Notes under the pieces: model-generated | Database searches by the model: none | What the model was told of the DNA's origin: nothing | What the model saw: the letters and a program-made list of their open reading frames with translations, nothing else | In this document: one piece after another, positions 1 through 64,000 of the stretch | How the letters are laid out: every line of letters begins with the position of its first letter | Numbering within the stretch: the stretch's first letter is position 1 | Position numbers and translations under genes: made by a program | Assembly (NCBI RefSeq): GCF_000733865.1 | Contig: NZ_JPOK01000005.1 | Coordinates: forward strand, 124,001-188,000 | Direction: 5' to 3' | Length of the DNA stretch: 64,000 nt | Source: Mycoplasma buteonis | Lineage (GTDB): Bacteria > Bacillota_I > Bacilli_A > Mycoplasmatales > Metamycoplasmataceae

Positions 1-990
1 AAAAATATCTTCTTCAAATCAGTAATACAATGATTTTGACCCTGATTTTTTAGTATAGATAGCTCTTATTAATTCTAAAAATAAATCAAAATCAACTTTG
101 TCTTTTTTATCTCTGTTTTTAAAGTTGTTTTCTATATATTCTCATTTTTTAGCGTAATCTTCTACAATTTTTGAATCATTTGCAGAAACATATCTTAAAT
201 TAATTGTTTTTAAAATATCGGCATTTGATAATTTAACACCTCTATTGTTAATTATTGTAAATAGATTATACGCATCACTAATAGTATCGGTGTTAATTTT
301 TGCAAAAATAATATTAGTTTTAAAAAATCTATATATGAATTTACTTAATAATTGTGGATTTCCAAAAACACTTTTTTCTTGATATTTTTCAATATTTAAC
401 TTTATGTAATTTTTAATGCTATTAACAGCATTAAAAATTGATTTCATAGTTTCATCATTTTTAATCAGTTTTTTGATATCTTTTCTGTGAAGTTCTTCTT
501 CGAGTTGTCCTTTAGTAGCTGCGACTATTAAATTTGAAAGTTGATCGTCAACAAAACTTTTTGTTTGGAAAGATATTCTTGGAATTGTTTTTGTTGAAAC
601 ACCATCACCTGTGACTTCTTTAGCATATGCAAATTTTTCTTTCAAAAGCTCTACTAAGGCATCATACTTTTCGTTATCATTGAAATTGAAGGCTATTATA
701 TCTATTAAACACAATCAAATTAAAATTAATGTTGTTAATCTTTGTTGTCCGTCTAATAAATAAAATTTATCATTAGAATTTTCAACATTACATAAAATAA
801 TTGAACCTAAAAAATAATTATTTTGTTCATTAGTTTTGTATTCAATTTCAAAGAAATCAATTAAATCATCAAGTAGAGAATTAATTTGTTCTTCTTTTCA
901 AACATATGGTCTTTGATACGAAGGAATAACATATGATTTATTTGAAAAGATATCTTGTACGTTGCTTTTACTTATATTAAAATTATTCAT
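1..990 (-). CDS. DUF262 domain protein, C-terminus beyond left edge
   Basis: The frame opens at ATG 988-990 after an AAAGGAAC ribosome site and runs leftward out of the window, so only about 330 residues are visible. Near the N-terminus it reads SYVIPSYQRPYVWKEEQI and soon after FYLLDGQQRLTTL. These are the R-P-W/F and DGQQR(L)T motifs of DUF262, the ParB-related domain seen in GmrS-type proteins. DUF262 proteins are often linked to defence or nucleic-acid cleavage. The C-terminal part, which would show an HNH or GmrD-type nuclease, is outside the window, so the activity is unknown. No modification gene lies beside it here. A run of 15 A (plus strand) sits about 30 bases upstream of the start. 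Confidence 0.85.
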
Positions 991-1018
991 TTGAGTTCCT
1001 TTTATATAATTACTTTAC

Positions 1019-1033
1019 AAAAAAAAAAAAAAA
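1019..1033. repeat. A15 homopolymer upstream of the DUF262 gene
   Basis: Fifteen A on the plus strand (T15 on the gene's strand) lie 29-43 bases before the DUF262 start codon. They sit next to a TATATAA-like stretch that could be a -10 element. Tracts like this in mycoplasma promoters can change length and alter transcription. Here that is only a possibility. Confidence 0.7.
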
Positions 1034-1204
1034 CGGAAGCAAATGATTTTTTTTGATACATTTTTGAAAAATATTTTCATTTTTGATTTTAAATTAAAAT
1101 TTAATTAGTTGTAACTTAATATTTTTTAGAAAAATGATTTATTTTATTTCTAGCATCTTTGTTATCTGTGCGTAAAAGGAACTTTAATTTTGATAAAAAG
1201 CTTC
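1034..1204. other. AT-rich intergenic stretch, no gene seen
   Basis: Between the T15/A15 tract and the terminator of the giant surface-protein gene I see no open frame with a start and ribosome site, and no RNA structure that stands out. Confidence 0.5.
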
Positions 1205-1214
1205 ATAAAATATA

Positions 1215-1254
1215 AAAAACACAATAGTGTTTAAACTACTGTGTTTATTTTTTA
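1215..1254 (-). terminator. Terminator of the giant surface-protein gene
   Basis: A 12-base stem (AAACACAATAGT against ACTACTGTGTTT, one mismatch) with loop GTTTAA lies just past the stop codon of the minus-strand gene. It is flanked by T-rich sequence on one side and A-rich on the other, so it could work in both directions. Confidence 0.75.
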
Positions 1255-4200
1255 TTATTTTTTAGATACTTTCACAATTATTCCTAATGTAGTTAACATT
1301 CCGACTGTGGCTAATGATAAGACTAATCATCATGGTCATTTTAGAATTTCATCTTTAGCTTCAGTAGGTTGCATTTTATGAATTGCACTTTGAATTACAT
1401 TTGAGAATGATTTTATGTTTTTATTTAAATCATTTAAGCGATCTATAACAGTTTTTGGTGCGGTATTATTAGCTTTTTGTGAAACCGCAATAATATCAAA
1501 GTATTTAGCGACTTTTAGTTCTAAAGTAGGTAAATCATATCCTGTGAAATCGTTTTTATGTAAGTCTTTAACAGTTTTCTCAAAAATAGATTGATCATTA
1601 TTTAAGATTGCATCAACTAGTTTGAGCTCAGCATCAGCTAAAACTAAATTACGTTTTAATGAAAATGTATCACGAGCAATATCTGTAAGAATATCTGATC
1701 TTAGTGAAGGATTTTTAACTGCTTCTTTTCCTTTTTCTATTGCAGATAGTAAATTATTTTTAGCTTGATTGTATGATTCTTCATCATTTATATCTGCATT
1801 CTTGTAATTATTTAGTGCATCAGCTAAACGATGTGCGTTAACAATTGTGTTTAACGCATTTTGATAATTATCTTTAGGTAATGAGAAATTATCTAGTTGA
1901 TTAATTAAGTTTTCTAAATCAGAAATTTTATCTTCACTGTAATTACGTGTTAAATCATGAATTTTAGCTAAAATTTGTGAAACTAAATCATCAGCAGCTT
2001 TAGCATTAGCTAAAATTTTATCAATTTCTTCTAATTTTTTAGCATCACTTGGGTTAGAATTATCAAAGTTAACATTTTTAATGTCATTAATAAATTTGTT
2101 TTTTTCTTCATCAGTTAAATTGCTTAATTGATTAATTTGATCTATTCTATCTTGCTTTTGTTTGTTAATTAATTTAGCGTTTTCAATGATTTGTTTTGCA
2201 ATGTCATCATTACCATTTTTAATTTTTTGTTTAGCTTCTTCTTTTTCCTTATCACTTAAATTTGGTAAGCGATCAATGGCGTCAAAATATAATTCCATTT
2301 TTGCATCAACTAACTCTTTTAAAATCTTGTTAACTTGTTCTGATTTTAAAGCAGGAGTTTCATATTCACTTGGTGCAATGTTATTTAGTAATTTTTGTGC
2401 ATCACTAAGTGCTTTATCGTATATTGCTTTTGCTCTATCGCTTGCTTCTTGATATAAATTACTATTCACAACTTCTAAAGCTTTATTAACTGCTTGTTCT
2501 AATTCTGCCATTGCATTGTCTGTCTTTTTAGCTTCATCTAAAATATCTGCAGCACTATCAGTATTTTCGCGATATTCATCTAAATTATGATTAATGATTT
2601 CTGATTTAAAGTAGTCTTTTTGGGCTTGATTTAAATGTTCTAAAGCAAGCATTTGATCAACTAATACTTTTTTATCTTCGTTATTTTTACTTGCATTAGC
2701 AAAAATTTCATCTGCTTGATTTTGATTTTTAGCTTGAGCAATTTGGTTTTTGTAGTTAGTTTTTTCTTCGTCTGATAAATATGATAATTGATCAATTTTA
2801 TCGTTGATTTTTACTTTATCTTCATCAGTTAAGTTGCCTTTTAAGTAAGGTCCGTATTTTTTAATTGCACTTGCAATAATGTTTGATTTGTCTGCTTGTG
2901 TAACAGGAGAAAGTTTAGCATATTCATTTTCTGAAAGACCTTTATTAGCATCGCTTGTATTTGTTAACTCAGCGTACTTGCTGTTAGCTAAAGCTTCTTT
3001 TAATTGATCGTATGAATGATCATTAACAGCGTTTAATAGCCCAATAGCTTCAGCAATTTTGTTATCAAATTCTTCTTGCGATGTATTTGTAGCATTAATA
3101 ATTGCATCAACAATTTTAACTTCAGCATTGGCTTGGTTTTGAATTTTATTTACTTGTGGTTCAACTTCTGTTAATAAAGTTTTTAGCTTTGGATCAGCTA
3201 ATTCTGTATCGATGTTAATGCTTTGCTTTGCTTTATCAAGCTTTTGCCCTAAATCTTTAACAGCTTCTTTTAATTGATTTTCTAAAGTTGCAAAACCATC
3301 GTTTAATACATTAGCTTTTTTGTACTTATCAAGAAGATCTTCTACTTTATCTTTTTCTTTTAGTAGTTCAAACATATCTTTTTGTTGAGAGTAGTCTTTT
3401 TGGTTTGCAATTGGTCCATTTTCATTTTGATTAATTAAATTATTAATTTTCTTAATCAATTCTGCTTTTTTATCTTTGTTTTCTTCTTTTGATAACTGAG
3501 ATAAAGCGTTATCGATGTTATCGTGATTTGCACTATCTAGAATTTTGTTAATTGCTTTTAATGCTTCAGCATCGTTTTTGTCATTATTTTCAAATTCTAC
3601 TTTTTGAATTTTTTCTTTTAATTTTTCTTTTTCTTCGGGAGTTAAAAACTCTAGTTTTTCTATTTTGGCAATTGCATCACCTTTAATTTTATTAATTGCA
3701 ATAATATTATTAATTACATCATTTAAATTATTATTTGAATCACCTAATTTTTCTTTAGCTTTATTTTTTTCATTTTCAGTAATATTAGGTAAATTATCTA
3801 TACCGTCTTTTAATGTGTTAAGTTTATCTAATTTAGTTATACTAATTAAATGTTCAACTTGTTCTTTATTTCAATTTGCTGTTGTTGGTTTACTTACAGC
3901 TGGTTTTATTGTTTGATCATCTCAATTAGTATTTGCTAAATCAGGAGTAGGGTTTTCTTTATTTTTACTTTTATCATTAACTAAGCTACTTGCGGCTTCA
4001 ATATCAGCTTCATAATGCTTTTTATTTACATTTTCATTGGTTAATTCAGTATAAATAGGAAGCTTTTTGATTGCTGCACTATCAGTAATTAATTCTTTAA
4101 GATTACCCATTGCAGTGTTAAGGTTTTGAGCATCAGTTTTAACTTTTTCGGTTGCTGAACCTGTGTATGTTTTATCAGCAGCTGGTTCGATATTTGAAGC

Positions 4201-7200
4201 AATAATATTTTCTTTAACTTGTGTTAGCTGAGGACCATTTAAGTTAGGGTATGTTTTTGCTAAATTGTCAATTAATTTTTTCTTATTATTATCTTTTGTA
4301 GTTGCTTTTGCTACTATTTCTTCTAACTCAGTACCAGCTTGTGGATAAGTTTTTGTTACTCCATCAGTGGCTTGTTCTAATTTATCGATTTGTTCTAAAT
4401 ACTCTTGTTTTTCTTCAGGTGAAAGATATTTTTTATCGTTAATAGCTTTTTTAGCATCTTGAATTTTTTGTTTGAAATTTTGTTTTGTTGTATTGTAGAA
4501 ACCAGTAATTTTTGCTGTTCTTTCTTCTGATTTTTCATTAGTAATAGGATTAAGAACTTTGTATTTAATTACTAAGTTATGATCATCTGAATTTTCAGTA
4601 TCAGCTTGTACATCAGTTACTTGTCAATCTTGTCAAAAATCTACTTTTTGTTCATTTTCACCATCACGTTGCGGCATAACATTGGCATTATTATTTCCAC
4701 CTGTAGTTTGTAATGTATGTGTAACTTTTTTCATTAATTCTTCTGATTTTGCCACTTCAGAAGCTTTGACATTTTCTTTGTCAGTATCTTGATCGCCGTA
4801 TTTTCAAACTACATCAGCACCATTAAGAGCTAATCTAGCTTTTTTAGTGTTTTGAATTAGATCACTTATATTTTTTAAATTTTGTGAAGCAGTAGCTTGC
4901 AATTTACCATGCTGATCATTATTCTTAAATTGATTTGAACTTTTATCGTAACCTAAGTATTCTAAAGTCTTATTAATTAAATCATCATAAGCTGTTTTTA
5001 CGTATGTTTTTTCTGTTTGAGATGCATCTTCACCAGGTTTAGGAGCATCGGCTAATAGGTAAACAGTTTTATCTTTTAATGATTTTAAGAATAAATCTGC
5101 TTCAGTGCTTAAGTCTTTTGCTAATTCATTTTTAATTGTCGCTTCTTGAACGATACGGTCAACAAAATCACCAGAAGTTGTTTTTGAATTATTGATTTTT
5201 TGTTTATATTCATTAATTAATTCAGGACTTAAATATTCTAATTGACCTAATTTTTTTTGTGCTTCATTTTTTGAATTTTGAAGTTCTTCAGTTTCTTTTT
5301 CGTTTATTTTATTATTAAGCTCTTCTAAAATTTTATTTCATTGTGGAATGATGTCGGCTCTTTCAGGTTTTATAGCTACAAAATTTGATTGACTTTGATT
5401 TTTTGGTAATTCATTATTTGTTAATTTATGAACATCAGCCATTTTAGCTTTTAAGTCTTTTTCTAATTGATTAACTCTTTCATTAATTGTATTTCAAAGC
5501 TTATCTTTTTTGGTTAAACCACTTTGCAATTTAGCACCAAATTCATTCATAAATTTATCTTTATATGCTTTAAAATATTGACTAACATTATTATCTTCGG
5601 TTAATTTTAATAATCCTGTTTGATCATTATCAATGCCATTATTTAAATCATCCATGATAGGAGTTTTATCACTAATATTTTTTGTGATAGTATTTTTAAG
5701 TTCAATTAACTCAGCAAGAGTTGCTGATGGTTTTTGTTTTAATGACCCTCATTTAGCTAAATCTTGAATATAAACAGATTTTGTACTTTCGAATGTTTTT
5801 TTGTAAGTTTTTAAGTCATCTAAGTAATTTACTCATTTATCTAAATATTCCGCATTAAATGCACTATTTGTAAATCTAGCAATTGATTGATTTACATTAG
5901 GATCAATATTTTCTCTGTAATTATCTTGTTGTACATCATGAAAGTTTTTAACATAATCATTAATTTGTTGCACGAAATCATCTTTAGCAAATGCAAATGG
6001 TTCTACAAATGGACTGTAAGTATCAAAACCAACACCTTCACCACTATTAATAGAACTTAAAGAAGCTTGAATAGCTGAATCCATTAAAGTAGCTTGTGGT
6101 AAGTCTTTAATATATTTTTTATATGCTAAAGTTGAAGATGAACCACGTCAATCTGAACTAACACCACCCATTCAGAAAGAAGGTGTTTGAAGAGCTATTT
6201 TGTTATTGTTTTCTAAACTTCTTCAAGGCTCATTTTCTCAAACTTTATCATTTGAATAAGCGTATTTAGCAATTAATTGATTAAGCTTTTCATATGATTG
6301 TTCTGCAGTGTGTAATAATTTTGTATCTTCTGGATTGAAGTCATTTGAAATTTGATTTTTTCTTATAAATTCAGGGATTTCTGCTTCGATTTCTTTGAAT
6401 GCTTGATAAAAATCAGAATAATATTTGTTAAATTGATTGTATTGCTCATCTGTTAAAGTTACACCATCTTTAACTGTTTTTAAACTAAGTTTTAGTAAAG
6501 CGTTTATAGGTATTAGTTTCTGAGAATCAAATGCTTTCATCCCAAATTGTGATTGAGTAGTTACACTGTTTTCACTAGCTCATTTTTTTGCTTCTTCAAT
6601 AGTTCATTTATCTTTTGGATCACCATCAAATGATGCTGAAAGCAATGTATACAATGCATTAACTCTTTCGAAGTATGGATAAACGTAAATTGCATCATAT
6701 AACTTTCTATAAGATTTGTATGCATCAGCCATTGAATCTCTAAATTGATTAAAATCAATAGATTTAAGATCTAATGAATTTACATTATCTCTTTTTGATT
6801 TGGCTTCATCAAATAGTTTTTTAATAGCAGGGACTTGTTCATAACTTTTTGCTTTTTCTAAAAAATTATCCACTAATGTTATAAAAGTAGTTTTTTGATC
6901 ATTAAAATATGAAACTAAGTCTCCCATTTGGTTTACTAATGATTTTGATTTTGAATCAGTTTTTTTGTGAGGTAAGTAATTTAAAGCTTGCACTTGGTCA
7001 ATAAATTTTTGAGCATTAATATCAACTTTTCGATATGCTTCGTGAGTTTGCTCACTTAATTCTTTTGATTGTGCTTTAGTTGAAAAATTAGAATTTATTA
7101 TAAATTTTCTTGCATTATGATCGTAAGTAAAAGTTGTAGGACTTGGTTGTTCTCATCTTGTAGCAACACTTCCGTCTGGGTTTGCGTATGTAACTTTTCA

Positions 7201-8412
7201 GACATACTTGTTATTTACTTGATCTGCTTTTGTTAAATCTTCATCGAATGGTAAGTCAAATGTAAATCTAGATTTAACTGTATTGTTATGTGTTTTATCT
7301 ATAAATTCATTATCTCTAAGTGTTGGAATGATTAGCATTGCTTCCAAGCAATTAGGTTCTAGTGATGAATTACATTCTGTTGTATTTTTACGTTTAAATA
7401 ATTCATAATTTAATCCAGGTTCAGTAACTTTATTTTGATTATTATAATTATTAGTAATTTCAGCTGTTACACTTAATAATGGATTTCTTGTAAATTCGTT
7501 AACTGCTAAACGTTGAAAAATGTGTGATCTAGAACCTGTTGGCATATCTCATGATTTAAATGCACCACCAACAAATGATTTACTTGGTGTTTGATATGCT
7601 TTTTCTTTTAATGTTAAATCTTTTAAATCATTTCTAGGTTTGGTGCTAAAACGAAATTCAAACTTCTTATCTCTCATTCAAGAATCTGTTTTATACTGAA
7701 CTTTTAATACGCTACCAATATTAGAATGTCATTCTCTATGTGTTTTGAAATATTTACCTGTTAGTAAATCTAATCCTGTATCGTAACTAGCTATTAAATT
7801 ATAGTTACGTTGTTTTTGTTCATCTGTGCTAGGGTTACCGTATGTTGTTAATCCGATAAGTCTTTCGTTATCATCAATAGTAGTTAGAACATTTTCATTT
7901 TCTTGTTCTGCTCTTCTTTTGTCTCCTATTGGTATTGATATTGTTTTAATTTTTGTTACACCATCTGGTTTAAAAATGTCTAGTCAGATTGTGTCTTTAT
8001 CTACTACTAAATCGTTAGAAATAAAAATTGCAAAATATGGATCACTTGTTCAGTAATCATATCCTGATCCACCTCTGTCTTTTAATGGTTTTGAATTAAA
8101 TTTAATAGTTCATTCTTGCTTATCAGATTCAATAGAGTTTGTTAAAGTTGTGATAACTTGTCTTTCAGCAGTATCTTTTGCTTGTTCTCCCTCTTGTGGA
8201 TGGCTTCCTTCACCACCACCATAAACTGGTGCTTCTGCAATTCATGTTGGTGTATTTTTTGTATAAGTTGTATAAAGAGATGTGACAAATTCATCTCTTT
8301 GGAACTCTGAATTATTTTGATTTGTGGTTGCTGCCGATACCATTACAACTGGTGAAATTCCAGCAATAATTGCAGTGCCTAATATTTGTTTGTGATATTT
8401 TTTTAACCTCAT
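1255..8412 (-). CDS. Giant GA-module surface protein (2385 aa)
   Basis: One unbroken frame, with several TGA tryptophan codons, runs from ATG 8410-8412 (ribosome site AAGGAG) to TAA 1255-1257. The N-terminus is a signal peptide (basic MRLKKYHK start, hydrophobic core, then VSAA). The C-terminus has a membrane helix after WPWW and a basic tail, VKVSKK. From about residue 1050 to 2120 there are at least eight helical modules with the pattern L-x-x-L-(S/T)-x-E-E-K, for example LSNLTDEEKNKF and LPNLSDKEKEEA. This pattern is that of GA (albumin-binding-type) modules and DUF1542-like repeats of cell-wall adhesins. The N-terminal ~900 residues are not recognised. Likely role: a cell-surface adhesin or host-protein binder, inferred from the modules. 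It is alone in its transcript. What it binds cannot be read from the sequence. Confidence 0.85.
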
Positions 8413-8646
8413 AAAACTCCTTAAATTTGTTTCTAAAAGTGACTATATTTATTTTATAACTTTTAGTTTTATATGTAAATTTAGTTACTTTTATGCTTAT
8501 TTCACCTAAAAAGTTTTAATAAAATCAAAAAAATAATAAAAAAATAACTTTTTCATATATATATATATATATAACGAGGGTATAAAAAAATAATTTTTTT
8601 ATAAAAAAGTGGTGTTTTTTCAAAAAATATAGATTTTGAAAATAAA
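8413..8646. other. Upstream region of the giant surface-protein gene
   Basis: This AT-rich gap holds the likely promoter of the giant gene: on the minus strand a TATAAAAT stretch lies about 30-40 bases before the start codon. It also holds a (TA)n tract. I see no gene in it. Confidence 0.5.
8555..8573. repeat. (TA)n dinucleotide tract
   Basis: About nine TA units lie roughly 145 bases upstream of the giant surface-protein start. Short tandem repeats can vary in length. This one lies further from the likely promoter than typical phase-variation repeats. Confidence 0.7.
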
Positions 8647-8668
8647 AAAGATAAGTTTGCACTTATCT
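8643..8668 (-). terminator. Terminator overlapping the aspS stop
   Basis: The stem AGATAAGT/ACTTATCT (8649-8656 and 8661-8668) with loop TTGC is followed on the minus strand by a T-rich run. The aspS stop codon TAG lies inside the hairpin. Confidence 0.8.
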
Positions 8669-10379
8669 AATTTGTATTTTTATCTTGTTTAAGCTGAATG
8701 AATAAATCATTTAATTGATTTATGTCAACTCCACTTGGTGCTTCGGTAAATACATCTTCATTTTTAGCATTCTTTGGAAAGGCGATAACATCACGAATTG
8801 TTTTGTGTCCTGATAAGATCATAACAATACGATCGATACCTAATCCAATTCCGCAATGTGGTGGTACACCATATTCGAAAGCTTTTAGAAAGAAACCGAA
8901 TTTAGTTTTTTGTGCTTCTTGGTCCATTCCGATCATTTCAAACATTTTCTTTTGCATGGTTTCATCGAAGATACGTGCTGATCCGCTTCCTAGTTCAAAA
9001 CCATTAAGAACTAAGTCATAGCTTTTTGCACGAATTTTTTCTTTAGGTAGATTATCTAGTTCTTCTAAAGTATTATCAAATTGAGTAAATGGATGATGTG
9101 CAGCTGCTCAGCTGTTATTTTCTTCATCGTATTCAAACATAGGTCAATCAACTATTCAAGAAAAGTTATATTCATCTTTAGCTCAGTTGTATCAAGAATT
9201 TAATTCAACTCTCAGAGCTCCAAGAGCTTGAGAAGCATTTTCAAATTTATCAGCACAAATTAAGTATGTTCCATCTTGTTCTTTTTGTGATTGAATAAGT
9301 TCTTTAACTGAATCTGCTACTTTAGTTGCAAAGTTACTATCAACAACTTCTCCATTAGATACTGTGAAATAAAATAAAACTTTAACCTTATTTTTCTTAG
9401 CGATTTCTTCAAGTGATTTAAATTCTTTCTTTGTAATAATTTCACTAATTTTAAGAAGTCTTTTACTGTTTGCATTTTTTATGATATTAAATTCTGTATT
9501 TTTACAAAAATCTGGAATATCACTGATTTTGTTTTCAAATCTTAAATCAGGTTTGTCTGAACCATAATCTCTAATACAATCATCAAAAGCTAGACGTTTA
9601 AATGGAATTGTTACTTCAACATTCATAACTTTTTTCATTAAATATTGAAACATTTTTTCAATGTAACTTTGAAAATGTTCAACATCCATAAAACTAACTT
9701 CCATATCTAGTTGTGTAAATTCTGGTTGACGGTCTTTACGTGAATCTTCATCACGAAAACAACGTGCAATTTGATAATATTTTTCAAATCCACTAATCAT
9801 TAGTAATTGTTTAAATAATTGTGGACTTTGTGGCAATGCATAAAAACTATTAAAGTTTCTTGTTGGAACTAAAAAGTCTCTTGCACCTTCGGGAGTTGCT
9901 TTACTTAAAATTGGTGTTTCAATTTCGGTAAATTCGGCTGATTGAAGATATTCTCTAATTGCAAAAATTAAATCATTTCTTAATTTTAAAGTTTTTTGCA
10001 TAATAGGTCTACGTAAATCTAAAAACTTGTTTTTTAATCTTAATTCTTCTTTCACATCGATGTCATCACGAATTTGAAATGGTAATTCTTTTGCTGTTGA
10101 TAAAACTTTAAAATTAGAAACAGCTATTTCTATTTGACCTGTAGGAATTTCATTGTTATAGTCTTTTCTTTCTCTTACAACTCCAGTGACTTCAAGTACA
10201 CTTTCTTTTGAAAAAGTAATAGGTTGATTAAAAACTAATTGAGTAATCCCGTATTTATCTCTTAAGTCAACAAAGTTTAATTCACCAAATCTACGTTTAT
10301 TAGCTACCCAACCATAAAGTGTTACAGTTTTATTTACATCACTTAAACGTAACTGGTTATTATTAATTAATTTATTCAT
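8667..10379 (-). CDS. aspS: Aspartyl-tRNA synthetase
   Basis: A 570-residue class II synthetase that charges tRNA-Asp. It starts with an OB-fold anticodon-binding domain (GWVANKRRFGELNFVDLRD). Motif 2 reads FRDEDSRKDRQPEFTQLD, and the C-terminal motif 3 reads GIGLGIDRIVMIL. The start is taken as ATG 10377-10379, with AAGGAG nine bases upstream. A longer in-frame ATG at 10397 lacks a ribosome site. It overlaps the end of hisS by eight bases, so both are read from one transcript. Length is normal for the bacterial enzyme. Confidence 0.96.
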
Positions 10380-11724
10380 TTCCAAATACTCCTTCAATTA
10401 ATTCTTCAACTTGATCAACATCAACATCATCAATTTCTTTTTCTGCCATAAAACGAACTAAATCAATAATACCTTGTTCATTTTTGGCGAACATTATTTT
10501 GTCATTGCTATCTAAGTGTTTTGCAAGTAAAAGATTTTTTTGTTCGAGATTTTTATCATCACAAATAATAATTTGTGCGTGTACTTTTTTAGCACGATCA
10601 AAAATTTTCTTAGATTTAATTAATTCATATTCTATTTTGACATTTGAAAAAATTGCTCTAATATAATTATTAATAATTCCATGCAAGAATTTTAAATTTT
10701 CATCATTTTCAGAGGCAGCTACATAAATTGATGCACTTTCTAATGCGGTTGTAATTTCATTTTGTTCAATTACTCTTTCACCAATAATCGAAATTAAACG
10801 GTCTACTCCAAAACCAAAACCAATACTTGAAAGTTCTGGTCCACCAAGTTGTTTGATTAAGTTAGAATAACGACCACCACCTATTAAAGTAGATTGACTA
10901 CCAGTATTTTTATCTGTTGAGACAAACTCAAAAACAATTTCATCATAATAGTCTAGTCCTCTAACTAATTCATGAGCAATTTCGAATTCAATTCCTCACT
11001 CAGTTAGTAAATCCGTTAATTTTGTAAAGTATTCCTTAGATTCATCTGATAAGTAATCAAAAATCATTGGTGCATTTTGGACAATCTCTAATTTGCTATC
11101 TACTTTATCATCTAAAATTCTTAAAGCTTTATTTTCTTTTAATCTTCTTTGTGAATCTTCTGAAAGTTGATCGACATATGGTTTAAAATATTCGATTAAA
11201 GCTTTTTCATATCTATTACGTGTTTCTAAATCACCAATGGTATTAATTTTTAAAATGGTTTCAACTTCTAAGTTATTAAGTAAAATTTGTGCCATTAAAA
11301 TTATTTCAGCGTCTTTAAAATAATTTTTTTCTCCAACGAATTCAACACCTGCTTGGTAAAATTGTCTATAACGTCCTTTTTGAGGTTGTTCATAACGAAA
11401 CATTGGTCCAAAATAAGCGAATTTATCTCAATTTGATCCAAATCATTTATTTTCAATTAGTGCACGCACAAAACTTGCAGTTCCTTCAGGACGTAAGCAA
11501 ATTTCTCTTTTACCTTTATCAAGAAATTCATACATTTCTTTAGTTGCAATTTCACTATCGTCACCAACACTACGTTTAAATAAATTGGTTGATTCAATAA
11601 TTGGTGTTTCAACCATTAAAAATCCAAATTTATTAACTGTATCTTCAAAAATAAATTGAATAAATTTTTTGACTTCAAAATCCACTGGATTATAGTCTTT
11701 TGTTCCTTTAATTTTGCTAATCAT
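10372..11724 (-). CDS. hisS: Histidyl-tRNA synthetase
   Basis: A 450-residue class II synthetase that charges tRNA-His. The N-terminus ISKIKGTKDYNP and the segment VETPIIEST (motif 1) are typical. Motif 2 lies around FRYEQPQKGRYRQFYQ. Near residue 305 is the histidine-specific LGGPELSSIGFGFGVDRL stretch, which combines the histidyl signature and motif 3. It opens with GGAG six bases before ATG 11722-11724 and is the first gene of a two-gene unit with aspS. The hisS-aspS order is common in Firmicutes and mollicutes. Confidence 0.96.
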
Positions 11725-11914
11725 TTTAGCTCCTAAATTTATATAAAAAATAATTATCTATATTTTACAATTTTTGAAAAAAATTACTTGATTAATATAT
11801 TATTTATTTATATAAAAATTAAAGAGAGTCTATGTTTTTAGTACAAATTTTTTAACATCAATTTTTATCAGAATGTGTTTTGTACTTTTTTAAATTTATT
11901 TTGCAATTTTATTA

Positions 11915-11920
11915 TTGACA
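11915..11920 (+). promoter_or_regulatory. -35-like box before the small membrane protein
   Basis: TTGACA lies 56 bases before the start codon. The matching -10 element is not a clear TATAAT. The upstream gap 11725-11914 holds no gene, only A/T-rich sequence with an imperfect long-loop repeat (AGTACAAA ... TTTGTACT) ending in T6. Confidence 0.4.
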
Positions 11921-11975
11921 TTGTTTTTTTATTTCAAAAACACAATAACTAAAAACAAGCTCAAGAAGGAGACAA

Positions 11976-12449
11976 ATGTCTAAAAACAAAAATTTAATTA
12001 AAAATGCAAATTTAGCAGTAGCTGCTTTAATTGTGTTTGGAAGCATTATTCAAACAATTGGAGCTTTATATTTAATGTTATCAATCCGTAACTGAGCTAA
12101 ATTATCATCAAACGCCCATTTAGCTTCAGAAGTTTTATTTGTTCTTGGATTTGTTATTTTAATTTTCGGAGTTTTCGGATTAGTTTTTAACTTTTTTATT
12201 ATTAAACCAACTAACATCAAACAAGCAAATGCTTTATTTTATGTTATTCCACTTTTTTTAAGTTTATCTCTTACAATTTCTACTTTTATTATCCTTTTTG
12301 GTTTTGATACAGTTAGTCAAAAAACAACTTTATTAATATTAGTAGGATTGAATTTATTTACAATGCCAATTTTAATTTTTACTGGAGTAGCAGAACTTAA
12401 AAATATTAAAGTTAAAACTTTATTTAATTTTAAAAGTAACAAAAATTAA
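11976..12449 (+). CDS. Four-helix membrane protein, unknown function
   Basis: A 157-residue protein opens at ATG 11976 behind AAGAAGGAG. After a short basic N-terminus (SKNKNLIKNAN) it has about four hydrophobic segments separated by short loops, and it ends in a basic tail (FKSNKN). There is one TGA tryptophan (RNWAK). I do not recognise a family. It is transcribed alone, between the divergent hisS unit and a strong terminator, so its context gives no hint of function. Confidence 0.8.
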
Positions 12450-12468
12450 AACATAATTTCATATATAT

Positions 12469-12518
12469 GCTAAAAACTTGAAATTTTTTCTTTTTAATTT
12501 TGAGTTTTTAGCTTTTTT
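12469..12518 (+). terminator. Rho-independent terminator
   Basis: A long stem (GCTAAAAACTTGAAATT against AATTTTGAGTTTTTAGC) with a T-rich loop is followed by T6. It closes the small membrane-protein gene. Confidence 0.85.
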
Positions 12519-12542
12519 CTTTTTAAATCGTTTTTTATGGTT

Positions 12543-12548
12543 TATAAT
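12543..12548 (+). promoter_or_regulatory. -10 box of the lysine-riboswitch/pepF-opp transcript
   Basis: A perfect TATAAT. The expected start of transcription is near 12555, about 135 bases before the riboswitch aptamer. No convincing -35 box is seen, which is common in mycoplasmas. Confidence 0.6.
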
Positions 12549-12554
12549 TGTGAC

Positions 12555-12638
12555 ATGAATCAATTAACAAACAAGAAAGCAATTATTAAGAACTGAACCA
12601 TTCGTTTTAATATTATTATTAAAATGTGTTTTTAGTGT
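12555..12638 (+). CDS. Possible leader peptide (27 aa)
   Basis: ATG 12555 lies at the predicted transcription start. It opens a 27-codon frame (MNQLTNKKAIIKNWTIRFN...) ending at a TAG before the riboswitch. It has no ribosome site, so it could only be translated as a leaderless message. It contains several lysine codons, which is also ordinary for AT-rich DNA. It may be chance. Confidence 0.2.
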
Positions 12639-12654
12639 TGCTATCTGTTTTATT

Positions 12655-12686
12655 AAACATAAGCAGATAGAAATCTGTTTATGTTT
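12655..12686 (+). other. Hairpin immediately 5' of the lysine aptamer
   Basis: A 14-base stem (AAACATAAGCAGAT with ATCTGTTTATGTTT, one G-U pair) and a four-base loop end three bases before the aptamer's P1. An upstream CTATCTG (12641-12647) can pair with CAGATAG inside the hairpin, so an alternative fold exists. It has no U tail and is probably not a terminator. Confidence 0.6.
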
Positions 12687-12688
12687 AA

Positions 12689-12850
12689 GCTATAGAGGAG
12701 CTTTTAAAATAAGTAAGTAATGGAGCAGGCATGCTAAGAAGTTACTGAAAGGTTATAAAAGCCGAAACATTTAAAGTGGCAGCTTTAAGTGTTGGTAGAA
12801 AAACATAAAAGATTTCTACTCTTTGGTTATTAAACCATTGGTGCTATAGA
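12689..12850 (+). ncRNA. Lysine riboswitch aptamer (L-box)
   Basis: The order of conserved blocks matches the lysine riboswitch family. P1 is CTATAG (12690-12695) pairing with CTATAG (12844-12849). Then come GAGGAGC, AGTAA...TTACT (P2), GAAAGG, and GCCGAAAC. P3 is ACATTTAAAG/CTTTAAGTGT, followed by TTGG. P4 is TAGAAA/TTTCTA and P5 is TGGTT/AACCA, with GGTG just before the 3' strand of P1. The B. subtilis lysC element has the same blocks in the same order. It precedes pepF-opp, so it should sense lysine and control peptide cleavage and import. The match was made by eye, without a covariance model. Confidence 0.88.
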
Positions 12851-12928
12851 ATTACAAATTTTGATTAACTTATCTAATTTATTGATATTAATTAAATCTT
12901 TGTAGTTTTATAGACTACAAAGATTTTT
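12851..12928 (+). terminator. Riboswitch expression platform: antiterminator/terminator
   Basis: The terminator stem is AAATCTTTGTAGT (12894-12906) with ACTACAAAGATTT (12914-12926), followed by U's. The segment ATTACAAATTTTGATTAA (12851-12868), directly after P1, can instead pair with 12888-12906, which contains the 5' strand of the terminator. The two folds exclude each other, as expected for an attenuation switch that is OFF with lysine bound. Confidence 0.8.
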
Positions 12929-12944
12929 CTATTTTGAGGTTACC

Positions 12945-14795
12945 ATGAAAAGAAAAGTTCAAACTACTTATCAAAATTTAAATGATGAGAGTAAATTTGA
13001 TTTAGAGAGTATTTTAGAAAATTTAACTTTTGAGCAATTATTAGATGTGTTAAAAGAGCAAGCTGATAGTTTACTAAAGTTACAAGAAACTAAATACAAC
13101 TCTGCTAAGGATTTTAAATTAGAACTTTTAGGTAGAGCAAAAATGATGGAAACGTACAATAAATTAGAAACTTACACAAAAAATTGTGTTGCTGTTAGTT
13201 TAACTGATGGTAATGCTAAATTAATGCGTAAGCAATTTGAAAATCTTTGACAAAGTTTAAAAAATAAATTTGGTTCAGAAGATGCTGATTTTTATAAAAA
13301 CTTTTCAAAAATTCAACAATTACTTAGTGATGAAGAATTAAGTTTTTATAAATATGCATATCAAAAACAAAAACTAAAAAGTCAACATTTTTTAGGTTTA
13401 GAGGTTGAAGAGTATTTAAATAAAACCGCAGCTACTAAGCCTAATTATTATGAATTATTTAAAACTATTACCACTCTTGGATTGAGTTTTAAAGATATTC
13501 AAACCACAAAACAAAAAGTCAATCACGCAAGTAAAACATTGCTATTAAGTCCAAATGATGAAATCAGACAAGACTTTTATAAGAATTATTATGCTGGTTG
13601 ACTTAAGCAAAAAGAAGTTCTTAGTCAGTTGCTTTATGCACATTTTGAACAAAAATGTACAGAAGCAAAACTTCGTAAGTTTAAATATCCAATCGAACAA
13701 TTTTTATATTTAGATCAAGTTAATGAAGAAGTTCTAAAAAATTTATATCAAGCAGTAAAAAATCATAAGCATATTTTTGATGACTATCAAAAATATCATC
13801 GAAAGTTTTATAAAGCTAAATTTGGTAAAACTTGTAAAAATTGAGATTTAGAGCGAGAATTAATTACAAGTCCAATTAATTGAAATTTTAATTCAATGAA
13901 AGAAATGGCACACATTGCTCTCAAATCACTCGGCTTTAAGTATTCAAAGATCATTGAAAAAGCTTTTTTTGAAAAATGAATTGATTATGAGCAAGCTAGT
14001 GACAAAGTCAAAGGTGCTTATACAAATATTAATTCATACGGAATTAATAAAAAATTAATTTTAATGAATAACACTAATACTTTAAGAAGTGTGGAAACAT
14101 TAGTTCATGAATTAGGACACGCTGCTCATAGTTTTTTAGTAGATTCACAAGAAAATTATTATCACTCTGAATATCCAATTTTACTTGCTGAAGTAGCTTC
14201 AATGTTTAATGAAATGATTTTATATGATACATTAATGCTTCGTGCTGCTTCACTTGAAGAACATTTTTACTACTTAGATAAATTAATTAAAAACATTCAA
14301 AATACCATTTTTAAACAAACCATGTGATCTAATTATGAATATAACTTATACCAAGCTGTGTGAGATGGAAAAGCGAATAATTCATATGAATACTTACGAA
14401 AATTATATTGAGAAAATTATTGCGAATATCATGTTAATCCAAAACTAGAAAACGAATTATTAGTTCCTGCATTTTCAGTTTCGCATTATTACTATGATTT
14501 TTACATGTATAAATATGCAATAGGCCAATTTGTTGCTATTTATTTTTACTCAATTTATAAACATAATCCCAAAAATTTTAATAAACATTATATTGATGAT
14601 TTTTTAACCTTAAGTGGAAGTGACTTTCCGTTAAAAATTTTAAAAAGCGTGGGTGTGGATTTATTAAATAAAGATTTTTACCTCCCAGTTTTTGATTACA
14701 TTGAAAACTTAGTTAGACAATACCAAAAAATAGGAAAAAAATTATTTTTAAAAAGACAAACCAAAAAAGGAGAAAAAAATGAAAAGATTAAATAA
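12945..14795 (+). CDS. pepF: M3-family oligoendopeptidase F
   Basis: A 616-residue cytosolic zinc peptidase that cuts short peptides. The HExxH zinc motif is visible as HELGH at residues 388-392, with the following AAHSF, and the downstream acidic ligand lies in the EYPILLAEVAS segment typical of M3 peptidases. It starts at ATG 12945 after GAGGT and overlaps oppA by 17 bases. It is the first gene behind the lysine riboswitch and shares a message with the peptide importer, so imported peptides would be degraded by a co-regulated enzyme. Length is normal for PepF. Confidence 0.94.
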
Positions 14796-17736
14796 ATTAT
14801 TGTTCTTATCTAGTTCTTTAGTTGCTACCGCAACACCACTTGTTGTTTTATCAGCTGCCTGTGATTTTTCAGGCGATTCAAAAGCACCAACAAAAACAGA
14901 TGGAAACGGAACAAATGGTTCAAACGATGCAAATGGAAATTCAAATACCAATCCAAAAACAAGCAATGTTAACACAAACCCTAATAGAGCATTATATGAA
15001 AATGTAGTAAATCAAAGAGTAGAATACGATTCAAATCTTTCAGCATTTGCTGCCAAAGGAATTTACCGTAATGAAGTTAACTCAGCTTACAAAAATACTG
15101 ATTTTTCATGAGATAGATCACTTATTTACGGTACAAAATCTTCAAGATTAGTAGATACAACAATCGGTAATATTATTGATTTAGAATCACTTGGAAAACC
15201 TAAATTTGAACAAAGAACTGAAATTGTAGACCCAGTTACTTTACAACAAGAAGTTATTGTTAAGATTAAACAACCTTCATTAGAAAGATTTAGATTATCT
15301 CTTGCTTCATCAGTAGTTGTTACACTTAACGATGGTACTGAGAAAGTGTATGATTCAGATGAAGCTGATGTAGCACCACAGCCAGATGATGGTCAATTTT
15401 TCAAGAAAGTTGTTTACAAATTATCATCAAAAAACCCACGTTCAATTAACTCACCAGCTTTTGAAGAAGACTTACATAATGCAAAAAAAGTAAGTTTCAA
15501 AATTAGAACAGAAGCTCACTGAGTTGATAAAACAGGGAATGCTACAGAATATAATTTATCAGCTAATGACTTTTGAGCAAGTCTTGTTAGAACTAAAGCG
15601 TATGCTACAAATTACCGTCGTTCAAACGGTGGAACAAAAGATATTGATGTAATCATGAATAAAAATTCAACTCAAGAAAATTACTTAGAAGATAAAAGTT
15701 ATTCAAACGAATACTTATTCGACTTATTCAATATTGATTTTTCAAAAATGATTGATCAAGAAACTGCTGTAACTATTAAAGAAGATGGTTCAGAATACTT
15801 CAACATTGAGAAAAAAGATGCGTCACAGCCAGCACAATTTTCTGATGTAATTAAAATGCTTTATGAAAACCTTGAATTCGCTCCTGTGCCATATAAATAT
15901 ATCCAAGCACACAAAAATGAGCCAGTTGTAAAATCATACAAAACATTAACAGATTCAGAACAACAAGAATCATTAAATGCCGTTAAACAAGCTACTGGTC
16001 TTGCAAAAGAAGTTGGATTATATTGATATGGTTCAACTCTTGAAAATACACTTTTCAGTGGAAAATACTATCCAGTACCATATGATTCATCAGCTCAAGT
16101 TGATAAAGTTCTTCTTAACGAACACTATGCTCGCCAAGATTATCCACAAGATCCAACAGTAGTGCGTGTTTTTGAAAACCACTACGCAACTAGTCCACAA
16201 GCACCAGAGGTATGAAAGAAAACAGTCTTTAATTACTTTACTTCAGGTAACCAATCAACAGTTTCTCTTTCAGAATTAGAACCTCAAGATTTACAAGTAT
16301 TACAAAATAACATTGAAAAATATGGATTATCATATTCAGAAACAAAACAAAATACAAGATTACAAAAATCAGTATTTAATACTGTTTTCCCACTTTTTGC
16401 TTCAGGTGGAAAAGAAAGTTACTACACATTTAACGATGCAACTTCATTACTTTTATATGGAGCTAAATTAAAAGATTTAGCAACAGCTAAAGCTACAACA
16501 GTAGATACACTTTTAGGTAATGCAGCTCAATTTAGAACAATGTTAACAGCAGCAATTAACTGAAATGCAGTTGTTGATGATTTCTATGGTTCAGGTACAC
16601 CAAGAAAACCATGATTAGTACCAGTTGCTCCAGATTCATTAATTAAAGCAGATCCTAATGGTACTGATACAACAGTTAAAGAAAATACACCAAGAGGAAA
16701 TCTTTCAGAATTACACAAATTATTTGTTCTTGATGCTAAAACACACCAAAAAGTTGATTTAGGAAACGGACTTGGAACAACAATTTCACTTGAACAAAGT
16801 AGTTCTGTTGGAAAAACTGCTGACGAAAAATACCAATCAGCTGCTTTTGCAAAATTACAAGATTTAATGACACAGTTCTTAGATGATTTTTATAGAGAAA
16901 ATAATTTAGCTGAAACTGAAAAAATCGTAATGAATTTTGGTTCTAGATATACAAATGCTAATGCAAATGAAAAATTAGCTTATGAACAAATTGTTAAAAC
17001 TTGAAAATCTATTGATAAAAAAGGAAGAATTGATGTAACTTTTTCAATTTCACTTCCGAAATTTGAAGCAGATGATAACAGAAACTGAGGTTACTTCTGA
17101 CAAACAAATAGATTAACAACAATTGCAGGTTGAGGATACGATTATGATGGAATTACATCAGGATTAGATGGATATACTGGTCAAATTAGTGGTGTAACTA
17201 TTGCACTTGGAATGCTCGCTCAAGACGAAGCAAAAATGAATCAATATAAAGACACTCTTCCTCAAACAATTAAGTTAGCAAAAGCATTTAAAGCTTATGT
17301 TGAAAAATTAGAAAGAGAAGATAATATTCAACTTTCAGTTCCATTAAGTGTGTGAAGTGAAATTAATAACAAAAACGTTTCATCAATTACAGAGGTTTTA
17401 GGTACTGCAAAATGAGATGCAACTGCACAAAAATTTGTTTCATGAACACCAGATGATGGTAAAACAGGTATTGATTTTGGAACACTTTCAGCTAAATTCT
17501 GACTTGAATATGGAAATAGAAAAGATGTCACAAAACTCGATTTAATTCACTTAACTTCAGAAATTTCACAATTAGTTGGTGTTGCTCTTGGAATTAATTT
17601 TGGAGTAGCAACAAGCTCATTAAACCAATACTTTATTAACCCTAGTTACTTAAACGCTACATCATCTTCAGATGTTTACGATTATACAAATACTAAATTA
17701 GGTCAACCATACCACAAAGAAGCAACTCAAAAATAG
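14779..17736 (+). CDS. oppA: Oligopeptide ABC transporter substrate-binding lipoprotein
   Basis: A 985-residue exported lipoprotein. The N-terminus has a basic start, a hydrophobic core and the lipobox LSAAC, then a low-complexity linker rich in G, N, S and T (residues about 35-70). The rest is a large SBP family 5-type domain, judged mainly from length and its place before oppB. Mycoplasma OppA proteins are about this long, and in M. hominis the homologue also has ecto-ATPase activity; I did not identify that site here. The start ATG 14779 has AAAGGAG upstream, inside the pepF coding end. A perfect hairpin separates it from oppB. Confidence 0.88.
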
Positions 17737-17762
17737 CTTCTTGATTGTTTAAACAACAAACA

Positions 17763-17791
17763 GAAAACTAACTAATATCTAGTTAGTTTTC
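17763..17791 (+). other. 12-bp hairpin between oppA and oppB
   Basis: A perfect inverted repeat (GAAAACTAACTA / TAGTTAGTTTTC) with a five-base loop. It is followed by TTGCATTT rather than a U run, so it would be a weak terminator or a 3' stabiliser of the oppA message. That would fit an excess of binding protein over permease. Confidence 0.75.
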
Positions 17792-17815
17792 TTGCATTTA
17801 CAGAAAGGAGTTATT

Positions 17816-18976
17816 TTGCTCAAATATATTTCGCAACGTATTTTCTTTGCTTTATTAACACTGATTATTATTATTTTTATTGTGTTTATGTCAGTTGCAA
17901 TTTTTTCTGATAACCCATTTGCTAAGCAAGCCCTTAATACAAATGGTTCAGGAGCAGATGCAGGAGAAGCGACAGCACAGAAAGTTCAAGAATTATTCAA
18001 CAAATCAGTTGCTTATCATTTAGTCCCTGATGTACCTTATAAAGAGGTTGAAAGGACTTGATTTAATTTAAAATTAAATCCATTTATTCGTATGGCGTAC
18101 TGATTTAAAGATGTCTTCGATAGTAAGCAACCATTTGGTCTTCCATATGACGAACAGATTTTAAGTGTTAGTGGTGCAAAAACTATCCCTGAATATTTCT
18201 TTAAGTTCTTAAAATTCTCAATTATTATTACTTTACCAAGCTTTTTACTTAGTGCAATTATTGGTATTAGTTTAGGAATTGTTGCAGGTTACAAACGTGG
18301 TAGCTACTTTGACGTAATTGTAAACTTTTTCTCATTACTTTTTGTAGCACTTCCGAGTTTCGTGTTAGCACCAATTTTAATTTCTATTTTACTTAAAGTA
18401 GGAATTCAACCCTTATTTTTAAACCCATCCGATGCTAATGTAATTCAAGCAAAAGGTTGAAATCAAGTTATTTTATCATGATTACCACCTATTTTAATTA
18501 TTGTACTTGGTTCACTTTCAGGTTACATTTCATATACCAGAAACCAAGTTGTTTCTGTACTTACTTCAAATTACGTGCTAATTGCTCGTTCAAAAGGATT
18601 AAGTACTACTCAAATTTTCTTCAAATATGTTTTTAGAAATATTTCAATTCCATTAGCTGCTGCTATTATTCCTTCGTATATTGGATTGCTATCAGGAGGA
18701 ATTATTATTGAAACATATTGAAGAATTCCTGGTACTTCTACAGTACTAACACAAGCATTCCCAAATGGTGAAATTAATTTAATTATGTTTTCTACTGTGC
18801 TTTTCACCTTTTTAGGTTTAATGACAAGTATTTTAGTTGATATTGTATTTGTTTTCCTTGATCCAAGAATTAAATACGGTTCAGCTTCAAAATATAATTA
18901 CAAGTTATTATTTACATCATATTTACAACGTCAAAAACAATTTAAAGAATATCAACTTGATAGAAAGGAAAAGTAG
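17816..18976 (+). CDS. oppB: Oligopeptide ABC transporter permease OppB
   Basis: A 386-residue inner component of the peptide importer. An N-terminal membrane helix (ISQRIFFALLTLIIIIFIVF) is followed by an extracytoplasmic segment and about five further helices. The coupling-loop region NYVLIARSKGLS is the EAA-type motif of permeases. The start is TTG 17816, chosen because AAAGGAG lies six bases upstream. The upstream in-frame TTG at 17792 lies before that ribosome site. It ends one base before the oppC start. Confidence 0.92.
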
Positions 18977-20362
18977 ATGAGTTCAAAAGAATTTAATAAA
19001 AAATATGGTTTAAATCTTTCAGACAAATCTACTGATTTGTTTAAAAGAGTTGTAAATAACCAAAAAAACTTTGTTAACGTTGGTGGTAAACCAAAGAAAA
19101 TGGCTGCTGAGGTTTTTAAAAGATACTTCACTAACTGATCAGTTGTATTTTTTACAGTAATTTTCCTAGTAGTTCTTCTTTTATCACTTATTGTTACTTT
19201 TTCATCAACACATGATGCAAATCATCCAGTCTCATCATCAACTTGATAAAAAATTCCAGAATGAGATCCTAGCGCTAATAGTTTTAAAGTGGATGCAAAT
19301 GGAAAATTAATTTTAAAAGATACTCTTGGAACAGGAATTGTTAAATCACTTCCACCTGCATATAATCCATGAGTTAATAGAGAAATTTTCTTTCCAGGTC
19401 AACAATTCCAAGATAATGTCGAAGTTCTCAGTAAAGAATATCATGGATACGTTTGAAATAATTTTATTTTAAATCCTTCTTCAAATGTGCCTGACTCAAG
19501 CTTGTCAATTAAGCAAGATCCAGCAACTAAAGTAATTTATGTTAATACAGTTAGATTCTTAAATGCTATTAATACTTATACTTTATTACTTGCTTCAAAA
19601 TTACCTACTAGTGCTACTGAACAACAAGTTTCAGAAGCTGTGAATTTATTACATAAACTTAATGGGACAAATGTATTTTATCCAAATTCAATTTTAGGTA
19701 CAAATAGTGCTGGTATTGATGTTTGAACTTCATCATGAATTGGAACATGAAATGCAATTAGATTAGCATTAATTGTTGCTACTTTACAAACAATCATCGG
19801 TGTTGCTGTCGGTTCATATTTAGGATTCCATGTTGGTTCTTGAATTGATACAGTAATTATGAGATTGATTGAAATTTTTGTAGCTCCACCAGGATTAATT
19901 TGATTATTACTTTTTGCTTCTATTTTTGGAACAAGCGATTGAACATTAATTTTTGCTTTAGTGTTTACAGGTTGAACAGGTTCAGTAGGTGGAACAAGAA
20001 TGTTTATTATTACTGTTAAAGATTCTGAGTTTATTACTGCAAGTAAATCTGTTGGTGCCTCAAAAATGCGTTTAATTTACAAACATGCCTTACCTGCAAT
20101 TATTGGAAAAATTGCCAATAGCTATGTTGCAAGAATACCAGGAATTATTTTAAGTGTTTCATCACTTGCGTTCCTTGGTTTCTTCAAAGGAGATACTGCT
20201 AACCTTGGTGCTCTTCTCTCATCAGCAGCTGGTGAAGCAGGACAAAACTTCTGAATCTTATTATTACCATCATTAATATTACTTTCAATATCGGTTTCAC
20301 TACACTTTATGGCTCTTGGAATTCACGATGCTCTTGATCCAAAAGTTATTAGAGGAAAATAA
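18977..20362 (+). pseudogene. oppC: Oligopeptide permease OppC with in-frame TAA
   Basis: The frame starts at ATG 18977 directly after the oppB stop and would give about 460 residues. It contains an N-terminal helix (residues about 55-75), a long extracytoplasmic part, then the permease core with the loop ITASKSVGASKMRL and the end IHDALDPKVI. At codon 91 (19247-19249) a TAA follows a TGA tryptophan: ...SSST-W-stop-KIPEWDP. The same frame continues intact on both sides, so a single base change (for example TAT or TAC to TAA) explains it. Either the gene is recently inactivated, the stop is bypassed, translation re-initiates, or it is a sequencing error. Confidence 0.85.
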
Positions 20363-20370
20363 GGAGATTT

Positions 20371-21423
20371 ATGGAAAAAGAAACTTTATTAAGAGTTCGC
20401 AATTTAAAAGTTAACTTTAGAACTGGACGCGGAAAATTCATTAATATTGTCCGTGGTGTTGATTTAAATATCAAACGTGGACAAATTGTTGGATTAGTTG
20501 GTGAATCAGGTTCAGGGAAAACAGTTACAAGTAAATCTCTTATTAATATTAATGAAAATGCAATTATTACTGCTGATGAAATGGTAATTAACAATATAGA
20601 TTTAACACAGTCAACTAAAGAAAAATTTTGACAAACAATTCGTGGAAACGAAATTGGATACATTCCGCAAGATCCACTTACTTCACTAAATCCAACACGT
20701 AAAATTGGAAAGCAACTTTTAGATGCTTTAAATACTAACAAAGATTGAAAAAACAAAAAGTATACAGAAAAACGTGAATACTTAGTTGGTTTATTAACTA
20801 AGTTTGGAATTAGAAATGCCTCACAAGTTTTCGATATGTATCCACATACTCTTAGTGGTGGTATGAAGCAACGTGTCGTAATTACAATGGTAGTTGCTCT
20901 CAAGCCAAGTTTAATTATTGCTGATGAACCTACCACAGCACTTGATCCAACAGTTCAAGCTTCTGTACTTGCACTTTTTGAAGACATTAGACAACAAATG
21001 GGAATTTCAATTATTTTAATTAGTCATAATATTTCAGTTGTTGCAAAATTCTGTGATTATATTTATGTAATGTATGCAGGAAAAATTGTTGAAAAAGGAA
21101 CTAAAAAAGATATTTTCACTCAACCAGCCCATCCATATTCATGAGCTTTAATTTCAGCTATTCCAGAAAATAAAGAAGATCGTTTATATTCAATTAAAGG
21201 AACTCCACCAGATATGTCTAACTTACCTTTAGGAGACGCTTTTGCTCCTAGAAATGATTACGCAATGGAAATTGATTTTATTAAAGAACCACCACTTTTC
21301 CAAATTAGTGAAACTCATGCCGCAGCTACTTGATTGCTTCACCCTGAAGCTCCACAAGTTGAGTTACCAGAAGAATTAAAACAAAGATTAGAAAACTTTA
21401 GAAAGGTATTCGATGAAAAATAA
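20371..21423 (+). CDS. oppD: Oligopeptide ABC transporter ATPase OppD
   Basis: A 350-residue ATPase of the peptide importer. Walker A is GESGSGKT (residues about 46-53), the Q-loop is [13 protein letters not shown], the signature is LSGGMKQR, and Walker B is [12 protein letters not shown], followed by the H-loop ISHN. The C-terminal part (HPYSWALISAIP onward) is the oligopeptide-transporter extension. It begins after AAGGAG eight bases past oppC and overlaps oppF by 11 bases. Confidence 0.95.
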
Positions 21424-23881
21424 TCAAAAAGAACAACCTATTTTAGAATTATCTGGTTTAAAAAAGTATTTTGTTAATGGTAGCAGAATTAATAAAGCTG
21501 TTGACAACGTATCTTTTGAAGTTAAAAAAGGTGAAATTGTTGGGTTAATTGGTGAATCAGGTTCAGGAAAAACAACTGTTGGTCGTTCATTACTTAGATT
21601 ATATGATGACTTTAGTGGATTTGTCACACTGCAAGATCAAATTATTTCTGGTAAAAGAATTTCACGTAAACGTGCAAAATTTATGCACAAAAATATTCAA
21701 ATGATTTTTCAAGACCCAATGGCTGCCCTTAACGGTCAAAATAACATTTTCTCAATTTTAAAAGAACCTCTTGTAGTTAATAAAATTATTAAGAATCGTA
21801 TTAATGATATTAAAGTGGATTGAAAGAATGTTACTGACAATTTTCACTATACTTTTTTAGAACAAGCTTTAAAACTCAAACTCGAAAATCTCCAAATCGC
21901 TCTAAAACTTTATGGTCCTTTTATTAAAAAGTGACAAGCTGTTAAATTGGAAGAATTTACTGCTGAGCAATCACTTGACGATCAATTTAATTCTTATTTT
22001 GCCTTTCTTGAAGAAAAAAGCAAAATTAATTCAATTATTATTAATAACCTTTATAAAAATTCAGAAAAATTAATTAGTTTATTTGAAGCTAAACAAAGTG
22101 ATTACCGTAATCAAAAAATTGATTTTGATGAAGTTGAATTAGCTAATGCTCAAAAAGAATATAAATTCCAAAAACTCCTTAGATTCCATACAAAAGAATA
22201 TTTAGATGCAAAGCAATTACTTAAAGAGACATATAAAAACCATAAAAATAACTGTGCAGAGCTAGCAGAACTATCAAGTGTAGGGAAAAACGCTCTAAAA
22301 AACTTTAAATATGAATTTAAAAATGAAGCTGGAATTCACAAAAATGAAGCTTTTAGTTCTTCTGATTTAGATTATTTTTTCCACCAATACAAACTTTATA
22401 AAATTAATAATCAAATTAAAAAAGAGTTCCACAAACGTTATCAAACTCTTAATTTCTTAAGTTTAAGTGACTTAAAAACTTTAATGCAAGAAATTCAAGA
22501 CTATGGAAAGAACTTTTATGAAAATAAACTAAAAGTTGATCAAAGACAGAAAGCGTCAATTAAAGAAATTAAAAAGATTGTAAAAGAAGAGTTTAAATTT
22601 GATTTTTCAAAATATGAAACCAGTTCTTTAAAAACAAAAAAAGAATTATCTAATAAAAATATGCATTCTCGTAAGCAGTTAATATCTACTCTTAAAAAAG
22701 CTATTAAAGAGTTTGCTAAATTACCAAAATCAAATAAAGAAAATTTAGAAGCTGCTAAAAAGAACTTAGAAAAAACAAAAGAAGTCTTCGATCAAGAACT
22801 TGATAAGTTTATTGTTGAGTATCAAAAGAGAATTTCTGGTTATCGAGAAGAAATTGCAAAATTAGAAGCTGAAAGAACAGAAATATTAAATATTGAAAAA
22901 GAAGAAACTAAAAAATTCTTTGAAATCCACCGTAAATTTAATGATTTCTTTAAAAGAGATGTCATTAAAGTTGCTCAAAATAAATACGAAGAAGCTAAAA
23001 GAAACTTTAAATTATCTGATAGTAAAGCTCAAGATGATAAAACACAAAAATCTATAAAAAGAGCTAAAAATAAATTAGAAAATCTTAAAACACAATACAA
23101 ACAAAAACAAATTGATTTAAAAATTTACAATACAAATATTATTGATAAAGTTAATAGCAATAAATCATTTGATATTGAACTTAAAATTGTCGAAAAAGAT
23201 ATAAATAATATTTATTTACTTCTTGGTATTTCTGATTTTGATCAAAAAGTTTTTGGTTCAAAAATTAAAGGAATCTTCCAAAGTTTAACCTCAGTTTACC
23301 GTAATAAGAGATTAAATCACTTATTTACACAGACAACAATTTATAAAGCCCTTGAAGATGTTGGGTTACTTAAACAATTTGCTTATCGTTATCCACATGA
23401 ATTTTCAGGTGGTCAAAGACAAAGAATTGTTATTGCTCGCGCTTTAATTACACAGCCAAGCGTTATTGTTGCTGATGAACCAATTGCATCACTTGATATC
23501 TCTATCCAAGCACAGGTTGTCAATCTTTTAAAAGATTTATGTAAAGAAAAAAATATTGGAATGGTATTTATTGCTCACGATTTATCAATGATTGAATATA
23601 TTGCTGATCGTGTTCAAATTATGCATTTAGGTAAAATTGTTGAATCAGGTGTAACTGAAAAAATTTATCAAAATCCAGTTCACCCATATACAAAAAACCT
23701 TTTCAAAGCAATTCCGAAAATTTCGAATGCAAATGAGAAATTTAAAGATGTATCATTTGAAACTTCTTACTTACTTGAACAACAATATCCTAATATTCCA
23801 AGTGTGCATGAAATAGAACCACAACACTGTGTTTATGGTACTGATGAACAAATTGCTAAATGAACAAATAAAAATAATTAG
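21413..23881 (+). CDS. oppF: Oligopeptide ABC transporter ATPase OppF with long insertion
   Basis: An 822-residue ATPase. Walker A GESGSGKT is at residues 47-54 and the Q-loop FQDPMAALNG near 110. The signature FSGGQRQR comes only at about residue 662, then Walker B VIVADEPIASLD and the H-loop AHDLS. Between Q-loop and signature lie some 540 residues, far more than in OppD. They are charged, K/E-rich and helical (coiled-coil-like, about 120-620). Long insertions in OppF are known in mycoplasmas, and their role is unclear. The last codons read TGA (Trp) then TNKNN and TAG. It is the final gene of the pepF-opp unit. Confidence 0.93.
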
Positions 23882-23924
23882 CAACCTAGCTTTTTTAATC
23901 AAAGTTATCAATTGTGATATTTTT

Positions 23925-23958
23925 ACACTTATGCATTAATTTGCATTGGTGTTTTTTT
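23925..23958 (+). terminator. Terminator of the pepF-opp operon
   Basis: The stem ACACTTATGCA/TGCATTGGTGT (one mismatch) and loop TTAAT are followed by T7. Confidence 0.8.
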
Positions 23959-24022
23959 ATTTGAAATTTTAAAATGTTTTAATAATGAGATGGTAAATTT
24001 TAGTGAATTTATTATAATTCTA

Positions 24023-24065
24023 ATATAAGTTAATATTTTTTTGATAATATTAACTTATATTTTTT
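24023..24065. terminator. Perfect 15-bp hairpin with T tail
   Basis: ATATAAGTTAATATT (24023-24037) pairs exactly with 24046-24060, followed by T's on the plus strand. It may be a second terminator or a remnant element bordering the decayed locus that follows. Confidence 0.65.
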
Positions 24066-24103
24066 GAGAAATAAAATAAGTTTTCAAATGAAAGCAAATA
24101 AAA

Positions 24104-25178
24104 TATGTTTGAAAATTTTCAAAACGATTTTTTAAATACCATAAGTACTGATAGATCTTTTCAGCTTTTAAAACTATTAAGTTTAATAAATAAACATACA
24201 TATGATTAGATATTTAATAATGATATTGAAATTGTCAATTTGCCCATAACAATTCAAAGAGTTAGAAGCTAAATGGGAATAGGAAGTGATTCTAAATCTT
24301 ATAAAGTTACATCGGTTTCGATTCCTAAGTTTGCTTTTTATTTAGCAGATAGCATTTAATTTAATTTAAAATTAATGCTAAGAACTAAAAATATAGAAAA
24401 AGTAAGATATATTGTTAATACTTTTAGATGCGAAGATGATATTAGAAATGTTCAATTATTACTTTGAATACGAAAAATATTTAAGGATTTTATCTGAACT
24501 AAATTATTTTTTAGATGAATTTAATAAAATTTATTTTACTAATATTAAATATTAAACTAATTATAAAAGGTAGTTATGTTTCAAAAAAGCACAAAATAAC
24601 TTCTAAAAAATAAATGATTTAGATTTTTGTTTTTCTGATAAAGCATATTTTATAAGTCAAAGGTTACTAATTTTAAAAATCTATTAATTGCTCATGCTGA
24701 GGAAACAAGATGTATTTTATTTAATAATCAAGTGTACAACCAAGGTACCATCGATTGAAAAAATACGAATATTATGTTTTTGATTCAAAGCAAAACTTTA
24801 TAAAAAATAAAAGGTACTCCTATTAATAATTTTGTTTATTCTAATGAAAAAGTAAGAAAAATTAATAGACCTATTTTAGAACTAGAAAACTATGATTTTT
24901 TAGAAAAAATAAAATATATCAAGTTATTTCTAGTCAAAAAACTTATTGAGATTCTTAATTTTTGAATACAAGAAATTCAGATAATAAAATTAATTAAAAT
25001 TTAGATTATTTTTCAATACCTTATGAATTATATTTTGGTTTGGGTTCTACAGATATAACTGAATTTCAATTCATGAATGTGATTACAATTGTGATATACC
25101 TTCTAATAAAATTCATTCAGTAGAATCATCTCTTTTAATTAAAAATATTTACTATTTAATGATGACAGTGGAGATTAT
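24104..25178 (+). pseudogene. Decayed coding region, origin uncertain
   Basis: This 1.1 kb has protein-like stretches in several plus-strand frames, broken by many stops. Examples: MFENFQNDFLNTIS... (24104 to a TAG), MGIGSDSKSYKVTSVSIPK (near 24270), FKNLLIAHAEETRCILF (near 24670) and IPYELYFGLGSTDI (near 25020). None forms a gene with a start, ribosome site and reasonable length. The A-x-x-E-x-x-R-like piece and the later P-Y-E-L...GST piece faintly recall YcaO proteins, but this is weak. It looks like one or two genes that decayed upstream of the transporter-methyltransferase gene. Confidence 0.5.
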
Positions 25179-27162
25179 ATGTCAATTTTGCTAAAAACAT
25201 ACAGTAAAAACCTAACTAAATATATTGGAGCTGTCGGAATCTCTTCTCTAGGTTCAGAAGCATTTAAATTAGCATCATCACTTTATATTTTCAAAATTAC
25301 TGGAGATTTATGATTGGTTACTTTATTTTATCTACTAATACAAATACCTTCATTATTTGTATATGCTTTTAGTGGTAAATTTAATAAAGTTACTTAGCGA
25401 TAGAAAAGCTCTTTTATTTTGTGATATTCTAAGTGCTTTTGTATTAATAATTCCGCTTATATGAATTTTTATTTACCAAGATAATCCAAATAATAAATTA
25501 TCTTCCTTTTCGATAGTTTTAATTGTAATTCAATCGCTTCTAGGTTTTATTCATTCATATCGGTTTATACATTTAAAGAATATTGTTTATTATGTAGCTT
25601 CTGATGATTCGGAACTTAAAAAAATGAATATTGGTTTTTCATTAGGTTTAGGAATTAGTTTTGTCCTTAGTCCTTTATTGTCGTTATTTATATATAACAA
25701 CTTGCCTTTTTATTCATTAGTGATACTTAATATTGTTACCTATTTACTGTCAGGTCTTTTATATTGAAGTATTGCTACTTTCGAAAAACCAAATGAGTTT
25801 GAAGTATCTAAAAGTGCTTCAAATTCAATTAATATTTATAAAGGCAAGCATTACAAATTCTGATCTTGAATGTTTATTTTAGCTTGTTCATTTATTATTG
25901 GTATTATTCTTTTTCCAAAAAATTCAGGATTAATTCAATACTTCCAATCGCTTCCGGATTATTCATATCAGCAATGATCGTTTTACTTTACAATCATTAT
26001 GTCTATATCAGGATTATTAGGCACTATATTTGTTTATTTATTAAATTCAAAAAAATCTAAAATTAAAAATATTAATATTAGTTATGTTCTGATACTGATT
26101 TCAGTTATTAATATTTCTTGAATTCCTGTTGGATTAAAAGGCACTTCAACAGTTAACCTTATTTATTACATAACAATAAATGCTACTCAACAAGTTTTAT
26201 TTAGTTTATTTTTACCTAGTTTTTATAGCATTTCATATAAATTATTTGATCATCAAAATTTTCATAAACAAAATGGTATATCTTTAATTTTTAGAATTAT
26301 TTTATCCAGTTCAGTTACTTTAATCCTAACTTATTTAAATAACTTTTTTGGTTACTTTATTACTTATACAACTTATTCAGTTTTAGTATTTGTTCTGACA
26401 GTATTAGCGGCAGTTTCTTATTATATTTTAACTACTTACAAATCCCAAAATTATTACAACACCGAGACTGTTAAAGATCTTTATTTAGAATATAACAAAA
26501 ATAAGCTATGATATTCAGAAAAAGCTGTAATTACGAAATATTTAAAACAAAATCATGACAATATCAAAATATTAGATATAGGTTGTGGCGCCGGAAGAAC
26601 TACATTTGCTATTGCAGAGCTTTATCCAAATTCTAAAATAGATGCTATTGATATTTCTAAAAAATTAATTAATGAATGTAGAAATAATAATAATAATAAT
26701 TTTAACAACATTACTTTCAAATTTCAAGATATTACAAAATTCAGATTAAGTTCTAAATTCAAATATGATTTTGCTTTTTTCTCATTTAATGGGATTACAA
26801 ATATTTTAAAAGCAAAAAAAGTTCATAAAACTTTTTCTAATATTTCTAGATCTCTTAAAGATAATGGTTATTTTATTTTTACAACTCATAATTTATATTC
26901 AGAAGAAAAGTATCGTGAATTTTGGGACGAAGTAATTAAAATAAATGATTTAGATACTTTTTCAGAAAAAAAGGTTTTAAATCGCGAAGAATATGGGACT
27001 ATTGTTAAAAACAGGTTTTATACATTTAAAGATATTGAATTTATCGCTAAAAGACATGGTTTCGAAATTATTGAACATTTTAATCGTGATGAAGATTTAG
27101 AAACAGAGAATGTTAAATCTATTTCAACACCTGTTACTTTTTATGTTTTAAGAAAAAAATAA
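25179..27162 (+). pseudogene. Transporter-methyltransferase fusion with frameshift
   Basis: The N-terminal part opens at ATG 25179 (MSILLKTYSKN...) and gives about 70 residues before a TAG. The frame shifts by one base near 25389, and from there one frame runs unbroken to TAA 27160-27162. The joined product would have about 12 hydrophobic segments of an MFS-type transporter, including the G-K-F-x-x-L-L-S-D-R-K loop exactly where the shift falls. A class I SAM-dependent methyltransferase follows, with motif I LDIGCGAGRTTF. The methyltransferase end closely resembles the separate gene at 30635-31375. An (AAT)n run encodes poly-Asn near 26690. One tryptophan is TGG where most are TGA. Confidence 0.75.
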
Positions 27163-27175
27163 TTTAGATAAAATT

Positions 27176-27196
27176 AGCTGCAATATGCAGCTTTTT
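27176..27196 (+). terminator. Terminator after the fusion gene
   Basis: AGCTGCA, a three-base loop, then TGCAGCT and T4. Confidence 0.75.
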
Positions 27197-27242
27197 GATT
27201 AATTTTTCATTTAATCTTTAACTAACTATTTTGACATTATGA

Positions 27243-27248
27243 TATAAT
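27243..27248 (+). promoter_or_regulatory. -10 box of the tsaC leader
   Basis: A perfect TATAAT predicts a transcript start near 27255, just before the structured leader. Confidence 0.6.
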
Positions 27249-27254
27249 ACCTAA

Positions 27255-27319
27255 GAGCCGACATCGAGAAAAGCGTATATGCTTATTGATGTTAAACAGC
27301 CTTCATTGAAGGCTTTTTT
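27255..27319 (+). ncRNA. Structured leader with terminator before tsaC
   Basis: About 65 bases lie between the predicted start and a U run. They hold a two-part hairpin (ACATC...GATGT enclosing AAGC...GCTT, 27261-27292) and then an intrinsic terminator (AGCCTTC-ATT-GAAGGCT followed by T's, 27298-27319). The tsaC ribosome site follows at once (AAAGAGG), so tsaC expression from this promoter needs read-through. The 5' end of the leader (AGCC) can pair with GGCT of the terminator, which gives a possible antitermination fold. It could be an attenuator, an unnamed riboswitch, or a free small RNA. Confidence 0.55.
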
Positions 27320-27338
27320 AATAAAGAGGTTTAAATAT

Positions 27339-27803
27339 ATGAGTGAGTATCGAGATATAATTATTTGCACAACTGATACTGTTACTGGAATTGGTGGTAA
27401 AATTTCACCAAAAGTTCTTAGTCAAATTTATGAACTAAAAAAACGTCCAATTGATAAAAAAATTATGATTTTAGTTGGAAGTATTGAACAAGCTCAAAAG
27501 TTTAGTCAGTGAAATGATTTGGCTACACAAAAAGCTAAAATTTTATGGCCTGGCGCTAACAGTATCATTATTAACAACCAAGGTTTTCGAATGCCAAATT
27601 CTCCTCAGTTATTAGCTTATTTATTAGAAAATGGCCCAATTTATATGACCAGTTGTAATTTATCTGGTGAAAAACCTTTAAGTTTACAAGAAGCAAAAAA
27701 AGTTTTTCCGATGGTTGACCATTTTTATGATTTTGGACCAACATCAGGTAAACCTAGCAATATTTATAATTTAGATACTGGTCAAATTATTGAGAGGTAT
27801 TAA
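27339..27803 (+). CDS. tsaC: Threonylcarbamoyl-AMP synthase (YrdC/Sua5 domain)
   Basis: A 154-residue YrdC-type enzyme making threonylcarbamoyl-AMP for the t6A37 modification of tRNA. TTDTVTGIGG, KKRPIDKK and ILWPGANSIII near the N-terminus and middle, and the SCNLSGEKP stretch, are family marks. The start is ATG 27339 after AAAGAGG; an upstream in-frame start at 27279 lies inside the structured leader. It is short compared with full-length Sua5 and matches the single-domain form. Its stop overlaps the next start by one base. Confidence 0.9.
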
Positions 27804-28024
27804 TGAACAACGTTTCAGATAAAAGCAGAACAGCTACAGTTTTACTTTCAATTTTCTTAGGTGGCTTAGGTGTTGACCGTTTCTACGCAGGTCGTATCGG
27901 TTTAGGTCTTTTAAAATTATTTTTTGGATGAGCTACATTCGGAATTTGATGACTAGTTGACCTTATTTTCGCCGCTACTGGAAGCATGAAAGACGGTCAA
28001 GGAAATTCAATTAGTCAATGATAA
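27803..28024 (+). CDS. TM2-domain membrane protein (73 aa)
   Basis: A small protein with two membrane helices and the TM2-domain pattern: LSIFLGGLGVDRFYAGRIGLG, then the second helix WATFGIWWLVDLI. Three of its four tryptophans are in the second half, and all are TGA. It starts at ATG 27803, overlapping the tsaC stop, so it is co-transcribed. The function of TM2 proteins in bacteria is not established. Confidence 0.9.
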
Positions 28025-28030
28025 TTAAAG

Positions 28031-28054
28031 AACAGATTTTTATCTGTTTTTTTA
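28031..28054 (+). terminator. Terminator of the tsaC-TM2 unit
   Basis: AACAGAT and ATCTGTT around a short T loop, followed by T's. Confidence 0.8.
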
Positions 28055-28131
28055 TTCAAATTATCAATTAAAAACCTTTATAAAAGTTGTTTAAAAAGTT
28101 TAAAAAAGCTTTTAAAGAAAAATTTTTCAGT

Positions 28132-28137
28132 TATAAT
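28132..28137 (+). promoter_or_regulatory. -10 box of rpmG
   Basis: TATAAT 37 bases before the rpmG start codon. Confidence 0.6.
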
Positions 28138-28173
28138 TTAGTAAGAATTGTTAACAATATATAAAGGAGCACT

Positions 28174-28326
28174 ATGGCAAGAGAAGGATATACACTTGTA
28201 TGTACAGAGTGTAAAATGGAGAATTACATTTCAAAGAAAAACAAAAAAAATACTCCTGAAAAAGTAGAACTTAAAAAATACTGTTCAAAATGTAATGCTC
28301 ACGTAAATCACAAAGAAAAGAAATAA
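28174..28326 (+). CDS. rpmG: 50S ribosomal protein L33
   Basis: A 50-residue protein opening [14 protein letters not shown] with a second CSKC pair near the end. This is the zinc-ribbon (four-cysteine) form of L33. It starts after AAAGGAG and stands alone between its own promoter and terminator. Confidence 0.95.
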
Positions 28327-28336
28327 TAATCAATTT

Positions 28337-28361
28337 GAATAGTTCATGCTATTCATTTTTT
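28337..28361 (+). terminator. Terminator of rpmG
   Basis: GAATAG, six-base loop, CTATTC, then ATTTTTTATTT. Confidence 0.75.
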
Positions 28362-28391
28362 ATTTAAACAAAACAAACCGAAAGGGAATTT

Positions 28392-29438
28392 ATGAATCGT
28401 ACAAAATTAGACCAAATGTTTAATAAACTAGGTGTTGAAGTTTTAATTTCAGAAGCACCACAAACAAGATTATGATATGCTGGAGTTCAAACTACTGATG
28501 GTTTCATTGCTATCGAAAGAGATAAAGCGACACTTTTTGTTGATGGAAGATACATTGAATATGCAAAAAATAATGCAAAAAATGTTGATGTTGTCTTAAT
28601 TAAAGGTCTTTCAATGCTTGAATGATTTGAACAAAGAAATTTCAAAAAAATTGCATTAGAAAAAAATTACTTAACAAAAGAAGTTCAAGATCGAATTGTA
28701 AAAATGGTAAATCCTGAAGTTATTGAATGAGTTAATGCTCAAGAATTAAGAATTTTAAAATCAGACGATGAATTACAAACTATGCAAAAAGTAATCGATA
28801 TTACTTTAGATGCTTACAACGAATTTATGCAAAACCTTAAAGAAGGTATGACAGAAAAAGAAGCTGCTGCATTATTAAATTACTATTTAAAAATGCATGG
28901 AGCTGAAAAAGAAGGTTTTGATGAAATTATTGCAACAGGACCATCAAGTGCAGAACCACACCATCATCCAACTGACCGTAAGATTGAAAAAGGTCAACTT
29001 TTAAAAGTGGATTTTGGAGCACAATATAAAGGTTACACAGCTGATATTACACGTACAAGCATTTTTGGTGGTGAAGAAACAGCTAAAAATCCTAAAATGT
29101 TAGAAATTCTTAACATTGTTAAGGAAGCTGCTTACGAAGGACGTAAAGCAGTTAGACCTGGAATTAAAGCTTCAGATATCGATAAAGTTTGTCGTGATTA
29201 TATAACAGCTAAAGGCTATGGTGACTATTTTGTTCACTCAACAGGTCATGGATTAGGAATTGATGTTCACGAACTTCCAAATGTATCTGCTGTTTCACCA
29301 TTTGTATTAGAACCAGGAATGATTATTACCGTTGAACCAGGAATTTATATTGAAGGACTTGGTGGAGCTAGAATTGAAGATGACGTTTTAGTTACTGAAG
29401 ATGGACACTACGTATTTTCTAGACCTAACGAAAAATAA
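28392..29438 (+). CDS. pepP: Xaa-Pro aminopeptidase (M24 family)
   Basis: A 348-residue metallopeptidase that removes residues before proline. The five metal ligands of the pita-bread fold are visible in order: D in LKVDFGA, D in YTADITRT, H in VHSTGHGLGIDVHE, E in TVEPGIY and E in GARIEDDV. The N-terminal creatinase-like domain precedes them. It starts at ATG 28392 after AAAGGG and overlaps pip by one base, so the two proline-specific peptidases are coupled. Confidence 0.93.
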
Positions 29439-30373
29439 TGTCAAAACTTTATAACGAAATTGAACCTTACTTAACTGGACATCTTCCGGTTAGTGATCTT
29501 CATCAAATTTATTATGAAGTTAGTGGTAATCCAGATGGAATACCACTTTTATTTATTCACGGTGGTCCTGGTGGCTCTACTTCAGCTAAATGTCGTCAAT
29601 TATTTAATCCTAGCAAATATAAAATTATCCTCTTTGATCAAAGAGGTGCTGGTAAAAGCTTACCTGCTTATGAAACAAAAGATAATAACACTTGAGAATT
29701 AATCAATGATATTGAAAAACTTAGAAAACATTTAAATGTGGATAAATTTGTGATTTTTGGTGGTAGCTGAGGGACAACTTTAGGTCTTAGCTATGCAATT
29801 AATCATCCTAAACATGTTTCACATTTAGTTTTACGTGGTGTGTTTTTAACAAGACAAGAAGATATTGACTTTTTATACGAAAAAGGTGCTGATGCTTTTT
29901 ATCCAGAGTATTTTAAACCTTATAAAGAGTTTGTGAAAGATGTGCCAAAAGACACGCTTTTAGAAAAATACTATCATGTGTTTAATTCTGGTGAATATAG
30001 CGATGATTTTATTAAACGTGCAGCATATTTATTTGCTAACTGAGAAAGCTGCTTGGTTAGTGTTCACCACCAAAAATTATTTGATGATGAGCACTCAAAT
30101 TTAAGTATCAGTAAATTAGAAACTCACTATTTCCATCATAAGTCATTTTTCCCAACAGATAATTATATTTTAGAAAATGCTTATAAAATTAAAGATATAC
30201 CAACCTTTATTGTGCATGGTCGTCAGGATATGGACACACGTCCAATAGGAGCGTTCTTGTTAAAAGAACAGCTAAATAACTGCGAGCTTAATGTTATGGA
30301 CGTAGCAGGACATACCATGTGAGATGAAAATAATTTGAACAAACTGATTGAAATTTTTGACAATTTAAAGTAA
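29438..30373 (+). CDS. pip: Proline iminopeptidase (alpha/beta hydrolase, S33)
   Basis: A 311-residue alpha/beta hydrolase removing N-terminal proline from peptides. The oxyanion part reads FIHGGPGG, the region after it DQRGAGKS, the nucleophile elbow GGSWGTTL, the acid lies in HGRQDMD and the catalytic His in AGHTMW. These match the S33 proline iminopeptidase pattern. The start overlaps the pepP stop by one base. Together with PepF and Opp it completes a peptide-to-amino-acid route. Confidence 0.93.
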
Positions 30374-30379
30374 TTTATT

Positions 30380-30416
30380 TAAAAAAATCACAATTTATAA
30401 TTGTGATTTTTTAATA
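30380..30416 (+). terminator. Terminator of pepP-pip
   Basis: AAAATCACAATT with AATTGTGATTTT around TATA, then T's. Confidence 0.85.
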
Positions 30417-30419
30417 AAA

Positions 30420-30449
30420 AATAAAAAATTAAGTCACAAAGACTTAATT
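30420..30449 (-). terminator. Terminator of the tRNA-Gly transcript
   Basis: On the minus strand AATTAAGTC and GACTTAATT around a five-base loop are followed by T's. It lies directly after the shared tRNA trailer. Confidence 0.8.
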
Positions 30450-30466
30450 CGGTCAATCTCTTGAAA

Positions 30467-30540
30467 TGGAGCGAGTGAAGGGAATCGAACCCTCACAGTC
30501 AGCTTGGAAGGCTGAAGTTCTACCATTAAACTACACTCGC
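30467..30540 (-). tRNA. tRNA-Gly (UCC)
   Basis: A 74-base tRNA with a closed acceptor stem (GCGAGTG / CACTCGC), anticodon loop CTTCCAA with anticodon UCC, a GGTTCGATTCC T arm and encoded CCA. On the minus strand it is preceded by TATAAT about 18 bases upstream (30558-30563 on the plus strand). Confidence 0.96.
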
Positions 30541-30599
30541 AACTGATTTGCTTTAATATTATAATAGATTTTAAATGAACACCAAATATTTTTTTAATT

Positions 30600-30636
30600 T
30601 TTTTATAAAAAAATAGCACCATTAAAGTACTATTTT
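30600..30636 (-). terminator. Terminator of lepA-methyltransferase unit
   Basis: On the minus strand AAAATAGTAC and GTGCTATTTT flank a seven-base loop, followed by T's. It begins at the methyltransferase stop. Confidence 0.7.
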
Positions 30637-31375
30637 AAGCTTCTTTTTTTATTTTGCTAAAAGCGTAAAAAATTACAGGTGTAGATAATGTTTTAACTCA
30701 ACTTGGTTCTAAATTATCGTCACGTTTTTCTTCAAGTATAATTTGAAAATTAAATAACTTTGCGATTTCATGCATGTCTTTTGTTGTAAAAAATCTATTT
30801 TTACATTCAAATCCATTATCAATTCTACTTAATACTTTTTCATCACTAAATAAATCTAAATCATATACTTTTTTCTTATTAACTCAAAAATCGTGATACT
30901 CAGCCGATGAAAACATATCATGAACAGTAAATAAGAAAATAGAATTTGCATCTTTTAATAAAGAATGAATTTTTTGAAAAATTTTCTGCAAATCTTCTGC
31001 ATCTGTATTGTTAGTAATTCCATTAAAACTAAAGAAAATGAAATCAAATTTTTTAGTATCATTGATATTCAAAAGATCAGCTGTCTGAAATTTGAGATTA
31101 TCAAAAGTGTTTTGTTTTTCACAAGCATTAATCATGCCACTAGCTATATCGATAGCTAAAATTTCAGAACGAGGAAAAAGTTTTGCTAATTCAAAGCTAG
31201 TTCTTCCAGCGCCGCAACCAATATCTAAAATTTGGTAATTTTTATCTTTTAGAGGTAGTAAGTTATTAATGTGCTTTTTTTCAGCTTCTCATAATCCATG
31301 AGAAGCGTATTCAATATATGAATTTAATGTTTGATTATCATCATAGTAATCTGATATTTGTTGTTTTTTGCTCAT
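30635..31375 (-). CDS. SAM-dependent methyltransferase (class I)
   Basis: A 246-residue protein with motif I LDIGCGAGRTSFELAK (residues about 50-65), motif II LAIDIASGMI and the FDFIFFSFNGITN segment. It starts two bases past the lepA stop and is therefore the second gene of that unit. The same blocks occur in the C-terminal part of the fusion at 25179-27162 (LDIGCGAGRTTFAIAE and FAFFSFNGITN), so the two are paralogues. The substrate cannot be inferred. Confidence 0.88.
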
Positions 31376-31377
31376 AA

Positions 31378-33183
31378 TTATTTATTATCAATATTAGTTT
31401 TTAAAATTGATAAGAATGCTTCTTGTGGAACTTCAATTGTTCCAAGTTTTTTCATTCTTTTCTTTCCTTCTTTTTGTTTTTTAAGTAATTTTTGTCTTCT
31501 AGTTACGTCACCACCATAAAGCTTAGCTGTAACATCTTTACGGTAAGCTTTAATTGTCTCACGAGCAATAACTTTTCCACCAATGGTTGCTTGTACTGGA
31601 ACTTCAAAGTTTTGACGTGGAATGGCATCCTTAAGTTTTTTACAAAGTTCTCTTGAACTTTCATAAGCTTTATCACGGTGAGTAATAATTGAAAAGGCAT
31701 CCACTTTATCACCATTAAGTAAAATATCCACTTTAACTAAATCACTTTCACGATATCCAATTCATTCGTATTCAAATGAAGCGTATCCTTTTGTGGTTGA
31801 TTTAAGACGATCAAAGAAGTCAAAAATTGTTTCCGCAAGAGGAAGCTCATAAATAACTTTTGAACGACGTTCATCAATCATTTCTAGTGATTTGTATGTC
31901 CCACGTTTTGTTTGACAAAGTTCCATAACATTTCCGATGTATTCATTAGGGATAAAGATGCTTGCTTCGATATAAGGTTCTTCAATAAAGTCGATAAAAG
32001 TTCGATCTGGGAGTAAAGTAGGGTTTGAAATTTGTTCTGTAGTTCCGTTTGTTAAATGCACTAAATATTCAACTGATGGTGCAGTAGCAATAATTCCGAC
32101 TTTATATTCACGATCTAGACGTTCTTGTAAAATCTCCATGTGCAGAAGACCAAGAAAACCGACTCTAAACCCAAAACCTAATGCTTTTGATGTTTCTTGT
32201 TCTCATGTAATTGAAGAGTCACTTAATGAAATTTTTTCTAAACTCTCTTTAAGTAATGCGTAATCTCTAGTGTCAATTGGATAAAATCCTGTAAAAACAA
32301 CAGGTTTCATTTTTTTGTAGCCAGCTAGAGGTGTTTGAGTTGGATTGTTCGCTAGTGTAATGGTATCACCAACATGAACTTCTTTAGCGTCTCTAATTGC
32401 GGCTGATACTCAACCAACTTCGCCAGCTTCTAATCATTCTTTTTTACTTTCGTGTGGATTTCTAACTCCTAAATCAATTACGTGATAATCTTGTTCTTCA
32501 TAATTGCGTGACATAAAAACAAATTTATCACCAGATTTTAGTTTTCCTTCCATAATTCTAACTAGCATAACTACTCCACGATAAGGGTCGAAGTAACTAT
32601 CAAATATTAATGCTTTTAAAGGTTTGTCATCATCAGCATCAGTAGGAGAAGGAATATATTTTACAATAGCATCTAAAAGTTCATGAACACCTTGCCCGGT
32701 TTTAGCACTAACTAAAACAGCATTTTCAGCAGAGATACCAATTACTTCTTCGATTTCTCTTTTTACTTCTTCGACATTTGCACTAGGTAAATCAATTTTA
32801 TTAATTACTGGAATAATTTCAAGGTTATTTTCAATAGCTAAATAGACATTTGCTAATGTTTGAGCTTCAATCCCTTGAGTTGCGTCAACTAACAATAATG
32901 CACCTTCACTAGCTGCTAGTGAGCGTGATACTTCATAAGTAAAATCAACATGTCCAGGAGTATCTATTAAGTGAAAAATATAATCTTTATATTTTAATTG
33001 AACTGCATTTAATTTAATTGTAATTCCACGTTCTTGTTCTAAATCCATAGAATCTAGAAATTGATCTTTTAAATCACGGTTTGAAACTGTGCCTGTATAT
33101 TCTAAAATACGATCTGCTAAAGTACTTTTACCATGATCGATATGTGCAATAATTGAAAAGTTTTTTATCTTATTTTTATTCAT
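31378..33183 (-). CDS. lepA: Elongation factor 4 (LepA GTPase)
   Basis: A 601-residue translational GTPase. G1 reads AHIDHGKS, G2 lies in QERGITI, G3 is DTPGH, G4 is NKID and G5 includes VSAKTG. The C-terminal domain ends [19 protein letters not shown], typical of LepA. LepA acts on ribosomes under stress, promoting back-translocation or ribosome assembly. The length agrees with the family. Start ATG 33181-33183 faces the nuclease gene across a divergent gap. Confidence 0.97.
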
Positions 33184-33304
33184 AAAAATAATTATATTAA
33201 AATTTTTCTTTTTTCTCTTGAATAGCAGTTATCTTTACGAAAAAATAGTTTCTTTTTAGTTCTTTTTGTTTTTAAAAATACTTATTAATTAGAAAGGTAT
33301 TTTT

Positions 33305-33901
33305 ATGAAGTTTAGAAAATTTATAATCTTAATTTTTAGTTTAATAACTTTGATTTCTTTATTTTGTGGCTCGATTAGTTTGCAAAAAATTAACTATAAT
33401 AAAATAACTTTTAATTTACATTCATATCAGGTTACCAAAATTTTTGATGGTGATACTTTAGAAGTCAATGGTGATCAAATTATTCGGTTGCAAGGTGTTG
33501 ATACACCTGAAATTTACAAAGATTTTAAAGATGAAAACCTCGCTGTCAATGAAAATTTTTGAGCACAAAAAGCAAAGCAGTACACTGAAAGCTTAATAAG
33601 AAAAAATAATAACAAAATTTTTTTAAAAATTAATCAAACAGATAAATATAATCGTTTAGTTGCGATTGTCTTTTTTAATCAAAATTTAGATTATCAAAAT
33701 TCCTTGAATAATTTGTTAGTTCAAAATGGTTTAGCAAGAGTTGCTTATATTGATATTAAAAATAAAGCTAGTCCTTATTATGTTTCAAGTGCAATCGAAA
33801 CTAATTTTGCTAATGTAATTAAGGAAAGTGAAACTATTGCTAAACAAAATAAATTAAATATTTTTTCTAAACCTTTAAGATATTCTTTTCACAAGGTATA
33901 A
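33305..33901 (+). CDS. Secreted thermonuclease-like (SNase) nuclease
   Basis: A 198-residue protein with an N-terminal hydrophobic segment (FIILIFSLITLISLFCGSIS). It may be a signal peptide, an anchor, or a weak lipobox ending in C. The staphylococcal-nuclease domain follows: IFDGDTLEV, RLQGVDTPEI and KYNRLVA carry the catalytic D, R/E and R-type residues. It should degrade extracellular nucleic acid to feed nucleotide uptake. Start after AGAAAGGT. Transcribed alone, divergent from lepA. Confidence 0.9.
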
Positions 33902-33924
33902 AAAAAGAGCAATCGTGCTCTTAA
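33900..33924. terminator. Bidirectional terminator
   Basis: AAGAGC-AATCGT-GCTCTT flanked by A's on one side and T's on the other lies between two converging genes. Confidence 0.75.
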
Positions 33925-35516
33925 AATTTATTTTCTGGTAAGTATACATAACCATCGATACTTGAAACTTCTGAAATTGAAATAAATGCATCAGGATCAA
34001 TTGCATGTACTTTTTTGATAATGCGCACAACTTGTCTGAATAATGTAATTGATGTTATTACATTGACATCAGTATTTTTGTATCCACCACGTGCTTTGAA
34101 AATTGTCATTCCTGTAACAATTCTTTTATCTTCATTGATTAAGCATTTAATTTGTTCTCATTGTTCTGAGAAAATTTCAATTTTAACAAGTTTAAATTTA
34201 GGATAAAGTTTATTTAAAGTAATAATATAAATAATATTTGTAAGAATTGTTGCTACAAAATTAGGTGAAAGATAAAGTTCAAATGTTCAAGCTTTATCAA
34301 TAACTTCTAATGTACGACTAAATGGTACTCAAAGTGCATTAAATTGAGTTAAGTAACCTGTACGGCTAAGAATTGTTTTTGTTGATTCTAATAATTTATC
34401 AAAATCAGAGTGGTTAAGATAAATTGAACCATCTTGAGATAATCCTTGATATTTTGTTAAATCATATGCAATTGCACTTGCAATTTGATTTGTTTCTGCA
34501 CCACTATTAAAAATTTGATTAAATGTTTGAATTGATTGATTAATTGAATTATCTGAAATTACATTTCCTTTTGAAATAGTATCTGCTAAAGGTAATAAAA
34601 TTTGATGCACATTATTTTCTAATCCGTTAGCTGCTGTTTTAAGACTTAAAATTTGTTCACTTTTTGCTTCCTCTAAAAGAAGTGAACCAGGTAATCAAGA
34701 TCCTACAGCAACCGATATTAAAACAATTATTATGTTCATGTATCCTGAGATTGAACCAAATGATTTTTGTTTTTCATTTGCGTATCACTCTCCAATAACA
34801 CCGGTAACTCCTGCTGTACCACCAATAATTTGAATAATTGCGAAAATTCAAGCAAGTAAGTATCCATAAACTACTGCATAAATCATTAATGCGATAATAT
34901 TACCACCATCACTTCAAAGTAGAGGAATAATACCACTTAAAGCTTTTTTAAATTCAGGTAATACATTTTTAATTTCACTATTATCAAAATTACCGATTAA
35001 ATAAACATGGTTAGCATTTGGAATTAATCCAATTGAAAATGAAACTAGTGAAGATATTGCTAAAAATAAAACTGTTAAATTGGTAAATAGTTTTCCAATC
35101 TTTTTGTATCCAAAAATAAAAATAGGAATACTTAAAATAATATATAAAACTCAAAAGACAAACTGATCAATTAGGTTTCTTGTAACTTCGCTAACTTGAT
35201 CAGCTTTAAGTTCAGTAACTAAAATTCTAGCTGCTGCTTGTCCAAAAGCTGCTAAACCAAAATTATAAATTCCGACGTTTTTAACAAAAAATACACTTAT
35301 AACACCAAAAACAATAGCTGTTACAATTGTGATTAAAATAATTTTTCACATCGGTAAATTAGTGTAAAGGGTGTGAAGCTTAAGTCCAAAATTGGACATC
35401 CTTGTTCTTTTATATACAGTATTTTTCTTTTCAATTTTTTCGGTTATAACATCATAACCTGAAAGAGAATTTTCGATATCTTCTCTTACTTTTTTACGGT
35501 TGAAAAAATTAAACAT
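33921..35516 (-). CDS. YitT/DUF2179-type membrane protein
   Basis: A 531-residue integral membrane protein starting at ATG 35514-35516 after AGAAAGGTG. It has an N-terminal cytosolic part, several membrane helices with the glycine-rich GGTAGVTGVIGEWYA loop, a long extracellular insertion (helical, residues about 290-400), another helix and a C-terminal cytosolic domain containing RIVTGMTIFKARGGYKN and ending ISEVSSIDGYVYLPENKF. The C-terminal part is the DUF2179 domain of YitT-family proteins. The function of the family is unknown. The long insertion makes it larger than typical YitT proteins. Confidence 0.85.
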
Positions 35517-35683
35517 AACACCTTTCTGTTTTTAAAAATTATGAATTTTTAATTAAATATAAACATTAAAAAAATAACAAACTAGCACAAGCTAATTTCT
35601 TACTTAAATTATTATATTACTTACTCTTAAAATTCCATTTTTTTTTAAATTTATTCGCTAAATATGAAAAGTTTTTCACATTT
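35517..35683. other. AT-rich gap with weak hairpin
   Basis: It holds the promoter side of the YitT-like gene and a weak AACTAGC-ACAA-GCTAATT hairpin (35580-35597) that could terminate the amidohydrolase gene. Nothing else is seen. Confidence 0.4.
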
Positions 35684-36961
35684 TTAAGCTATTTTTGAAA
35701 TTCTATTACTTATTTTTGTTCTCAGTTCTTTTAAATCAAAATTATTAATTTTAAATTCTCGATTTTCATAAACAATTTTACCGTTGATAATGACTGTATA
35801 AACATCATTTTTAGCAGTTGAATAAGCTAAAGAATTTACTATATTGTTAGTTGGTGTGTGATGAATATTATCTAAATCAATAAAAATTAAATCCGCTAAA
35901 TATCCTTCTTTAATTTTTCCTAATTTGTTTTCTAATTGTAAAGCTTTAGCAGCATTAGTTGTGGCTAATTCTAATGTTTGATAAGCATTTAAAGCAGTTG
36001 GATTAAGAGTAGTTCCTTTTGCCAGTAATGAAGATATTTTAAGAGTTTCAAACATATCTAAAGTATTATTTGAACAGGCTCCATCGGTTCCGAGAGTTAT
36101 GTTAATATTATTTTCTAGCAATTTTTGTACTGGCATAATTCCTGAAGAAATTTTTAAATTGGAAATAGGATTATGAACTAATGTTAGTTTATTTTCTTTT
36201 ATAAATTCAATTTCTTCTTCATTTAAATGTACTGCATGTGCAACAATAGTTTTACTATCTAATAAATTATGTTGTTTAGCTCATAACAATGGTGTTGTTT
36301 TATTTTCTTTAAGACAATTATTTACTTCGTTATTTGATTCATTTAAATGAATTGTTAAAAGAGGATTATTTAATTTTTTACGTAATTTTGCTACTTTATT
36401 TAAGGAGTCACTAGTATTGGTATATACAGCGTGTGGAGCTAAAATAGGTGTCACAAGTTTTGAATTTTCATAATCTGAAAACATTTGAACGATCTGACTA
36501 ATTCTGTCGTCAATTGTAGATGCAGCAATCCCAAAACCTAAAAAACCACGCATATTCATTTCTTCACATGCTTTTGCAACTTGATCTTCAAAGAAATACA
36601 TATCTACAAAAGATGTTGTTCCAGAAGCAATCATTTCAGCTATTCCAAGTTTTGCACCTAAATAAATATCTTGTGGAGTTAACTTGTCTTCTATTGGAAA
36701 AATTTTGTTAAAAAGTCAGTCTTCTAAGTTTAAATCATCAGCAAGATTACGTAATAAAGTCATAGGAACATGCGTATGCATATTTATTAGTCCTGGCATT
36801 ACTAAATTACCATTAGCGTTAATTATTTTTGTTTTTTCATTAGTTTTTGGACGTGTTTTGCCTAAATAAGTTATTAAATCGTTTTCAATTAAAATAAAGT
36901 GTTCTGTTAAAAGTTCTTTACTCTCCATAGTTAAAATTTTTGCATTTTCAATTAATATCAT
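35684..36961 (-). CDS. Amidohydrolase, SAH/MTA deaminase-like
   Basis: A 425-residue metal-dependent hydrolase. The HxH motif is NMHTHVPMTLLRN, further ligands lie in APHAVY and IVAHAVHLNEEEI, and the final Asp in TLGTDGACSNN. The pattern is that of the ATZ/TRZ group with S-adenosylhomocysteine or methylthioadenosine deaminases. The end IVYENREF is typical. Substrate is inferred from the GTDG-CSNN type only; a guanine or chlorohydrolase-like relative is possible. It lies upstream of the YitT-like gene on the same strand, 167 bases apart. Confidence 0.85.
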
Positions 36962-36984
36962 TTAGATACCTCCAAATTTATAAA

Positions 36985-37004
36985 ATAAAAGCCCAAATGG
37001 GCTT
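36985..37004 (-). terminator. Terminator of the tRNA-Lys(CUU) transcript
   Basis: AAGCCC-AAAT-GGGCTT followed on the minus strand by TTTTATTTT. It directly follows the shared tRNA trailer. Confidence 0.85.
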
Positions 37005-37020
37005 GGTCAATTTCTTGAAA

Positions 37021-37096
37021 TGGTACATCGTACAGGGTTCGAACCTGCGACCCGCTGGTTAAGAGCCAGCTGCTCTACCGACTGAGCTAACGATGC
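37021..37096 (-). tRNA. tRNA-Lys (CUU)
   Basis: A 76-base tRNA: acceptor GCATCGT / ACGATGT (with G-U at the end), anticodon stem GCTGG/CCAGC around CTCTTAA, giving anticodon CUU. T arm GGTTCGAACC and CCA are encoded. Confidence 0.95.
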
Positions 37097-37182
37097 ATTA
37101 AAATTATAAAACTTTTTAATATTTTTGTTAGTTAAATATATAATTAAAATAAAATTAAAAAGAATAAATTTCGAGGTTAATT

Positions 37183-38590
<1,408 letters not shown>

Positions 38591-38601
<11 letters not shown>

Positions 38602-38989
38602 TTTTAAGTCAATTATTAGACAAAATGAACAAGAACAAACAATTCAATTTGATTCGCCAGTAACTATTACAGATGAAAATGGTTTTAAAGTTTTTAGCTT
38701 TACAGAACCAAGCCTAGAAGTTGAAAACCGTATTGAAATTTCAGATAAAGAAATTAATATTTATGCTGGAAGTTCAACAGTTCACCTTAAGAAAGATGAA
38801 AAAACTGAATTTAATTTAGATTTAACTTTAGATGATGGTAAAGAATATAGTTTTACTTTAGTTTCGAATTGATATAAATCGAATTTTCAAGATCCTAACT
38901 TTTATTCTTTTGAATATAGTTTAGCAAAAAGTTTTGAAGACGAAGATCTTATTGGAAGCTATCACATTGAATTAACAATAACTGAATAA
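38591..38989 (+). CDS. DUF1934 (YwiB-like) protein
   Basis: A 132-residue protein of alternating beta strands ([26 protein letters not shown] and the end [10 protein letters not shown]). It fits the small calycin-like beta-barrel family DUF1934. The role is unknown. It is translationally coupled to gltX by an 11-base overlap. Confidence 0.65.
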
Positions 38990-38997
38990 ATTGTTAA

Positions 38998-39024
38998 AAA
39001 GCTAGAAATTATTTCTAGTTTTTT
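38998..39024 (+). terminator. Terminator after gltX-DUF1934
   Basis: CTAGAAA with TTTCTAG around a short loop, then T6. Confidence 0.8.
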
Positions 39025-39050
39025 AATAAAAATTCATAAGGATATTAAAA

Positions 39051-40049
39051 ATGAATAAAAAAAGTAAATTAGAAAAATTTAGAGAAATTAATTGAAAAAC
39101 CAATAGTGAAGGTAAATTTGTAAAACCTCGAGACAAAGAAGAATTAACCTCATGAAAGAAACAGACACATACTAAAAAGTTTTTTGAAGACAAAAAAGAA
39201 CTTTTTTGATATTTATACAAGCGTTATTATATTCAAGGTGTTTATATTTCATTTTTTAGTTTTATTTTATTAACTGTTTTTGCATTAGTTACAGATTTTT
39301 ATTTGCCTTTATTAGAAATTAGAATAACACTTATTTTAATTTCTAGTGTGTTTTTAGTAATTGGAATAATCAAAATTTTTAAATATTACCATTACAATTT
39401 TAATAGTTATGATTTTTTAAGAAAAATTTATATCCCAAGTCCGGATGATGATTTTTTTAATGAATGAATTCCTCGAAATTCAATTCATCAAGAAAATTTA
39501 GATTTATATAAATGATTAAATTCTAATTATGAAAAAAATATAAATATTTTAATAGAAAAAATAGAGAAAAATTTCAAAAAGACAGTTAAATTCAATAAAA
39601 ATATTACTATTATATTTTTTATAATTTTTTCGATTTTTTATGCTTTATCTTTAGTTTTGATTTTAAACGCAATTTATTTTATAGGTAGTGGTCTTTTAGA
39701 TGAGAAAAATCCTTATTTATTTTTTTACGGTCATAAATTAGATTATGATGATTTTCTTTCTATTTTTTCAGTTACAGGTATTCTTTATTTATTTTTTGCA
39801 AGCTTTTTAAAAGTTTCTAAAGTTCTTGCACGCTTTCCGATTAAAAAGAAGTTAAGTTTTGACTTAAAAATTACAGTAAGACCAAATGCGATAACTTTTG
39901 CTAGATTAAAAGCTAATTTTTTAAACGATCCTAGTGAGAACAATTTAATTTTTCTATTAAAATATAATAGTTTGCAAACAGTAAAAGAACAAATTGATAA
40001 AAGAATAACAGAATGTGAATTAGATAATCAATATTTAATTTCAAAATAA
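39051..40049 (+). CDS. Membrane protein of a local paralogue family (copy A)
   Basis: A 332-residue protein. The N-terminal cytosolic part contains EINWK...GKFVKPRDKEEL and KKFFEDKKELFW. Two hydrophobic segments follow (residues about 65-105), then a helical middle, and a second pair of helices (about 185-255). The same layout and N-terminal words (EIRWKRKDGLYVKPQS, KKFFDNANDLFWNQYKK) occur in the genes at 52569 and 53641, so it is a divergent paralogue. No known family recognised. It has a weak AAGG ribosome site. Confidence 0.85.
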
Positions 40050-40052
40050 ATG

Positions 40053-40076
40053 AAAGTAGCACTAAGCTACTTTTTC
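40053..40076 (+). terminator. Terminator after copy A
   Basis: AAGTAGC-ACTAA-GCTACTT followed by T's. Confidence 0.85.
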
Positions 40077-40115
40077 TCTTTTTGTAAATATTACAAGTAA
40101 AAAATAAATATTTAA

Positions 40116-40121
40116 TATAAT
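40116..40121 (+). promoter_or_regulatory. -10 box of acpS, nearly leaderless
   Basis: TATAAT ends ten bases before the acpS ATG, so the transcript would begin within a few bases of the start codon. No ribosome site is present. Confidence 0.55.
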
Positions 40122-40130
40122 TAAAATATT

Positions 40131-40436
40131 ATGAAACATGTTGGTGTTGATTTAACAACAATTTCTCGCTTCGAAAATATTCCAAATGGGTTTGAAAAGC
40201 GTTTTTTATCAAAGTGAGAATTAGAACAATTTTATTTATTACAGCCCAGTAAGAAAGCTTTGTTCTTAGCTCGTTCATGAGCTATTAAAGAAGCAATTTT
40301 TAAAGCTAATAATCAATACCATACTTTTACAAATATAGAATTAAGAAAAAAAGATCACCGCTGAACTTTTAAGAATTTTGAAATTTCGATTAGTCATGAA
40401 AAAGACTTATTGATTGCTTTTGTGGTGGAAAAATAA
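40131..40436 (+). CDS. acpS: Holo-[acyl-carrier-protein] synthase
   Basis: A 101-residue phosphopantetheinyl transferase of the AcpS type. It has the HVGVDLTTISRF N-terminal metal-site segment, WAIKEAIFKA (the conserved KEA motif) and ISISHEKDLLIAFV. It is short, as usual for mycoplasma AcpS. It starts the acpS-plsC-scpA-scpB run. Confidence 0.9.
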
Positions 40437-40446
40437 TGGAGAAAAT

Positions 40447-41211
40447 ATGAAAAAATTTGCTGTTAATCCAAATTTAAAAAAAGTTGTGTTTATTTTTGCT
40501 TGATTACATCGTTTTAGAAAAATTTGATCTTTATCACGTAAATACAAGAAAAATCCTGATCAAGCTTTACTTGCTGATCGTCATGAATACATGCTTAAAG
40601 TATCAAAAAAATTACTTAAACTTTACAATGTTGATTTAGAAATAGTTGGTTTTGATAATTTACCAAATAATGGTGGTATTTTATTAACACCAAATCACAA
40701 GTCAAATATGGATCCGTTTTGTTTAATTGCTGCACTTCAAAAGCAAACAGAAGCTTATGGTGATACTCACAAAATTCCTAATTTCGTGGCAAAAGAAGAA
40801 TTAAACAAAAAATTTATTGTGCGTCATGGAATGAGAATTTTAGATACATTTACAATTGACCGTAGTAAACCTAGAGAAGCTCTTAGAAGTGTCATAGAAT
40901 TTGGTGCCTTTGTTAAAGAACAAAAAACATACGGTGTTATTTTCCCGGAAGGAACTAGAGTTTCAGGAGAAGAATTAGGTGAATTTAAAGCAGGTGCATT
41001 CGTTACTGCTCAAAAAAATTATTTATCAATTATTCCGGTTGCTATTTCCAATTCAGAGCAAGCATTTAATTCAAAACGTAAAGGTAGATTAACTGTTACA
41101 GTATCATTTTTAAAACCAATTAAAGCTAGCACATTGCTTAATCAAGAACCAAAAGGTGTGGCTGAAAAAGTTAGAAAAATGATTGCTGAGGAATTAAAGC
41201 AATATGCCTAG
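40447..41211 (+). CDS. plsC: 1-acyl-sn-glycerol-3-phosphate acyltransferase
   Basis: A 254-residue membrane-associated acyltransferase adding the second acyl chain in phosphatidic acid synthesis. The NHxxxxD motif reads NHKSNMD, followed by the KEEL region and FPEGTR. The N-terminus has a hydrophobic stretch (VVFIFAWLHRF). It starts after TGGAGAAAAT, overlaps scpA by eight bases and follows acpS within 11 bases, so lipid genes are coupled to chromosome-segregation genes. Confidence 0.93.
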
Positions 41212-42001
41212 TAAAAATAATAAATATTTTAAAAAGAATGATTCATCAGATGAGTTTATTTCAGATGAATATACTTTTAAAATTAATGATTTTGACGGTC
41301 CTTTAGATTTATTACTTACCTTAATCAAAGATAAGAAAATTAGCATTATGGAGGTGAATTTATTAGATATTGCGAATCAATATTTAAATATTATCCATAC
41401 TTTAAAGGAAAATCAAGTTGATGTAGCTGGTGAATATTTAGTTATGGCTGCTACTTTGATTGATTTAAAAGCGAAAATGTTACTCCAAGAACCTGGTGAA
41501 GAGGTTAGTCAAGAAGTTGAAGAGCAAAAGCAAGTCTTGCTGAGACAACTTATTGAGTATCAACAATTCAAAGAAGTTAAGGAGGTTCTTCGTAAATTTG
41601 AAAACGAGCGTCAAAATATTTATATCAAAACACCATCAAGTATTGATGAATTTATTTTAGATACTGATGATGCTAAGCTTGATGGTCATTCTAATCCTTT
41701 AAAATTAATTTCAGTTCTTCGTAAAATGTTTGAAAGACGCTATGCTCAACATTTGCGTGAAACTAAAATTGATAATTTTAATCTAACTCCTGCAGATCAA
41801 TTTGAGCACATTAAAGATTTACTTAGTCAAAAAGAAAAATTAAATTTTGAAGAAGTCTTTACTTTACCATCTTTAAAACATTTTGTTGTGACACTTATAG
41901 CTGTTTTAGATTTAGCTCGTCAGCAAGTTTTAAAAATAGTGCAAGATGAACAGTTTGATAAAATTATCTTAATTAGAGGAGAACAATTCGATGAAAAATA
42001 A
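41204..42001 (+). CDS. scpA: Segregation and condensation protein A
   Basis: A 265-residue kleisin of the SMC-ScpAB complex. The N-terminal FDGPLDLLLTLIKDKKI is typical, as is the following EYLVMAATLIDLKAKMLL. The C-terminal winged-helix region ends VKIVQDE-like. It overlaps both plsC and scpB, supporting co-expression. Confidence 0.95.
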   Translation: MPSKNNKYFKKNDSSDEFISDEYTFKINDFDGPLDLLLTLIKDKKISIMEVNLLDIANQYLNIIHTLKENQVDVAGEYLVMAATLIDLKAKMLLQEPGEEVSQEVEEQKQVLLRQLIEYQQFKEVKEVLRKFENERQNIYIKTPSSIDEFILDTDDAKLDGHSNPLKLISVLRKMFERRYAQHLRETKIDNFNLTPADQFEHIKDLLSQKEKLNFEEVFTLPSLKHFVVTLIAVLDLARQQVLKIVQDEQFDKIILIRGEQFDEK

Positions 42002-42560
42002 AATTTTAGAAGCCTTATTATATATTCAAGGCGATGAAGGTTTAACTCTTGAACAAGTTAAAGAAATTTTTAATCTTAATACTAATGCAGAAGCTAAAAA
42101 AGTAATGAATGATTTTCACAAGAGTTTTAATGATTCTGACAGAGGATTAAAAGTAGTCGCTTTTAATGATGTTTACAAATTGGCTACTAGAGAGAGTGTC
42201 AAAGAATACATTCAAAAAATGGTTTCTGTTACTAAAAAACAACGTTTGTCAAACGCTGCTATTGAAGTTGCTGGAATTATTGCTTATAAACAACCGATTA
42301 CTCGTGGACAAATTGCGACAATTAGAGGGACTGCAAGCGATCAAGTGATTAACACATTACTTGTTAAAGGAGTTATTGAAGAAGTAGGTGTTTCACCAAC
42401 TCCAGGACATCCAGTATCATACGGTGTAACTAACAAGTTTTATGATTATTTTCGCATTACCACAATGCGTGACTTACCTTCTTTAAACGATTTTAATTAT
42501 ATTGAAGGTGTAGAAAATGAAAATAATGACTTTGATTTATTCAGTAGTCAAAGAGAATAA
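41991..42560 (+). CDS. scpB: Segregation and condensation protein B
   Basis: A 189-residue winged-helix partner of ScpA. KILEALLYIQGDEGL starts the family domain. SNAAIEVAGIIAYKQPITRGQIATIRG and the PGHPVSYGVTNKFYDYF end are conserved. It starts inside the scpA end (11-base overlap) after GAGGAG. Confidence 0.95.
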   Translation: MKNKILEALLYIQGDEGLTLEQVKEIFNLNTNAEAKKVMNDFHKSFNDSDRGLKVVAFNDVYKLATRESVKEYIQKMVSVTKKQRLSNAAIEVAGIIAYKQPITRGQIATIRGTASDQVINTLLVKGVIEEVGVSPTPGHPVSYGVTNKFYDYFRITTMRDLPSLNDFNYIEGVENENNDFDLFSSQRE

Positions 42561-42588
42561 TCCTACTTTGTAGGTTTATTTTTTATAA
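42560..42588 (+). terminator. Terminator after scpB
   Basis: TCCTAC-TTT-GTAGG followed by a T-rich run. Confidence 0.7.
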
Positions 42589-42597
42589 AGGAAAATT

Positions 42598-43440
42598 ATG
42601 TTTGAATTAATAACAACAAAAAATGATGCTGGTCGTACGCTTTTTAAATTACTAATTAAATATTTAAATAATGTACCATTAAGCAAAATAGAAAAAATAT
42701 TTCGAAAAAAAGATATTAAAGTAAACGGAAAACGTTTAAATCAGAAAGATTATTTAGTAGCAGAAGGTGATCACATTGTCATTTATGGTGTAGATCAACC
42801 ACAGCAAAAAGAACAAATCAAATATCAAAAAACAAATTTAGATATTTTATACGAAGATGATCAAGTTTTAGTTTTAAATAAACTAAATAAGGTTGAAGTA
42901 CACGGAAGTGAAAATTGCTTAGACTTTCAAGTTTTAGCATACTTAAATTATAAGCAAGTAGACAGTTTTAAACCATCGCATGTAGGTAGATTAGATAAAG
43001 ACACAAGTGGTATTATTGTTTACGGTAAAACTTATAAGGCTTTAGTTTTACTTAATGAAGCAAATGATAAATTTACTAAAAAATATCAATTTTTAAGTGA
43101 TTTTAATGAAGCGAAACGAGAAGTAAAACTTTATATGTTTAAAGATTATTCTACAGGCAAAATGAAAGCTTCACGCACAGAAGTTCCAAACAGTAAAGAA
43201 GCTAAAACAATTTTAACTTTTGACGGTAAAAGAAGAATTGCTGAAATTCTAACAGGACGTAAACACCAAATTCGTGTTGCGTTACAAAATATCGGAAAAC
43301 CCATTTATGGAGATAAAAAATATGGTGGTAAAAAAGCAGAGCGTTTAATGCTTCACTCATATTATTTACGTTTTGAAGGTTTGACTGGCGAACTAAAATA
43401 TTTAAATAAAGTAGAATTTTATTGCTTGCCAAAATGATAG
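42598..43440 (+). CDS. RluA-family 23S rRNA pseudouridine synthase
   Basis: A 280-residue enzyme. The N-terminal S4-like RNA-binding domain (LSKIEKIFRKKDIKVNGKRL) is followed by the catalytic motif HVGRLDKDTSGIIV. The Asp of RLDKDTSG is the nucleophile. The C-terminal LTGRKHQIRV agrees with RluA/C/D. The closest type is RluC, but I leave the symbol open. The last codon before the TAG is TGA (Trp). It lies eight bases before gatC. Confidence 0.9.
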
Positions 43441-43448
43441 GAGAAAAA

Positions 43449-43751
43449 ATGAAAGATATTAGTCACGAAAAATTAAAGGAAATTGTAAGTTCTTTAATGT
43501 TCGAACCAATTCCGGAAGTTATGGATAACATTTTAAATAATTGACATAAACTTGAAAAGGATTTATTAGCATTAGATAAACTTGATTTATCAAGTGTTAA
43601 ACCTCTTACTCATATTAACGAAATGCCATTAGTAGATTTTTTACGTGAAGATGTTGAAGATACAACATGAAGCATTTCAAAAGAACAAATTTTAGCAAAT
43701 GCAAAACAAAAAGATGATGATTATATCATTTTAACTAAGGTGGTTAAATAA
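43449..43751 (+). CDS. gatC: Aspartyl/glutamyl-tRNA amidotransferase subunit C
   Basis: A 100-residue small subunit with the family's pattern: helix EIVSSLMFEPIPEV and PLTHINEMPLVDFLREDV. It starts after AGGAGA and its stop overlaps the gatA start by one base, fixing the gatC-gatA-gatB order. Confidence 0.9.
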
Positions 43752-45091
43752 TGGAACGTACTTTTAAAAATCCTGGTAATTTTGCTAAAGCACAGCAAGA
43801 ATTAAAAAATGATCAAAATAATGCTGTTGCATTAGTTTTTGAAACACCTATGAGACATCAAAACGGAATTTTAAATGATGTTGTTTTAACAATTAAAGAT
43901 GTATTTGCAACCGAAGACTCAGTCACAAGAGCAAGCTCTAAAATTTTAGAGAACTTTCAACCTAGTTACAATGCTACTTGTGTGCAAAAATTACTTGATC
44001 AAGGTTCTCTTGCTGTTGGGAAAGTTAATAATGATGAACTTGCTCTTGGTGGAACAGGAACACACAGTGCATTTGGTTTAATTACTAATCCAAAATCTAA
44101 TAAATATTATGTTGGTGGTAGTTCTTCAGGTTCAGTTGCTACTTTTACTAAAAATGTAGGAATTGCACTCGGAAGTGATACTGGTGATTCGGTTCGTTTA
44201 CCTGCTAGTTACAACGGTACAATAGGATTTAAACCATCTTATGGTGCCATTTCTCGTTATGGTATGTTTGCCTATTCTTCTAGCTTAGATACAGTTGCTT
44301 ATTTTACACATAATATTAATGATTTAATTCTAACTTCACAAGCTTTATACGGAAAAGATTTTAAAGATATGACAAGTGTAGAAGTTAATATTAAAAATAT
44401 CGAGAAAACAAAACCACACACAGTTTTAGCGTTAGATTTCAATGAGTTTGTGGAACCATATGTTGCAAAAAGTTTTGAGAAATTAATTGAAAAATTACGT
44501 CAAAATAACATTGAAGTTAAACTGCTAAAACCTAATTTAGATATTCTTAGAGCAATTAAGCCTGTTTATCAAATTGTTAGTTTTTCTGAAGCATCTTCAA
44601 ATCTTGCTAACCTTAATGGTGTTGCTTTTGGAATGCGTCAAGATGCAGAGACGTGAACTGATATTATGATTAAAACGCGTAGTACACAATTTGGAAAGAT
44701 GGTTCAAGAGCGTTTAAGTCTTGGAAGTTACTTCCTTTACTCTGAAAATCAAAAAGAGTTGCTTGAAAAAGCACAAAAAGCACGTCGTGTTATTAAAGAT
44801 TATTTTACAGAACTTCATAATAGTGCAGATTTAGTTATTTATCCTACTTTTGGTGGAGTTGCTCCTAAGTTTGGTGCTGAAAAAAGTTATGATGTTATGG
44901 ACTACATTTTAACAGGAAGCAATCTTGCTGGTAACCCATCTTTAACAATTCCACTTGGTAAAAAATACATTGAAGAAGATGAAGTTACATTACCGTATAG
45001 CGTTACACTTGATTGCGGAATTTATCAAGATGCCAAATTACTTGGATATGCTGAGTATTTTGAAGAAATTTTAGGAGGTGAAAATGAATAA
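43751..45091 (+). CDS. gatA: Aspartyl/glutamyl-tRNA amidotransferase subunit A
   Basis: A 446-residue amidase-signature protein that releases ammonia from glutamine. The catalytic Lys lies in LTIKDVF, and the Ser-cisSer-Ser pattern in VGGSSSGSVA and GSDTGDSVRLPAS. The usual family text GGS after DTG reads GDS here, a mollicute variant. A TGA (Trp) codon lies inside. It overlaps gatB. Confidence 0.94.
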
Positions 45092-46505
45092 TTTTGAAAC
45101 AGTTATTGGGATTGAAATTCACCTTGAATTAAAAACAAATACTAAAATGTTTTCGCCGGCAAGAATTGATTTTAATGCAGAACCAAATACTTGTGCACAC
45201 CAAATCGATTTAGCTTACCCAGGTACATTACCACTTGTTAACAAACAAGCTGTTAAATATGGTGTTGCACTTGCAAAAGCATTAAATATGACAATTGATG
45301 ATGAATTACATTTTGATCGGAAAAATTATTTCTATCCTGACTTACCAAAGGGATATCAAATTACTCAGTTTTATCGTCCAATTGGTTCAAATGGTGAAAT
45401 TGAAATTAAAACAAGTAATGGAATTAAAAAAATTCAAATTGAAAGAATTCATCTTGAAGAAGATACTGCAAGACAACATCATCAAGATGACGGAACAAAA
45501 TTAGACTATAACCGTGCTGGAATTCCTTTAATCGAAATTGTTACTTATCCTGTTATTCGTTCAGCAGAAGAAGCTGCTGCTTACGTTGATGCAATCAAAA
45601 AAACAGCTTTATGTTTAGAAATTTCGGAAGCAAAATTAGAACAAGGTAGCTTGCGTGCCGACATTAATATTTCAATTCGTCCATATGGTACAAAAGAATT
45701 TGGAACTAAAGTGGAAATTAAAAATATGAATTCACTTTCAAATATTAAAAAAGCAATTGAATACGAAATTAAATTACAAACTGAAAAATTATTAACTGGT
45801 GAGCAAATCTTACAACAAACTAAGCGTTTTGACGATCAAAATAATATTAATATTGTAATGCGTACTAAAACTGGAACAACAGATTACAAATATTTCGCTG
45901 ATCCAAACATTCCTTTTATTAAACTTTCTAAAGAATTTATCGATTCAGTAAAATTAAAAGAATTACCAAATCAAAAAGAGCAACGTTATCTAGATAGTAA
46001 AATTCAACCAATTTATGTTCAATCTCTTATTGATGATTTAGACTTAGCAAAGTTTTTTGATGCAATTGATTATTTAGATAAAGATAAACTTGCTAAAGTA
46101 TTTTTTGCTGAAGTAGTTTCGCTTGCAAACGCAAAAGGAGTTCCTGCCTATCAATTAGGAATTCAGCCTATTTATATTAAACAATCTTTGGAATTACTTG
46201 AATCAGAAGTTATTTCAGGTAAATCACTTAAAAAATTAATTCCGCTTTTAGTTAATTTTGAGGGTGATATAGCTCTTTTACTTGATAAACACAATTTAAA
46301 ACAAATTACTGATGTTAATTTAATTACTAACATGGTTAATGAAATTATTTCAAACAATGAAGCATTAGTTAGCGAATATCCTAATCGTCCAGAAAGAGTT
46401 GTTAAGTTTATTTTAGGTGCTGTTATGAAACAAACAGGTGGTCAAGTTAACCCACAAGTTTCCAATGAAATTACTGAAAAAGCACTTAGAGAAAAATTTG
46501 CTTAA
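45084..46505 (+). CDS. gatB: Aspartyl/glutamyl-tRNA amidotransferase subunit B
   Basis: A 473-residue subunit that recognises the mischarged tRNA and phosphorylates the aminoacyl group. It opens ETVIGIEIHLELKT and has FYPDLPKGYQITQ, EDTARQ and DYNRAGIPLIEIVT blocks, all typical. The start ATG 45084 is chosen over an in-frame GTG at 45078 because AGGAGG sits at the right distance. The C-terminal YqeY-like tail is present. Confidence 0.96.
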   Translation: MNNFETVIGIEIHLELKTNTKMFSPARIDFNAEPNTCAHQIDLAYPGTLPLVNKQAVKYGVALAKALNMTIDDELHFDRKNYFYPDLPKGYQITQFYRPIGSNGEIEIKTSNGIKKIQIERIHLEEDTARQHHQDDGTKLDYNRAGIPLIEIVTYPVIRSAEEAAAYVDAIKKTALCLEISEAKLEQGSLRADINISIRPYGTKEFGTKVEIKNMNSLSNIKKAIEYEIKLQTEKLLTGEQILQQTKRFDDQNNINIVMRTKTGTTDYKYFADPNIPFIKLSKEFIDSVKLKELPNQKEQRYLDSKIQPIYVQSLIDDLDLAKFFDAIDYLDKDKLAKVFFAEVVSLANAKGVPAYQLGIQPIYIKQSLELLESEVISGKSLKKLIPLLVNFEGDIALLLDKHNLKQITDVNLITNMVNEIISNNEALVSEYPNRPERVVKFILGAVMKQTGGQVNPQVSNEITEKALREKFA

Positions 46506-46519
46506 ATTTTGACACTTTT

Positions 46520-46546
46520 AAATCATCATTAATGTGATGATTTTTA
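46520..46546 (+). terminator. Terminator of the rlu-gatCAB unit
   Basis: AAATCATCA-TTAATG-TGATGATTT with T's following. Confidence 0.85.
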
Positions 46547-46593
46547 ATTTTTCCCATTTTAATAAGATAAAATTAAAGGTAAAGGAACGTAGT

Positions 46594-48267
46594 ATGGAAA
46601 ATAAGACAAATATTAACAAACTTAAAATTAAAAAGTTTTTAGAAGATTTAAAAAACTCAGAGAGTTTAAGTGTTGAACAACTGCAAACTATTAATGAAAT
46701 TGAAAGATTCATCAATGCAAAGAAATTTGGCTTAGTTTATGAAAATTATTTTGAAAGAGTTGAAGAATTAGCTCAAAATAATTTTTTAGCTTTAGAAGGC
46801 CAACAAGAAAAAACAATTGCAGCAAATAAAGATAAACCAATTAATTATTTAATTGAAGGAGATAATTTTTTAGCATTAAAACTATTGCAAAAAACGCATA
46901 AAAATCGTGTAGATGTAATTTATATTGATCCTCCATATAACACAGGGAATAAAGATTTTGTGTACAACGATAGTTTCGTCGGAATTGATGATGCTTTTCG
47001 ACATTCAAAATGACTTTCATTCATGGAAAAACGTTTAAACCTTGCTAAAAATTTGTTAAAAGAAGATGGTGTAATTTTTATTTCAATTGATGATAATGAG
47101 CAAGCACATTTAAAATTACTATGTGATGAAATATTTGGTGAAAGAAATCACATTCAAACATTTTTATGAAATAAAAATTCAGGTGGCTCTTCGCTTTCTA
47201 AATTTACTCGTTCAGATTATGAATATATCCACTGCTATGCAAAAAATATATCGGCAATTAAATATGAATTTGTGTCAAAACTTAGTGTCGAAACCATAGA
47301 TGCTTCATTGTTTAATAATCCAAATAAATATGCACCTTTATTTTTTGATGCAAATATTATTAATTTTAAAAATATTAAACAAGGTGTAATTAAACCATTT
47401 AAAGCAGATAACTTCGAATTACTAGATGAAATTATTATTGAAAATAGTAAAAATAAAAACTCAGCAACAATTTGATCTAAATGAAAATGATCTCAAGAAA
47501 AACTTGAAAATGAAATTAAATTAGGTACTAGAATAATTTCGAAAACTCAAAACCTAAGACTTCGTTATGAAAAAACTCCTCAAGGTAATACTATTAAACC
47601 TACAAAATCAATTACGAAAGAAAATAATGTTGGTTATACAGTAACTGGTTCTTCTGAATTACAAAAATATATAGGCAAAAATGATTTTAGTTTTCCAAAA
47701 CCAACTTCATTAATTCAATATTTAATTAATATGGTAACTTATAATAAAAAAGACTTTACTGTATTAGACTTTTTCGCAGGAAGTGGAACCACAGGTCATG
47801 CTGTGCAACTTTTAAATCAACAAGACAGTGGTAATCGTCAATATATTCTTTGCACAAATAATGAAAATAATATTGCGGAGGATGTGACTTATAAAAGATT
47901 AAGTAAAATTCAAAATGAATTACCTCATAATTTAAAATATTTAAAAGTTAAATTTTACAACAAAGAATCTGTGGCAGAAAGTGATGAGTTATATACTCAG
48001 TTTACCGAAAGTTTTAGTCAATTAATTGAACTAGAAAACAATTTAACAGTTAATAGAGCAAATAATGAAATTATATTTTTAAACACTGAAGAAGATTTTT
48101 TCAAAATATCAATTACTGACTTACTCAAAGCTAAAATCATTTACAAAGATAATGTTTTTCACTGACAAGATTATTATCCTGAAATAACCAATGAGCAAAT
48201 GTTTGAAATTAACTCAAAAACACATTATTTACCAAATTATTACTATGATTCGGAGATGAAAGAATAA
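46594..48267 (+). CDS. mod: Type III restriction-modification methyltransferase (Mod)
   Basis: A 557-residue DNA adenine methyltransferase of the beta class: DPPYNTG (catalytic motif IV) comes near residue 114 and FFAGSGTTGHAV (SAM-binding motif I) near residue 393. The central target-recognition region is between them. The start is ATG 46594 after AAAGGAAC; an in-frame upstream ATG (46534) overlaps the preceding terminator. It lies two bases before the helicase-nuclease gene, so they form a pair. I see no tandem repeat in it that would suggest phase variation. Confidence 0.92.
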
Positions 48268-48269
48268 AT

Positions 48270-50546
48270 ATGATTAAATTAAAACAATTTCAAAAAGAAG
48301 CAATTGATTTTTTACTTCGTGAAACGAATAATAATGTAGTTGAAACAATTATTTTAAAAAGTTGTACAGGTAGCGGAAAAACTATTATAGCTCAAAGCTA
48401 TATTCAAGAATTAATCAGTTTAACTCAAAAACAAAATTATGTTTTTCTTTGATTAACACCAGGTAAAGGTGAACTTGAAATGCAATCTAAACTAAAAATG
48501 GAAAAGCATTTTAATCAGTTAGATACAGGTTTACTTAATGATGTATTAACTCAAGGTTTTCGAGAAAACTATACTTATTTTGTCAACTGAGAATTAATTA
48601 CAAACAAAAAGAATAAATCAATAACTGAAAGTGAACGAAAAAACTGATATGACCGTGTTTATGAAGCTCATCAAAATCATTTAAAGTTCATTGTAATAGT
48701 TGATGAAGAGCACAGTTATAAAACAGCAAAGACTTCAGAAATTTTAGAAAAATTACATCCGTATAAAGAAATTAGAATTTCAGCTACTACAAGCGTTAAA
48801 AAAGCTAGCAAAAATATTGTTTTTTATCAAATTGATGACAAACAAGTTATTGATGAAGGTTTAATTGCGAAGAAAATCTTAATGAATAAAGATATTGAAA
48901 CAAAATTGATTAATGACAAAGATATTTATTTAAAAGAAGCTGAAATTTTAATTGATCTTGCAATTGATAAACAAAAGCAAATGTATTTGGAGTTTCAAAA
49001 AGAAGGTTTAAATGTTAACCCATTAGTTCTTATTCAAATTCCAAATATGAATCAAGAGCTATTAAATTTTGTGCTTGAACTATTAAATAAAAAAGATTTT
49101 AATTATGATAATGGAACTGTTGCTCGCTGAACATCAGATGATAAAATCAACGCTGATGAAGGACTAGTTAAAAACAATTCGCCAATTACTTTTTTGATTT
49201 TTAAACAAGCAATAGCAACAGGGTGAGATTGTCCAAGAGCAAAAATTTTAGTTAAACTGAGAACAAATATGACTGAACAATTTGAAATTCAAACTGTGGG
49301 TCGAATTCGAAGAACAATTAATCAAAAACACTATGATAATGATGTTATTGATAATTGTTATATTTATACTTTTGATGAAAAATTACGTTCAGAAATGCTG
49401 CAAATAGCTGCTGAGCCTGTAGTTGAAAAGATTGTTAACTTAAAAAGTGAGTTTGAATCATTTGCACTCACAAAACAAGTTCGTAATCACGAATACGAAA
49501 AAATAATGTTTAATCAAAAACATTATAAGGAAGTAAAAAATGCTTTTAAAGATTTTCTTAAATCTAAATATAATTTGACAAATAATTATGCAAAAAATCG
49601 TGAGATACTTGAAAATAAAGGTTTTACTTTTAATGAAAGAGTTTTGAATGATTTAATGTCTGGAGACATTTATACATCAGATGGAAGCATTTCTGATTTA
49701 GTTTATATTCCGGTAGAATATACTTTTAGCAACGCGACTAACAATGGTGATTATTTAAATGCAATTAGATATATTGGAAGTAGATTTGAATTTGATGATA
49801 AAAATATACAAGAATTACTTGAACATATATTCTTTTACCGTCCTAAAATTTCCAATAACGCAATTATAAAATTAGGCAACCTTAATTTTAGAAACTTCAA
49901 AGTCTTTATTATGAATAATTACAAGTTGATAGGGCTTGATGCAGAAGAATTCCGTCGTAGCACCCAGTACGTAGTTAAACAAAAAATTAAAGTTGCGAAA
50001 CCTTTTAGCAACCAAAGTTGAAAAATTTTAAAAAATGACTTAATTGTTTTTAATCATAAAAATTATAATGAAAATAATTTTGTTGAAAAAAGCGTTTACG
50101 AAAAGTTTCCAAGAATGGCTGCAGATTGAGATCTTCGTAAATCAAAAAGCGAAAGAAGATTTGAAGAATTTTGTATAAATTCAGATTTTGTTAAATATTT
50201 TTATAAAAATCATGATAAAGGAGTAAATTACTTTAGCATTGGTTATTTAGACACCTTAGGTAAAAACCATTTATTTTATCCTGATTATATTTTGATTGAT
50301 AAAAACAATAAAATATGAATTATTGAGACAAAAGGTGGTGAAACTCAAGAAGGAATTAATAAGCAAATAGATAAAGATGTATCTTTAAAATTTAATGCTC
50401 TAAAAAAATATGCAGCAGAATTTAATTTAAATTTTGGTTTTGTTAGAGACAAAGAAATCTCTAATTCTTTATTATTTAATAACACTGAATATGAAGAAAA
50501 TTTAAATTCTAATAATTGAATAGATATTAAAAAAATCTTTGATTAA
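48270..50546 (+). CDS. res: Type III restriction enzyme (Res): helicase plus nuclease
   Basis: A 758-residue protein with superfamily 2 helicase motifs: Walker A LKSCTGSGKTIIAQ (residues about 28-40), the DEEH box IVIVDEEHSY, the motif III-like RISATTS and the motif VI-like QTVGRIRRT. The C-terminus contains a PD-(D/E)xK nuclease core: FYPDYILIDKNNKIWIIETKGG. Together with Mod it should cut DNA that lacks methylation at its asymmetric sites after ATP-driven translocation. It is shorter than many Res proteins but keeps both domains. Confidence 0.93.
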
Positions 50547-50555
50547 AATAATACT

Positions 50556-50588
50556 AACTATGACATTTTAAGTTTGTCATAGTTTTTT
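50556..50588 (+). terminator. Terminator of mod-res
   Basis: AACTATGACA / TGTCATAGTT with a nine-base loop, then T6. Confidence 0.85.
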
Positions 50589-50836
50589 ATTTAATCAGCT
50601 AGTATTAGGAAAAAATAAGTTAAAAATTAATTTATTTTTTAATTATATTTATAGAAAATTACTAAATGTTATAAAAGTAAATAGAATTATTTTTTCAATT
50701 TATTCTAATTAAACATATTATATTCATGAAAGAAAAATTCAAAAATTAAAATATTAATTGAAAAAAACAAACACTTTTTTTAAAAATTTTTAATTTTACT
50801 TATAATACTTTCGTAAAAAATGAAAGGAGAATTTAA
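50589..50836. other. AT-rich gap before the unknown membrane protein
   Basis: Almost pure A/T. A TATAAT-like segment lies near 50800, 30 bases before the next start. No gene is visible. Confidence 0.4.
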
Positions 50837-52423
50837 ATGAGAAAATTCATAGATGCAATTAATTTGTTGGGTTCTTTTAGCGCGAGCATAGATCCCGGAC
50901 AAAATGTAGCTATAAAAATTGATTTAGATAAAGAAATTGAATATAAATTGCAAACAACTATTGGTTTTAATTCAAACAATTTAAAAATCAATAATATTGA
51001 AAAAGTATCAGAAAAATTAGCTGATCAGTCTTATTTAAGGGAAATTGATAATGAACTAAAAAACAATATTTCTCAAGATAAGTTAATAAAAAAGGTTTTA
51101 ACTGATACTGAGTTTTTTGAAAAATCAGTTAATTCAGATGTTGATACCAGAACAAAAGAAAAAATTATCACAAATAGTAGTGAATACGTGAGTGCAATTC
51201 GCTCAAGTGACACTAAAAAAATTAATGATATTAAAACAGAAATAAAAAGAGTAGGAACTTTTAATGATAAAAATGAAGAAAGTGATAAATTTATTAGTGC
51301 TCTTGATGATTTAAAAAATGTTTCTGCTTCATCTAATCAAATTGAAGCTGAAAAAAATATAAAAATTAGAAAAAGAAGATATTTAATAGATACTTCTGAT
51401 ATTATGTGTGACAATGATCCTGGAGTTTACGCATGAGGAAATACATATCACACAACAACACCAGGGTGCTCAGCTCATGAACAACCTAATTATAAGCAAC
51501 AAGAAGAAATAAAACAAAGTATTTTACAAGTTTTTGATAAAGATTTTCAAGAAACTTGAAAGAACCAAAAAGAACAAATTCAAAATCAGAGAAGTAAAAT
51601 AAATAACATTTTTAATGCTTTAAAAAAATACAATGATCATTTATATGGATTAAATGTCGCTTCTGCTGTAATACTTTCTATTATTTGAGCTACTTCTGCA
51701 GCGTTGTTCATAATGGCTTTTTGAACATTTGGTTCAACATTAGCGGACGCAACTGTTTTAGCAATTCAAGGTTCTATAGCTACCGTTTTTTTAAAAAAAT
51801 CTTGAGATTCATATTATGAATATTATGACACTCAAAAAATGATTGAAACTTTACAAAATTCATTAGATAATTCTGAGATTATTCAAGTTTTTGATATTCA
51901 TGATTTTAAAGCTGACAAAATAAAAGTTATTAATAAAATTATTGCTAATAAAAACGATTTTTGAAACACAGCTTCAATAATTTATACTTCCGTTGATAAC
52001 GCAAGTAAATTAGGTGCTATAAAAAAACTATTTGAAAAAACTGTAGATTATTCCATTCGAAAAATACTTGAATTCTCTTTAAATAAAATATCTGCTAAAA
52101 TGAGTGCTAAATTTGGTTCAAAATTCTTAAGTGTAGTTGGTTGAGATATTTCTCAAGCTGTATCTAAAATGAAAAATATTAATAATATTTTCAACGGATT
52201 AAAGAAATTAATAAGTTGACCTCAAATTATTGCTTTTCCAGTCAGAACCGTTCAAGAATTAGGAAAACAATGAAGCGGTTTTGCTTTAAAAATGAAAGCT
52301 AATTTAGCTATTGGAGTAGCTTCTAAAATCATTTCTATTATTGATACTGTTGTATCTGTAACTAGTTTATTTGTTTTGAATAGCCTAGAAAAAGATATCG
52401 TAAAAGCAATTGAAGGAATTTAA
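50837..52423 (+). CDS. Unrecognised 528-aa protein with central membrane pair
   Basis: Starts at ATG 50837 after AAAGGAG. Residues 1-180 are soluble and charged. A basic RKRR near residue 178 is followed by a short segment with two cysteines (SDIMCDNDPGVYAW and TTTPGCSAHEQ). Two hydrophobic helices follow (about residues 275-325, with WATSAALFIMAFWTFGS), then an amphipathic, lysine-rich C-terminal half ending with another hydrophobic stretch (IISIIDTVVSVTSLFVL). There is no signal peptide. I do not recognise a family. It lies between the type III R-M system and the membrane paralogues, an accessory-looking neighbourhood. Confidence 0.75.
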
Positions 52424-52458
52424 AAATATAAAAAAGATTTTTTATTAAATCTAATTTA

Positions 52459-52596
52459 ATGATTACAAAAAAAACAATAGAAGAAATTGATAAATTTTTA
52501 TTTAAAAAAGATAAAATAAAAAGCGTTCAAAAAAGAAAGAATAATTTTTTATTCAAATTAGGAGAAAAATGACAGAACACAACACAGATTATTTAA
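52459..52596 (+). CDS. Doubtful small ORF (45 aa)
   Basis: ATG 52459 opens MITKKTIEEIDKFLFKKDK and reads through TGA into the start of copy B in another frame. It has no ribosome site and is probably chance. Confidence 0.15.
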
Positions 52597-52752
52597 AAAC
52601 TGTTGAAGAAATTAGATGAAAACGTAAAGATGGACTTTACGTTAAACCTCAATCAGCAGAAGAATTAAAAGAATGATACAAAGAAACAAAAAGCAAAAAG
52701 TTTTTTGATAATGCTAATGATTTATTTTGAAATCAATATAAAAAGTACTTTA
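52569..52752 (+). repeat. N-terminal direct repeat, first copy
   Basis: This block matches 53641-53824 with only about five differences, and identity stops sharply at its end. A shorter second match around 52917-52951 (AACCGTTTTGAATGATATAA) pairs with 53989-54024. Confidence 0.85.
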
Positions 52753-53618
52753 TAGTAAGTAGATTTTTAATTTTAATTGGTATTTTTCTTTTCCTTTTCT
52801 CAATTATAGGAATTGATTTATTTTTTGGTTTTTGATATGTCAGAATACCAGTTGGATTAGTAGGTCTTTGTTTACTTGCAGCAGGAACTTTAAATTTATT
52901 TAAATTCAGAAAATACGGAATGAACCGTTTTGAATGATATAAAACAGCATTTAGTTATGGTAAAGAAGCTGTTTCACCAAAAATGGAAAAACAAATTAAA
53001 AGAGATAATGATAGCTTTCAAAAAATTATGAATTTAGTTAAAGAAGATGAAAACAAATTACTTATGATAAAAAATCATTTACTTTCTATTTATTTAACTA
53101 AATTTGAAAAAATTATGAAATCAGAAAATACAGCGGTATTTTGAAAAAGTGCACTTTTTTCTATTAAAACAATAATTGTACCTATTTTGATTACTTGAAT
53201 AATTGATACAAGATTTACAGATAGTAATTCACTGATTTCTTGATATGGATTTTCAACAGAAAATACACTACCAATTGCTATTACTTTATTTGTTATTGCA
53301 GTTTTAATAAATATATTTTTACTTCGTTTTCACGATATGTTTTTCCTTTTTAATGTTCCTCTTTTTAGAACTACACATTTAGAACAATTAGGTTTCAACT
53401 TAAATTCAGCAATTTTATTTAGAGCTATATCAACATATGAAAACGAACCTAATTTAACTAATTTAGAAATTTTGTTAACTTTTAGTGAAACAAAAAAAGA
53501 AATTTATAAATTTTTATTTAATGAAGAATTAAATGAAATGGGTGAACTTTTAAATACATACGCAAAATTTCAAAATAAAAAAACAAATAAATCAGATACA
53601 GAAGAAAATAAAAAATAA
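52569..53618 (+). CDS. Membrane protein paralogue, copy B (349 aa)
   Basis: Starts at ATG 52569 after AGGAG. The N-terminal ~60 residues are cytosolic and charged (EIRWKRKDGLYVKPQS). Two helices follow (about 62-105), then a helical segment and a second helix pair (about 190-260), then a long charged tail. The first 184 bases are almost identical to the start of copy C, while the rest has diverged strongly. No known family recognised. Confidence 0.85.
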
Positions 53619-53640
53619 ATATTAAGCTTAAATTTACTAA

Positions 53641-53824
53641 ATGACAGAACACAGCTCAGATTACTTAAAAACTGCTGAAGAAATTAGATGAAAACGTAAA
53701 GATGGACTTTACGTTAAACCTCAATCAGCAGCAGAATTAAAAGAATGATACAAAGAAACAAAAAGCAAAAAGTTTTTTGATAATGCTAATGATTTATTTT
53801 GAAATCAATATAAAAAGTACTTTA
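53641..53824 (+). repeat. N-terminal direct repeat, second copy
   Basis: Near-identical partner of 52569-52752. The boundary of identity falls inside the first membrane helix. Confidence 0.85.
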
Positions 53825-54626
53825 TCTATGGTAGAGTAATATTGGTTTTAGGAATTATGCTAATGCTTTACTCGATTTTTGCACAAGATGAAGTGTTTCA
53901 ATTTTGGTATCTTAGAATAATTTTCTGTTTTATAGGACTAATTATTTTAGCTTTTGGAATTGTCAAATTGTATTTTTGTAAAAAATATGGAATAAACCGT
54001 TTTGAATGATATAAAACAGCTTTTGCAAATTTTCCTAAAGCATCAAAGATAAATCAAAAAAAATTAAATGATAAATTATATGATGATGAACAAGTTCAAC
54101 AAATCTTAAATTTTGCTCAAGCTAATAATAACTTAGAGGCTATAGCTAAGAATTTAATTTATAAATATGAGTTAAGATTTAAAAACAATTGAAAGAAGCA
54201 AATTTTTGAATTATTTTATTTGCTTTTGTCTTTGCATATCAACTAATTGCTCTTTCGCACATTTTACCTTATATTTTTATGTTTTCAGAATCAAGATTTC
54301 ATTACAGTTCATTTTGATTTGGTTTTAAAATTTCATCGCTTATTTTTTATGCATTCTTATTAATTTTTTTATCCTTAATGAATTTTGTTCTTATTCACTT
54401 TAAATTTATAAGAATAATTTTTAGATTACCAATCAATAGAAAACTTTCTACATTCCAAGGGAATGCTAATAATTTTGAAACAATAACTATTAAATATCTT
54501 TCAAATTATTTAAATGATATTAGTTTAGAAAGTTTACAAAAGTTATTAGAAGTAAAATGAATTAAAAATGATGTTTTTAATTTTATTACAAATGAAATTA
54601 AAAAATCAGAATCATTAAAAAACTAA
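53641..54626 (+). pseudogene. Membrane protein paralogue, copy C, frameshifted
   Basis: The frame starts at ATG 53641 with no clear ribosome site and matches copy B at the N-terminus. At about residue 188 it ends early because a run of five T (54203-54207) puts it out of frame. The next frame then continues the expected second helix pair (WIILFAFVFAYQLIALSHI) and tail to TAA 54624-54626. One extra T would restore a protein of about 328 residues. Either it is a pseudogene or a homopolymer ON/OFF switch. Confidence 0.8.
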
Positions 54627-54663
54627 GATGATTTAAAAAAATAAAAAAAATTTAAAAAAATAG

Positions 54664-54691
54664 TTGACGTTATTAAAAAACGTGGTATCAT
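54664..54691 (+). promoter_or_regulatory. Promoter of 5S rRNA
   Basis: TTGACG (54664-54669) and TATCAT (54686-54691) with a 16-base spacer. The start of transcription would fall at the 5' end of the 5S gene. Confidence 0.65.
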
Positions 54692-54696
54692 ATTAT

Positions 54697-54797
54697 CAGT
54701 GGTTATAGCAAAGAGGTTCACCTGATCCCATTCCGAACTCAGTAGTTAAGCTCTTTAGTGCCGACAATAGCCGAAAGGTGAAGATAGGGCGCCGCTG
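54697..54797 (+). rRNA. rrf: 5S ribosomal RNA
   Basis: About 101 bases with the 5S landmarks GGTTATAGC, the CACCTGATCCCATTCCGAAC loop region, CAGTAGTTAAGC, GCCGA and the closing GCCGCTG, which pairs with the 5' CAGTGGT. It is preceded by its own promoter, with no 16S or 23S nearby, and followed by a T7. Confidence 0.95.
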
Positions 54798-54927
54798 TTT
54801 TTTTATGCCTTTTTTTATTTTAAAAACAGCTAAAAGATAAAGAGTAATTTTACTGTAATTTGCTATAATTTTTTTAAAATATATATATTTTAAAAGAAAT
54901 TTTTTTCTTATTCAGAAATGGAGTTTT

Positions 54928-57066
54928 ATGGCCAAAAACAAAAAATCATTTTTTGAACGTCTTGCCGAAGTAAACGATCAATACGATAATAAAACAAATA
55001 AAAAAACAACTAGCAAGAAAAAAAGAAATAATACAGCTATTGCTATTGCTGTACTTTTAACTGCAGGTGTAACAACAGCTATCGCTGTTCCGCTTGCATT
55101 AAATGTTTCTAAGGTAAATTACACTGAAGCTGAAAAAGCTGATGCTAATTTATTTAGTTTTAACTTACCAAATGGCGAATCTAAAGAGTACCAATTAGGT
55201 AATTTTGAAAAGACTTTAAAAGAAAATAAATCAGTAAACCAAGAACAACTAGACAAAATTTACCGCGAAGCAGTTTTTTACTGATATGCACAAGAACAAA
55301 AAGCATCGAAAGATTTTCAATTTAGATATAACGCAAGTTTACAAGCTGGTGATTCACGTGTAAGCAATATTGAACTAAAAAGCTTGGATGAAATTCGCAA
55401 GCAACAAAAAAACAAGCTTAGCGATGCAAAATTAAATTTACAAAAAACATATGGTTTTGAAAATTGACATCAAAAATTTAATGAACTATTGCTAAGTGAA
55501 GAATATGGAAAAAGCAAAACAGAAGATGAAGCTGTAGAATTTGCAACTTTCAAAGTTGTTGAACATGAAGCAACTAGAAGATTTAGAATAAAAGTTCAAT
55601 ATCAAAGCGTTAATATGTTAAAAAATGCTGATAAAGAATTGAAACAAATTAACGAGGGCGGTGTGGCAGAAGTTTCTGATAATGGGAACGCACTTGTAAA
55701 AATATCTGCTGGACAACCTATTTTTCCATTTTTAAGAAATATTTCTAGTGAAACAAATCTTTTTAATTCAGATTTTCAAGGTATGTATTATTATAATTTA
55801 CCTTACAGCAATCAAATTGTGACAATTAGTACAGAATCATTTATTCCTGAACACATGTCATTTGCACCTTTAGTAAAAGATTATTTAGCAAAAAATAATT
55901 TAGGAATTTCTACTAACTTAGTTTTACCTGGTAAATTTACTAATGCTCTTGAACCTAAAATGGAACTTGATCAAGAAGCTCGTAGTAAATTAGCTAACTG
56001 ATTTAAATACGCAGTAATTCAAAAAGATAACAAATATTTAACAGAATCAATTTTTAAAATCGCTCTTGATAAACAAGGAGTATTGCAAAATACAAATAGT
56101 GATTTTTGAACAAATAGCGTTTCAAATAATCAATTAATAGCGCGTTACAACTTGTTTAATGATTTTTTAAGTACAGCTAAAAACGAAACAAAAGTCACAG
56201 AATATAATGATTTTTTTGTAAACAATATTAACCAAGGAATTGCTTTATTATCAGATGAATTATTCAATTTTAATGCAAATCCTGATTCACTACCTACTGT
56301 TAGTTTAGAAAAGCTTTATCCACTTCCAAATGCAATTAAATCTTCTGTGGATGCTAAATTAGAAGTAATTAACAACCTAACAGATGTAAATCAAATTTCA
56401 TCAGCTGTTACTGATTTAAATACTTACATTGAACAATATGTTTTAAATATGTCTGATAATGAATTACAAGCCTACTTATCAGATAACTTACTTAATAATT
56501 TAGTGCGAAATTTCCGTGGAGCTAATCAAAAAGTTTCATTTGCATATAAATTAAGCAACCAAAAAGGATATCTTGTAGTTGATAAAGATAAATTAGTATG
56601 AAGTAGAAGAGATAATTTAAGTGATCAAAGTATCTATGATAACTTACTAACATACTTACAAAACTTCAATAATAACGAGCAAAATGATGTTATAGCAAGT
56701 GTTAACCGTGCTTACAACAAAAACATTTTATTAGCAAGTGCTTTTGTTGATACTGATTTAATTAATTCATTAAAAAATAAAGAAGAGCTAAAAAGCTTTA
56801 ATTTTGAAAACCTCAAAGCAGCAAATACTTCAATTTTACTTGGAAGTCAAAATGAAAAAACTATTAACGCTCTTGTTTTAATTGATAAATGAGTAAAAGA
56901 AACGAAAGAACTAGGTAATTCATATAATTTAACATATTCTGATGGTCAAATTTATCTTGCTAATCACAAAGATAACCAAGTTGTTGCATCAAAAGATTTA
57001 GCTTACGAAACTATTGCTAATACTTATGAAGCACAATTAAAAAATATTAACAAAGGAGCTAAATAA
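54928..57066 (+). CDS. P80-like membrane protein of the hit operon
   Basis: A 712-residue protein. A lysine-rich cytosolic start is followed by one N-terminal membrane helix (about residues 37-58, TAIAIAVLLTAGVTTAIAVPLAL), and the rest is extracellular and mostly helical. There is no lipobox. It is followed without a gap by a lipoprotein and then hinT. In M. hominis two membrane proteins, P80 and P60, are encoded with HinT and interact with it; the order, sizes and anchors here fit P80. No catalytic motif is seen. Confidence 0.75.
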
Positions 57067-58361
57067 TGAAAAAATGATTTAAATCTTTTCTTGCTCTTTC
57101 TTCAACTGTTTCTTTATCTGCGTTTGCTCTTTCATGTGGAAGAACAGAAGACTCTGTTTCAAAAATTGAGCAAGATAAATTGCTTTCAGAAAAAGATAGT
57201 GTTTCAAAATTAGCAGAAAATATTTGATTAGCTAACACATTAGCAAGTCAATATAACGTTCAGTTAGAAGGTAATTTAAATTTAGATGGTCAGTTAGAAA
57301 AATTAATCACAAATGAAGCTTTCTTTAATGATGCATATGATTCATATCTTGCTTATTTATCTAATAAAAATTTAACAGAGCCTGGATTTTTAGCAAAAAG
57401 AATCAATGATTTACTAGCTAATGGAAAAATCGTTGACGGAGATATTTTCAATTCTTTTGTACAATCGCCAGCTCAAAATAATTTAACTAAAGAACAATTT
57501 ACAAGTTTATTTAATAATTCTTTTTCAGAAGTAGCTAACGAAACTAATAAGATTTTATTAACATACAAATATTTTTTAATTAATGCAAGTGATGATTTAT
57601 TAAAACTAAATGGAGATTTATATAATCAAAATAAAAATAAATTTGATAATAAATATTTTAATTTAGTTAATTATGCTTTAAATAAAGAATTAATGCAAGC
57701 TTGAAATTATTCATCTAATGATTCAAATGCTATTTTTACTGAAATTTTTAAATCTATTGATTCAGTAGACGCTTTTAATGATTTTATTAAAAACAAAAGT
57801 GTTGGAACAGATAAGTTAGCTTCTAATTTATGAATTAACAAGTCAGCTCCATACCAATTACAAATGGGTGGATATGACGGTGTTATTAAAGCTTCTTCAA
57901 AAGGTGTTAATTTTAATTTTACTTATGATACACTAAGTAAAATTAATGACTATCAATCATTAGTTGGTTTTTACGATTATCAAAACCAAAAAATTATTCC
58001 TGTTTTAAACCAAAATGATAAATGAGTTTTACAAAGCCCAATTTCTGTTGCTCAAAGTCAAACTAATATTGGAGTTACATATTTAAATATTTTTGCTCCA
58101 ATTGCTAAAGAAGAATCAGTAGTGACAGGTAAAAATGAAGACGGCAGCGATCGTAGAGAAACTGTTAGTTTATTAACTTTTGATGGAACTCCATATCAAG
58201 ATAATTTAATCAAAACAGTTGCATTGCTTTATGCTAGTGATGCAACACTTTATCAAAATGCACAAAATGCATTCGTAAAATTAGGGTATACATTCACACT
58301 TAAAAATATTAGTGTGATTAATGAAATTTTAAAAGGCTTAAAATTCGTTAAAAGTGAGTAA
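57066..58361 (+). CDS. P60-like lipoprotein of the hit operon
   Basis: A 431-residue lipoprotein with signal peptide and lipobox AFALSC, followed by an extracellular helical domain. It starts on the last base of the preceding gene and ends two bases before hinT, which marks a three-gene unit matching the P80-P60-hinT arrangement of M. hominis. Function is unknown beyond complex formation. Confidence 0.75.
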
Positions 58362-58363
58362 TT

Positions 58364-58678
58364 ATGACAATTTTTACAAAAATTATTAATCGTGAAATTC
58401 CAGCAAATATTTTGTATGAGGATGACAAAATCATTGCTTTTTATGACATTAATCCTAAACAACCAGGACACTTTTTAGTAGTTCCAAAACGTGAAGCAGC
58501 TAACTTACTTGAAAATACTGATGAAGAAATTGCTTATGCTTTTGTAAAAGCAAAAGAACTAGCAAAAGAAGAAATGCTACGTCAAGAAGCTAGTTCTTTC
58601 AAAATTGTAGTTAATACAGGAGCTAGTGCTGGGCAAGTTGTATTTCATACTCATATTCACGTTATTCCATACAAATAA
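58364..58678 (+). CDS. hinT: HIT-family nucleotide hydrolase
   Basis: A 104-residue HIT protein ending with the histidine triad HTHIHV. Early motifs FTKIINREIPA and AFYDINPKQPGHFLVVPK are typical of HinT, a hydrolase of purine nucleoside phosphoramidates. It closes the membrane-protein operon. Confidence 0.95.
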   Translation: MTIFTKIINREIPANILYEDDKIIAFYDINPKQPGHFLVVPKREAANLLENTDEEIAYAFVKAKELAKEEMLRQEASSFKIVVNTGASAGQVVFHTHIHVIPYK

Positions 58679-58689
58679 TTAGCTAATAT

Positions 58690-58726
58690 TTAAAAAGTTG
58701 ACAAATAATTTTGTCAGCTTTTTATT
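58690..58726 (+). terminator. Terminator of the hit operon
   Basis: AAAAAGTTGACAAA with TTTGTCAGCTTTTT (one G-U pair) and a T-rich end. Confidence 0.8.
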
Positions 58727-58759
58727 TAAAAATAAATCTTGTTTTTTGTGCTGATATGC

Positions 58760-58765
58760 TATAAT
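58760..58765 (+). promoter_or_regulatory. -10 box of rpsP-trmD-rplS
   Basis: TATAAT in TGCTATAATTTAA, 51 bases before the rpsP start. Confidence 0.65.
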
Positions 58766-58782
58766 TTAAACACAAATAAGGT

Positions 58783-58804
58783 GTCAAGCACTTTCGCTTG
58801 ACAG
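58783..58804 (+). promoter_or_regulatory. Leader hairpin next to the rpsP ribosome site
   Basis: A perfect TGTCAAGC/GCTTGACA stem with a six-base loop ends just before AAGGAGG. It could affect ribosome access or bind a regulator, and is not a terminator. Confidence 0.65.
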
Positions 58805-58816
58805 TAAGGAGGACAA

Positions 58817-59065
58817 ATGGTTAAAATTAGATTAAAAAGAATGGGAAGCAAATTCAGACCAGTATACAAAATTGTTGCTGCTGATGCTAGAGCACCTCGT
58901 GATGGAAAATTTATTGAAGCTTTAGGACACTACAATCCTGCTACAAAAGAACTTGTTTTAAATAAAGAACAAACTGCAAAATGATTAAAAGAAGGTGCAC
59001 AACCTACAGTTACTGTTGCTAACCTTTTTAGAGCTAACAAATTAACAGAAGAACTTAAAAAATAA
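58817..59065 (+). CDS. rpsP: 30S ribosomal protein S16
   Basis: An 82-residue protein: [33 protein letters not shown] and LGHYNP are S16 hallmarks. AAGGAGG precedes the start. It overlaps trmD by one base. The usual rimM gene between rpsP and trmD is absent here. Confidence 0.97.
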
Positions 59066-59853
59066 TGAAAATTAACTTTCTAACCTTATTCCCAAATTAC
59101 TATGATGCTTTTATTAATGAAAGTATTATAGATAAAGCTAGAAAAAAAGGCTTAATTGATTTTGAAGTTATTGACTTTAGACAATTTAGCAAAGATAAAC
59201 ACCACAAAGTAGATGACGAAATTTACGGTGGTGGTCACGGTTTACTACTGCAAGTTGAACCAATTGATGATGCATTAGCTTCATTAAAAAGTGGTGGAGG
59301 ATTAAAAATTTTAGTTTCACCACAAGGTAAGAAATTTAATCAAGCTATGGCTAATGAGTTAGCAAAAGAATCTGAAATTACTTTTATTTCAGGTAGATAC
59401 GAAGGCTTTGATGAAAGAGTTACTTCACTTGTAGATATGGAATTATCAATCGGTGATTATGTTTTAACAGGTGGTGAATTACCATCTATGGTTATGGCAG
59501 ATAGCATAATTAGATTACTCCCTGGAGTAATTAAGGAAGAATCACATCAATTTGATTCATTCCAAGGAATAGGTTTACTAGATTATCCACAGTATACAAG
59601 ACCAAGAGATTATAAAGGAATGCAAGTTCCAGAAGTTTTATTTGGTGGCAATCACAAGGATATTTTAGAATGAAAAACTAAGGAAAAGTTTTTAGTTACA
59701 GCAAGAAAAAGACCGGATATTTTAGAGCAATTACTTAATGAAGGTGCTGACTTAAAACCATACTTAAAATTAATTTCTAAACACGATTTAGAGCAATTAA
59801 ATTTGAAGACAGAAACCTTAGTTAGATTGAAAGGAATTAAAAATGAGAAATAA
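59065..59853 (+). CDS. trmD: tRNA (guanine-N1)-methyltransferase
   Basis: A 262-residue knotted SPOUT enzyme that methylates G37. The SAM-binding blocks [28 protein letters not shown] and LDYPQYTRP are present. It overlaps both neighbours (one base and 11 bases), giving tight coupling to S16 and L19. Confidence 0.97.
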
Positions 59854-60199
59854 TTTATTAGAGTTAGTTGAAAAATCACAATTACGTTCAGATTTACCTG
59901 AATTTCAAACAGGTGATAACGTTAGAGTTCACGTACGTATTCGTGAAGGTGAAAAAGAACGTATTCAAATTTTTGAAGGTTTAGTAATTTCTAAAAAAGA
60001 ATCAGGAACAAGAGAATCATTTACAGTTAGAAAAATTTCATACGGAATTGGAGTTGAAAGAACATTTGCTCTTCACTCTCCACTTATCGCACACATCGAT
60101 GTTGTTCGTTCAAACAAAGTTCGTAGAAAAAGATTATTCTACATGAGAGACCGTAAAGGTAAAAGTGCTCGTCTTAAAGAAATCAAAAGAAACAAATAA
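59843..60199 (+). CDS. rplS: 50S ribosomal protein L19
   Basis: A 118-residue protein with [26 protein letters not shown] and the end [21 protein letters not shown]. This is the full-length family pattern. AAAGGA in the trmD end precedes the start. Confidence 0.97.
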
Positions 60200-60221
60200 T
60201 TCCATTTTCCTTATTAAAAAA

Positions 60222-60258
60222 CAAAAAGCTGAAATTAAAATATTTCAGTTTTTTTATT
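60222..60258 (+). terminator. Terminator of rpsP-trmD-rplS
   Basis: AGCTGAAAT ... ATTTCAGTTTTTTT with a short A/T loop. Confidence 0.85.
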
Positions 60259-60298
60259 TAATACTTAAAAAAATTTTATTAAAATAAATTTTTTTCTT

Positions 60299-60304
60299 TA
60301 TAAT
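60299..60304 (+). promoter_or_regulatory. -10 box of the ncRNA candidate
   Basis: A perfect TATAAT. The start of transcription is expected near 60311. Confidence 0.6.
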
Positions 60305-60310
60305 AATTAT

Positions 60311-60516
60311 GACAAAGAAAGCTTACAAATATACTAGTGAATAAAACAATTCTACTAAAGTAATTTTAATTTGACAGCTGTAAAATCACCTTCTTTTCTT
60401 TGTTTGTTTATAGGTTTTTATAGCTTTACTTTAGTGACAAACCATTTGGTTTGTCAGGTTGTCGTTCTTTACTAAATATTTAATTATTTTGCAAATCGCC
60501 ATTTAGGCGATTTTTT
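60311..60516 (+). ncRNA. Structured non-coding RNA candidate (~206 nt)
   Basis: No open frame longer than a few codons lies between a clear -10 box and a strong terminator. Long-range pairs are visible: ACTAAAGTAA (near 60354) with TTACTTTAGT (near 60424), and inside this AGCTGTAAAA (near 60378) with TTTTTATAGCT (near 60412), closed by ACC/GGT. Then come a GACAAACC-ATTT-GGTTTGTC hairpin (60437-60456) and the terminator. I do not recognise it as SRP RNA, tmRNA, RNase P RNA or a named riboswitch. It stands alone upstream of tRNAs. Confidence 0.6.
60493..60516 (+). terminator. Terminator of the ncRNA candidate
   Basis: AAATCGCC-ATTTA-GGCGATTT followed by T's. Confidence 0.9.
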
Positions 60517-60637
60517 ATTAAAATCATATTTTTGCTTGGAAACTTGCTATTTTTTGTTATCATAAATAAGCACTAAATATTAAAAAATATTTTTTTAAAA
60601 AAATAAAAAAATTCTTTTGTTTTTTTAAAAAATAAAT

Positions 60638-60643
60638 TATAAT
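60638..60643 (+). promoter_or_regulatory. -10 box of the tRNA-Leu/tRNA-Lys pair
   Basis: TATAAT 20 bases before tRNA-Leu. Confidence 0.6.
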
Positions 60644-60663
60644 ATTAAAGCAAACAAACAAAA

Positions 60664-60749
60664 GCCCGGGTGGCGGAATGGTAGACGCAAGGGACTTAAA
60701 ATCCCTCGGTAGCAATACCGTGCTGGTTCAAGTCCAGTCCCGGGCACCA
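60664..60749 (+). tRNA. tRNA-Leu (UAA)
   Basis: An 86-base type II tRNA with acceptor GCCCGGG/CCCGGGC, anticodon stem AGGGA/TCCCT around CTTAAAA (anticodon UAA), a long variable arm CGGTAGCAATACCG, and encoded CCA. Confidence 0.96.
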
Positions 60750-60755
60750 AAATGT

Positions 60756-60831
60756 GCGTCCTTAGCTCAGCAGGTAGAGCAAATGGCTTTTAACCATTGG
60801 GTCAGAGGTTCGAATCCTCTAGGACGTACCA
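60756..60831 (+). tRNA. tRNA-Lys (UUU)
   Basis: A 76-base tRNA with anticodon stem AATGG/CCATT around CTTTTAA (anticodon UUU), T arm GGTTCGAATCC and encoded CCA. It follows tRNA-Leu after six bases, so both come from one transcript. Confidence 0.96.
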
Positions 60832-60847
60832 TTTCAAGAAATTGACC
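60832..60847 (+). other. Shared tRNA 3' trailer element
   Basis: TTTCAAGAAATTGACC directly follows CCA of tRNA-Lys(UUU). The same 16 bases follow tRNA-Lys(CUU) (minus strand, 37005-37020), and with one change follow tRNA-Gly (minus strand, 30451-30466). Confidence 0.85.
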
Positions 60848-60853
60848 AAAGAA

Positions 60854-60885
60854 AACACGAAAGTGTTTTTTTTTTTTTTTTTTTT
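60854..60885 (+). terminator. Terminator of tRNA-Leu/tRNA-Lys
   Basis: AAAACAC-GAAA-GTGTTTT followed by an unusually long run of about 17 T. Confidence 0.9.
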
Positions 60886-61540
60886 GATTTGCTCAGTAGC
60901 TTTTAATTGCTATTTACAATTATGATATGAGAAATCATAAGGATGCTTGCAAGACTTAGGAGTTATTATATGACAAAACTAATTTTTTTATGTTAGAAAA
61001 TGTAAAAAAACTTTCAAAGTATGATAAAAGAAATAGTTTTAATGTTATTACAAGAAAATTAAGGTTATATACCAACTGAAAACATTTAATAGATGTCAAT
61101 TTAGATTAATTATTACAAACAGCTTTAGATACTTTGCATAGACATAAAAATAAACAGTAATCAAAAAATCAACTATTGTTAATGATGTTAAAAATCTAAT
61201 TCATAATACTATCATGATCACAGCTGAATGAGGGAAAGAAATTTGATTAAACAATTTAAAGAAGAATATAAAGCAGAGCTAATGTAAGCAACAAGAAAAA
61301 AAATAGATTCAGACTCCTAATTAATTAGTTGAATTATAATGTATTGTCAATTACATTTTGATTGAGAATAATGTTAATAAATTTGCTTTTTTAAAAATAT
61401 TAGCGACATCAAAAAGATAAATTATTTGATAATTCTGCTTTCATTTAAGTGTGCTTAAATAAGCTTTAAATTCGTTTAAAAAAAGAATGAAGTTATACAC
61501 TTCACTCTCAATTTAGAAATTAAATTTAAAAGTTCATAAA
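60886..61540 (+). pseudogene. Decayed coding remnant, unidentified
   Basis: Coding-like pieces broken by several stops: MLENVKKLSKYDKRNSF (near 60990), LLQTALDTLHRHKNK (near 61105) and TIVNDVKNLIHNTIMITAEW (near 61170), in different plus-strand frames. No intact start-to-stop gene and no recognisable family. It probably represents a lost gene, perhaps of mobile origin. The right part (61320-61540) is plain AT-rich sequence. Confidence 0.4.
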
Positions 61541-62368
61541 TTATTTATCTAGCAACATTTTAATTTCTTGTTTATAAGGCGAACCTTCTTCGGTTCAAGG
61601 TGTTTCTAGAATAATCGGAATGTTATCAAAATCTGGGTCATGAACAAATTGTTTTAAAGTTTTTAATCCAATAAAACCTTGATCAATATTTGCGTGACGA
61701 TCTTTGTGTGAACTAAGATCGTTTTTGGAATCGTTTAAATGAATAACTTTTACCTTAGGTAATAAGTTATATTTATTTAATTCATTTTTAAATTGATAGT
61801 ATTGTTTTAAGTCATATCCTGCATCTCATAAGTGGCAAGTATCTAAACATACAGCAAGGCGATCAGAATTTACTTCTTTTAGAAGGTAAGTGATTTGTGC
61901 GAAATTGATACCAATTTCTGTACCTTTACCTGACATAGTTTCAATACAAATGATAACATCTTTAGTTTGACTTAAAATATATTTTAAACTGTTTGCCAAA
62001 GTATCTAAAGCTACCTCAGGAGAGTAAGTTGTATATGCTCCTGGGTGTAACACCAATAAGTTGCAACCTATATAATTCATTCTTTTTATTTCTTTAATTA
62101 AAAAATCATTTGAGTAGTCGCTTTTTTGTGGGTTAGCTGGATTAATAATATATGGTGCATGAACCACAATATCTTTTTTTGGGATTTTATCACTAAATTG
62201 AGCTTCATATTCTGCTAATTTATATTCAGATTCACTAGCACGTTTAGTTGTTTGTGGAGCTCCTAAATAAATCATCATTGTGTTAGCTCCATTTTCCAGA
62301 GCTTCACTAGCTGCACCAAACAAATAGTTTGGTTTTTTAAAAGAATTAAAGCTACCTAATTTAATCAT
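61541..62368 (-). CDS. nfo: Endonuclease IV (AP endonuclease)
   Basis: A 275-residue zinc-dependent AP endonuclease for base-excision repair. Metal-ligand blocks are HAPYIIN, VLHPGAY, IETMSGKG, CLDTCHLWDAGYD, HLNDSKNDLSSHKDRHANIDQG and ILETPW. The start is ATG 62366-62368, with the ribosome site AAAGGAGA inside the end of the ion-channel gene. Confidence 0.96.
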
Positions 62369-62369
62369 T

Positions 62370-63482
62370 TTATTCTCCTTTATTGTTTGTTTTTATTTCT
62401 TTTTTCACTTTTATTTTATCAACTAATTTTTGACGTTTTTGATTTTTTTCGTTAGCTTTCTTTTGTTGAACTTCTGTTAGAAAAGCACTTGCAATAATCC
62501 CTGATGGAATTGCGATAATAGCAATAGCTAAAAGGGAAATGAAAACAACGATAATTCTTGTTATAGGCGCGTGTGGAACGAAATCACCATAACCAATTGT
62601 GGTTAACGTAATAGTTGTAAAATAAATTGCAGTTCAAAAATCAGTTACATATCCATTACTTAGAGCAGTAAATTGTGAATCGTGATGTTCTAAGTAAGGT
62701 ATTGTAATCTCAATAATTTTCTTGTATGTATCACTGGTTACATCAGGATTATTTGTGCTTTCTAAGTAATTTTGGTATTTTGTAAACATTTCTAAACTAG
62801 AATTTTGTTTAGCTCATTCTCAAGCATAATCTGTTTCAATTTGTTTTAAATATCCTTGTTCATTATTTCAAATTACAAATGCAAATAAAATAATTAAAAT
62901 AACAATTAATAAAAACACTGAACTAAGAACTTTCTTTTGTGAGCTAAATACTTTTGTGATAGCAGAAAAAGGTGCAAATATTGTCAGAACCATAAAAAGT
63001 CTTACGATTCTAATAATATTAAAAGTTTTAAAATATTCTACCGTTTTTTTGAATTCATCAGTTGTAGTTCCGAAATACCCAATAATGTGAATAGAAGCCA
63101 AAATACAGCAAATAATTACTATTGAGTTTCATGAAAAAACATATTTTAAATAAGTAATGAAACTATTTTTATTTGTAATATTTTTAATATATTGGTAAGT
63201 TAGTGCGTGTAAAACATAATCAGCTATAAAAATAATTAATGTAAATAATTGAACAAATTTAATTGCAGTTTGTATTTGTTCACTTGTGATTCTAAATAAG
63301 GAACTAAAAGAAATTAAACAACAAATTGCTACAACAACCGCATAAATTGTTCTAAATAAAATAACTAACTTATTATTGTCTAGAGTTTCTGCTTCTTCAT
63401 TTTTTGATCACACTACAATAGCTAAACTTTTTCAAAATTTTTCTTTATTAAAAGATGCTTTTTTTCAAAATTTTCAATTCAT
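62370..63482 (-). CDS. Voltage-gated-type potassium channel
   Basis: A 370-residue six-helix channel. The S4-like helix carries spaced arginines (NIIRIVRLFMVL). The pore loop contains TTLTTIGYGDFVP, the K+ selectivity filter, followed by the inner helix (FISLLAIAIIAIPSGIIASAFL) and a lysine-rich tail. An insertion of about 65 residues, mostly hydrophilic, lies between S5 and the pore loop. Start ATG 63480-63482 after AAAGGAA. It should move K+ across the membrane. It is coupled to nfo, whose start is two bases past its stop. Confidence 0.9.
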
Positions 63483-63492
63483 ATTTTCCTTT

Positions 63493-63522
63493 CATGATTA
63501 AAAAAAGATGCGTTTGCATCAA
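63493..63522 (-). terminator. Terminator of the regulator gene
   Basis: On the minus strand GATGC-AAAC-GCATC is followed by T7. Confidence 0.85.
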
Positions 63523-63525
63523 TTA

Positions 63526-64000
63526 TTAAACTACTTGCAATTTTATAAATTTTGTTTGGATTTCATTGTCGTTTGATTCGCTTATAATAATCATTCTTTC
63601 GATTTCATATCCAATTTTTGCGTAATCAATAAAAATTTTTGATTTGTAGTTATTAATATTATCGTAAATTGAAGTATAACCAATATCCGTTAATCTCAAA
63701 CTTCTTGTACCTATTACAGCTAGCGAAATAAAAGCTTCGTGTGTAGAACATACAATATTAGAAAAACCTTCTTTTTTGGTGTATTTATCAAAATCAACAA
63801 TATCTTTTTGCTGTTTTCTCATTGGGATTACATAATATTCGTATTCAATATTTAAATCTTTACATGCTTTTTCAAAACCTCTAAAACGATCATTTCTTTG
63901 TGTTAATGAAAGCTTTTCATCTGCTAAAAATAGCATTTTTTGATTATCTTTTCCTAATTTATCGTAAAAATTACGAGTTAATAATTCAAAAGAACTAGTT
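63526..64000 (-). CDS. LacI-type regulator, sensor domain only (partial)
   Basis: The visible C-terminal ~157 residues start outside the right edge. The pattern of alternating strands and helices, with MLFLADEKLSLTQRNDRFRGFEKAC, IVCSTHEAFISLAVIG and RLTDIGYTSIYDN, is that of the periplasmic-binding-like effector domain of LacI/GalR regulators. The DNA-binding part is not in the window. Which sugar or gene it controls cannot be said. Confidence 0.7.
   Translation of the reverse strand, partial: TSSFELLTRNFYDKLGKDNQKMLFLADEKLSLTQRNDRFRGFEKACKDLNIEYEYYVIPMRKQQKDIVDFDKYTKKEGFSNIVCSTHEAFISLAVIGTRSLRLTDIGYTSIYDNINNYKSKIFIDYAKIGYEIERMIIISESNDNEIQTKFIKLQVV

Follow-up and report, generated by a model that had tools for sequence, protein, structure and literature searches.

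A lysine riboswitch and a predicted leader-peptide attenuator in the mRNA leader of the pepF-opp operon of Mycoplasma buteonis and related mycoplasmas

The pepF-opp locus and its leader

The window, the 64,000-nucleotide stretch of Mycoplasma buteonis DNA analysed here, contains the six genes of a peptide-use operon, all on the same strand and in the order pepF-oppABCDF. They are directly preceded by the regulatory element that a preliminary description of the sequence had placed there. The features of the leader and of the operon are the following (positions are those of the window):

12543..12548, plus strand: -10 box TATAAT, 6 nt before the leader ATG, implying a near-leaderless mRNA (from the sequence)
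12555..12635, plus strand: leader open reading frame (ORF) of 26 codons, MNQLTNKKAIIKNWTIRFNIIIKMCF* (from the sequence and its recurrence in the genus)
12643..12650, plus strand: segment 1 (ATCTGTTT), starting 8 nt after the leader stop, predicted to pair with segment 2
12655..12668, plus strand: segment 2 (AAACATAAGCAGAT), predicted to pair with segment 1 or segment 3
12673..12686, plus strand: segment 3 (ATCTGTTTATGTTT), predicted to pair with segment 2 or with the 3' side of aptamer helix P4
12685..12854, plus strand: lysine riboswitch aptamer, P1 to P5 (RF00168, 75.4 bits)
12844..12868, plus strand: 5' strand of the antiterminator, including the P1 3' strand (folding, co-variation)
12888..12913, plus strand: 3' strand of the antiterminator, overlapping the 5' arm and loop of the terminator (folding, co-variation)
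12894..12926, plus strand: intrinsic terminator hairpin of 15 pairs followed by a U-rich tail (fold z -6.8)
12945..14795, plus strand: pepF, oligoendopeptidase F of the M3 family (PF01432; best NCBIfam match TIGR00181, below its cut-off)
14779..17736, plus strand: oppA, substrate-binding lipoprotein of the OppA family (NF045850, 669 bits)
17792..18976, plus strand: oppB, permease (PF00528; best NCBIfam match OppB)
18977..20362, plus strand: oppC, permease frame with an in-frame TAA at 19247-19249, compared with the uninterrupted frames of relatives
20371..21423, plus strand: oppD, ATPase (PF00005, PF08352)
21413..23881, plus strand: oppF, ATPase with a long insertion in its ATPase domain (PF00005 in two stretches, PF08352)

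The TAA in oppC lies at codon 91, whereas relatives have one uninterrupted frame of 453-471 codons; either the permease gene is broken in this strain or the assembly contains an error at this point. The insertion in OppF spans roughly residues 110-630, inside the ATPase domain. Elsewhere in the window, positions 1255-8412 of the minus strand encode a protein of 2385 residues with no NCBIfam match.

Searches for lysA and dapB gave no match in the genome, and the same searches were positive in 12-13 of 14 control genomes. This supports the earlier suggestion that the organism lacks lysine synthesis. Two amino acid permeases are encoded elsewhere in the genome. At 9.9%, lysine is the commonest amino acid of the proteins encoded here, so that its level would be a reasonable measure of supply.

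The lysine riboswitch, its expression platform and its targets

The aptamer matches RF00168 over the full length of the model (positions 1-182) with a score of 75.4 bits, against a gathering score of 30 bits, and with an E value of 7e-18 over the 64-kb window. The core blocks AGAGG.GC, AGUA, GAAAGG, GCCGAA, UGG and GCU are all present, so that the conserved blocks and the P1-P5 pairing recognised in the preliminary description hold. Among 45 aligned loci of the genus, 36 of the 47 predicted aptamer pairs show compensatory change, with both sides changed and the pair kept. Two candidate loop-loop pairs might join L2 and L3; at one of them C-G is replaced by U-A in 4 of the 45 loci. The element is a genuine member of the known lysine-riboswitch class, and lysine binding is predicted for it. 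An Rfam search found no known leader family upstream of the aptamer.

One pair at the floor of the binding pocket is C-G and not G-A: the equivalent of the G141-A162 pair of the Thermotoga maritima lysine riboswitch structure (PMC3764141) is C12821-G12840 here. This J4/5 change, together with targets in peptide import and cleavage and not in lysine synthesis, could suggest that the aptamer has drifted towards another ligand such as a lysine-containing dipeptide, ornithine or arginine. Such a drift is very improbable, as the remaining conserved core blocks are unchanged and the C-G form is a natural subtype. Every one of the 29 sampled Bacilli loci with a downstream amino-acid-type ABC ATPase gene is of this CUC subtype, to which the Mycoplasmopsis aptamers also belong, and none of the 21 CUG loci in that sample has such a gene. 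The element thus has its subtype in common with the riboswitches of amino-acid ABC transporters.

A terminator scan of the leader found a single terminator, with 0.0 expected in shuffled sequences, in agreement with the fold drawn in the preliminary description. An equivalent hairpin is present at 52 of the 53 riboswitch loci of the genus. The antiterminator proposed there (12851-12868 with 12888-12906) also exists, but it was drawn too short, leaving out the P1 3' strand at 12844-12849. The full helix (12844-12868 with 12888-12913) has a folding energy of -21.1 kcal/mol (z -6.3). As 12844-12849 belongs both to P1 and to this helix, the aptamer and the antiterminator compete for the same strand, which couples the helix to ligand binding. 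In 52 loci of the genus the antiterminator pairing has a mean energy of -15.2 kcal/mol with the terminator of the same locus versus -8.5 kcal/mol with those of other loci, and the energy of the P1-containing antiterminator lies 4.4 standard deviations below shuffles. In addition, the P1 3' strand reads CTAAAT and not CTATAG in four loci, and their terminator loop is altered correspondingly. Since the P1 3' strand is shared, the predicted logic is an ordinary one, in which bound lysine would close P1, allow the terminator to form and turn the operon off; we infer this OFF direction from the pairing.

At least one RF00168 match was obtained in 42 of 61 genomes of the same genus, Mycoplasmopsis, and none in 38 genomes from other families of the order. 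Four relatives that share a motif of the aptamer are M. felis, M. leonicaptivi and two lung isolates named Mycoplasma sp. In the 19 genomes of the genus without a match, a lax search gave nothing above 13.9 bits; the absence therefore looks real, and hidden or degenerate aptamers are ruled out at that level. A close oppD is kept in 17 of these 19 genomes.

As the preliminary description had led one to expect, the element recurs upstream of pepF or opp in related mycoplasmas: pepF and/or opp lie behind 44 of the 53 riboswitch loci. Of the 53, 23 have pepF as their first gene, with 18 of these running on into opp, and 21 have oppA. In one genome (G060) pepF and opp lie on different contigs with a riboswitch of their own at each, which argues that both genes are real targets. 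Five further loci precede PDxFFG surface proteins, three of them by way of a large lipoprotein gene and one alone; at the fifth the PDxFFG gene is followed by a putative lipoprotein gene and oppBCDF-like genes. This placement puts the PDxFFG proteins, whose function is unassigned, in a peptide-uptake regulon, and it is a first functional clue to them. Examples are L034:3235-14447 (minus strand), L079:232-4287 (minus strand) and L062:1771-7002 (plus strand).

Another three loci precede a pair of lipoprotein genes just before a riboswitch-controlled opp operon. At L060:2258-4996 (plus strand) the lipoprotein pair has its own lysine riboswitch and is followed by a second riboswitch and opp, a layout that recurs in G040 and G052. 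The remaining locus, L067:2067-3778 (plus strand), precedes an amino acid permease gene. Its aptamer is divergent (70.2 bits), neither a leader ORF nor a clear terminator accompanies it, and the genome has two more copies; this one was perhaps acquired separately.

Among 60 lysine riboswitch loci sampled from other Bacilli, no match to PepF, OppB or OppC was found downstream, in a scan that reached about 7 kb or the contig end. The first genes at the 59 loci scanned encode mostly amino-acid ABC binding proteins (29), followed by Na+/H+ antiporter-type transporters (10) and lysA-type decarboxylases (5). Within this sample the target set of the riboswitch is peculiar to Mycoplasmopsis. The element has the same full aptamer, P1-based antiterminator and intrinsic terminator as the RF00168 members that precede lysine transport and synthesis genes, but, unlike those members, it precedes pepF, opp and the genes of PDxFFG surface proteins and lipoproteins.

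A lysine riboswitch upstream of oligoendopeptidase F was already reported in 2017 in a few mycoplasmas (PMC5584792), and it is the same riboswitch with the same first gene in some species. The relevant passages of that paper call the genes putative lysine transporters with no mention of opp or oligopeptides, and describe neither an expression platform nor a leader peptide such as those found here. The pepF-opp riboswitch of the preliminary description is thus real, and its novelty is partial, as the link to pepF had been published. In the open-licence literature we found no other report of a link between a riboswitch and pepF or opp.

The leader reading frame and the three hairpin segments

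Position 12543, at which the preliminary description began its element, is the first base of the TATAAT box; the leader ORF and the hairpins that follow were not described there. At 44 of the 53 loci of the genus an ORF of 18-28 codons begins with an ATG that lies 6, 7 or 9 nt behind a -10 box, and among the 1152 other TATAAT sites of these loci only 7 are followed by such an ORF. By nucleotide shuffling, the chance that all 33 non-redundant leader frames would be open is about 1e-27 if the loci are taken as independent. A scan for sigma-70 promoters gave no excess over shuffles, and the TATAAT at 12543 is not among its predictions. Scan and inspection together indicate that the ORF is absent at about eight of the 53 loci: the three lipoprotein-pair loci, four of the pepF-only group and the amino acid permease locus.

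The leader peptides are alike in composition and not in sequence. They are rich in Ile (22%), Asn (15%), Met (7.9%), Arg (6.9%) and Thr (7.0%) and poor in Leu (2.9%), the corresponding values for the proteins of the window being 8.2, 7.9, 1.3, 2.8, 5.7 and 9.8%. In shuffled codons Met would reach 1.8% and Leu 12.7%. Between close pairs of leaders 10 codon changes are synonymous and 41 non-synonymous; there is thus no excess of synonymous change, and purifying selection on the peptide sequence was not found. The exact leader peptide is therefore not conserved, and selection acts at most on composition and placement. ANN codons make up 65% of leader codons versus 37% in genes. Sensing of the t6A tRNA modification was considered as the basis of this choice and rejected, since Arg CGU is frequent as well and Ser AGY shows no enrichment; an explanation by amino acids fits better.

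Downstream of the ORF, the hairpin of segments 2 and 3 (hairpin 2:3) has a predicted energy of -14.8 kcal/mol in the window (z -5.1). An automatic search for segment triples in 33 non-redundant loci gave a mean z of 4.2 and a combined p of about 1e-16, although the loci share ancestry and such p-values overstate their independence. About nine of the 33 leaders have no triple at p < 0.05. The segments remain complementary although their sequence varies by group (AATCTGTT, AAATCTATT, TTGTATTTG, TGTGTCTG or ACCTGC), an indication of RNA pairing. In many species the repeats form near-palindromes, for example AATCTGTT/AACAGATT/AATCTGTT, as would be expected if a protein repressor or activator bound them as a DNA operator. 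We nevertheless give an operator little credence: besides changing from group to group in this way, the repeats come after the inferred start site and immediately follow the stop of the ORF, and the last hairpin ends in a U-run in several groups.

One of these is the ACCTGC group, in which hairpin 2:3 ends in a U-run and resembles a terminator of its own. In the group of the window the hairpin has no U-run of its own, and segment 3 (GAAATCTGTTATG and variants) is complementary to the 3' side of aptamer helix P4. The predicted duplex reaches -19.1 kcal/mol in the window (z -5.8, with most of the group at -3 to -5), whereas complementarity of this kind is absent from the U-run group (z about -1 to +1.4). 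Species without the U-run mostly have a P4-complementary segment 3 and species with the U-run do not. As these loci share ancestry, the association between U-run absence and P4 complementarity is suggestive only. In folding calculations the mean probability of P1 is 0.29 for native leaders, 0.50 with segment 1 shuffled and 0.87 with segment 1 removed. An exposed segment 1 would thus disfavour the aptamer, by an effect that is partly generic; as a clean unfolding of P1 by segment 1 it was not retained, being only partly above the shuffled control.

Similar devices are found at opp loci without the riboswitch. A similar mini-ORF lies before oppA at 6 of 17 riboswitch-less opp loci of the genus, and after several of these mini-ORFs comes a segment-2/3 hairpin with a U-run. 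The family includes a sister genus without the lysine riboswitch, and there a leader ORF precedes opp in each of the three genomes examined (in L243, L244 and L245, about 5 kb upstream of oppD). In two of them the leader stop codon marks the beginning of perfect segment repeats of 12 and 14 nt, the third of which enters a T-rich stretch or U-run; the ORF in these two genomes is not near-leaderless. These three-segment attenuators offer a cleaner model for leader attenuation than the window does. In the automatic test several riboswitch-less and sister-genus loci scored no higher than the best shuffle, and segments are visible by eye in some. The leader device thus occurs also at opp loci that lack the riboswitch, and there it is probably older.

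These observations bear on the simplest alternative, that pepF-opp is regulated by an ordinary OFF lysine riboswitch alone, with the ORF and hairpins upstream of it there by chance. In its favour, aptamer and platform form a complete unit by themselves, the roughly eight loci without a leader ORF indicate that the riboswitch can stand alone, and the leader peptides lack a synonymous excess. We nevertheless consider this account unlikely in view of the fixed distance between the -10 box and the ORF (44/53 loci against 7/1152 controls), the three-segment complementarity that persists despite changed sequence and the similar devices at riboswitch-less opp loci.

The leader has features by which leader attenuators are recognised: an ORF in a fixed place, enriched codons and mutually exclusive hairpins by the ORF stop. 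A terminator with its own U-run is present in the ACCTGC group, at several riboswitch-less loci and in the sister genus, and it is absent from the group of the window. The device in the window is therefore described as attenuator-like and is not assigned to the canonical attenuators.

Predicted control of peptide feeding

We think it likely that pepF-opp is controlled by two attenuators in one mRNA leader, a leader peptide and a lysine riboswitch. This proposal builds on the observed parts with their order, conservation and co-variation, and it presumes that lysine is bound and acts in the OFF direction, that ribosomes translate the leader and stall on it, and that the two layers combine in some manner. 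The RNA would start at or just before the ATG of the 26-codon leader peptide, which is of the kind rich in Ile, Asn, Met, Arg and Thr. With plentiful aminoacyl-tRNAs the ribosome would reach the stop codon and cover segment 1, so that hairpin 2:3 forms; if it stalled earlier, segment 1 would be exposed and would compete. In species with a U-run on hairpin 2:3 the hairpin itself may terminate transcription, giving two attenuators in series, and in the group of the window it would probably act by leaving the lysine aptamer free to fold. Lysine binding would then close P1, withdraw 12844-12849 from the antiterminator and allow the terminator at 12894-12926 to form, turning pepF-opp off. At low lysine levels, pairing of 12844-12868 with 12888-12913 would form the antiterminator and the operon would be on.

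More tentatively, translation of the leader might directly gate the folding of the lysine aptamer, making the leader a two-input gate; we regard this extension as possible but doubtful. Upon stalling, segment 1 or a freed segment 3 would invade P1 or P4 and peptide import would be on whatever the lysine level. If so, the operon would be off only when general amino acid supply and lysine are both sufficient.

The preliminary description had proposed that general peptide feeding depends on one amino acid. With a second, probably translation-sensing attenuator in the same leader, one that is also present at opp without the riboswitch and has peptides with an excess of Ile, Asn, Met, Arg and Thr, this view is probably too simple. 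Peptide feeding is probably tied to several amino acids, with lysine acting by direct (predicted) binding.

In attenuation of the trp, his and ilv type, a short codon-biased ORF is followed by mutually exclusive hairpins. The leader described here resembles it in having a short ORF rich in particular codons, exclusive hairpins and, in several species, a terminator with a U-run. It differs in its three segments, its near-leaderless ORF, the mixed amino acids, the mycoplasma host and the riboswitch that follows. The mgtA leader of Salmonella combines Mg2+ sensing with the MgtL leader peptide, and here too one RNA joins a translated short ORF with a structural sensor, although ligand, genes and structures differ and no sequence relation is claimed. 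We found no report of leader-peptide attenuation in mycoplasmas in the open-licence literature, and the tandem of a lysine riboswitch and a leader-peptide attenuator appears to be new.

Mycoplasmas have few known regulators and do not make most amino acids. A lysine OFF-switch in tandem with a leader-peptide sensor on the main peptide importer would be a specific, genus-wide and testable answer to how they control peptide feeding.
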